This document shows, piece after piece, positions 1 to 39,316 of a stretch of 39,316 nucleotides of DNA; within the stretch, counting starts at the first letter, position 1; each line of letters begins with the position of its first letter. Origin of the DNA: Flavobacteriales bacterium (GTDB lineage: Bacteria; Bacteroidota; Bacteroidia; Flavobacteriales; Flavobacteriaceae); contig SGZB01000007.1 of assembly GCA_004321735.1 (NCBI GenBank), forward strand, positions 1-39,316, in the 5' to 3' direction. Both the position numbers and the translations under genes were made by a program. Under the pieces are notes generated by a model. The model was not told the DNA's origin. It ran no database searches and saw nothing but the letters and a program-made list of their open reading frames with translations.

Positions 1-2784
1 TTCAAGAACCTTTTTTTCTTCATTGTTTTTAAAAGGAACCAATATTTTTGGTAAGGGTTGACGAACCTTAATTTTTTCTTTCTTTCTCAGAGAAAGAGCT
101 AAAGAACAAATATCTTGAGATAATCTGATTTTATTTTCTAATTCAATATTTATAAGTTCATTAGAATGTATAGGAAAGTCAACCAAATGAACAGAACCAA
201 TCTCACTATTAAGATCTTGAAATAGGTTGTCCATATAAAAAGGGCTTATTGGAGATGAAATTATTGAAATTTTACTCAAGCACTCATGTAAAGTTTGGTA
301 TGCTGAAAGCTTATCTTCATTATATTCTCCCTTCCAAAATCTTCTTCTTGATAGCCTAACGTACCAGTTACTTAAGTTGTCTTGAACGAAACTTGAAATT
401 AATCTTGCAGCTTTAGTAGGCTCGTAGTGTTCATACGAGCTTTCTACCTCTGCAATTAAAGAGTTAAGCTCAGAAAGTATCCACCTATCTAGCTCGTGCC
501 TTTTAGAGTAAGGAATTGATTTCTCACTTCCATTAAATCCATCAATATTTGCATACAGGCTGAAAAAGGAATAAATGTTATGAATAGTACCAAAAAACTT
601 CCTTTTTATCTCTTCAATTCCACTGATGTCAAATTTTAAATTATCCCATGGATTAGAATTTGAAATCATATACCACCTTGTGGCATCGGGTCCAAAATTA
701 TCTAATGTCTCAAATGGATCAACCGCATTTCCTAATCTCTTAGACATTTTTTGACCATTTTTGTCTAACACAAGTCCATTTGAAACAACATTTTTATATG
801 CATTAGTGTTAAAAATCAGAGAACCAATTACGTGAAGTGTATAAAACCACCCACGTGTTTGATCTACGCCTTCAGCTATATAATCAGCTGGAAAATATTT
901 TCTAGAATCAATAAATTCTTTATTTTCAAAAGGATAATGCCATTGAGCATATGGCATTGCACCTGAATCAAACCAAACATCAATCAAATCACTTTCTCTA
1001 ATCATTTTTTCACCCTTTGAAGAACATAATATTACTGAATCTACTATGTGTTTATGTAAATCTATTTTCTCATAGTTTTCATCACTCATATCTTCAATTG
1101 TAAATCCATCAAATGGATTTACAGACATGAATCCTTTTTCAATTGAGTTTTCAATTTCATTAATTAAATCCTTTACCGATCCAATAATTTTTTGTTCACT
1201 ACCATTTTCAGTAGTCCATATAGGAAGTGGAATTCCCCAAAATCTTGATCTCGACAAATTCCAATCATTTGCATTTTGTAGCCAATTACCAAATCTGCCT
1301 TCTCCTGTTGCCTTAGGCTTCCAATTAATCTTGGAATTATTATTAATTAAAGATTCTCTCCTTTCTGTTACTTTCACAAACCATGAATTCAGTGGATAAT
1401 ATAGGATTGGTTTGTCAGTTCTCCAGCAGTTGGGATAACTGTGAGTGTATTTTTCAACTCTGAATGCTTTGTTCTGTTGTTTAAGCCTGATAGCAATTTC
1501 AACATCAACTGATTTTTCAGGGGCATCTTCATTAGAATAGTATTCATTTTTTACATATTTACCTCCTATTTCATCTAGACTATCAATAAATTTTCCTTGA
1601 AAATCAACAAGGGGCACTAATTCTTTATTATCATTATAAATAAGCATTGGAGGAACTTCCGGGACAGCATTCTTTGCTGCAATCGCATCGTCAGTACCAA
1701 AAGTAGGGGCAGTGTGAACTACACCAGTACCATCTTCTGTAGTCACGAAATCACCAGAAATTACTCTGAATGCATTTTCTGGATTTATTGCTGGTTTAGG
1801 TGCATTTTCCCATAATTGATGATAATTGATTCCAACTAATTCATCTCCAGTAAAATCTTCACACACTAAGTAAGGTATATTTTTTATTGAATCAAATCGA
1901 AGATCATCCTCATTTTTTAACTCAACAAAATTTCCTTTAAAAACTTTAGGAATCAAATCTTTTGCAAGAATTACATTAATGGATTTATGAGTATATAGAT
2001 TAAATGTTCTTATTAATACATATTTAATTTTTTTACCAACTGTTAGAGCGGTATTGGATGGTAATGTCCATGGAGTTGTTGTCCAAGCTAAAATGTAAAC
2101 CTGAGAATACTTTTTAAGTCTTTCAGGCAGTGTTTCTTTAACAAATTCAAATTGTGCAGTGACAGTCGTATCTGTTACGTCTTGATATGTTCCAGGCTGG
2201 TTAAGTTCGTGAGAGCTCAAACCAGTACCTGCTTTTGGTGAATATGGCTGTATGCTATAACCTTTATATATTAAGCCATCATTGTAGAGTTCTTTTAGAA
2301 GCCACCAAACAGTTTCAATATACTTTGATTTATAAGTGATATAGGGATTGTCCATATCAACCCAATAGCCTATTCTTTCAGTTAATTCATTCCAAACATC
2401 AGTATATTTCATAACTGCTTTTTTACAAGCATCATTATATTCTTCAATACTAATTTTGGATCCTATATCTTCTTTGGAAATTTGTAGTTCTTTTTCAACG
2501 CCAAGTTCTACTGGCAAACCATGAGTATCCCATCCAGCCTTTCTTTCAACTTTAAATCCCTTTAATGTTTTATATCTACAGAAAATATCTTTGATAGCTC
2601 TTGCCATAACGTGATGTATGCCTGGCATTCCGTTAGCAGAAGGGGGGCCTTCAAAAAAAACAAAATCTTTTGAATCTTTTCTGGTTGATATACTTTTTTC
2701 AAAAGTATTATCAGTCTTCCAGTATTCTAATATTTCATTAGAAATCTGTACTAGATTCAAATTTTTATATTCTTTAAAAGACAT
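1..2784 (-). CDS. ileS: Isoleucyl-tRNA synthetase, C-terminus cut by window edge
   Basis: Charges tRNA-Ile with isoleucine in the cytoplasm. The frame is open from the ATG at 2784 to base 1, giving the first 928 residues of a protein normally about 1100 or more long; the C-terminal part lies off the left edge. The HIGH-type nucleotide-binding motif appears as GIHHV at residues 55-59, the WDTHGLPVE signature follows, and KMSKR is at residues 679-683. An editing domain (CP1) should lie between them, and an anticodon-binding domain begins after KMSKR. The WDTHGLPVE form and KMSKR rather than KMSKS point to the eukaryote-like IleS branch common in Bacteroidota. Family knowledge is that this branch tends to tolerate mupirocin, but this is not shown here. 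The gene follows the TonB receptor gene by 56 bases on the same strand. I see no clear promoter in that gap. Confidence 0.95.
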   Translation of the reverse strand, partial: MSFKEYKNLNLVQISNEILEYWKTDNTFEKSISTRKDSKDFVFFEGPPSANGMPGIHHVMARAIKDIFCRYKTLKGFKVERKAGWDTHGLPVELGVEKELQISKEDIGSKISIEEYNDACKKAVMKYTDVWNELTERIGYWVDMDNPYITYKSKYIETVWWLLKELYNDGLIYKGYSIQPYSPKAGTGLSSHELNQPGTYQDVTDTTVTAQFEFVKETLPERLKKYSQVYILAWTTTPWTLPSNTALTVGKKIKYVLIRTFNLYTHKSINVILAKDLIPKVFKGNFVELKNEDDLRFDSIKNIPYLVCEDFTGDELVGINYHQLWENAPKPAINPENAFRVISGDFVTTEDGTGVVHTAPTFGTDDAIAAKNAVPEVPPMLIYNDNKELVPLVDFQGKFIDSLDEIGGKYVKNEYYSNEDAPEKSVDVEIAIRLKQQNKAFRVEKYTHSYPNCWRTDKPILYYPLNSWFVKVTERRESLINNNSKINWKPKATGEGRFGNWLQNANDWNLSRSRFWGIPLPIWTTENGSEQKIIGSVKDLINEIENSIEKGFMSVNPFDGFTIEDMSDENYEKIDLHKHIVDSVILCSSKGEKMIRESDLIDVWFDSGAMPYAQWHYPFENKEFIDSRKYFPADYIAEGVDQTRGWFYTLHVIGSLIFNTNAYKNVVSNGLVLDKNGQKMSKRLGNAVDPFETLDNFGPDATRWYMISNSNPWDNLKFDISGIEEIKRKFFGTIHNIYSFFSLYANIDGFNGSEKSIPYSKRHELDRWILSELNSLIAEVESSYEHYEPTKAARLISSFVQDNLSNWYVRLSRRRFWKGEYNEDKLSAYQTLHECLSKISIISSPISPFYMDNLFQDLNSEIGSVHLVDFPIHSNELINIELENKIRLSQDICSLALSLRKKEKIKVRQPLPKILVPFKNNEEKKVLE

Positions 2785-2840
2785 TTTGACTAAAAATGCG
2801 AATTTACTCAATTTTAATAGAATTAGCTGATAGAAATTCG

Positions 2841-5336
2841 CTAATTCAAAGTCAATTTTAAGTTTAGAGATCGGCCTGGTGATGAAATGCCAGATGCAAA
2901 TTCACGATAATGGATGTCAAAAATATTGTCTAGTAAAACTTGTAAATATGTTTTTGAATTAATTTTTACTAGCGAGGATAGTTGAAATATACCCCATTTT
3001 GGCATTCCTCCATATATGGGATTCCCATTTTCATCTATTGATAATATTGGAGTTTCTTCAATACTATCTTCACCTCCCATACTATATTCATTTGGGTTTT
3101 TGCTTCTAGAAAATTTATATGTAAGCTGTAACTGATATATGCTTTTGGTAAAATTAAGTTTAAAATTCCCAAAAAGAGGTGGTATTGAAGGCAATGCCAT
3201 TCCATTATATTTTATGTTGCCCTCAGTATGCGAAAGACTACCTTTAAACTTAAATTCTTTGGTGATGAGCTGAGAAAAATCAAAATTGAATCCGTAAATA
3301 TCAGATTTGCCTAAATTGAAATTACTCATTGTTAATACTTCATCTCCGTAATAGATAACTGTAGCTGGGTTTTCTGTAGATTTTTCTTCAAAATCATAAA
3401 ATATATTTCTTCCAATTGTTTCATTTAATCTAGTGTAGAATAAATTAAATGAATAATTAAATTTTCTGTCATATTTAGATAATCCAAAATCAATACTAAT
3501 GGCTTTTTCAGGCTTAAGATTTGAATTAGGGACGGTTAGTATACCACCATTTTCTCTAATTTTTCCTATATCATCAATGTTTGGAGCTCTAAACCCTTTG
3601 GAAATATTTAATGAAAATTTATTGAAATTATTTATTTGATGTGATAATCCTAATGTGTAAGTTAGTGATGAATTAACAAGTTTAAAATCATCAAATTGAT
3701 TAAAAAATTCATTTAAGTTTAAATTTCCATCAATAGATATACTATTCCATCCTGCTTCAACAAATATTCTTGAAAATCTTGAACCAGCATTTAAATAGGT
3801 TTTTTCAGAGATCATTCTTTTTATGTTAAAGTATCCTGCTGTTGAGCTATATGTACTTCCATTATCAGGGTACCTGCTTATTCCGGGAGATTTTAATTTA
3901 TCAATTATATCATTATTTGAAATAGAAAGTATGTAGTTGTTTCCAATCGATTCAAGGTTGTTTTTTGTTGTTTCAATTCCATATGAAATAAAGTTTTTCT
4001 GACTTATATTTTTAGAAAAATCAGCATTTACAGAGAAGATATGTAGTTTTTCTTCTTGAGATCTTAGTTCTAGAGAATTAAATTTTCTGCTATTTCTTGA
4101 TTCATTAATGTATTGATGGGATAAAATAATTGAACCTTTATCAAAAAGACTTTTAGTTGTTAAGTTGTAATTAATAGAACCAAGTAGTCTTTTTTGAGGG
4201 CCATAGTACCATTGGGCGTATTTTAGATTATTATCTTCATTTATTTCATTTAGTTTATCAAATCTTGAAATATTAGAGGATTCAGAAAATTGAAAATTGA
4301 GTATTAGATTCGAGTTTTCACTTGTTTTAAAATTAAATTTTTGAAGAAAATCTTTTTGTTTATATGCAGTGTTTTTTTGGACGGAAGTGTTTGAATTAAC
4401 AGAAGCATTTTCAAAATATTTTGAAGCACTGTTTCTGCTGTAATATTTAACAATTCCCCAATCTTTAAAATCATGTCTTCTATTTTCACCCATTATAACA
4501 TCACCATAAAAAGATCTTGTGAAACTTGTTAAACTTGCCCATTTTTTGTTTGAAATCTCAATATTCCTTGATCTAATATTTGATTTGTCTGAAATGTTAT
4601 AAGAATAAGCCCTGGAATAGTTAAGTGAAAAACTATCACTGAATTTTGGCGTCTTAGTATAAAAATGAATTACACCTCCAAGAGCATCAGATCCATAAGC
4701 AACTGATGAAGGTCCAAATATCAATTCAGTTCTTTCCAGTGAGTTTTGATCTAGTGTTATAGAGTTTTGAAGATGACCTGATCGGTAAATAGCATTATTC
4801 ATTCTAACTCCATCAATAACAAGTAAAACTCTATTAGCTTCAAAACCTCGAATAACAGGACTTCCGCCTCCGGCCTGAGTTTTTTGAATATGCACTCCAC
4901 CAGCTTGATAAAGCAAATCGGCTGTTGTTTTAGGTGCTTCAAGTCTCAGAGAAGAGGCATCAATTACAGACACTTTTCTAGAAATTGATTTTACATCCTG
5001 ACTATTTCTTGAAACAGAAAGAACAACCCCAGTTAAATTATATGATTTTTCCAAAAGGAATATTTTTTTTCTTGCTACGAGTTCACTTAAAATGATAGAC
5101 TTTTCTTCATAAGAAATATGACTAAATGTAATGATGTCGTTTTGAACAAAATCATCTAAAGAAACAAGGCCATCAAGGTTGGTAATCGCCCTCTTTGATT
5201 TATCAGAATTATATAAAAGTACATTTGGAATTCCGTCTCCTGAATTTTCATCAATCACACTTATTGTCTGTGAATTCAAACTGATAAAACAGAATGAGAA
5301 AAATAGGATTAATATGTGCTTAGGAAAAAAGTTCAT
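2841..5336 (-). CDS. TonB-dependent outer-membrane receptor, heme/siderophore type
   Basis: An 831-residue outer-membrane transporter that would import a ligand using TonB energy. It has a signal peptide (about residues 1-22, ending near NSQ), then a carboxypeptidase-regulatory-like beta-sandwich domain (about 23-100), a plug domain (about 115-235) with GGGSPVIRGFEANR and the stretch GVRMNNAIYRSGHLQ, and a C-terminal beta-barrel ending in SLNLKLTLN with a terminal hydrophobic pattern. The plug motifs resemble the hemoglobin/heme receptor group of TonB receptors, so heme or an iron chelate is my best guess; the ligand is not shown by the sequence. The start overlaps the end of recO by 17 bases, so translation is probably coupled. 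No SusD partner is adjacent, which argues against a polysaccharide utilisation role. Confidence 0.9.
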   Translation of the reverse strand: MNFFPKHILILFFSFCFISLNSQTISVIDENSGDGIPNVLLYNSDKSKRAITNLDGLVSLDDFVQNDIITFSHISYEEKSIILSELVARKKIFLLEKSYNLTGVVLSVSRNSQDVKSISRKVSVIDASSLRLEAPKTTADLLYQAGGVHIQKTQAGGGSPVIRGFEANRVLLVIDGVRMNNAIYRSGHLQNSITLDQNSLERTELIFGPSSVAYGSDALGGVIHFYTKTPKFSDSFSLNYSRAYSYNISDKSNIRSRNIEISNKKWASLTSFTRSFYGDVIMGENRRHDFKDWGIVKYYSRNSASKYFENASVNSNTSVQKNTAYKQKDFLQKFNFKTSENSNLILNFQFSESSNISRFDKLNEINEDNNLKYAQWYYGPQKRLLGSINYNLTTKSLFDKGSIILSHQYINESRNSRKFNSLELRSQEEKLHIFSVNADFSKNISQKNFISYGIETTKNNLESIGNNYILSISNNDIIDKLKSPGISRYPDNGSTYSSTAGYFNIKRMISEKTYLNAGSRFSRIFVEAGWNSISIDGNLNLNEFFNQFDDFKLVNSSLTYTLGLSHQINNFNKFSLNISKGFRAPNIDDIGKIRENGGILTVPNSNLKPEKAISIDFGLSKYDRKFNYSFNLFYTRLNETIGRNIFYDFEEKSTENPATVIYYGDEVLTMSNFNLGKSDIYGFNFDFSQLITKEFKFKGSLSHTEGNIKYNGMALPSIPPLFGNFKLNFTKSIYQLQLTYKFSRSKNPNEYSMGGEDSIEETPILSIDENGNPIYGGMPKWGIFQLSSLVKINSKTYLQVLLDNIFDIHYREFASGISSPGRSLNLKLTLN

Positions 5337-6042
5337 TTAATATTTCTAATGAGTTTGGAATTTTAAATCCAGGCAAATGAATCATGTAATATTTTAACAT
5401 CAGATCTATCATTTCTCTTCTTCTTGTTACGTTATATAAGACATCATTAGAATAATCAAATTGTGTGCCTAGTATCAGGGATAGATCATTAGTAACTTGT
5501 CCTGATATGCAAGTTGTTGAATCTCGATTTTCACTAAAACATCCATTTTCTAAATCAAAAAACAAATGATTATTAATGTTTTTTTCTGGACAAATACCTA
5601 AAAATTTAGTTATATAAACCATAAAAAGAACATGAAAACTTGAATAATTTTCAGATTTTTCAAACCATTCAAAACTACTTTTAAGAAAATCAAAAAGTTT
5701 TGTATCTGCGTTATGATTTTTTAAAATCATTGAAAGAACTTCAGAAAGAAAAGCTGCAATATTAAACTTAATTATATCTGAATTAATAGAATTGTAGGTA
5801 GATATAATTTTGATGTTTTTTAAAAATGAAAGTTCATTTCCTTTAATATTCCCATTTTCAATTTCAACCAAGTTCAGTCTTTGGAAATGGCCTAATTTAA
5901 ATCTGCTTTTTTTCTTTGACCTAACACCTTTTACAATGTGAGATGAGTATCCATTTAATAGTGAATAACAGTTTACAATTATGCTTGTTTCAGAATACTT
6001 GGTAAAGTTTAATATAATTGATTGAGAAGAAACATTACCCAT
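5320..6042 (-). CDS. recO: DNA repair protein RecO
   Basis: RecO loads RecA on SSB-coated single-stranded DNA in the RecFOR recombination and gap-repair pathway. The protein is 240 residues, the usual length. It opens with an OB-fold region (about 1-80) containing the typical pattern of early switch to a KGVRSKKKSRFKLG basic loop, followed by a helical C-terminal domain. The zinc-finger cysteines found in some RecO proteins are not evident as a four-cysteine cluster; scattered Cys residues occur around CPEKN and in the CISGQ region. It lies 7 bases after gdhA and overlaps the following TonB receptor gene, so it is probably cotranscribed with both. Confidence 0.9.
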   Translation of the reverse strand: MGNVSSQSIILNFTKYSETSIIVNCYSLLNGYSSHIVKGVRSKKKSRFKLGHFQRLNLVEIENGNIKGNELSFLKNIKIISTYNSINSDIIKFNIAAFLSEVLSMILKNHNADTKLFDFLKSSFEWFEKSENYSSFHVLFMVYITKFLGICPEKNINNHLFFDLENGCFSENRDSTTCISGQVTNDLSLILGTQFDYSNDVLYNVTRRREMIDLMLKYYMIHLPGFKIPNSLEILNELFS

Positions 6043-6049
6043 ACTTATA

Positions 6050-7390
6050 TTAAACTACACCTTGAGCAAGCATTGCATCAGCAACTTTTATAAATGCTGA
6101 AATATTGGCTCCTTTGTTATAATCAACAAAATCTTTTCCTTTACCATATTCAAGACAAGATTTGTGAATATTAATCATAATTTCTTTTAGCTTTTGATCC
6201 ACTTCTTCTCTAGTCCAAGAATAGCGCAATGAATTCTGAGCCATTTCAAGACCTGATACAGCAACACCTCCAGCATTTGAAGCTTTTCCCGGTGCATATA
6301 AAATTTTATTAAGCTTAAATTGCTTTATTGCCCCTGATTCGCAAGGCATGTTTGCTCCTTCTGCAACACATTTACACCCATTTTTAATTAATAATTTTGC
6401 ATCACTTTCCGAAACTTCATTTTGAGTTGCACATGGTAAAGCAACATCACATTCTAAGGACCACGGTCTTTTGCCTTTTTCAAATTTAGCATTTGGATAT
6501 TTTTTCAAATACTCACTAATTCTTTTTCTTTTGTTATTCTTCAAATCCATTATAAAAGAAAGTTTTTCTTCATCTATGCCTTCTTTATCATGAATGAAGC
6601 CAGAAGAATCTGACATAGAGATAACTGTTGCTCCTAATTGAATGCATTTTTCAGCAGCATATTGAGCAACATTTCCAGATCCAGAAATTGTAACTGTTTT
6701 GCCTATAATGGATTTACCTTCATGGTTAAACATATCTTCAGCAAAATAGACTGTGCCATAACCCGTAGCTTCTGGCCTTATAAGTGATCCTCCCCACGAA
6801 ACTCCTTTTCCAGTTAAAACTCCAGTGAATTCATTTTTTAATCGTTTATACTGTCCAAACATGTATCCTATTTCTCTTCCACCTACACCTATGTCACCGG
6901 CTGGAATATCAGTATTTGGACCAATGTGTCTAAACAACTCCGTCATAAAACTTTGGCAAAACCTCATTACTTCACCATCTGACTTATCTCTTGGGTCAAA
7001 ATCAGCCCCACCTTTTCCTCCACCCATGGGAAGAGTAGTTAAGCTATTTTTAAATACTTGTTCGAATGCTAAAAATTTTAAAATACTAAGGTTTACGGTC
7101 GGGTGAAATCTTAACCCCCCTTTGTATGGACCAATTGCCGAATTCATTTCAACTCTGTATCCTCTGTTTACTCGAATCTCACCCTTATCATCAATCCAAT
7201 TCACTCTAAACATAACTACTCTTTCCGGTTCGCACATTCTCATAAGAATATTTTTACCGTGATATATATCCTGACTTACAATGTAAGGAATTAGGTCTTC
7301 GGACACTTCTCTCACAGCTTGCATAAATTCAGGCTCGTGTGAGTTTCTTTTGTCAATTTCTTTTAGGAAATCAGAAATTATCTTATTCAT
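6050..7390 (-). CDS. gdhA: NADP-type glutamate dehydrogenase
   Basis: Reversibly aminates 2-oxoglutarate to glutamate, joining ammonium assimilation to the TCA cycle. The protein is 446 residues, matching the hexameric small-subunit GDH family. The substrate-binding region holds PMGGGKGG with the key lysine at residue 126, and GDIGVGGREIGYM follows. A Rossmann domain begins around GSGNVAQYAAE. The long first domain and overall length fit the NADP-dependent biosynthetic type, though cofactor choice is inferred from family resemblance. It is separated from the upstream metB-like gene by 35 AT-rich bases, where I see no exact TAnnTTTG promoter. Confidence 0.95.
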   Translation of the reverse strand: MNKIISDFLKEIDKRNSHEPEFMQAVREVSEDLIPYIVSQDIYHGKNILMRMCEPERVVMFRVNWIDDKGEIRVNRGYRVEMNSAIGPYKGGLRFHPTVNLSILKFLAFEQVFKNSLTTLPMGGGKGGADFDPRDKSDGEVMRFCQSFMTELFRHIGPNTDIPAGDIGVGGREIGYMFGQYKRLKNEFTGVLTGKGVSWGGSLIRPEATGYGTVYFAEDMFNHEGKSIIGKTVTISGSGNVAQYAAEKCIQLGATVISMSDSSGFIHDKEGIDEEKLSFIMDLKNNKRKRISEYLKKYPNAKFEKGKRPWSLECDVALPCATQNEVSESDAKLLIKNGCKCVAEGANMPCESGAIKQFKLNKILYAPGKASNAGGVAVSGLEMAQNSLRYSWTREEVDQKLKEIMINIHKSCLEYGKGKDFVDYNKGANISAFIKVADAMLAQGVV

Positions 7391-7425
7391 ACTTAGTTGT
7401 TTAATACAATTAAAATTAAGTATAA

Positions 7426-8565
7426 TTAATTAATTGCCTGTTTTAAATCATTGATTAAATCTTCATGATCTTCAATACCTACACTAAGTCGAATCAGAGA
7501 GTCAACAACACCAGTTTTTTCTCTTAAATCTCTTGGAATTGAAGCATGTGTCATTGAAGCAGGATGATTAGCTAAACTTTCGACACCACCTAAAGATTCA
7601 GCAAGTGTAAATACTTTCAGCTTGCTAGTTATTTCTTGAACTGATTTAAAATCTCCATCTTTAGTTGTAAACGAAACCATACCTCCAAAATCTTTCATTT
7701 GGGATTTTGCAAGTTGATGATTAGGATGAGATTCAATCCCAGGCCAATATATCTTATCTACTCTTTCATGATTTGATAGAAATTCTACAATTTTTTTTGC
7801 GTTAAGACAATGTCTTTCCATTCTTACATGGAGTGTTTTAATTCCTCTTAAAGTTAAAAATGAGTCCATTGGTCCACATGTTGCTCCAGTGGAGTTTTGT
7901 AAGAAATATAATTTATCAGCAAGTTCAGAATCTTTTACAACAAGTGCTCCTAAAATAACATCACTATGACCTGCTAAATATTTTGTTGCTGAATGCATTA
8001 CAATATCTGCTCCTAAATCAAGAGGTTTTTGTAAAAATGGAGTTGCAAATGTATTATCAACAGAAAGCAATATTTTATGCTGTTTAGATAGTTCTGCAAT
8101 TGATTTAATATCAATTAAATTCATCATTGGGTTTGTTGGTGTTTCAACCCAAATCATTTTAGTTTTATCTGAAATTAACTTGGAAATTTGATTAATATCT
8201 TGTAGGTCAGAAAAAATAAAGTTTAAACCAAATTTTTTAAAAACCTTATCAAAAAGTCTATATGAACCCCCATACAAATCATTGGTAGAAATAATTTCAT
8301 CCCCAGGCTCAAAAAGTTTTAAAACAGCATCAATTGCAGCTAGTCCTGAGCTAAATGCTAAACCATGTTTACCGTTTTCAATACTAGCTATGGAATTTTC
8401 TAATGCAGTTCTAGTTGGATTGTGAGTCCTACTGTACTCATAGCCTTGGTGCTCACCCGGCTTAGTTTGAGCATATGTTGAGGTTTGATAAATAGGAGGC
8501 ATAACAGCTCCATAGCCTTTCTCCTTAATTTGACCTCCATGGATAACCTTAGTGTTAAATTTCAT
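7426..8565 (-). CDS. metB: Cystathionine gamma-synthase / gamma-lyase family PLP enzyme
   Basis: A Cys/Met-metabolism PLP enzyme of 379 residues that makes or cleaves cystathionine. The PLP lysine is K195 in SATKYLAGH. Other family signatures are YSRTHNPTR near residue 44, FSSGLAAIDA near 71 and WVETPTNPMMN near 139, with SVDNTFATPFLQ preceding the lysine. Synthase and lyase members cannot be separated securely from sequence reading alone; the E-x-GGVESL region near the C-terminus is common to both. Its ATG overlaps the stop codon of the azurin gene by one base (TAATG), so the two are translationally coupled. Confidence 0.85.
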   Translation of the reverse strand: MKFNTKVIHGGQIKEKGYGAVMPPIYQTSTYAQTKPGEHQGYEYSRTHNPTRTALENSIASIENGKHGLAFSSGLAAIDAVLKLFEPGDEIISTNDLYGGSYRLFDKVFKKFGLNFIFSDLQDINQISKLISDKTKMIWVETPTNPMMNLIDIKSIAELSKQHKILLSVDNTFATPFLQKPLDLGADIVMHSATKYLAGHSDVILGALVVKDSELADKLYFLQNSTGATCGPMDSFLTLRGIKTLHVRMERHCLNAKKIVEFLSNHERVDKIYWPGIESHPNHQLAKSQMKDFGGMVSFTTKDGDFKSVQEITSKLKVFTLAESLGGVESLANHPASMTHASIPRDLREKTGVVDSLIRLSVGIEDHEDLINDLKQAIN

Positions 8566-9059
8566 TATTCAACAATAAATTCGCCCCTCATCACTTGATA
8601 ATGACCTGGGAATGTACAAAGGAATATATATGTTCCAGCTTCAGGTGCATCAAATGTAATTGTATCACTTTCTCCTCCACCAATCATTCTAGTATAGGCA
8701 TATGTTTCATCACCTTCAGGAATATATTCAGAATCTTTTGATGCCATAGCTCTCTCAGCAAAATCATCCACGTCTGTTGTTTCCTTTAGCAATACAAAAT
8801 TGTGACCCATAAATTCTTTAGCAATCTTCCCTGTGTGATTTAATGTAAGTGTTACAGACCCTCCAGATTTTACCTTGATTACGGATCTATCAAAAAGCAT
8901 TTGATCATTTGAGTTTAATACAACCTCGTTAGAAGAAGATGTTTTTTGTTCAGTTGGTGTTTCTTGAACTCTTTTGTAAGAAAATTTTTCTTTCTTTGGC
9001 TCATTATCACATCCGATAAATAGAGCTAATAGAGTAAATAGAGTAAGTGTCTTTTTCAT
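8565..9059 (-). CDS. Azurin-type blue copper lipoprotein
   Basis: A small electron carrier of 164 residues. The first 17 residues form a lipoprotein signal ending LALFIGC, with lipidation at C17, followed by a 35-40-residue polar linker. The azurin fold follows with type-1 copper ligands H86 (in MGHNFVLL), C148, H153 and M157. The spacing Cys-5-His-4-Met is exactly that of classical azurin (112/117/121). It would sit on the periplasmic face of a membrane and pass electrons, possibly to a cytochrome oxidase or peroxidase; the partner is not in this window. It has its own promoter-like box (TAAATTTG, 9079-9086) and is first in an operon with the metB-like gene. Confidence 0.92.
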   Translation of the reverse strand: MKKTLTLFTLLALFIGCDNEPKKEKFSYKRVQETPTEQKTSSSNEVVLNSNDQMLFDRSVIKVKSGGSVTLTLNHTGKIAKEFMGHNFVLLKETTDVDDFAERAMASKDSEYIPEGDETYAYTRMIGGGESDTITFDAPEAGTYIFLCTFPGHYQVMRGEFIVE

Positions 9060-9078
9060 TTTAACAGTGTTTATAGTT

Positions 9079-9086
9079 CAAATTTA
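9079..9086 (-). promoter_or_regulatory. Promoter -7 box for the azurin gene
   Basis: On the minus strand the sequence TAAATTTG matches the Bacteroidota -7 consensus TAnnTTTG exactly. It ends 19 bases before the azurin ATG, giving a short leader. A TTG lies upstream but at only 13 bases spacing, so no good -33 element is visible. Confidence 0.5.
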
Positions 9087-9105
9087 TAATTCATTAAATC
9101 AATAA

Positions 9106-9135
9106 TTGACTTTTAAAGCTTCAAAATTAAATTTA
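9106..9135 (+). promoter_or_regulatory. Promoter of the sugar isomerase/DUF1080 operon
   Basis: A TTG (9106-9108) is followed after 19 bases by TAAATTTA (9128-9135). This matches the Bacteroidota arrangement TTG-N19-21-TAnnTTTG with one mismatch in the final base. The box ends 20 bases before the ATG at 9156. It lies in the 96-base spacer between the divergent azurin and isomerase genes and overlaps the upstream part of the azurin promoter region. Confidence 0.5.
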
Positions 9136-9155
9136 TATTTAAATAAACAACTATC

Positions 9156-10073
9156 ATGCAAAGAAGAAATTTTTTATCAAAAGTAGTAACAGCTAGTTTT
9201 GCTACAGCACTTTTCCCAAACGCTAATTTTATGAGTAAATCAAATAAAGACCTTAAGATTTCGCTAGCTCAATGGTCTCTAAACAAAGCAATTTTTGGTA
9301 AAACTTTAGACCCAATGGATTTTGCTAAAAAAACTAGAAGTTTTGATATAAATGGAATTGAATATGTATCATCATTCTATTCACATCATTCAGATTTACT
9401 ACAAAAATTTTCTATGAATGAATTGGCCAATGAACTTTTAAGAAGATCTAATGATAATGGAATTGATAATGTATTAATTATGATTGATGCTCAAGGAGAT
9501 TTAGCTTCATCTGATGAAAATTCTAGACTAGATGCTATTGAAAATCATAAAAAATGGATAGACTTCGCAGCTCAGTTAGGTTGTGAAACTCTTAGGTTAA
9601 ATTTAAGCGGTGAATCTGAGCTTGAAAAATGGACTGAAAATTCCATAAAATCTCTTACTACTTTGGCTAATTACAATAGTTCAATAAACGTTACAGTAGA
9701 AAATCATGGAGGATTATCTTCTAATGGAGCTTATTTAGCTAATGTTATGAGCTCTGTTAATATCAAAAATTGTGGAACCTTGCCTGATTTTGGAAATTTC
9801 TGTATTTCAGGAAGTCCTGTTGGAGTTTGTAATGAATGGTATGACAAATACAAAGGAGTTGAAGAATTAATGCCTTATGCACACGCTGTTAGTGCAAAAT
9901 CATACGATTTTGATGAACTAGGAAATGAAACAACAATCGATTTTAAAAGAATGATGGATATTGTAAAAAATGCTGGTTATAAAGGCTATGTTGGAATTGA
10001 ATATGAAGGAAATAGAATGAGTGAAGATGAAGGGATCTTAGCTACTAAGAACCTTCTAGAAAAACTGATTTAA
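9156..10073 (+). CDS. Exported sugar phosphate isomerase/epimerase-like TIM-barrel protein
   Basis: A 305-residue member of the xylose-isomerase-like TIM-barrel (AP endonuclease 2) superfamily. It starts with a Tat-type leader, MQRRNFLSK, then a hydrophobic stretch to about residue 25, so a periplasmic location is likely. Candidate metal ligands at the expected strand ends are E182 (TVENHGG), D211 (PDFGNF), H243 and E282 (GIEYEG). The substrate is unknown; many relatives act on keto-sugars or inositols. It is the first gene of a three-gene unit with a cytoplasmic paralogue two bases downstream and a DUF1080 lipoprotein, which suggests breakdown of an oxidised sugar or glycoside. Confidence 0.8.
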   Translation: MQRRNFLSKVVTASFATALFPNANFMSKSNKDLKISLAQWSLNKAIFGKTLDPMDFAKKTRSFDINGIEYVSSFYSHHSDLLQKFSMNELANELLRRSNDNGIDNVLIMIDAQGDLASSDENSRLDAIENHKKWIDFAAQLGCETLRLNLSGESELEKWTENSIKSLTTLANYNSSINVTVENHGGLSSNGAYLANVMSSVNIKNCGTLPDFGNFCISGSPVGVCNEWYDKYKGVEELMPYAHAVSAKSYDFDELGNETTIDFKRMMDIVKNAGYKGYVGIEYEGNRMSEDEGILATKNLLEKLI

Positions 10074-10075
10074 TT

Positions 10076-11128
10076 ATGAAAACAATAAAAGGTCCTGCTA
10101 TATTTTTAGCACAATTCTGTGGAGATGAAAAACCATTCAATAATTTAAAAGATATAGCTAAATGGGCTAGTGGCTTGGGATATAAAGCAGTTCAAATCCC
10201 TACATGGGATAAAAGAATATTTGATCTTGACAAAGCAGGTTCAAGTAAAGATTATTGTGATGAAGTCAAAGGGACTTTAAAAAATGAGGGACTTGAAATT
10301 AGTGAGTTATCAACCCATCTTCAAGGCCAGCTTGTTGCAAGTCATCCAGCATATGATTTAATGTTCGATGTTTTTGCACCTAAAAATGTTCATGGGAATG
10401 TGAAGGAAAGAACAAAGTGGGCAGTTGATCAAATGATAAAAGCAATTGATGCCAGTAATCATTTAGGTATAGCTCCAATGGCTTCATTCTCAGGAGCTCT
10501 CTTGTTTCACACATTTTATCCTTGGCCTCAACGACCTGCAGGCTTAGTTGAAGAAGGGTTTAAAGAATTAGCAAAAAGATGGAAACCAATTCTTGATCAT
10601 GCTGATTCAAAGAATGTTGACATTTGTTACGAAATTCATCCGGGTGAAGATCTTCACGATGGAGTAACTTTTGAAAGATTTTTAGAGGCCTCTAACAATC
10701 ATAATAGAGCCAAAATATTGTATGATCCAAGTCACTTTGTTTTACAACAACTTGATTATTTACAATTCATTGATTTTTATAAAGACCATATTAAAATGTT
10801 CCATGTTAAAGACGCAGAGTTTAACCCAACAGGTAAAGCTGGTGTTTATGGTGGCTATTTAGATTGGAAAGATAGACCAGGAAGATTTAGATCACCTGGT
10901 GATGGTCAAGTAGATTTTAAATCTATTTTCTCAAAACTTAGTCAATATGGATTTGATGGATGGGCAGTTTTAGAATGGGAGTGCTGTATAAAAAGTCCTG
11001 AACAGGGTGCTCGTGAAGGCTCAAAGTTCATTGCTGATCATATAATTGAGGTGACAGAAAAATCATTTGATGATTTCGCAGGAGCAGATATTGATAAAGA
11101 TCAAATCAAAAAAATACTTGGGTTATGA
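10076..11128 (+). CDS. Cytoplasmic sugar phosphate isomerase/epimerase-like TIM-barrel protein
   Basis: A 350-residue TIM-barrel protein of the xylose-isomerase-like superfamily without a signal peptide. Probable metal-binding residues are E186 (CYEIHPGED), D217 with H220 (YDPSH), H243 (FHVKDAE) and E300 (VLEWE), the arrangement seen in divalent-metal sugar isomerases and epimerases. The sequence between, with YGGYLDW and DRPGRFRSPGDG, is typical of the larger members of this group that accompany Gfo/Idh oxidoreductases. No oxidoreductase is adjacent here. It starts two bases after the exported paralogue and its stop overlaps the DUF1080 start (ATGA), so all three are one transcript. The substrate is not known. 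Confidence 0.82.
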   Translation: MKTIKGPAIFLAQFCGDEKPFNNLKDIAKWASGLGYKAVQIPTWDKRIFDLDKAGSSKDYCDEVKGTLKNEGLEISELSTHLQGQLVASHPAYDLMFDVFAPKNVHGNVKERTKWAVDQMIKAIDASNHLGIAPMASFSGALLFHTFYPWPQRPAGLVEEGFKELAKRWKPILDHADSKNVDICYEIHPGEDLHDGVTFERFLEASNNHNRAKILYDPSHFVLQQLDYLQFIDFYKDHIKMFHVKDAEFNPTGKAGVYGGYLDWKDRPGRFRSPGDGQVDFKSIFSKLSQYGFDGWAVLEWECCIKSPEQGAREGSKFIADHIIEVTEKSFDDFAGADIDKDQIKKILGL

Positions 11129-11856
11129 GAAATCAACTAACAATATTATTCGCATTAATTTTCATTGCTTGTAATGCCCAATCTTCAAAGGATACTGAGA
11201 TATGGGAGCCAGTTCCTAAAAAAGTATATTCATCATCGGATTCATCTGCTCCAGACGATGCAATTGTATTGTTTGATGGAAAAGATTTATCAAAGTGGAA
11301 AGCTAAGTGGGGAGGCAAAGAAAGCGAATGGCAGATTAATGATGATGGTTCAGTTACTGTTGTTTTTGATGGAACTGGAGGGATTCAAACTATAGAGAAT
11401 TTTGGTTCCGTTCAACTACATTTAGAGTGGAAAACTAGTGAAGATTTATCTCACAAATTACAAGACAGATCTAATAGTGGTGTTTTTCTACAAAACAGAT
11501 ATGAAATTCAGATACTTGATAGTTATGATAATCCAACTTATGTCAATGGTCAAGCAGGATCTGTATACAAACAACATATTCCTTTAGTCAATGCATCAAG
11601 AAAACCTGGTGAATGGCAATCATATGACATTATTTTTGAGGCACCTGAATTTAATGATGATGGAGAAAAAACTAAATCTGGATATTTCACTGTTTTTCAC
11701 AATGGAATATTAATCCAAAATCATGTTGAAATTTTAGGCACGACTGAGAATGTTGGACCGCCCAAAAATATAGCTCATGGTGATGCTCCAATCAGCTTGC
11801 AAAATCACTGTTGTACTCAAATTTCATTTAGAAATATTTGGGTTAGAAAATTATAA
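11125..11856 (+). CDS. DUF1080 lipoprotein, 3-keto-glycoside hydrolase family
   Basis: A 243-residue protein with a lipoprotein signal ending LIFIAC (lipidated cysteine at residue 16). A single DUF1080 (PF06439) concanavalin-like domain fills most of the rest, shown by IVLFDGKDLSKWK, LHLEWKT, SGVFLQNRYEIQILDSY and a C-terminal SFRNIWVRKL. Proteins of this family have been linked to cleavage of 3-keto-glycosides after oxidation of the sugar ring, though the substrate of this one is unknown. It is probably anchored in the outer membrane or facing the periplasm, where it could feed the exported isomerase encoded at the start of the operon. It begins at an ATGA overlap with the upstream gene. Confidence 0.82.
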   Translation: MRNQLTILFALIFIACNAQSSKDTEIWEPVPKKVYSSSDSSAPDDAIVLFDGKDLSKWKAKWGGKESEWQINDDGSVTVVFDGTGGIQTIENFGSVQLHLEWKTSEDLSHKLQDRSNSGVFLQNRYEIQILDSYDNPTYVNGQAGSVYKQHIPLVNASRKPGEWQSYDIIFEAPEFNDDGEKTKSGYFTVFHNGILIQNHVEILGTTENVGPPKNIAHGDAPISLQNHCCTQISFRNIWVRKL

Positions 11857-11867
11857 GAATTCTTTTA

Positions 11868-11875
11868 TAACTTTG
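11868..11875 (+). promoter_or_regulatory. Promoter -7 box directly before yicC
   Basis: TAACTTTG matches TAnnTTTG exactly and ends only three bases before the yicC ATG at 11879. Transcription would then begin at or just inside the start codon, implying a leaderless message or use of the second ATG at 11891. No TTG lies at the 19-21 base spacing upstream; the nearest is 27 bases away. Confidence 0.4.
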
Positions 11876-11878
11876 TAC

Positions 11879-12736
11879 ATGCTTCAATCAATGACCGGAT
11901 TTGGGTCAGCCTCTTTCAAAATCGATGAATTAGAAATTGAGATCGAAATTAAAACTTTGAATAGTAAATACTTAGACTCCAAAGTTTTATTACCAAATGC
12001 CATTTCAGGATACGAATTAGAATTAAATAAATTATTAAAGGATAATTTAATTAGAGGTAAAGTCGATTTAAGAATAAAATTTAGCGATATAGCTAATGAA
12101 AGTGTAAAATTTAACAAAGAGGTAATCAGTAAATACATTAATGAATTAAAAGAAGTTTCAGAATTTGATGAATCTCAATTATTAAAGAATGTACTTTCTC
12201 TTCCCAATTCAATAAAAAAAGAAGAAAATATAATTCAAGATAATTTCAAGAGAAGAATTTTTGAATGTGTCAATAAAGTTATTGATCAGGTCACAAAGTT
12301 CAGAGAAATTGAAGGTAGTAATACCAAAAAAGACTTATTAGATAACTTGGAAAAACTAGACTCGTTTAAAGTTAATTTAGAGAGTTTTAGCAAAGACCAC
12401 AGAGCTCAGGTAGAGGAGGATTTGAAGTCAAAAATAGATAACCTGAATGTGGAGCTTGATTATGGAAGACTAGAGCAAGAATTATTCTATTACTTAGAAA
12501 AGATTGATATAAATGAAGAGATAGTTAGGCTGAATAGCCATCTAAAATTCCTTTCTGATGTGTTAAATAATAACGAAGTTGAAAAGGGAAAAAAATTAGG
12601 ATTTATTTGTCAAGAAATTGGTAGAGAAATAAATACAATTGGATCAAAAGCTAATAATTCAAGTATTCAATCCAATGTAGTTGAAATGAAAACTTTACTT
12701 GAAAAATTAAAAGAGCAATCATTAAATATTCTTTGA
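11879..12736 (+). CDS. yicC: YicC family endoribonuclease-like protein
   Basis: A 285-residue member of the YicC/YloC family; the E. coli relative is an endoribonuclease involved in RNA turnover. The start is set at 11879 because the conserved family N-terminus (MLQSMTGFGS) begins there; an in-frame upstream ATG at 11777 lies inside the preceding gene and would add unrelated residues. The C-terminal DUF1732 block is clear: GKKLGFICQEIGREINT followed by GSKANN and an MKTLLEKLKEQ helix. The middle is a long charged helical region. Its stop overlaps the gmk start, the yicC-gmk pairing being common in bacteria. Confidence 0.9.
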   Translation: MLQSMTGFGSASFKIDELEIEIEIKTLNSKYLDSKVLLPNAISGYELELNKLLKDNLIRGKVDLRIKFSDIANESVKFNKEVISKYINELKEVSEFDESQLLKNVLSLPNSIKKEENIIQDNFKRRIFECVNKVIDQVTKFREIEGSNTKKDLLDNLEKLDSFKVNLESFSKDHRAQVEEDLKSKIDNLNVELDYGRLEQELFYYLEKIDINEEIVRLNSHLKFLSDVLNNNEVEKGKKLGFICQEIGREINTIGSKANNSSIQSNVVEMKTLLEKLKEQSLNIL

Positions 12737-13305
12737 TGTTAGGGAAAGTAATTATTTTATGTGCACCCTCTGGAAGCGGTAAAACTACCTTAGCTAAACA
12801 TCTACTTTCTAATGAATTATTTAATTTAAAATTTTCAGTCTCATCAACAACAAGAAGAAAAAGAGACGGGGAAATTGCTGGCAATGATTATCATTTTTTA
12901 AGCCTGAATGAGTTTAAAAATAAAATTGATAATGATGAATTTATAGAGTTTGAGCAAGTTTATGAAGATACTTTTTATGGAACTCTCAAATCGGAAGTCA
13001 ATTCTTTAATTGAAAACAATAACATAATATTTGATGTTGATGTAGTTGGTGCAGAAAGCTTAAAAAACTATTTTGGGGATAAATCCCTTTCTATTTTTAT
13101 TGCTCCACCGAGTATTAAGGAATTAGAAAACAGATTAATTTCAAGAGCAAAAAACAATAAAGAAGAAATCAATCAAAGAATTAATAAGGCAAAAGAAGAA
13201 ATGAATAAAAAAAATTCTTTTGATACTGTTTTAATAAATGATGATTTAAACAAAGCAAAAAATAATTTGTCTAAGATTGTGAGCGATTTTTTAATTAATG
13301 AATAG
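12736..13305 (+). CDS. gmk: Guanylate kinase
   Basis: Phosphorylates GMP to GDP with ATP. The 189-residue protein has the P-loop APSGSGKT at residues 10-17 and the GMP-binding signature STTRRKRDGEIAGNDYHF after it. The length matches the bacterial family. I chose the ATG at 12736, which overlaps the yicC stop (TGATG); a TTG one codon upstream is also possible but less likely. The final eight bases overlap nadD. Confidence 0.93.
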   Translation: MLGKVIILCAPSGSGKTTLAKHLLSNELFNLKFSVSSTTRRKRDGEIAGNDYHFLSLNEFKNKIDNDEFIEFEQVYEDTFYGTLKSEVNSLIENNNIIFDVDVVGAESLKNYFGDKSLSIFIAPPSIKELENRLISRAKNNKEEINQRINKAKEEMNKKNSFDTVLINDDLNKAKNNLSKIVSDFLINE

Positions 13306-13873
13306 AATAGGATTATTTTTTGGGACTTTCGATCCTATACACGTCGGACATGAAGCAATAGCAGAATTTTTTATTAAAAATTATTTTGATGAGATATGGT
13401 TTATTGTAACTCCAATGAATCCAGACAAAGTTGAAAAAGGAGTCAGTGATGAGAATGTTAGGTTGGAAATGATCGAAGATTTTTGCAGCAGAAATAATAA
13501 CTATACATGTTGTGATATTGAGTTAAAACTTAAAAAACCTAATTACACATCAGATACCCTTCACGAAATTTATAAAAAGTATGGTAAAAAGAATTTTTCA
13601 ATTATAATCGGAGAAGACAACTTACTCACACTACACACTTGGAAAAATTATGAGTTTATACTTGAACATAAAATTTACGTTTATCCAAGGTTCAATGAAT
13701 TGAACGAAAAAGCGGATTTAATGTCACATAAGAATGTTATAATAAGCGACGCTCCAATGGTAAGAATGTCTTCTTCAAATATTAGAGAAAAGGTGAAATC
13801 TGGACATTCTATTAATAAAATGGTGAGTGAGAGTATTGAAAATTTTATTATTGCTCGAGGTATTTATTCTTAA
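13298..13873 (+). CDS. nadD: Nicotinate-nucleotide adenylyltransferase
   Basis: Joins nicotinate mononucleotide to ATP to give deamido-NAD in NAD synthesis. The 191-residue protein shows the nucleotidylyltransferase motif GTFDPIHVGH (residues 9-18, with H15 and H18) and the C-terminal SSSNIREKV version of the family's ISSTxIR motif. Length is normal. It is the last gene of yicC-gmk-nadD, overlapping gmk by eight bases, and is followed by a hairpin with a T-run. Confidence 0.93.
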   Translation: MNRIGLFFGTFDPIHVGHEAIAEFFIKNYFDEIWFIVTPMNPDKVEKGVSDENVRLEMIEDFCSRNNNYTCCDIELKLKKPNYTSDTLHEIYKKYGKKNFSIIIGEDNLLTLHTWKNYEFILEHKIYVYPRFNELNEKADLMSHKNVIISDAPMVRMSSSNIREKVKSGHSINKMVSESIENFIIARGIYS

Positions 13874-13887
13874 ATCACCCTTTTTTT
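13859..13887 (+). terminator. Intrinsic terminator overlapping the end of nadD
   Basis: GGTATTTA (13859-13866) pairs with TAAAT-C-ACC (13871-13879, one bulged C) around a TTCT loop, followed by C and seven Ts (13881-13887). The right arm contains the nadD stop codon. It is a modest, AT-rich stem, but it is well placed to end the yicC-gmk-nadD transcript before the Bat operon. Confidence 0.45.
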
Positions 13888-13909
13888 AACCTATATTTAA
13901 CACTATATA

Positions 13910-13931
13910 ACTATTATTTTTAATAGTATTG
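13910..13931 (+). promoter_or_regulatory. Palindrome and possible promoter upstream of the Bat operon
   Basis: ACTATTA (13910-13916), TTTT loop, TAATAGT (13921-13927) is a perfect 7-bp inverted repeat. A near-consensus -7 box, TAGTATTG (13924-13931, one mismatch to TAnnTTTG), overlaps its right arm and ends 19 bases before the moxR ATG. This layout suits an operator, but the stem is AT-rich and could be chance. Confidence 0.3.
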
Positions 13932-13950
13932 TCACCCCAAATATTTTATT

Positions 13951-14949
13951 ATGGAAAAAAGTAATGTAGATATTAAAGCACTAAATGAAAAAATTCAAAA
14001 GGAAAGTGCATTTATTGATTTATTAAATCTTGAAGTCAATAAAGTCATTGTTGGCCAAAAGTATATGATCAATAGATTATTAATTGGACTGTTAGGTAAA
14101 GGGCATATTTTATTAGAGGGAGTGCCTGGATTAGCTAAAACTTTAGCGATTAACACTTTAAGTCAAGCTGTAAAAGGCTCCTTTAGTAGAATCCAGTTTA
14201 CACCTGACTTATTGCCAGCGGATGTTATTGGAACGATGATTTATAACATGAAAGAGAATGATTTTTCTATCAAGAAAGGGCCAATCTTTGCAAACTTTGT
14301 TTTAGCTGATGAAATAAATAGAGCACCTGCTAAAGTTCAATCTGCGTTACTTGAATCTATGCAAGAAAAACAAGTAACAATAGGAGATAAAACATTCAAA
14401 CTTCAATTGCCATTTCTTGTTATGGCAACTCAGAATCCAATTGAACAAGAAGGCACATATCCATTACCAGAAGCTCAAATGGATAGATTTATGTTAAAAT
14501 GTGTTATTAGTTATCCTGAATTTGATGACGAACAACAAATCATAAGATCAAATATTAATGAATCTTTTGAAAAAGTTAAAGCTGTTGTTTCTACAAAAGA
14601 AATTCTTTCTGCTCAAGAAGCTGTTAAAGAAGTTTATATGGATGACAAAATTGAAAAATACATTCTAAAATTAATTTTTGCTACTAGATTCCCTGAAGAT
14701 AATGGTTTAAGTGATTTAAAACCCATTATTGGATTTGGTTCATCCCCGAGAGGGAGTATAAACTTAGCAAAAGCAGCAAAATGTAATGCCTTTATTAATA
14801 GGAGAGGATATGTTATTCCTGATGATGTTCGTGAAGTAATTTATGATGTCTTAAGGCATAGAATTGGGCTTACTTATGAAGCTGAAGCTGAGAATATTAC
14901 AACTCAAGATGTTATTTCAAAAATTGTAAACTCTGTTGATGTCCCTTAA
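13951..14949 (+). CDS. MoxR family AAA+ ATPase of the Bat operon
   Basis: A 332-residue AAA+ ATPase thought to act as a chaperone or activator of von Willebrand A proteins encoded beside it. Walker A is GVPGLAKT (57-64) and Walker B is VLADE (D120, E121), followed by INRAPAKVQSALLESMQE, the MoxR signature. A lid domain with RRGYVIPDDV lies in the C-terminal third. It heads the eight-gene Bat cluster, nine bases ahead of the DUF58 gene, the usual order in Bacteroidota. Confidence 0.92.
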   Translation: MEKSNVDIKALNEKIQKESAFIDLLNLEVNKVIVGQKYMINRLLIGLLGKGHILLEGVPGLAKTLAINTLSQAVKGSFSRIQFTPDLLPADVIGTMIYNMKENDFSIKKGPIFANFVLADEINRAPAKVQSALLESMQEKQVTIGDKTFKLQLPFLVMATQNPIEQEGTYPLPEAQMDRFMLKCVISYPEFDDEQQIIRSNINESFEKVKAVVSTKEILSAQEAVKEVYMDDKIEKYILKLIFATRFPEDNGLSDLKPIIGFGSSPRGSINLAKAAKCNAFINRRGYVIPDDVREVIYDVLRHRIGLTYEAEAENITTQDVISKIVNSVDVP

Positions 14950-14958
14950 TAAATTCAA

Positions 14959-15825
14959 GTGGAAACTAAAGAATTATTAAAAAAAGTTCGAAAAGTCGAG
15001 ATAAAGACAAAAAGGCTTTCAAATAATATTTTTGGAGGAGAGTATCATAGTACTTTTAAGGGAAGAGGAATGACTTTTAGCGAAGTTAGAGGTTATGAAT
15101 TTGGTGATGATGTTAGAAGTATTGATTGGAATGTAACAGCAAGATACAACGCCCCCTTCGTTAAAGTGTTTGAAGAAGAAAGAGAATTAACATTAATGTT
15201 AATGGTTGATATAAGTGGCTCAAAGTTTTTTGGAACAGATAATGATCTAAAAAAAAATATAGCAACTGAAATTTCTGCTACTCTTGCTTTTTCTGCAATT
15301 CAAAATAACGATAAAGTAGGGTTAATACTTTTTACCGATAATGTTGAGATGTACATACCTCCTGCAAAAGGAAGAACCCACATTTTGAGAATTATAAGAG
15401 AGTTGATTGAATTCAAGCCAAAGAGTAAAAGAACAGATATCTCAGCAGCATTGGAGTTTTTTTCAAACGTAACTTCAAAAAAATCAATCGCATTTCTATT
15501 ATCTGATTTTATATCTAAAGATTATCAAAAGGCTCTTTCAATTGCCAGTAAAAAACATGATTTAACTGGAATAAGAATTTATGACAAATTTGAAGAAGAA
15601 ATCCCAAATCTTGGATTGATTCCAATGATTGATCAAGAAACTGATAAAGTTGAATTTATTGATACTGGGTCAAAAGATGTTAGAAAGAATTTTAAAATAA
15701 ATTCTCTTAAAATGAGAGATGAATTTGAAAGTACTTTCAAAAGGAATGGTTCAGGAACAATCAATTGCAGAACAGATCAAAGCTATGTTAAATTACTGTT
15801 AGGATATTTTAAAAATCGTGGGTAA
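14959..15825 (+). CDS. DUF58 domain protein
   Basis: A 288-residue cytoplasmic protein starting with GTG. The DUF58 block contains FKGRGMTFSEVRGYEFGDD and IDWNVTARYNAPFVKVFEEE, followed by a degenerate von Willebrand A-like fold with MLMVDISGS (near residue 90) that keeps a DxSxS-like metal site. DUF58 proteins nearly always sit beside MoxR and Bat vWA proteins and are presumed to be partners of the ATPase; the biochemical role is unknown. It overlaps the following gene by eight bases. Confidence 0.9.
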   Translation: METKELLKKVRKVEIKTKRLSNNIFGGEYHSTFKGRGMTFSEVRGYEFGDDVRSIDWNVTARYNAPFVKVFEEERELTLMLMVDISGSKFFGTDNDLKKNIATEISATLAFSAIQNNDKVGLILFTDNVEMYIPPAKGRTHILRIIRELIEFKPKSKRTDISAALEFFSNVTSKKSIAFLLSDFISKDYQKALSIASKKHDLTGIRIYDKFEEEIPNLGLIPMIDQETDKVEFIDTGSKDVRKNFKINSLKMRDEFESTFKRNGSGTINCRTDQSYVKLLLGYFKNRG

Positions 15826-17374
15826 ACTATCGCTATCAATATTAATTCAGCTCTTTTTTGCATTTAATTTCCTTTTTGCACAAGATACTTCAACAAGAGT
15901 CACTACTAAAATTGATACAACAACTATTAAAGTTGGTGAGCAAGTAAATCTGGAAATTAAGATTGAATCCACCGACTTAAGTAATATTGTTTTCCCAGAA
16001 GAATTTAATTTTTCACCAGTTGTCATCGCTGAACAATTCCCCTTAGACACTATAGCTTTTCAAAGAAATAAATCAATTTCAAAAAAATTCAAACTGACTT
16101 TATTTGATGAAGGGTCATATTTTATTAAACCTCAAGGCATAAGAGTTGGTAGTAAAATATTTTACTCTGATTCTATTCCTTTAGATGTTCTTACTATTAA
16201 AGTAGATACTGTTTCTAAGAAGTTTTTTGATATAAAAGAAATTAACCAAACTAAAGAGCAAAAAAAACCATTTCTAACTTATGTTTATGCTCTTTTTTGT
16301 ATTCTGCTTTCATGTGCCTTAATATATTTCCTTTATAAAAAACTAATTGTTTCTGAAGTTGTAATTGAAGAATATAAAACTCCTTTTCAAATTGCAGTAA
16401 ATTCTTTAAAGAAACTTGATGAACAAAATATTTCTAATCAATTAGAGGTAAAACAGTATTACACTGAAATGACTGATATTATTAAGTTGTATTTTGAAAA
16501 AGATATAGAAATAAGTGCTTTTGAAAGTACAACCAATCAATTGGTCGATAAGTTAAATCTATTAAAGAAATCTAAAAAGCTTAAAATCAGTCAAGAAACA
16601 ATTGAGAATTTTACTAGTGTTCTATCTAATGCAGATTTAGCAAAATTTGCCAAATATAATCCTGATAAAAAGTTAATAATTGATGATAAAAAACTATTAG
16701 AATCTGTTCTAGTTGAAACCAAAAAAGCAATCCCTAATGATATAGAGAAAGAACTTGAAGAAAGAAAGCAACGTGAAAGAAAAATCGAATTCATTAAAAA
16801 TAGTAGACGAAAGAAGTTTTATATAATTACATCAATTATAGCTATAAGTTCACTTTTTATTTCGATTTTTATTATCATTCCAGAAAAATTTAGCTCTATT
16901 TTTATTTTTAATAAGAACAAAAAAATATTAAAAAGTGACTGGGTAAATAGTACATATACTCAATTTAATTTATCATTAGAATCTCCAGACGCGCTAATAA
17001 GATCTAAAGACTCTTTGAATTATTCATTGAACTATATTTCTGAAAATCAAGATTTAGTTCTTGAACTTTCATTTGATAATTTTGATGAAAATTCAGATCT
17101 AGTGAATATAATGTTAGATGAATTTAGAACTTTAGGATATTCAAATATTATTACAAAAGAGGAAGAATTTTCAACCTCAAGTGATAAGAAGGGAGTTAAA
17201 GTTTTTGGATCATTTAATTCCAATGATACTGGCGATAGATTAAATTATAGCACAATATTTTTTGCTACAGATAAAAGCACAATAACCATTCAATTTATTT
17301 TTGAAGAAGGAGACGAAAATTTGGATGAAATTGTTAGAAGAATAGAAAATTCAATTGACTTTGTAAATGGATAA
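15818..17374 (+). CDS. Large two-membrane-segment protein of the Bat operon (BatD-like N-terminus)
   Basis: A 518-residue protein with a GTG start and signal peptide (1-21, ending LFAQ). An N-terminal periplasmic beta-rich domain (about 22-145) resembles the Ig-like repeat of BatD. A membrane segment (about 151-173) leads to a cytoplasmic helical region (about 180-330) rich in Lys/Glu, with a YYTEMTDIIKLYFE-type segment as in BatD/DUF4381 tails. A second membrane segment (about 333-355) is followed by a C-terminal domain of about 150 residues ending in a strand-helix pattern (TITIQFIFEEG then a helix). That last domain I do not recognise with confidence; it vaguely resembles PsbP/DUF1795-type folds. 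The position between the DUF58 gene and batA suggests a role in the membrane Bat complex. Confidence 0.7.
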   Translation: MGKLSLSILIQLFFAFNFLFAQDTSTRVTTKIDTTTIKVGEQVNLEIKIESTDLSNIVFPEEFNFSPVVIAEQFPLDTIAFQRNKSISKKFKLTLFDEGSYFIKPQGIRVGSKIFYSDSIPLDVLTIKVDTVSKKFFDIKEINQTKEQKKPFLTYVYALFCILLSCALIYFLYKKLIVSEVVIEEYKTPFQIAVNSLKKLDEQNISNQLEVKQYYTEMTDIIKLYFEKDIEISAFESTTNQLVDKLNLLKKSKKLKISQETIENFTSVLSNADLAKFAKYNPDKKLIIDDKKLLESVLVETKKAIPNDIEKELEERKQRERKIEFIKNSRRKKFYIITSIIAISSLFISIFIIIPEKFSSIFIFNKNKKILKSDWVNSTYTQFNLSLESPDALIRSKDSLNYSLNYISENQDLVLELSFDNFDENSDLVNIMLDEFRTLGYSNIITKEEEFSTSSDKKGVKVFGSFNSNDTGDRLNYSTIFFATDKSTITIQFIFEEGDENLDEIVRRIENSIDFVNG

Positions 17375-18365
17375 CATAGTTTTTAAAAATCCTGAGTTTC
17401 TTTGGTTATTATTATTAATACCGGTAATCATATTTTTTATGTATTACTTCAGGTTTAAGAAAGTTAGTAACCTGAAAATATCATCATTTGATAATTTTAA
17501 AACCAAATCTTTCAAGTCTAAACTATACCCTTTACTGAACACATTAAGAATTATTTCTATTGCTCTTGTAATCATTGCACTTTCTAGGCCACAAGAAATT
17601 AGTAATTCAAGTAGAACAAAAACTAGTAGTGGTATTGATATTGTAATTGCTGTAGATATTTCTTCAAGTATGTTAGCTCAGGACTTAAAACCTAATAGAT
17701 TAGAAGCATTAAAATCTGTTGCATCTGAGTTTATTAATGATAGAATTAATGACAGGATTGGTTTAGTTATTTATGCAGGAGAGAGCTACACAAAAACACC
17801 AGTTACTTCCGACAAAGAAGTTGTAATTAATTCTCTGACTGAAATTTCATTTGATGGAATAATTGATGATGGAACTGCTATTGGAATGGGGTTAGCTACC
17901 TCAGTAAATAGATTAAAAGATAGTAAAGCTAAGAGTAAAGTGATAATTCTTTTGACGGATGGAGTTAATAATTCTGGATTTATAGATCCGTCAACAGCTT
18001 CAGATTTAGCTTCTACATATGGAATTAAAACCTATACAATTGGTTTAGGTACAAATGGTAATGCCAGAGCCCCGGTTGCTTTGAATCCAAATGGTTCTTT
18101 TAGATTTGGAATTACTAAAGTAGAAATTGATGAGGACTTGTTAAATGAGGTTGCAGATAAGACAGGTGGAAAATATTTTAGAGCTACTGACAATAGAAAG
18201 CTGGAAGAGATTTATGAGGAGATAAATAAGTTAGAAAAAACAGAAGTTGAAGAAATTAAATATTCTGATGTTGATGAAAAGTATAGGCCATTTGCTTTAC
18301 TAGCATTTGCTTTTATTTCTCTTGAACTTTTTTTAAAATATGTATTTTTTAGAAGTGTAATTTAA
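17367..18365 (+). CDS. batA: BatA, membrane-anchored von Willebrand A protein
   Basis: A 332-residue protein with N-terminal membrane segments at about 11-28 and 58-73, a vWA domain and a C-terminal membrane segment near 308-325. The metal ion-dependent adhesion site DISSS is at 97-101, with a downstream LLTDGVNNSG. First described in Bacteroides fragilis as part of the aerotolerance operon; the exact role, probably in envelope integrity, is uncertain. It overlaps the upstream gene by eight bases and the batB start by one (TAATG). Confidence 0.9.
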   Translation: MDNIVFKNPEFLWLLLLIPVIIFFMYYFRFKKVSNLKISSFDNFKTKSFKSKLYPLLNTLRIISIALVIIALSRPQEISNSSRTKTSSGIDIVIAVDISSSMLAQDLKPNRLEALKSVASEFINDRINDRIGLVIYAGESYTKTPVTSDKEVVINSLTEISFDGIIDDGTAIGMGLATSVNRLKDSKAKSKVIILLTDGVNNSGFIDPSTASDLASTYGIKTYTIGLGTNGNARAPVALNPNGSFRFGITKVEIDEDLLNEVADKTGGKYFRATDNRKLEEIYEEINKLEKTEVEEIKYSDVDEKYRPFALLAFAFISLELFLKYVFFRSVI

Positions 18366-19408
18366 TGTATCAATTAGACGAAATATCATTTATTTATTTA
18401 GGGTTGATTATCCCAGTTCTTTTTTTAGTTTTTTTAATATTCAGAAGATGGCAAAAAAAATCCATTAGAAAATATTTTGATATAAATACAATTAAATTTC
18501 TAAGTCCAGAAATTTCAAATTCAAAACCATTACTCAAGTTTATTATAATTTCCATTGCTTTACTCATGCTCGTAATATCATTGGTAAACCCAAAAATTGG
18601 AACAGAACTTAAGACAGTAAAAAGAGAAGGAGTTGATATTGTATTCGCCATTGATGTTTCAAAGAGTATGTTGGCTGAAGATATCGCCCCTAACAGAATC
18701 ATTAAATCTAAAAGAATTGTTTCAGAGTTATTTAATAATCTTGGATCTGACAGGGTTGGAATAATCGCTTATGCATCTACAGCAATTCCTGTTTTACCAA
18801 TTACAACGGACTTTTCATCTGCTAGAATGTTTTTAGAAAGTTTAAACACAGACATGTTATCATCGCAGGGAACTTCTATAGCTGAAGCTATTAATCTTTC
18901 TAAAAATTATTTTAATGACGAAAATCAAACAAACAGAGTTTTGTGTGTTATTTCAGATGGGGAAGATCATGAGATTCAAAATAATAATTTAAGTGATATT
19001 GCTAGAGAATCTGGAATTACAATTATAAGTATTGGAGTTGGTTCACCCAATGGAGCTCCAATTCCAATTAAAGAAAATGATATTGTTAAATCATATAAGA
19101 AAGATGATAAAGGTGAAGTTGTAATAACTAAGCTTAATGAAAATATATTAAAAGATATGGCTATACAAACTGGTGGAATTTATTTTAAAGGAGATAATAC
19201 AAGTTCAGTTGTAAGTAGCATTGTAGAAGAGTTGAAGGAAATGGATAAACAAGAGTTTGAATCAAAGCAATTTGTTTCATTTAAAGACCAGTTTCAGTGG
19301 TTTTTATTTGTGGGGCTATTTTTGATTATTCTTGATGTAGTAGTTTTTGAAAGAAAAACATATTGGTTAGATAAGTTAAATTTGTTTAATGAAAATGAAA
19401 AAGTATAA
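18365..19408 (+). CDS. batB: BatB, membrane-anchored von Willebrand A protein
   Basis: A 347-residue paralogue of BatA with membrane segments near 8-26 and 57-74, a vWA domain with intact DVSKS metal site (97-101) and CVISDGEDHE, and a C-terminal membrane helix near 306-325. The tail is charged. BatA and BatB probably work together as the vWA partners of the MoxR ATPase. The end overlaps batC by 20 bases. Confidence 0.9.
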   Translation: MYQLDEISFIYLGLIIPVLFLVFLIFRRWQKKSIRKYFDINTIKFLSPEISNSKPLLKFIIISIALLMLVISLVNPKIGTELKTVKREGVDIVFAIDVSKSMLAEDIAPNRIIKSKRIVSELFNNLGSDRVGIIAYASTAIPVLPITTDFSSARMFLESLNTDMLSSQGTSIAEAINLSKNYFNDENQTNRVLCVISDGEDHEIQNNNLSDIARESGITIISIGVGSPNGAPIPIKENDIVKSYKKDDKGEVVITKLNENILKDMAIQTGGIYFKGDNTSSVVSSIVEELKEMDKQEFESKQFVSFKDQFQWFLFVGLFLIILDVVVFERKTYWLDKLNLFNENEKV

Positions 19409-20129
19409 GTTATTATTTGCAGTACTTTCTTTTGGGCTGATGAGCGCACAAAATAATATTGAAAAAAAATCAAATAACCTTGTGTTTGATGGGAATATTG
19501 AATTCGAAAAAAAAGATTTAGAACTGGCTGAATATAAATTCAGAAAAGCAAAGGCAATTGATTCATTCAACTATAATGCACCATACAACTTAGGTAATTC
19601 ACTTTATAAAAATAAATTAAGCGTAGATGCTGAGCTCATGTATAAGAAAGCTCTAAGGATTGATGCATCTAAAGAAAATAAGCACAAAGGGTTTCATAAT
19701 CTTGGAAATACTTACATGCAAAAAGAAGATTATCAAAATGCTGTAAATGCATTTAGAAGTGCATTGTTGAATAACCCAGATGATGAAGAAACTAGATATA
19801 ATTATGTTTTAGCAAAAGAGTTGTTAAAAAAACAGAATCAAAATAAGGATAATAACAAAGACCAAAAGGATCAAAAAGATAAAAACCAGGATCAAAAAGA
19901 TAAAAACCAGGATCAAAAAGAAAATGAAGGAGAAAATGATAAAAAGGACAAGGATCAAAAAAACAAGGATGGCGATAAAAATCCGCAGGAACCTAAGAAA
20001 AATCAAATTTCTCCTCAACAGCTAAAAAATTTATTAGAAGCGATGAACAAGGAAGAGAAAAAAGTTCAAGATAAAGTGAATAAGAAAAAGTTTAAAGGAA
20101 ATCCAAAATTAAATAAAAAGGACTGGTAA
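19389..20129 (+). CDS. batC: BatC-like tetratricopeptide repeat protein
   Basis: A 246-residue protein with a signal peptide (MKKYKLLFAVLSFGLMSAQ, from the second ATG), then about three TPR repeats (about 30-150; motifs YNLGNSLYKNK, FHNLGNTYMQKEDYQNA). The C-terminal half is a low-complexity Lys/Asp/Gln/Asn tract made by a tandem repeat, ending in a conserved-looking QQLKNLLEAMNKEEKKVQ segment. The start could be 19389 or 19395; both lie inside batB. BatC is assumed to be a periplasmic scaffold for the vWA proteins. Confidence 0.88.
   Translation: MKMKKYKLLFAVLSFGLMSAQNNIEKKSNNLVFDGNIEFEKKDLELAEYKFRKAKAIDSFNYNAPYNLGNSLYKNKLSVDAELMYKKALRIDASKENKHKGFHNLGNTYMQKEDYQNAVNAFRSALLNNPDDEETRYNYVLAKELLKKQNQNKDNNKDQKDQKDKNQDQKDKNQDQKENEGENDKKDKDQKNKDGDKNPQEPKKNQISPQQLKNLLEAMNKEEKKVQDKVNKKKFKGNPKLNKKDW
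19869..19910 (+). repeat. Two tandem copies of a 21-bp repeat inside batC
   Basis: Two perfect 21-bp units, 19869-19889 and 19890-19910, encode the heptad DQKDKNQ twice; a partial third unit follows and a degenerate one precedes. This makes the charged linker of BatC and is a site where repeat number could vary by slippage without changing the frame. Confidence 0.85.
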
Positions 20130-20133
20130 GAAA

Positions 20134-21885
20134 ATGAGATTATTTGTATACATATCATTTTTGTTTTTTTTAAATATTAGTTTCTCCCAAGTTAAATTTG
20201 AAGCTGAAGTAAGTAAGGCTAAACTTGGACTAAATGAAAATTTGAGAGTAGATTTCAAAATGAATAAAGATGGAGATAACTTTAGCCCTCCCTCTTTTAA
20301 TGGATTTAGAGTTGTTGGTGGACCAAATCAATCAGTGAGTAACAGCTGGATAAATGGCGTTAGAACTTTTTCAAAAACCTACTCTTATTTTTTAACACCA
20401 GAAAAAAAAGGGAATTATACCATAGGTCAAGCTTCAATTGAAATTGATGGAGATATTTATAAAACATTACCTGTAAAAGTTCAAGTTACTGAAGCTGTTG
20501 AATCTTCATTATCACCAGGAAGTCCTTCATCGGTTGTTGATGATGACATTGAGCTAAGTATTGAAATTTCAAAATCAAATCCGTATTTAAATGAGCCAAT
20601 TTCTGTTGAATTTAAATTATTATTTAATCCAAAAATTAACGTCACCAATCTTGGCGAAATTGATAATCCTGAATTCAAAAATTTTTGGTCGCAAAATATA
20701 AAGATACCGAGATTAGAAATTAAAAGTACATCATATAAAGGTCAGAGATATAATTATGTAACTTGGAAAAAAGCATTATTATTTCCACAAAAAGCAGGGG
20801 ATTTAGAGATCTTGCCATTAACCCTTGATGTTACAATTGATGTACCTACTAATCGCAGAGATTTTTTTGGTAACACAATTTATACTCAAACCTCAAAAAA
20901 GGTTGCCTCTAGAAAAAGAGTTATTAAGGTCAAAAATTTTCCTGAAAATGGGAAACCTGAAAGCTTTAATGGTGCTGTTGGTAATTTTGATATTTCATTA
21001 AATTCTTCTAAATCTCAATTGAAGGCTACAGAATCATTTCAACTAGAGTTTAAGGTGAATGGTAATGGAAATTTAAAGCTGTTCTCACTGCCTGAAATTA
21101 TAGTACCATCTTCTCTTGAAAAATATACTCCTGAATTTAAGGAGAAAATAAATACTAGTCTTAGCGGTATGAATGGTGAAATTTCCAATGTTTACACAAT
21201 TGTACCTCAATATCAAGGTAAATATCCCATTCCTCCAGTTGAGTTTTCATTTTTTAATCCTAAGACAGAACAATATGTAACGCTTTACTCAAATGAAAGT
21301 ATCGTAGATGTATTAGATGGGCCCACAAGACTTTCGGAGGCTAATGTTCAAGCTACTAATCCTGTAAGTAACTCTATAACTAGTAGCGATCAATTTAATT
21401 TTATTAAATTAAGTTCCAACTTTATTCAAATTGATAGAAAGAATATAATTGATTCTAAAAAAATATTATTTACATTATTTCTAATCCCAATAATAATTTT
21501 AGTCCTTGCAATAATTTATTTCAATCTACGAAATAAGAAGGTTTCTGAAAATACTTTAAAATCTAGAGATGCCGATCTTCTTGCTAGACAATACTTAAAT
21601 AATGCAAAGATTGATATGAACAATAAAGATTCTTTTTACGCATCATTGGAAAGTGCGTTGTTTAATTTTATTAAGTCTAAATATTTAATTGAAAGAGAGG
21701 ATTTTTCAAAAGATAGGTTAAAGAGTATTTTGGAAAAAGATAAAATTTCAGATAATATAATTGAAGATTTAATCGATATAATTAATAGTTGTGAGCTTGC
21801 AAGATATACTCCAACTACACCTGAAGGTATGGACCAGGATTATGAAAAGGCAGTTAAAGTGATTTCTAATTTTGATAAGAGATAA
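20134..21885 (+). CDS. batD: BatD, periplasmic multi-domain membrane protein
   Basis: A 583-residue protein with signal peptide (1-18, ending ISFSQ), several Ig-like beta domains (about 20-400, beginning KFEAEVSKAKLGLNENLRV as is typical of BatD), one membrane helix (about 447-465) and a cytoplasmic helical tail ending near ELARYTPTTPEGMDQDYEKA. The family (PF13584) is presumed to link periplasmic events to the MoxR/vWA machinery. It starts four bases after batC and ends one base before batE. Confidence 0.9.
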   Translation: MRLFVYISFLFFLNISFSQVKFEAEVSKAKLGLNENLRVDFKMNKDGDNFSPPSFNGFRVVGGPNQSVSNSWINGVRTFSKTYSYFLTPEKKGNYTIGQASIEIDGDIYKTLPVKVQVTEAVESSLSPGSPSSVVDDDIELSIEISKSNPYLNEPISVEFKLLFNPKINVTNLGEIDNPEFKNFWSQNIKIPRLEIKSTSYKGQRYNYVTWKKALLFPQKAGDLEILPLTLDVTIDVPTNRRDFFGNTIYTQTSKKVASRKRVIKVKNFPENGKPESFNGAVGNFDISLNSSKSQLKATESFQLEFKVNGNGNLKLFSLPEIIVPSSLEKYTPEFKEKINTSLSGMNGEISNVYTIVPQYQGKYPIPPVEFSFFNPKTEQYVTLYSNESIVDVLDGPTRLSEANVQATNPVSNSITSSDQFNFIKLSSNFIQIDRKNIIDSKKILFTLFLIPIIILVLAIIYFNLRNKKVSENTLKSRDADLLARQYLNNAKIDMNNKDSFYASLESALFNFIKSKYLIEREDFSKDRLKSILEKDKISDNIIEDLIDIINSCELARYTPTTPEGMDQDYEKAVKVISNFDKR

Positions 21886-21886
21886 T

Positions 21887-22627
21887 ATGTATAAATTTTT
21901 ATTTTTTTCTTTAATAATTTTAAATCAAAACTTAACAACTTTGTTTGATGAGGGGAACTCATTTTATAATAATGGTAATTATGAGCAAGCCATTGAAAAG
22001 TATTCATCAATAATCAAATCAGGCTTTGAATCTTCAGAATTGTATTATAATTTAGGCAACTCCTATTATAAAATAAATGACATAGCAAATTCTATTTTTT
22101 ACTTTGAAAAATCATTACTATTAGACCCCAATAATTTAGAATCAAAAAATAATCTTTCTTTTGCTAACAACATGACTATTGACAGGATTGAAACGGTTCC
22201 TGTTAATCAAATAGCAAAGCTCATATCTAACTTATCCACTTTGTTTAAATACCAGCAATGGTTTTATGTTGCTTTATTCATTGAACTTATCTCAGTAGTG
22301 TTTTTTATTCTGTATTTATTTAATAAAAACCCCGATACTAAAAGAAAATACTTCTCAATTTCTATTAGCTTTTTTATTCTCTTTTCTGTAGTATTAGCTA
22401 TATCATTTAATTCAAAATCAATTTCAGATAAAAATAATCCTGCTATAATTTTTGAAAACAGAATCGCATTTAAAACTGAACCTAATGAAAGATCAGAGCA
22501 GATTTTCGAGTTGAATAAAGGAACTAAAGTCAATATAATTGAGGAGGTTAACGAATGGAGTCTGGTAGAGCTTTCTAATGGTAGTAAAGGGTGGATCTTA
22601 AAATCTTCCTTTCAGTCTCTTAAATAA
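21887..22627 (+). CDS. batE: BatE, TPR plus SH3 membrane protein
   Basis: A 246-residue protein with an N-terminal hydrophobic leader, TPR repeats (about 15-90; DEGNSFYNNGNYEQAI), two membrane segments (about 122-142 and 153-173) and a C-terminal SH3-like domain (about 190-246) ending GWILKSSFQSLK. I placed the start at the ATG at 21887, directly after the batD stop, rather than a TTG at 21872. It closes the Bat operon; its last eight bases overlap the convergent cvpA gene. SH3 domains of this kind often bind peptidoglycan, which would fit an envelope role. Confidence 0.88.
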   Translation: MYKFLFFSLIILNQNLTTLFDEGNSFYNNGNYEQAIEKYSSIIKSGFESSELYYNLGNSYYKINDIANSIFYFEKSLLLDPNNLESKNNLSFANNMTIDRIETVPVNQIAKLISNLSTLFKYQQWFYVALFIELISVVFFILYLFNKNPDTKRKYFSISISFFILFSVVLAISFNSKSISDKNNPAIIFENRIAFKTEPNERSEQIFELNKGTKVNIIEEVNEWSLVELSNGSKGWILKSSFQSLK

Positions 22628-23120
22628 ACATCATTTCATTTTCAAATAGAAACAAGAGATTTTCACTTAACATCTCCAATAAATTAAAACTCACTGAAGT
22701 TTCTAGATTCAGAAAATCAAATACTTTTACTGAAAAAAGAGTGTCTAGATAATTAATTAATAAAACTAATATTGAAAGGATTATAATAAATTTTAAAGAC
22801 CTAAAAATTCCACCAAATACTCTATTAAACAATCCTAATGAAGCAAGTTTTACCAGTTTAGTCAATGATTTTCCAATCAAGCTGAAAATTATCGCGATAG
22901 AAATAAATAAAATAAAAAAGCTTAAAATATTGACTATTCTAATATCAATTTCTATAAAAGATAATATGACTTTTGAGCATCTTTCAGAAAAATAACTAGC
23001 ACCCATTAGCCCTATAAAAAAGCCTAAAAAAGAAGCTAATTCATTAAAAAATCCTTTAAAAAATCCTCTTACAAATGCGATTGCTAATACGGAAAAAATT
23101 ATTATATCAAAATAATTCAA
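22620..23120 (-). CDS. cvpA: CvpA family membrane protein
   Basis: A 166-residue integral membrane protein with four predicted helices and the family start pattern MNYFDI-like, then GFFKGFFNEL. It uses a TTG start codon at 23120; no ATG lies upstream in frame before a neighbouring gene. CvpA is required for colicin V production in E. coli but its general function, possibly envelope homeostasis, is unclear. Its end overlaps batE and its start is only 20 bases from the start of a divergent gene. Confidence 0.88.
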   Translation of the reverse strand: MNYFDIIIFSVLAIAFVRGFFKGFFNELASFLGFFIGLMGASYFSERCSKVILSFIEIDIRIVNILSFFILFISIAIIFSLIGKSLTKLVKLASLGLFNRVFGGIFRSLKFIIILSILVLLINYLDTLFSVKVFDFLNLETSVSFNLLEMLSENLLFLFENEMMFI

Positions 23121-23130
23121 TATGAAACTT

Positions 23131-23138
23131 TAAGTTTG
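23131..23138 (+). promoter_or_regulatory. Promoter -7 box in the 20-bp cvpA/unknown gene spacer
   Basis: TAAGTTTG matches TAnnTTTG exactly and ends two bases before the ATG at 23141. It overlaps the perfect inverted repeat AAACTT-T-AAGTTT (23125-23137). Transcription would begin at or after the first codon, so the message may be leaderless or use Met7 at 23159. Confidence 0.4.
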
Positions 23139-23140
23139 TA

Positions 23141-23515
23141 ATGTCTGATAAAAATAGAATGAATAAGAATCAAAAAAAAATAAAAAGATGGGATAATTTA
23201 ATTGATAAATTAAGTAAAAGCTTTAATGAAGGTGAAATTATAGATTTAGAAGGTGTTATTTATTTAATTGGAATTCAAGAACTTGGAAAATTTGATAAAA
23301 AATTTAAAAAGGATGAAAAAGTTAATTTAATGCACATTGCAATTTGTAAACTTCTAGAGCCTTACGGATATTATAAATTCGAATTTGTTGATGAAGATGG
23401 TTGGCCTCATTACGGTTTAAATTCAAAGCTTCCTAAGTTAAAACCTGGAGAACAATCCATTTTAATGAAAGAATCTATCATAAGCTATTTTTTAAAAAAA
23501 GGTTTTATTAATTAA
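23141..23515 (+). CDS. Conserved unknown protein, 124 residues
   Basis: Soluble protein without a signal or membrane segment. The N-terminus is very basic (KNQKKIKRW), the centre acidic-hydrophobic (DLEGVIYLIGIQELGKF), and the end contains LLEPYGYYKFEFVDEDGWPHYGLNSKLP, an aromatic-rich block that looks conserved. I recall similar short unnamed proteins in flavobacteria but cannot name a family. It lies 21 bases before pheS on the same strand, so the two are probably cotranscribed, though pheS also has a near-consensus box. Confidence 0.72.
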   Translation: MSDKNRMNKNQKKIKRWDNLIDKLSKSFNEGEIIDLEGVIYLIGIQELGKFDKKFKKDEKVNLMHIAICKLLEPYGYYKFEFVDEDGWPHYGLNSKLPKLKPGEQSILMKESIISYFLKKGFIN

Positions 23516-23536
23516 CTTTACACCATAATTCTAACA

Positions 23537-24547
23537 ATGGATATTGAAAAGATTAAAAATGATATTGTTGACTTTAAAATAACAGACAATATTTCTCTGG
23601 AAAAATTTAGGTTATCATTCCTTTCAAAAAAAGGAATTATCCCATCTCTTTTTTCTGAACTTAGAAATGTTCCAAAAGAACAAAAAAAAGAAGCTGGTCA
23701 AAAAATTAATGATTTAAAAAAGTTAGCTACAGAAATATTTGAAAAAGGCAAATTAGATTTCAGTAAAGCGGAAGAAAAATCAGTGATTGATGATTTTACT
23801 AAACCTTCAAATATTTTAAGATTAGGTTCAAGACATCCAATCTCAATTGTAAAAAATAAAATAATTGATATTTTCCTAAAAATTGGTTTTGATATTTCTG
23901 AAGGACCAGAAATTGAGGATGATTGGCATAACTTTACAGCTTTAAATCTTCCAGAATATCATCCTGCAAGAGATATGCAGGACACATTCTACCTTAGTAA
24001 AGATCCTGATTGGTTATTAAGAACTCATACGTCATCTGTTCAGATAAGACATATGGAAAATAATAAACCTCCAATCAGAACAATATCACCTGGAAGAGTT
24101 TACAGAAATGAAGACATCTCTGCAAGATCTCATTGTTTTTTTCATCAAATTGAAGGTTTGTATATCGATAAAAATGTTTCATTTGTTGACCTTAAACAAA
24201 CTTTACTTTATTTCACGAAAGAACTATTTGGAAAAAATAAAATAAGATTAAGACCTTCATATTTTCCATTTACTGAGCCTAGTGCTGAGCTAGATATTTA
24301 TTGGGGATTAGAAACAGAAACTGATTACAGAATAACTAAAGGTACTGGATGGTTAGAAATATTAGGATGTGGAATGGTTGATCCTAATGTCTTAAAGAAT
24401 TGTAATATTGATCCAAATGAATATTCTGGATATGCATTCGGTCTTGGTCTTGAAAGAATTACAATGCTTTTATATCAAATTGATGATATAAGAACATTAT
24501 ACGAAAATGATATAAGGTTTTTAAGTCAGTTTAGCAAATCAATATAA
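23537..24547 (+). CDS. pheS: Phenylalanyl-tRNA synthetase alpha subunit
   Basis: The catalytic subunit of the alpha2-beta2 enzyme that charges tRNA-Phe. The 336-residue protein has the N-terminal coiled coil (about 1-80), motif 2 region around [14 protein letters not shown] and [10 protein letters not shown], and motif 3 [12 protein letters not shown] near 312-323. Length is normal. The beta-subunit gene pheT is not beside it. A near-consensus -7 box, TAACTTTA (23513-23520), ends 16 bases before the ATG. The last nine bases overlap convergent gpsA. Confidence 0.95.
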
Positions 24548-25537
24548 CTTATCAGCTAGATCCCTTATTGTTTTTTTTGGATTAGCAAGTTCATAAAGGA
24601 TACTGTAAGTTGCATTAATGTATGTGCATTCAATATTTAGCTTTTTTGCTATTTCATAAGCGTTTTTAGCAGCATAATATCCTTCAACAACCATTGACAT
24701 TTCAGACATAGCAGATTTTACGGAATAACCTTTGCCTAACATATTTCCGAATGTTCTATTTCTACTAAAAGTTGAGTAAGTGGTAACTAATAAATCTCCA
24801 AAGTATGCAGAATGATTTAGATCTCTATTTTTATCCTTTTTAATTGTAGTTATGAAAAGTCTAAGTTCCTTAGCACAATGACTGATTAGTACACTTAGAA
24901 AATTATCACCATATCCTAAACCATGACATACACCAACAAGAAGCGAATAAACATTCTTAATGGTTGCAGAATATTCGATCCCAATTAAATCATTAGAAAA
25001 AGAAGTTTTAATATAATTTGTTGATAGTTTTTCAGAGATAAATTTCCCCAAATTCTTAGTATTTGTTCCAACAGTTAAGTATGAAAGCTTTTCTTGGGCT
25101 ACTTCTTCAGCATGACATGGTCCACTGATTATTCCGATATTTTCATAAGGGACTTTAAATTCTTTATTGAAATGTTCAGAAATAACTAATTGTGTAATTG
25201 GTATTACACCTTTTGATGCAGAGATAATGTACTTCCCCTTTAATTTATCTTTATGCTCTTTAAAAGTTTTGTGTATGAATGGACTTGGAGTCGCAATAAC
25301 AAGTAGATCTGAGTTGTCTATGATTTCTTCAATCTTTGAATACATTGTAATTTTTTTTATATCAAGCTGAATATGTCTTAAATATTTTGTGTTTCTATTT
25401 TTAAGTTGAATATTCTCAATAAGCTCAGAATCGCGAATAAACCAATTTAGTTTTTCAGTGTTTTCAAGAAAAATTTTCACGAGTGCTGTTCCCCAGCTTC
25501 CCCCTCCAATAACAGCGATATCATTTAATTTATTCAC
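24539..25537 (-). CDS. gpsA: NAD(P)H-dependent glycerol-3-phosphate dehydrogenase
   Basis: Reduces dihydroxyacetone phosphate to glycerol-3-phosphate, the backbone for phospholipids. The 332-residue protein starts with GTG; the dinucleotide motif GGGSWG is at 11-16, SASKGV near 107 and catalytic lysine K194 in ATIKNVY. It has its own promoter-like box (TAAATTTG, 25566-25573). The 3' end overlaps pheS by nine bases on the opposite strand. Confidence 0.95.
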
Positions 25538-25565
25538 TTTAACAATTCTTTAATATTTGGAAAAA

Positions 25566-25573
25566 CAAATTTA
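25566..25573 (-). promoter_or_regulatory. Promoter -7 box for gpsA
   Basis: TAAATTTG on the minus strand matches TAnnTTTG exactly and ends 28 bases before the GTG at 25537. It is inside the 101-base spacer shared with the plus-strand terminator. Confidence 0.45.
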
Positions 25574-25613
25574 AACTAAATTTATTATGTTAGTTTTTCA
25601 AAGTTTGTTTAAG

Positions 25614-25640
25614 AACACCCTCCCTAGGGTGTTTTTTTTT
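25614..25640 (+). terminator. Strong intrinsic terminator on the plus strand
   Basis: AACACCCT (25614-25621), CCCT loop, AGGGTGTT (25626-25633) forms a perfect 8-bp stem with a GC-rich core, and the T-run extends to 25640. It is the clearest terminator in the window. The T-run lies only on the plus side; read on the minus strand the hairpin is followed by CTTAAAC, so it cannot serve the flanking minus-strand genes. It must end a plus-strand transcript, either pheS read-through antisense to gpsA or an unannotated small RNA. Confidence 0.8.
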
Positions 25641-25998
25641 AAAATGACAGTAAAATTAAGATTAAACTAATCTCATAAAAAAAGAAAATTCTAAAGTGTT
25701 TCTTTCTTATATCACTTTCTTTATTATGCATATGCCACCCAACGATTGCTGAAATGAATGCAATAATTGTATAAGTTAATTCTATTGAAAGAGCTTTCTC
25801 TCCTATAAGAACTAAGGCTAAATAGGATGAAATTTTAAAAAATAAAAAAATCAAACCAAATACTGACATTCTGAAATCTGTAATAGAATATTCTTTACCC
25901 TTAATAAACTTGTAAAGAGATGCTAATGTTATATACGATAGAATTGCTATTGATGCTATTTTTAAAAAATCATTAGAGTAGAGAAGATACATATTCAT
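25639..25998 (-). CDS. Small membrane protein of unknown function (119 residues)
   Basis: Four hydrophobic segments (about 11-31, 43-65, 72-92 and 101-118) with short polar loops, one containing GWHMHNKESD. No family recognised. It is the last gene of an operon with an ABC ATPase, overlapping its stop by one base (TAATG), so it may assist that transporter; this is inferred only from position. Its stop codon overlaps the T-run of the plus-strand terminator. Confidence 0.7.
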   Translation of the reverse strand: MNMYLLYSNDFLKIASIAILSYITLASLYKFIKGKEYSITDFRMSVFGLIFLFFKISSYLALVLIGEKALSIELTYTIIAFISAIVGWHMHNKESDIRKKHFRIFFFYEISLILILLSF

Positions 25999-27527
25999 TA
26001 GAAAGAGGCCGAAATTAATTGTTTAGTGTATTTCTTAGCGTTGTTTATCACCTTTTCTGTTTCCCTGTAATCTAATATTACCCCATTTCTTAATACAACA
26101 ATTCTATCAGCAATTGATTGAATAAGGGAAATATCATGAGAAATAAAAATTAAACTTAGTGACATTTTTTCCTTAATCTTAAGTAAAAGCTCAAGAATTA
26201 ATTTTTGAACATTTTTATCTAGAGCTGAAACACATTCATCACAAATCAGAACTTTTGGTGATATAGAAATAGCCCTTGCAATAACAACTCTTTGCCTCTC
26301 GCCCCCAGAAAGCTCGGACGGAAGTTTGTTATGAAGCTTTGAATTTAAATTTACACTTTCAAGAATAGAAGTTGCTCGTTCTTTTAAATCTTTATTAGCT
26401 GCTATTTTATGAAATTTAAGTACTTCAACAATTTGATTTATTACTTTTATCGAGGGATCAAGAGAAGCATAAGGATCTTGAAAAATGACTTGAATTTTTT
26501 TACTTAGATCAGTCCTGTTAAAGTCTTTAATATTGTCTGTATTAAAATAAATATTACCTGTATAATTTCTATAAATATTCAAAATACATCTAGCTATAGA
26601 TGTTTTTCCTGATCCAGATTCTCCAATAATACCTAAGACCTCATTTCTTTTAAGATTGAAGTTAATTTCACTGAGAATTTTAAAATCATTAATCTCTAGA
26701 TTTAATTTTTCAATTGTGAGAAGGTTTTTAGTTGAAGGCTCATTTTCAGATTTATTAACAATTGGTTTGAAGTTAAGCTCAATTAGATTTTTAGTATAGT
26801 TGTTTTTTGGGGACTTAAATACATCGTTTGTATTCCCTTTTTCAACTAATTTTCCATTCTTTAAAAAAACAACCTCATCACATATTTTGTGAATTAATTT
26901 CAAGTTATGAGAAATAAAAATCATACTTAATTCAAATTCTTTTTTTAGATCTAAAAGAAGCTCAATTATTTCTTTTTTTATAAGTGCATCAAGCGAGGAT
27001 GTTGCCTCATCACAAATTATGATTTTCGAGTTTTTTACAATCATCATTGCAATCATAATTCTTTGTTTTTGTCCTCCACTAAGTTCGTGGGGATATCTAT
27101 TAAGTATTTCCTTTGGGTTAGAAAATTTTACTTTTTTAAGAATTTCACTCAAAAAATCTTTTGAGGATTTTTGATTAATAACTTCTAACATTTGATCACC
27201 GCACTTCATACTGGGGTTTAGATAGCTAGAGGGATCTTGAAAAATTATCCCAATTTCCTTTTTAAGAAAACCTCTAAATTGATTTGAATCATAGCTTGTT
27301 ATATTGTCTCCATTATATATAATATTTCCAATTTGCTTCAAGCCTTTATATTTTAAAATATTTAATATAGAAAGTGCAGTTAAGGATTTACCGCTACCAG
27401 ATTCTCCAATAATACCAAGAATTGAATATCTTTTTAAATTGAAACTAATGTTTTGTAAAAGTAGATTTTCATTTGAAAAAACACTTAGATTGTTAACCTC
27501 GATAATTGGTGCTAACTTTTTCTTCAT
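25998..27527 (-). CDS. Twin ATP-binding protein of a peptide-type ABC transporter
   Basis: A 509-residue fusion of two ABC ATPase domains of the Dpp/Opp/YejF group. Domain 1 has Walker A GESGSGKS (41-48) and signature LSGGQKQRI; domain 2 has Walker A GESGSGKT in the second half and signature LSGGERQRV, each followed by Walker B and the IFISH switch region. Such proteins drive uptake of oligopeptides or similar solutes. No permease or solute-binding protein lies in the window, so those must be encoded elsewhere. It follows a small lipoprotein gene by one base. Confidence 0.9.
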   Translation of the reverse strand: MKKKLAPIIEVNNLSVFSNENLLLQNISFNLKRYSILGIIGESGSGKSLTALSILNILKYKGLKQIGNIIYNGDNITSYDSNQFRGFLKKEIGIIFQDPSSYLNPSMKCGDQMLEVINQKSSKDFLSEILKKVKFSNPKEILNRYPHELSGGQKQRIMIAMMIVKNSKIIICDEATSSLDALIKKEIIELLLDLKKEFELSMIFISHNLKLIHKICDEVVFLKNGKLVEKGNTNDVFKSPKNNYTKNLIELNFKPIVNKSENEPSTKNLLTIEKLNLEINDFKILSEINFNLKRNEVLGIIGESGSGKTSIARCILNIYRNYTGNIYFNTDNIKDFNRTDLSKKIQVIFQDPYASLDPSIKVINQIVEVLKFHKIAANKDLKERATSILESVNLNSKLHNKLPSELSGGERQRVVIARAISISPKVLICDECVSALDKNVQKLILELLLKIKEKMSLSLIFISHDISLIQSIADRIVVLRNGVILDYRETEKVINNAKKYTKQLISASF

Positions 27528-27528
27528 T

Positions 27529-27873
27529 TTAGTTTTTTATATATCTCATTCCTGGAACTGCTTTGTTTAACTTTACATCTACTTTAATTGATTCATTGTT
27601 TTCATTTATAAACTTAATTATTTCATCAGAAGAAACATAAACAGTTGCTTTACCTTTAGGTGCCAACCCAAACCCTTGAGTATACTCTCCATTTTGTTTT
27701 TTTTCTCCTCTTATTTTTACTTCATTATTTGATGTATTCACCAATTCAGCTGAATAATTTTTTGAATTACTTTCTCCTAAAATAAAAGTTTCATTTGCTG
27801 GAATTGTTAATCCTGATTTAAATGAAGAACAACTTGAAATTATTAGAGCAAATAAGAATAGAAGTTTTTTCAT
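27529..27873 (-). CDS. Small putative lipoprotein of unknown function (114 residues)
   Basis: Lipoprotein signal MKKLLFLFALIISSC, lipidated cysteine at about residue 15, then a short beta-rich domain with the segments AELVNTSNNEVKIRGEKK and APKGKATVYVSSDEIIKF. It looks like a small Ig-like or beta-sandwich fold. No family recognised. It sits between the serine hydrolase (two bases upstream) and the ABC ATPase (one base downstream) in one operon. Confidence 0.72.
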   Translation of the reverse strand: MKKLLFLFALIISSCSSFKSGLTIPANETFILGESNSKNYSAELVNTSNNEVKIRGEKKQNGEYTQGFGLAPKGKATVYVSSDEIIKFINENNESIKVDVKLNKAVPGMRYIKN

Positions 27874-27875
27874 TT

Positions 27876-29045
27876 TTAATAAATATTACTTAAAATATTT
27901 AATGATTCAGTGATGTAAAGATTAAAATCACTTGGATGATTATTCAAGTCGCTTCCTCTACTTTTTCTCTTTCCTAATCTAACTATAATTGCATTTTCTT
28001 TTGGAATGACAATAACGTACTGACCTTGATGACCTCTTAATGAAAAAAAGTCAATGTTGTTTTGTTTGCCAATCCAAATTCCGTATCCATAAATTGGATT
28101 TGAATTAAACCTTGGTTTAATAGACATTGAAATAAATGAACTGTCTATCAGCTTCTGTTCATTGATTTTCCCAAAATTCTTATAAACTAATCCAACTTTT
28201 GCAAAATCTTTTGCATTTGAACTTAAACAGCAGTAAGCTTTTGTCATATTTTTTTCTTTGCTGTCAATCATCCAAATAGCGTCATTTTTAGCTCCCATTG
28301 GATTCCAAAGCCATCTATAGGTGAGCTCTTGAATTGTTGAGTTATTTGCTTTTTCAATTGCCATAGCCAGTAACTGAGTATTACCACTTAAATACTTGAA
28401 CTTATCTCCTGAGATTCCGGAAAATTTTGAGCTCATCATTAATTTGTTGAGATCCTTTGTAACATAAGCTTGTGCAGTTATACCCATTAAATCCTTATAG
28501 TTTTCTTCCCATTCCAGACCAGATGACATAGTTGATAAATCACTAAGAGTTACATTACTTCCATTGTTTTCATTGAAAGCAGGAAAGTAATCTGTTAGCT
28601 TAGAATTTAAACTTGGAATGGTTTCTTCTTCAATACTCTTTAAAAACAAAAAAGAGATAATACTTTTTGATATTGAAAAAGAGTTAGTCATTGAATTTTC
28701 ATCATATCCAAGAAAATAATCCTCTTTAATAATTGAGTCATTTTTTATTACTAAGAAAGCAACAGTTTCATTTTTTTTATGAACTGAATCAAGAGTTTTT
28801 GAACTTCCAATTTGATTATAAAGCTTATGTTTTGGCCACTCAAAAGGTGAGCTGCTTTTTTTAATTTCAACATTATCAAAAAATTTGTAATCATCAATTG
28901 ATGCTTTTGTGTTTTGAGATCTAATTACCAAGGAAATCATGCTTTTAAAATCATCAAAATATTGAAACCTGGAACTTACTATTATAGCAAAAACAACTAA
29001 AATCATTACACCCAGAGGGATTGATATAAACTTAATTTTTTTCAT
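27876..29045 (-). CDS. Serine beta-lactamase-family hydrolase
   Basis: A 389-residue protein with an N-terminal membrane anchor (about 8-25) and a class C beta-lactamase/penicillin-binding-like domain. The nucleophile motif SISK is at 124-127, the second motif appears as YLSGN (218-222), and an RGHQG segment near 345 replaces the KTG box. These fit esterase, D-aminopeptidase or amidase members of the family; true beta-lactam hydrolysis cannot be assumed. It is the first gene of the four-gene operon with the peptide ABC ATPase, so a role in cutting peptides or esters for uptake is possible. Confidence 0.88.
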   Translation of the reverse strand: MKKIKFISIPLGVMILVVFAIIVSSRFQYFDDFKSMISLVIRSQNTKASIDDYKFFDNVEIKKSSSPFEWPKHKLYNQIGSSKTLDSVHKKNETVAFLVIKNDSIIKEDYFLGYDENSMTNSFSISKSIISFLFLKSIEEETIPSLNSKLTDYFPAFNENNGSNVTLSDLSTMSSGLEWEENYKDLMGITAQAYVTKDLNKLMMSSKFSGISGDKFKYLSGNTQLLAMAIEKANNSTIQELTYRWLWNPMGAKNDAIWMIDSKEKNMTKAYCCLSSNAKDFAKVGLVYKNFGKINEQKLIDSSFISMSIKPRFNSNPIYGYGIWIGKQNNIDFFSLRGHQGQYVIVIPKENAIIVRLGKRKSRGSDLNNHPSDFNLYITESLNILSNIY

Positions 29046-29104
29046 ATCGAATTTTCCTAAATATAATATTTAATTCTTATTGATTAATTTAGATTATTAC
29101 ATCT

Positions 29105-30562
29105 ATGAAAAAACCATTCTTTTATTTAAGAACTAGAATCTTTTTGGTTATGATCCTTCTTGTTTTTATTTCTTTTTTATTGATAGGTGTATCAACTAAC
29201 TTTCAAATTTTAGAAAGCTCAAATTATTATCATGAGCTAAGGCTAGAAAGAAAAGAAGCTCAGCTACAAAAAGCCATTTCTTATGAGCTAGATGAATCTA
29301 AAATGGAAGATGATCAAAATGTTTTTAAAAATGAATTGGATAAAATAGCAATGATTCAAAATATATCCTTTAATATCTACGATTTAGATGGAAGTATAAT
29401 GCATGTAATTTCTAATGTTAGAGAAAATGAAGATGAAACCAATTACCAGTTTCCAAGTATTGAGAGAATTGATAGCTCAATATTTAATAAAATTAAATCT
29501 TCTGAAAAGCTTAAGTATGTTGATATTATAAAAGCAGATGACCTTAATTTAAGACAATCCTATTCTTATATTTTTGATAACAATAATAATCCTATTTGGA
29601 TTTTAAACCTTCCGTACTTTGATGATGACAACTTAAATGCTTATGAAATCAGGTCTTTTATTTTTAATATAATTCAAGTTTATTTGTTGCTGTTCGTCTT
29701 AGCTATTATCATTTCATATTTTATATCAAGTTACATTACGAGCCCTGTATCTCAGATTGCATATATGATGAAAAGATTAACAATTGATAAGTCTAATAAA
29801 AAAATTGATCTTGATGTAAATAGTAGGGAAATGCATGCTCTTGTACAATCTTACAATGAAATGGTTGATCAGATTGATAACAACGTAAAAGAACTTGCAA
29901 AAAATCAAAGAGAATTAGCTTGGAGAGAAATGGCTAAGCAGGTTGCACATGAAATTAAAAACCCATTAACCCCAATGAAGTTAAGTGTTCAAAATTTTAA
30001 GCAAAAATTTGATCCAAATGACCCACAAATAAATTCTAAGCTGGAAGATTTTAGCAAAACTCTTGTTCAGCAAATTGATGTACTAAGTTCAATTGCAACA
30101 GCCTTTTCAAGCTTTGCTGAATTCCCTGATCAAAAAAATGAATTTATAGACTTTGCTGAAGAGATTCAATTGTGCTTGGAAATTTTTAAAGATTATGATA
30201 TAAAATTTATTAAGCCAAAAGAGAAAATTCAAGGAGATTTTGACAAGTCAAACCTTGTTAGAATAGTAACCAACCTTATTAAAAATTCTATTCAAGCAAC
30301 TTCAGAATTAGACAATCCAAATATTGAAATAGAATTAAAAAAGATTGATAATAATGTAGAATTAAAAATTAGTGATAATGGATCTGGAATACCAACTTCA
30401 CTTAAAGAAAAGATTTTTGAACCAAACTTCACAACTAAAAATAAAGGAACAGGTCTTGGCCTTAGTATTATAAAAAAATTAATTGATAGCTATAACGGAA
30501 AAATTAGCTTCACTTCAAAAGCTGGAAAAACAGTATTTAAAATTACAATTCCAATTACCTAG
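29105..30562 (+). CDS. Orphan sensor histidine kinase, NtrY-like
   Basis: A 485-residue inner-membrane kinase with membrane segments at about 12-32 and 186-208 around a 150-residue periplasmic sensor, a HAMP domain (about 205-258), a histidine box with H282 in AHEIKNPLTP, and the ATPase domain with an N box (LIKNSIQATSE), DNGSGIP and TKNKGTGLGLSI. The NPLTPMKLSVQNFKQKF stretch is typical of the NtrY branch. No response regulator is adjacent. Its end overlaps the bacilliredoxin gene by four bases (CTAG). Confidence 0.9.
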   Translation: MKKPFFYLRTRIFLVMILLVFISFLLIGVSTNFQILESSNYYHELRLERKEAQLQKAISYELDESKMEDDQNVFKNELDKIAMIQNISFNIYDLDGSIMHVISNVRENEDETNYQFPSIERIDSSIFNKIKSSEKLKYVDIIKADDLNLRQSYSYIFDNNNNPIWILNLPYFDDDNLNAYEIRSFIFNIIQVYLLLFVLAIIISYFISSYITSPVSQIAYMMKRLTIDKSNKKIDLDVNSREMHALVQSYNEMVDQIDNNVKELAKNQRELAWREMAKQVAHEIKNPLTPMKLSVQNFKQKFDPNDPQINSKLEDFSKTLVQQIDVLSSIATAFSSFAEFPDQKNEFIDFAEEIQLCLEIFKDYDIKFIKPKEKIQGDFDKSNLVRIVTNLIKNSIQATSELDNPNIEIELKKIDNNVELKISDNGSGIPTSLKEKIFEPNFTTKNKGTGLGLSIIKKLIDSYNGKISFTSKAGKTVFKITIPIT

Positions 30563-30966
30563 CAATATTCATCGTATGCCTGAGTTAAATTTTCAGCAAT
30601 GATTTCAGAATCTCTTCCTTCAATATGATGTCTTTCTAGCATATGAACCAATTCTCCATTTTTAAAAAGCGCTATACTTGGTGATGATGGTGGGAAGGGA
30701 AACATTAATTCTCTTGCAGCATTTGTGGCTTCAGTATCAACACCGGCAAAAACAGTATATAGATTTTTGGGTATTGAACTATTTTTTAATGATTTTAAAA
30801 CGCCAGGTCTTGCATTAGCAGCAGCACAACCGCAAACTGAATTAACAACAATTAGAGATGAGTCATTTTGAATTAAATCTTTAATGTTATCATCATTTTT
30901 TAGTTCAGTAAAACCATTGTTAGTTAGTTCTTGTTTCATCGGTAATACAATGTGATCTGGATACAT
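30559..30966 (-). CDS. BrxA/BrxB family bacilliredoxin
   Basis: A 135-residue thioredoxin-fold protein that reduces mixed disulfides between proteins and bacillithiol-like thiols in the Bacillus relatives. The active site CGC is at residues 45-47 within VNSVCGCAAANARPG, and an extra cysteine is the last residue. The length is normal. Whether this organism makes bacillithiol is not shown here. It has a promoter-like box at 30978-30985. Confidence 0.9.
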   Translation of the reverse strand: MYPDHIVLPMKQELTNNGFTELKNDDNIKDLIQNDSSLIVVNSVCGCAAANARPGVLKSLKNSSIPKNLYTVFAGVDTEATNAARELMFPFPPSSPSIALFKNGELVHMLERHHIEGRDSEIIAENLTQAYDEYC

Positions 30967-30977
30967 AAGTTTTTTTT

Positions 30978-30985
30978 CAAATATA
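30978..30985 (-). promoter_or_regulatory. Promoter -7 box for the bacilliredoxin gene
   Basis: TATATTTG on the minus strand matches TAnnTTTG exactly and ends 11 bases before the ATG at 30966, predicting a leader of only a few bases. Confidence 0.45.
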
Positions 30986-31023
30986 CTAAAGAACTATTAA
31001 AATCACTTCGTATTTTTAACCTT

Positions 31024-31725
31024 ATGTATAAGTGGATTTTAGCTGCTATTGGATTTTTTATATATCGTTTTCCTGGACTAATTATAGGCATGTTTGTTGG
31101 CTCAATGATAGATAATGGCGGTATAAAAAGAGTTAATTATAAAGTGATAAAAGAATTTGAACTCAATTTGCTATCACTCGCTTCAATATTAATAAAATCT
31201 GACGGTAAAGTTTCAGAATCAGAATTGCAATTTGTGAGAAATTATTTTATTTCACTTCATGGCCATGAGAGAGCTAAAAGATTATTTAAACAATTTAATA
31301 CAGAGGTAAATAAGAAGCGAATTTCAGTTGAAAAAATCTGCAATTTTTATAAGTTCAGAACAACGTATGAAACTAGGTTACAAATAATAAACTTGTTATT
31401 TAATATTGCAAAATCAGATGGGTCAATTTCAAATTTAGAAATAAAGAAGCTTGGAGAATTTTCAAGATTAATGAATATTTCTAGTAGAGATTTTGAAAGT
31501 ATAAAAGCAATGTTTGTAAAATCATCTGAATCTCATTACAAAATATTAGAGGTTGAAAAAAATTGTTCAAACGAAGATCTAAAAAAAGCATACAGGGATT
31601 TAGCAAAAAAACATCATCCTGATAAAGTACAACATATGGGAGATGCGTATATTAAAGCTGCAAAAGAAAAATTTGCTAAAATTCAAGATGCTTACGAAAA
31701 AATAAAAAAAGAGAGAGGAATCTAA
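31024..31725 (+). CDS. TerB/DnaJ membrane cochaperone, DjlA-like
   Basis: A 233-residue protein with the DjlA layout: one N-terminal membrane segment (about 3-27), a TerB-like all-helical domain (about 35-160, with KSDGKVSESELQF and KSDGSISNLEIKK acidic repeats) and a C-terminal J domain with HHPDK (the HPD motif). It would recruit DnaK to the membrane. I chose the ATG at 31024, which starts with the hydrophobic segment, instead of one at 30952 that would add a basic extension without a membrane helix. It is followed four bases later by a HupE-like gene. Confidence 0.88.
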   Translation: MYKWILAAIGFFIYRFPGLIIGMFVGSMIDNGGIKRVNYKVIKEFELNLLSLASILIKSDGKVSESELQFVRNYFISLHGHERAKRLFKQFNTEVNKKRISVEKICNFYKFRTTYETRLQIINLLFNIAKSDGSISNLEIKKLGEFSRLMNISSRDFESIKAMFVKSSESHYKILEVEKNCSNEDLKKAYRDLAKKHHPDKVQHMGDAYIKAAKEKFAKIQDAYEKIKKERGI

Positions 31726-31728
31726 ATT

Positions 31729-32292
31729 ATGGAGCAATTAATATTTTATTTAAAACTAGGGTTCATGCATATCCTTGATATTAATGCATATGATCATTTT
31801 CTTTTCATAGTTTCTATAACAATTCCATTTTCATTCAGAAACTTTAAAAGATTGTTTTGGATAATAACTTTTTTTACAATTGGTCATTCAACATCCATTA
31901 TTTTATCGACTTTCAAGATTTTTAATCCAGACATGACGTTTATTGAAATTTTAATTCCAGTCACAATAATAGCATCAGCAATCTCAAATATTTTCATCAC
32001 TAAAAATCTAAATAAAGTTGATTTTTTGACATTATTCATTTCAACATTTTTTGGAATAATTCATGGCTTTGGTTTTGCAAATTATTTTAATCAGATAACA
32101 TTCAATGATTCATTTGATTATATAGGTCTAATTGGATTTTCTATTGGAGTTGAATTGGCACAACTTATTACAGTGCTAATATTACTTATGCTTATTAGTT
32201 TCTTCAATTCATTTATAAAAAGAAATTATAGAATTTACATAGCATTATCCTCGGTCATTGTTTGTATCTTAACAGCTATCTTATACATTTAA
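31729..32292 (+). CDS. HupE/UreJ-2 family membrane protein
   Basis: A 187-residue protein with about six membrane segments. Conserved family features are GFMHILDINAYDHFLFI near the start, FTIGHSTSI near residue 50 and GIIHGFGFANYF near 110, each with histidines inside membrane helices that may bind metal. Relatives are proposed nickel/cobalt or other metal transporters, but the substrate of this branch is unknown. Its stop overlaps the dCMP deaminase start (TAATG). Confidence 0.85.
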   Translation: MEQLIFYLKLGFMHILDINAYDHFLFIVSITIPFSFRNFKRLFWIITFFTIGHSTSIILSTFKIFNPDMTFIEILIPVTIIASAISNIFITKNLNKVDFLTLFISTFFGIIHGFGFANYFNQITFNDSFDYIGLIGFSIGVELAQLITVLILLMLISFFNSFIKRNYRIYIALSSVIVCILTAILYI

Positions 32293-32714
32293 TGAAAGAA
32301 AAAAAGCAAGAAAGATATGATAAAGCATATTTGAGAATGGCTCTTGAATGGGGAAAGCTTTCGCATTGTAAAAGAAAACAAGTTGGAGCTTTGATTGTCA
32401 AGGATAGAATGATAATATCAGACGGATTTAATGGAACTCCAACTGGATTTGAAAATCACTGTGAAGATGAGGATAATTACACAAAATGGTATGTATTACA
32501 TGCAGAAGCAAATGCTATTTTAAAAGTAGCTTCCTCGACTCAATCATGTAAAGGAAGCACCCTTTATCTAACCTTGTCGCCTTGTCGAGAATGTAGCAAA
32601 CTTATTCATCAGGCTGGAATCATTAGACTTGTTTATTCAAAAGAATATAAGGACAGAACTGGAATTGATTTTTTGAAAAATGCTGGAGTAATTGTTGAAC
32701 AAATTAGTCTTTAA
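32292..32714 (+). CDS. Deoxycytidylate deaminase
   Basis: Converts dCMP to dUMP for thymidylate synthesis. The 140-residue protein has the zinc site H70-A-E72 (HAEAN) and C98/C101 (SPCRECSK), as in ComEB/DCD proteins. I place the start at 32292; an upstream in-frame ATG at 32262 lies inside the HupE-like gene. The end overlaps the convergent small membrane-protein gene by 11 bases. Its closeness to nrdBA is in keeping with nucleotide metabolism. Confidence 0.92.
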   Translation: MKEKKQERYDKAYLRMALEWGKLSHCKRKQVGALIVKDRMIISDGFNGTPTGFENHCEDEDNYTKWYVLHAEANAILKVASSTQSCKGSTLYLTLSPCRECSKLIHQAGIIRLVYSKEYKDRTGIDFLKNAGVIVEQISL

Positions 32715-32898
32715 TTTTTTTGCTAATCTTTTCAGAAATCATTGAAATTACAATGAGTACTAAAGCACATAATGAAGCTAGCACTCCAATCAAAGAAATT
32801 TTATTATCGTTATCTGAAAAGTCAAGATCAAAATTGTAATTTAATAAATTAATAACAATTACAATTATGCACAGTAAAAAGCCAATTTTTTTTAACAT
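32704..32898 (-). CDS. Small two-helix membrane protein (64 residues)
   Basis: Two hydrophobic helices (about 4-20 and 35-55) joined by an acidic loop (DLDFSDNDNK) and a basic tail. No known family. I accept it as a gene because an exact promoter -7 box (TAAATTTG, 32909-32916) ends ten bases before its ATG and the hydrophobic-acidic-hydrophobic-basic pattern is coherent. The end overlaps the dCMP deaminase gene. Confidence 0.6.
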   Translation of the reverse strand: MLKKIGFLLCIIVIVINLLNYNFDLDFSDNDNKISLIGVLASLCALVLIVISMISEKISKKIKD

Positions 32899-32908
32899 AA
32901 TAGAAAGA

Positions 32909-32916
32909 CAAATTTA
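32909..32916 (-). promoter_or_regulatory. Promoter -7 box for the 64-residue membrane protein
   Basis: TAAATTTG on the minus strand matches TAnnTTTG exactly and ends ten bases before the ATG at 32898. It is in the 28-base spacer to the divergent DUF3109 gene. Confidence 0.45.
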
Positions 32917-32926
32917 ATAATTGAAA

Positions 32927-33484
32927 ATGATAATTATTGATAATACATTAATTTCTGATGATATTTTAAATAAAAAATTTAGATGTAATACTTCTATATG
33001 TAAAGGGGCATGCTGTGTTAAAGGTGAAGAAGGAGCTCCATTAGAAAAAAATGAAGAAGTACATTTAAAGAAAAATTTCAAGAAATTAGAAAAATACATT
33101 TCTAAAGAAGGATTTGAAATTATTTCTAATCAAGGTGTTTCAACCACAGACAATGAAGGTGTTTTGCATACACCACTTATCAATCAAAGAGAATGCACAT
33201 ATGTAAATATTGATGAAAAAGGTGTTGTAACTTGTGGTATTGAAAATGCATACAACGATAAGGCTGTAGATTTTCAAAAACCAATTTCATGCCACCTTTA
33301 TCCGATAAGAATTTCTGAACTAAAAAACTATACTGCCTTAAATTTTCATAAGTGGGAAGTTTGTGAAAGCGCTTGCTCGGAGGGAGATAAAAATAATATC
33401 CATGTTATTGATTTCTTGAAAGATGCACTGATAAGAAAATTTGGAAAAAAATGGTTCGGTGAATTACAAAAAAACAAAAAGTAA
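32927..33484 (+). CDS. DUF3109 family cysteine-rich protein
   Basis: A 185-residue cytoplasmic protein with cysteines at 20, 25, 29, 30, 90, 103, 122, 146 and 150, several in patterns (CNTSICKGACC and ISCHLYPIR) typical of the DUF3109/YkgJ-type metal- or Fe-S-binding family. Function is unknown. The start is the ATG at 32927; a TTG two codons earlier is possible. It precedes the nrdBA genes by a 129-base spacer. Confidence 0.87.
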   Translation: MIIIDNTLISDDILNKKFRCNTSICKGACCVKGEEGAPLEKNEEVHLKKNFKKLEKYISKEGFEIISNQGVSTTDNEGVLHTPLINQRECTYVNIDEKGVVTCGIENAYNDKAVDFQKPISCHLYPIRISELKNYTALNFHKWEVCESACSEGDKNNIHVIDFLKDALIRKFGKKWFGELQKNKK

Positions 33485-33500
33485 ATTTTAACATTTTAAA

Positions 33501-33567
33501 TCTAAATTGTTAAAAACTAAGGCCATTTGTGAATAAGTAATCCTTTTATTTCTGACAACAATTTAGA
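33501..33567. repeat. Spaced 11-bp perfect inverted repeat upstream of nrdB
   Basis: TCTAAATTGTT (33501-33511) and AACAATTTAGA (33557-33567) are exact reverse complements 45 bases apart, in the 129-base spacer before nrdB. The rest of this spacer is AT-rich with a near-consensus box TTCATTTG (33582-33589). The repeat could be an operator pair or an extended hairpin. It does not match the NrdR box consensus that I know. Confidence 0.55.
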
Positions 33568-33613
33568 ATCTTTGCTAGGCATTCATTTGCAAAAAATCTA
33601 ATTAATTATTGTT

Positions 33614-34585
33614 ATGGTTGAACCAATTTTAAAAGAAAATAAAGACAGATTTGTCATATTCCCAATAAAACATCACGATTTGTGGGAGTGGTACAAGAAA
33701 TGTGAAGCTAGTTTTTGGACTGCTGAAGAGATTGATTTACATCAAGATCTAACGGATTGGAGCACAAAGCTTAATGATGATGAAAGATATTTCGTCAAGC
33801 ATATTTTGGCATTCTTTGCAGCTTCCGATGGAATTGTTAATGAAAATTTAGCAGAGAATTTTGTTAATGAAGTACAGTACTCAGAAGCAAAATTCTTTTA
33901 TGGTTTTCAAATAATGATGGAAAATATTCATTCTGAAACTTATTCTCTTTTAATTGATACGTACGTAAAAGATGATGCAGAAAAAGATAATTTATTTAAT
34001 GCAATTGAAGTTTTCCCAGCAATTAAGAAAAAAGCAGATTGGGCATTAAAGTGGATTGAATCTGATTCATTTGCAGAAAGATTAATTGCATTTGCTGCAG
34101 TTGAAGGAATTTTCTTTTCAGGAGCGTTCTGTTCAATTTTTTGGCTTAAGAAAAGAGGCTTGATGCCTGGACTAACATTCTCAAATGAATTAATTTCAAG
34201 AGACGAAGGCGTTCACTGTGATTTTGCTGTTCACTTACATAACAATCATCTAGTAAATAAAGTTCCAAAAGAAAGAATCAAGCAGATTATAACAAATGCT
34301 CTTGATATTGAAAAAGAATTTATAACAGAGTCTTTGCCAGTAAGTTTAATTGGAATGAATGCAAAACTAATGACGCAGTATTTAGAATTTGTCACAGATA
34401 GACTTCTTGTTGAGTTACAATGTGAAAAGATTTACAACGTGACAAATCCATTTGATTTTATGGACATGATTTCACTTCAAGGAAAAACAAACTTCTTTGA
34501 AAAGAGAGTTTCCGAGTACCAAAAAGCTGGAGTTTTAAATAATGATACAAGATCCGAAGAGATTAGTTTCGACGAGGATTTTTAA
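33614..34585 (+). CDS. nrdB: Ribonucleotide reductase class Ia small subunit
   Basis: Carries the di-iron/tyrosyl radical cofactor used for ribonucleotide reduction. The 323-residue protein contains [19 protein letters not shown], where the tyrosine in FFYGFQ matches the radical tyrosine of the eukaryote-like proteins, with iron ligands in ENIHSE and in the [12 protein letters not shown] helix. It ends in DEDF, an acidic tail expected to bind the large subunit. It lies 36 bases before nrdA. Confidence 0.95.
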
Positions 34586-34621
34586 AATAAATAACAACAA
34601 CAACCAAAATAAAGTAGAGCA

Positions 34622-37066
34622 ATGTTTGTAATAAAAAGAGAGGGCCATAAGGAACCAGTGATGTTTGACAAAATCACAGCAAGAATTAAAAAGCTGTGTT
34701 ATAGTCTTAATCCTCTTGTTGATCCTGTTAGGGTTTCAATGCGTGTCATTGAAGGACTTTATGATGGTGTAACCACATCTGAACTTGATAATCTTGCTGC
34801 GGAAGTATCTGCAACAATGACAACTTCACATCCCGATTACGCAACCCTAGCTGCTAGAATTTCAGTTTCAAACCTTCACAAGAATACAAAAAAGTCATTC
34901 TCAGAAACAATGGCAGATTTGTATAATTATGTCAATCCAAGAACTGGGAAAAAAGCTCCACTACTTTCTGATGAAGTTTATAAAGTAATTAAGAAAAATG
35001 CTGAGAAGTTAGATTCAACAATCATTTATAATAGAGATTTTAATTACGATTACTTTGGTTTTAAAACACTTGAAAGATCTTATTTGTTAAGATTAAATGG
35101 AGTTGTTGTCGAAAGACCTCAACACATGCTAATGAGGGTTTCTGTAGGTATTCATTATGATGATTTAGACTCAGCCATTGAAACTTATAATTTGATGTCC
35201 AAAAAGTTTTTTACTCACGCGACACCAACATTATTTAATTCTGGAACCCCTAAACCTCAGCTCTCTTCATGTTTCTTATTGACAATGAAAGAAGATAGTA
35301 TTGATGGCATTTACGATACGTTAAAACAAACAGCAAAAATATCTCAATCAGCCGGAGGAATCGGTTTATCTATTCACAATGTTAGATCAACAGGGTCATA
35401 TATTTCTGGAACAAATGGAACATCAAATGGTATTGTTCCAATGCTTAGAGTTTTCAATGATACAGCAAGATATGTTGATCAAGGTGGCGGTAAAAGAAAG
35501 GGATCATTTGCAATTTATATAGAGCCTTGGCATTCCGATATTTTTGATTTTCTAGATCTTAAAAAGAATCATGGAAAGGAAGAAATGAGAGCAAGAGATT
35601 TATTCTACGCAATGTGGATTCCAGATTTATTTATGAAAAGAGTTGAGAGTAATGAAGATTGGACATTAATGTGTCCAAATGAATGCCCTGGACTTTATAA
35701 CTGCCATAGCGAAGAATTTGAAAAGCTTTATTTGAATTATGAAAAAGAAGGTAAAGGAAGAAAAACAATAAAAGCAAGAGAGCTTTGGGAAAAAATATTA
35801 GAATCTCAAATTGAAACAGGCACACCATATATGCTTTATAAAGATGCTTGTAATAGAAAATCTAATCAGAAAAATTTAGGAACAATTAGATCATCAAACT
35901 TGTGTACTGAAATTTTAGAGTATACTTCTAAAGATGAGATTGCAGTTTGTAATCTAGCTTCAATTGCCCTCCCAATGTTTATAAAGAATAATTCATTTGA
36001 CCATAAAGAATTATTTAATGTAACTAAAAGAGTTACTAAGAACCTTAATAAAGTTATTGATAGAAACTACTATCCTGTTAAGGAAGCTGAAAACTCTAAC
36101 TTTAGACATAGACCAATTGGACTGGGCGTACAAGGTTTAGCAGATGCTTTTATTAAATTAAGAATGCCATTTACATCTGACGAAGCAAAGGCTTTGAATC
36201 AAGATATTTTTGAAACAATTTATTATGCTGCTTTAACAGCATCAATGGAAGAAGCCCAAAGAGATGGAACATATAAATCATATAAAGGCTCACCAATTTC
36301 TAAAGGAGAATTCCAACACAATATGTGGGGAGTTAAAGATGAAGATTTAAGTGGAAGATGGGATTGGGCTAAGCTTAGAAAAGATATAAAAAAGAATGGT
36401 GTTAGAAACTCGCTTTTAGTTGCTCCAATGCCTACAGCATCTACTTCTCAGATCTTAGGAAATAATGAATGTTTTGAGCCATACACATCCAATATTTACA
36501 CAAGAAGAGTATTGTCTGGTGAGTTCATAGTTGTAAACAAACATCTACTTGAAGATTTAGTTAAGCTAGGACTATGGAACGAGGAGCTTAAGCAAGAACT
36601 AATGAAAGCAAATGGATCAATTCAGCATATTGATTTTATTCCACAAGACATAAAAGATCTTTATAAAACTGTTTGGGAATTGAGTATGAAAGATATTATT
36701 GATATGGCACGTCATAGAGGATATTTCATTGATCAATCTCAATCACTGAACTTGTTTATGGAAGGTGCAACGATGGCTAAATTAACATCAATGCATTTCT
36801 ATGCTTGGAAATCAGGATTAAAAACTGGTATGTATTATTTAAGAACTAAATCTGCAGTTGATGCAATTAAGTTTACTCTTGATAATACTAAGAAAAAAGA
36901 GCCAGTTAAAGAAACTGTAGATGCTGCTTCGGCTGTGGCTGCTGTTCCTTCACCTGCTGAAACTGCTCAAATTCCTGTAGAACCATTAACGCCAGAAGAA
37001 TTAAAAGATATGATTGCAAAATCTAAGGGTAATCAAGATGATGATTGCTTAATGTGTGGATCTTAA
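34622..37066 (+). CDS. nrdA: Ribonucleotide reductase class Ia large subunit
   Basis: Reduces ribonucleoside diphosphates to deoxy forms. The 814-residue protein has an N-terminal ATP-cone (about 1-92), the active-site redox cysteine C217 (SSCFLL), the catalytic set N426-L-C428-T-E430, partner cysteine C443 and C-terminal redox pair C809/C812 (CLMCGS). The CLMCGS ending matches the eukaryote-like R1 branch. An Ala/Pro/Glu-rich linker (about 760-790) precedes the tail. The upstream leader (34586-34621) is CAA-rich and unstructured. The stop overlaps the convergent aquaporin gene by four bases (TTAA). Confidence 0.96.
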
Positions 37067-37686
37067 GATTTTTCTAGGAATTGATTGTAAATAAGTACTG
37101 CAAATAGACTTCCTGATACAGTTGAGAATACGTATAAATAAATATTATTTATTGTATTGCCGCCGTTCAAATAATCTATAAATGATGGCCCTATAAATAC
37201 TGAAGGATTAAATACTGCACCTGATATGTTTCCAACTAAGTAGATCCCTAAGGAAACAGTTAATCCGATCGCTAGACCATAGTAATTATTTCCTTTAGTT
37301 TTTGGATAAATAGCAACCACTAGGATTACGAACATCATAAGAAAAGTAAAGAAAAATTCAGAAGCAATTATTAAAAAAATTGACTCTTCTGCATTTGGAC
37401 TTATAATTAAATTTTTACCGATAATTGATAGAATTGTTGCTGAAGAAATTGCTCCAGATACTTGAAAAAAAATATACTTAATACATGTTCTGAGTGAAAT
37501 AGTTTTTTTTAAATAAAAAGAGATACTTACTGCAGGGTTGTAGTGAGCTCCAGAAAATTTTGCACCTAAATATATCAGTATGCTCAGACCAATTCCAATT
37601 ATTAAAGGGTTTTTAAAAAAACCAATAATTGTCAATAATAAAAATGTTCCTACAAATTCAACTAAATATTTCAATTTAGAATACAT
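37063..37686 (-). CDS. Aquaporin-family channel with variant second NPA box
   Basis: A 207-residue major intrinsic protein with six membrane segments. The first half has SGAHYNPAV (NPA at 50-52). The second has [16 protein letters not shown] (160-162) instead of NPA, and V163 where water aquaporins have the selectivity-filter arginine. The protein could conduct water, glycerol or another small solute; the arginine loss suggests a wider or altered filter. It lies 15 bases after the PiT gene and may be cotranscribed with it. Confidence 0.85.
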
Positions 37687-37701
37687 TAAAATGATTTGTA
37701 A

Positions 37702-39316
37702 TTAAAGAATAGGATCGATCTTATCATCATATTTATTAGAATAAAGTTCTAATATTTGAACATAGTGAGTGATTATAGTCTTTATTTTATTCAAGATTTC
37801 AAAATATAATCTAGTGTTTCTAGGGCTTGATTCATCTTTTCTTGTCCTTGAAATCTGTGATTTAATTTTAAGCTCTAGAGATGAAACTAGTTTTTCTTTA
37901 ACTTCAAAAATCTCTGAAATTTCAATGTAATTTTTGGTCTTAAATGTTTTTACAATTCTTGTGAAAAATTCATCTAATTCATCTTCAAGTTCTTTTAATT
38001 CTCTAATCTGATTGAACGTTAGGCCTCGATGGTTGTTGTTTATGTGTTTATGAGTTAAGCTTGATAATGAAGAAATAGAATCAGCAATATTTTCCAGTTC
38101 TTCCAACACACTCATATGGAATTTAGAAGTAATTTCAGTAGTAGTATCTTCTAGATTTTTAATAAAATAAAAAACATCATCACCAACTCTTTCTAAATCT
38201 TTTTTAAGCTTATTCACATCATTTATATTGTCTTTGAGAATATTTATATCTTGTGTTCCAATACCATCTAAGGTTTTTAGAATTAATTTATTTGCTCTTT
38301 TAGTGAAATTTGAAATGTTTTTGGAGCTTTCAAAAATTACCCCCTTTATAGATTTACTTTCAACTAAGTCTAAGTTTTCTTCTTCTATTTCTTTTTTTCG
38401 TCTGCTCTTGTGAGCAAAGTAGTTTTTTATCAATATTAAAATAACGAGTGCCACTAGAATAAATAATCCAATATCCCCTAAAAAATAAAGAACTGTAGCT
38501 ATTATTCCAGAGGCAGTAAAAGCAATTAAAGCTGTTAAGAGCCATCCTCCAATTACATTTATAACCCCAGAAACTCTATAAACAGCGCTATCACTTCCCC
38601 ATGCTTTATCAGCAAGAGATGTCCCCATCGCTACCATAAAAGTGACATAAGTAGTTGATAGTGGTAATTTATATGATGTTGCTATTGAAATTAAAATCGC
38701 TGCGACTACTAAATTAACAGACGCTCTAATTTCATCAAATGCAGGTCTGTCTTTTTTTAATATAAGGTTGTTTGGTTTTGGTTTAATATATTGATTGGCA
38801 ATAAATTTTTGAGTTTTTTCAGGAATTACTGAGTTAATTTTATCTTGAATATTTGATGAGGTTTTTACTAAAAATCTTGAAAGAAAATTTGGTTGAAATC
38901 TTTCAACAGTTTCTTCTTGATTTGATAAATCAATTGATGTTTTAATTACTGATTTTGCTTTGCTTGATGTCCATAATGTTATAATCATTATAGCTCCAGC
39001 TCCAAATAATATTCCTGTTGGAGCTGCAACTTTTTCAGACAATATTTCCATTGTGTAATTGTCAGCGCTTAATCCAGAATCTACCCATGCTAAGAAAGAC
39101 TGATACCCAGCAATTGGAACACCTATAAAGTTGACTAAGTCATTTCCTGCAAAGGCTAATGCCAATGCAAAAGTACCAGCACAAATTACAATAGTATATA
39201 TGCTAAACTTTAAAACAGTATTAATCAGATGCGAAATAATAATCCAAAAAATGGAGGAGATAATTATTATTAAGACAAGATTGTTATCTAAAAAATTTGA
39301 TAGCGTTTCATTTCCA
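37702..39316 (-). CDS. PiT family phosphate transporter with PhoU-like tail, N-terminus cut by window edge
   Basis: Inorganic phosphate permease, open from the right edge (frame starts at 39315) for 537 residues; the beginning lies off the window. The visible part has a first PiT repeat with FAGNDLVNF, a second set of membrane helices with SYKLPLSTTYVTFMV, then a cytoplasmic C-terminal domain of about 220 residues (from about DLVESKSI to the end) with long helices and RVGDDVFYFIKN and LEELENIADS patterns like DUF47/PhoU. This fusion is common in Bacteroidota PiT proteins. A TTG at 39165 is internal, not a start, because the open frame continues upstream with membrane-like sequence. Confidence 0.9.
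   Translation of the reverse strand, partial: GNETLSNFLDNNLVLIIIISSIFWIIISHLINTVLKFSIYTIVICAGTFALALAFAGNDLVNFIGVPIAGYQSFLAWVDSGLSADNYTMEILSEKVAAPTGILFGAGAIMIITLWTSSKAKSVIKTSIDLSNQEETVERFQPNFLSRFLVKTSSNIQDKINSVIPEKTQKFIANQYIKPKPNNLILKKDRPAFDEIRASVNLVVAAILISIATSYKLPLSTTYVTFMVAMGTSLADKAWGSDSAVYRVSGVINVIGGWLLTALIAFTASGIIATVLYFLGDIGLFILVALVILILIKNYFAHKSRRKKEIEEENLDLVESKSIKGVIFESSKNISNFTKRANKLILKTLDGIGTQDINILKDNINDVNKLKKDLERVGDDVFYFIKNLEDTTTEITSKFHMSVLEELENIADSISSLSSLTHKHINNNHRGLTFNQIRELKELEDELDEFFTRIVKTFKTKNYIEISEIFEVKEKLVSSLELKIKSQISRTRKDESSPRNTRLYFEILNKIKTIITHYVQILELYSNKYDDKIDPIL

Follow-up and report, generated by a model that had tools for sequence, protein, structure and literature searches.

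The closest described counterparts of the locus analysed here are sRNAs of Flavobacterium psychrophilum reported by Guerin et al. (2021, PMC9723704): Rfp11, transcribed from an ECF-type SM6 promoter; Rfp36, transcribed from a sigma-54 SM4 promoter; and Rfp18, which affects protease mRNAs. That source describes SM6 promoters as having a CGT −10 box and gives TAnnTTTG as the sigma-A consensus. These are free-standing flavobacterial sRNAs, and the promoter types of Rfp11 (ECF with a CGT −10 box) and Rfp36 (sigma-54) are like those found before a family of putative RNAs in other Flavobacteriaceae that carry a GGTT(A/G)GTTA tail; the likeness drawn here is one of description and promoter type. The second point of reference is the intrinsic (Rho-independent) terminator, with its stable hairpin, U-tract and G·U pairs that are valid on a single strand. 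The hairpin studied here shares these traits; however, its orientation opposes both neighbouring genes.

The window is the whole 39,316-nt stretch analysed (contig SGZB01000007.1, assembly GCA_004321735.1, family Flavobacteriaceae), from an assembly of 1.15 Mb in 53 contigs that is 78 % complete. The hairpin sits within the 101 bp that separate gpsA from a gene for a 119-aa protein; both genes are on the minus strand, as the initial annotation had it. The features of the region are as follows.

23537–24547, plus strand: pheS, convergent with gpsA, the two 3′ ends overlapping by 9 bp.
24539–25537, minus strand: gpsA, glycerol-3-phosphate dehydrogenase, with a GTG start.
25538–25544, strand unassigned: TTTAACA box, kept in the genus and in many putative free-standing sRNA loci of other genera.
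25566–25573, minus strand: −7 element of gpsA, TAAATTTG, which fits the sigma-A consensus TAnnTTTG.
25566–25569 (CAAA) and 25588–25592 (TGTTA), plus strand: speculative sRNA promoter candidate CAAA-N18-TGTTA, which resembles the CAAT-N16/17-CGTTA of other genera.
25573–25596, plus strand: possible 5′ hairpin AAACTAA/TTAGTTT, from fold prediction.
25590–25611, plus strand: conserved core TTAGTTTTTCAAAGTTTGTTTA, from the alignment, its first half common to genera g165 and g44.
25614–25633, plus strand: terminator hairpin AACACCCT-CCCT-AGGGTGTT, from sequence, fold, presence in 21/21 genus gpsA loci and compensatory changes.
25632–25640, plus strand: T-run (U-tract) of the terminator; of the 8 nt that follow the core stem, 6–8 are T in 20/20 distinct genus sequences.
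25639–25998, minus strand: gene for the 119-aa protein, membrane-like by eye, convergent with the putative small RNA.

The window gpsA is 99 % identical to that on a contig of the Flavobacteriaceae metagenome assembly MED851, and a search of a plasmid collection returned one distant gpsA match. A Pfam search with the 119-aa protein returned nothing up to E 0.1; relatives of its gene adjoin gpsA in the genus and also in several others. pheS also lies within 50 nt of gpsA in 14 loci from outside the genus and elsewhere is 400–1040 nt off.

In the window, the two arms of the hairpin (AACACCCT, 25614–25621; AGGGTGTT, 25626–25633) enclose the loop CCCT (25622–25625) and lead directly into the T-run, which extends into the stop codon of the 119-aa gene. 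The hairpin, its position and the T-run were annotated correctly at the outset; the description 'GC-rich' holds only relative to the AT-rich DNA around it, as four of the eight stem pairs are G-C. The stem lengthens to 11 pairs once A-U and G·U pairs with the T-run are counted, and we infer that this extended stem uses up the T-run and explains why a simple terminator scanner made no call at 25614–25640. A scan of the window at a cut-off of −10 kcal/mol returned two plus-strand sites, this one and another at 28856 within a coding gene, and none on the minus strand. Spacer and hairpin together fold at −22.7 kcal/mol (z −3.2), a value equalled by one of 200 shuffles. As 2/20 shuffled windows gave a hairpin of −13 or better, the evidence from the single sequence is weak, modestly above chance.

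Comparison within the genus was far more informative. We retrieved gpsA from 21 of 23 genus genomes (two gave no gpsA match), and all 21 gpsA loci carry the spacer with a plus-strand terminator in the same place. Every genus row scored a plus-strand terminator (26/26, −8.8 to −14.7 kcal/mol), representing 20 distinct sequences after removal of duplicates of the same genomes; L007 (Prevotellaceae, with an unrelated spacer) and L183, L195 and L201 (gpsA start off the contig) were left out. The alignment of these 20 sequences spans 126 columns with a mean column identity of 74 %. Stem variants are paired in every form (AACACCCT/AGGGTGTT, CACTC/GAGTG, GCATTC/GAATGC), the terminator helix is 97.5 % paired with four pairs changed on both sides, and over the whole structure 94.1 % of cells are paired vs 29–62 % when the structure is slid. 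The covariation score was 0.232 vs 0.156 in shuffles and was reached by none of 500. Pairs with double changes numbered four vs 2.5 in shuffles (5/500 reached four) and stem mostly from a single seven-sequence subgroup (GCATTC), while further pair types numbered nine, fewer than in shuffles (11.0). A covariance search of the spacer among relatives, proposed in the initial annotation, recovered a terminator with compensatory changes and a score above that of 500/500 shuffles, and the lack of conservation in close relatives that would have spoken against it was not seen: the terminator is present in 21/21 loci, and mean pairwise identity is 78 % for the spacer, vs 66 % for the 5′ coding part of gpsA and 55 % for the 119-aa gene.

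The stem cells of the 20 sequences comprise 183 Watson–Crick pairs, 12 G·U, one A·C and four others; plus-strand G·U pairs would be C·A mismatches in a minus-strand RNA, so the folded RNA is that of the plus strand. At 25614–25640, a stable hairpin followed by a U-tract is therefore joined by compensatory pairing and by G·U cells that point to the strand. The claim that the terminator works for plus-strand transcription only suits the window, where three of the 8 nt flanking the stem away from the U-tract are T, but does not extend to all relatives: this count is three in 9/20 sequences and 5–6 in the other 11/20, in which termination in both directions is possible. The comparison shows a predicted plus-strand terminator under selection in a conserved spacer, and conservation across the genus is, on these sequence grounds, decisive support that the terminator is real.

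The arrangement, a conserved sequence that ends in a terminator, fits what is expected of an sRNA gene. The core at 25590–25611, whose commonest genus form is TTAGTTTTTCATAGTTTGTTTA, is presumed to be the single-stranded part of the putative RNA, and was found with 0–1 mismatch in 12/23 genus genomes, each time solely at the gpsA locus. A second genomic copy of the core was rejected, as matches with 2–3 mismatches elsewhere were frequent for the reversed control too; so was TTTAACAATTCTTTAATA as a genome-wide motif (one exact copy and four with two mismatches vs three control matches). The nested complementary segments noted earlier, AACAAA (25564–25569) with TTTGTT (25604–25609) and AAACTAA (25573–25579) with TTAGTTT (25590–25596), are where they were placed and fold together, but covariation does not prove the upstream hairpin: 89.2 % of its cells pair in the 20 genus sequences, with no pair changed on both sides, and 7/20 sequences break two of its pairs and there pair, by eye, only in a register slipped by one.

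A start for the putative RNA is less easily placed. The window reads CAAA-N18-TGTTA rather than the exact CAAT-N16/17-CGTTA, and an ECF-like candidate of the form CAA(A/T)-N16..19-(C/T)GTTA occurs in 6/20 genus sequences. A search with PF08281 gave matches in 21/23 genus genomes, two of them in the window's own, which makes ECF-like sigma factors plausible in the genus; as there were also weaker matches in frames of ~900 aa and matches in control genomes, the model is unspecific to any one regulator. A sigma-A promoter for a plus-strand RNA was rejected, TAnnTTTG being found on the plus strand of the spacer in 0/20 genus sequences, and the SM5-like TAGTTTGT right before the terminator was rejected by reasoning, as the RNA would comprise little beyond the hairpin. 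On the gpsA strand, TAnnTTTG is present in 16/20 sequences, and in the window this −7 element overlaps the speculative sRNA promoter. Part of the conservation of the spacer is owed to the gpsA promoter.

A related layout was found in two further genera, g165 (16 loci) and g44 (two loci), on the strand opposite gpsA: a TTTAACA box, a near-invariant TTAGTTTTTCATAGTTT core running into GGTTGGTTA, a hairpin and a T-rich tail. The g165 core is TTTTTCATAGTTTAATATGGTTGGTTAT, with GGTTGGTTA exact in 15/16 loci; that of g44 ends in AATTGGTTTGGTTAC; and TTTAACA precedes the core in all 18. The first half of the core is common to these genera and the window's genus, in which GGTTGGTTA is not present, and both core and hairpin are at a greater distance from gpsA in g165 and g44. 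A profile of the genus placed 11 of the 18 bridging loci above all 900 shuffles (best E 1.7e-4), and a profile of the bridging loci placed 11/20 genus sequences above all 1000 shuffles, with E values of 0.24–2.7 that are weak singly; all matches of both sets are at the expected position. The other 9/20, including all seven of the GCATTC subgroup, did not rise above shuffles. The terminator score was passed by 7/16 loci of g165 and 2/2 of g44; the low rate in g165 is due to an interrupted T-run (TTTCTTNTTTT) in the other nine, in which a hairpin is present by eye. Genus g5, where 15/17 loci pass (not L180 or L185), has by eye a looser version of the layout. No profile between g5 and the other groups beat all shuffles; the g5 profile was weakened by an anchor that failed to find the correct site in at least three loci (L034, L179 and L187). 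The profile comparison excluded L185, which lacks the element, and L213, the second fragment of one genome.

The GGTT(A/G)GTTA family was counted in 111 further Flavobacteriaceae genomes, one locus each, all from outside the window's genus. The exact motif was found opposite gpsA within 450 nt in 22/111 genomes, among them L069 from g165; gpsA's own strand had it in 0/111. In all 22 tail loci a terminator scores −12 kcal/mol or better. CAAT-N16/17-CGTTA, which would fit an ECF-type promoter, lies between gpsA and the tail in 11/22 of them vs 2/89 loci lacking the exact tail, one of which (L136) has a tail with one mismatch; it was never found on the reverse strand. Because some of the counted loci are those in which the two motifs were initially spotted, these counts carry a degree of circularity, from which the strand controls are free. 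What the window shares with the family is the placement of the element, on the opposite strand to gpsA and immediately 5′ of that gene, together with a terminator. The genus lacks the GGTT(A/G)GTTA tail that defines the family at the gpsA locus and the window lacks the exact promoter, so we treat the window locus as a probable homologue and not as a family member. The window's genus was not among the 25 best matches of the profile of this far family, the bridge and genus profiles beat shuffles in 0/22 of its loci, and a direct profile link from the genus to the far family or to g5 was rejected as not above shuffles.

Genome-wide, TTTTGGTTRGTTANTTAG occurs in 104/199 genomes, with its reversed control in four. 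Among 30 loci examined, 18 carry the TTATTTAG form with a sigma-54-type promoter ~1 kb upstream; in 15 of these the tail is ~1.1–1.2 kb from the gpsA start by the listed coordinates, gpsA not being located in the remaining three (L088, L090, L097). Five more (5/30) have the TTAGTTAG form 24–92 nt behind a sigma-54-type promoter. The TTTTGGTTGGTTATTTAG tail lies ~1 kb behind the sigma-54-type promoter in L087, L088, L090–L095, L097–L099, L103, L107, L110, L111 and L113–L115, and in many of these 18 loci a coding sequence is visible by eye between the two; such loci possibly yield 3′-UTR-derived sRNAs. In loci L086, L104, L108, L109 and L112 the sigma-54-type promoter (TTGGCA..TTG) is 24–92 nt before TTTTGGTT(A/G)GTTAGTTAG, followed by a hairpin with a T-run. 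These are short, RNA-like free-standing genes, perhaps of the Rfp36 kind.

The original annotation had left two readings side by side, a small RNA starting in the spacer or a pheS transcript that ends here after crossing the whole of gpsA in antisense. In the latter, the terminator would shield the next operon, and several features are consistent with it: the 3′ ends of pheS and gpsA overlap, the scans of the window gave no terminator-like site between the two genes, and pheS is adjacent and convergent in 21/21 genus loci and in those bridging loci where both genes were found. As pheS is adjacent in both, the genus and the bridging genera cannot separate the two readings and only the far family can. 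There, strong terminators persist in five tail loci where pheS is 639–1040 nt distant and in five others whose fetched locus contains no pheS (L070 was missed by the T threshold in one terminator scoring and reached −20.5 in another). Outside the genus, pheS converges on gpsA with no more than 50 nt between them in fourteen loci: where the element is present (four loci) the terminators score −16.4 to −18.9, whereas of the ten without it four have no terminator and six only one of −8.1 to −11.7. This split is suggestive only, since the latter values overlap the genus range of −8.8 to −14.7. In addition, the g5 locus L185 has an adjacent pheS yet neither element nor terminator, and read-through from pheS leaves the conserved core unexplained. 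We consider it an improbable account of the hairpin, and favour the small RNA for its conservation, its strand-specific G·U pairs and the related layout in other genera.

Somewhat less probable still is that the spacer is solely the promoter and operator of gpsA, with the AAACTAA/TTAGTTT inverted repeat binding a regulator and the terminator blocking stray antisense transcription. The gpsA-strand TAnnTTTG in 16/20 genus sequences and the inverted repeat just upstream of it would fit such a role; against this, the g165 and g44 cores are near-invariant, and core and hairpin are there farther from gpsA. That the hairpin arose by chance and has no function, for which the equally good hairpins in shuffled windows would speak, is hardly credible given its presence in 21/21 genus gpsA loci with compensatory changes.

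Our preferred reading, to which we assign a probability of roughly 0.64, is that the hairpin at 25614–25640 forms the 3′ end of a very short plus-strand sRNA gene (~45–75 nt) divergent from gpsA, probably a shortened homologue of the RNA of other genera; the figure is held down by the promoter candidate occurring in 6/20 sequences only and by the overlap of the weak terminators of pheS-adjacent loci with the genus range. Transcription would start within the spacer and end near 25640. Were the degenerate CAAA-N18-TGTTA an ECF-type promoter, the start would be near 25598 and the RNA ~43 nt long; a start near 25570 would give one of ~71 nt opening with the AAACTAA/TTAGTTT hairpin. The sRNA promoter would overlap or adjoin the gpsA −7 box on the other strand, and the two start sites may compete. 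Its conserved U-rich core would be exposed as a single strand ahead of the terminator, and the RNA may act in trans by pairing with mRNAs. Its probable relative is the sRNA predicted at the same place and in the same orientation in other Flavobacteriaceae genera.

Searches against Rfam release 15 returned no family above the gathering score at the window locus and only a tRNA on 10 tail loci; at E values up to 5, 12 gpsA loci gave 11 matches, all below the gathering score. Two miRNA models that overlap the L064 terminator (best E 0.0084) were taken as chance palindromes. Among the matches listed from the open-licence literature, we found no description of a gpsA-linked flavobacterial sRNA, and nothing relevant by title for the motif strings. 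The window locus is probably a bacterial sRNA gene in kind, with no family in Rfam release 15.

More tentatively, and with greater doubt than belief, we propose that a Flavobacteriaceae regulatory RNA module (UUUUGGUUGGUUAKUUAG plus terminator) could be supplied in three ways: as an ECF-driven free-standing sRNA divergent from gpsA, as the 3′ UTR of a gene that sits at that locus and is driven by sigma-54, and, at other sites, as a short sRNA of its own that is likewise sigma-54-driven. The gpsA-linked copy, with a diverged seed, might then survive in streamlined marine lineages as an unusually small trans-acting RNA. An RNA locus kept beside gpsA in several genera, including one with small genomes, would give studies of post-transcriptional regulation in marine bacteria a defined target, and the tail of the wider family would provide a testable seed sequence common to ECF- and sigma-54-linked RNAs.
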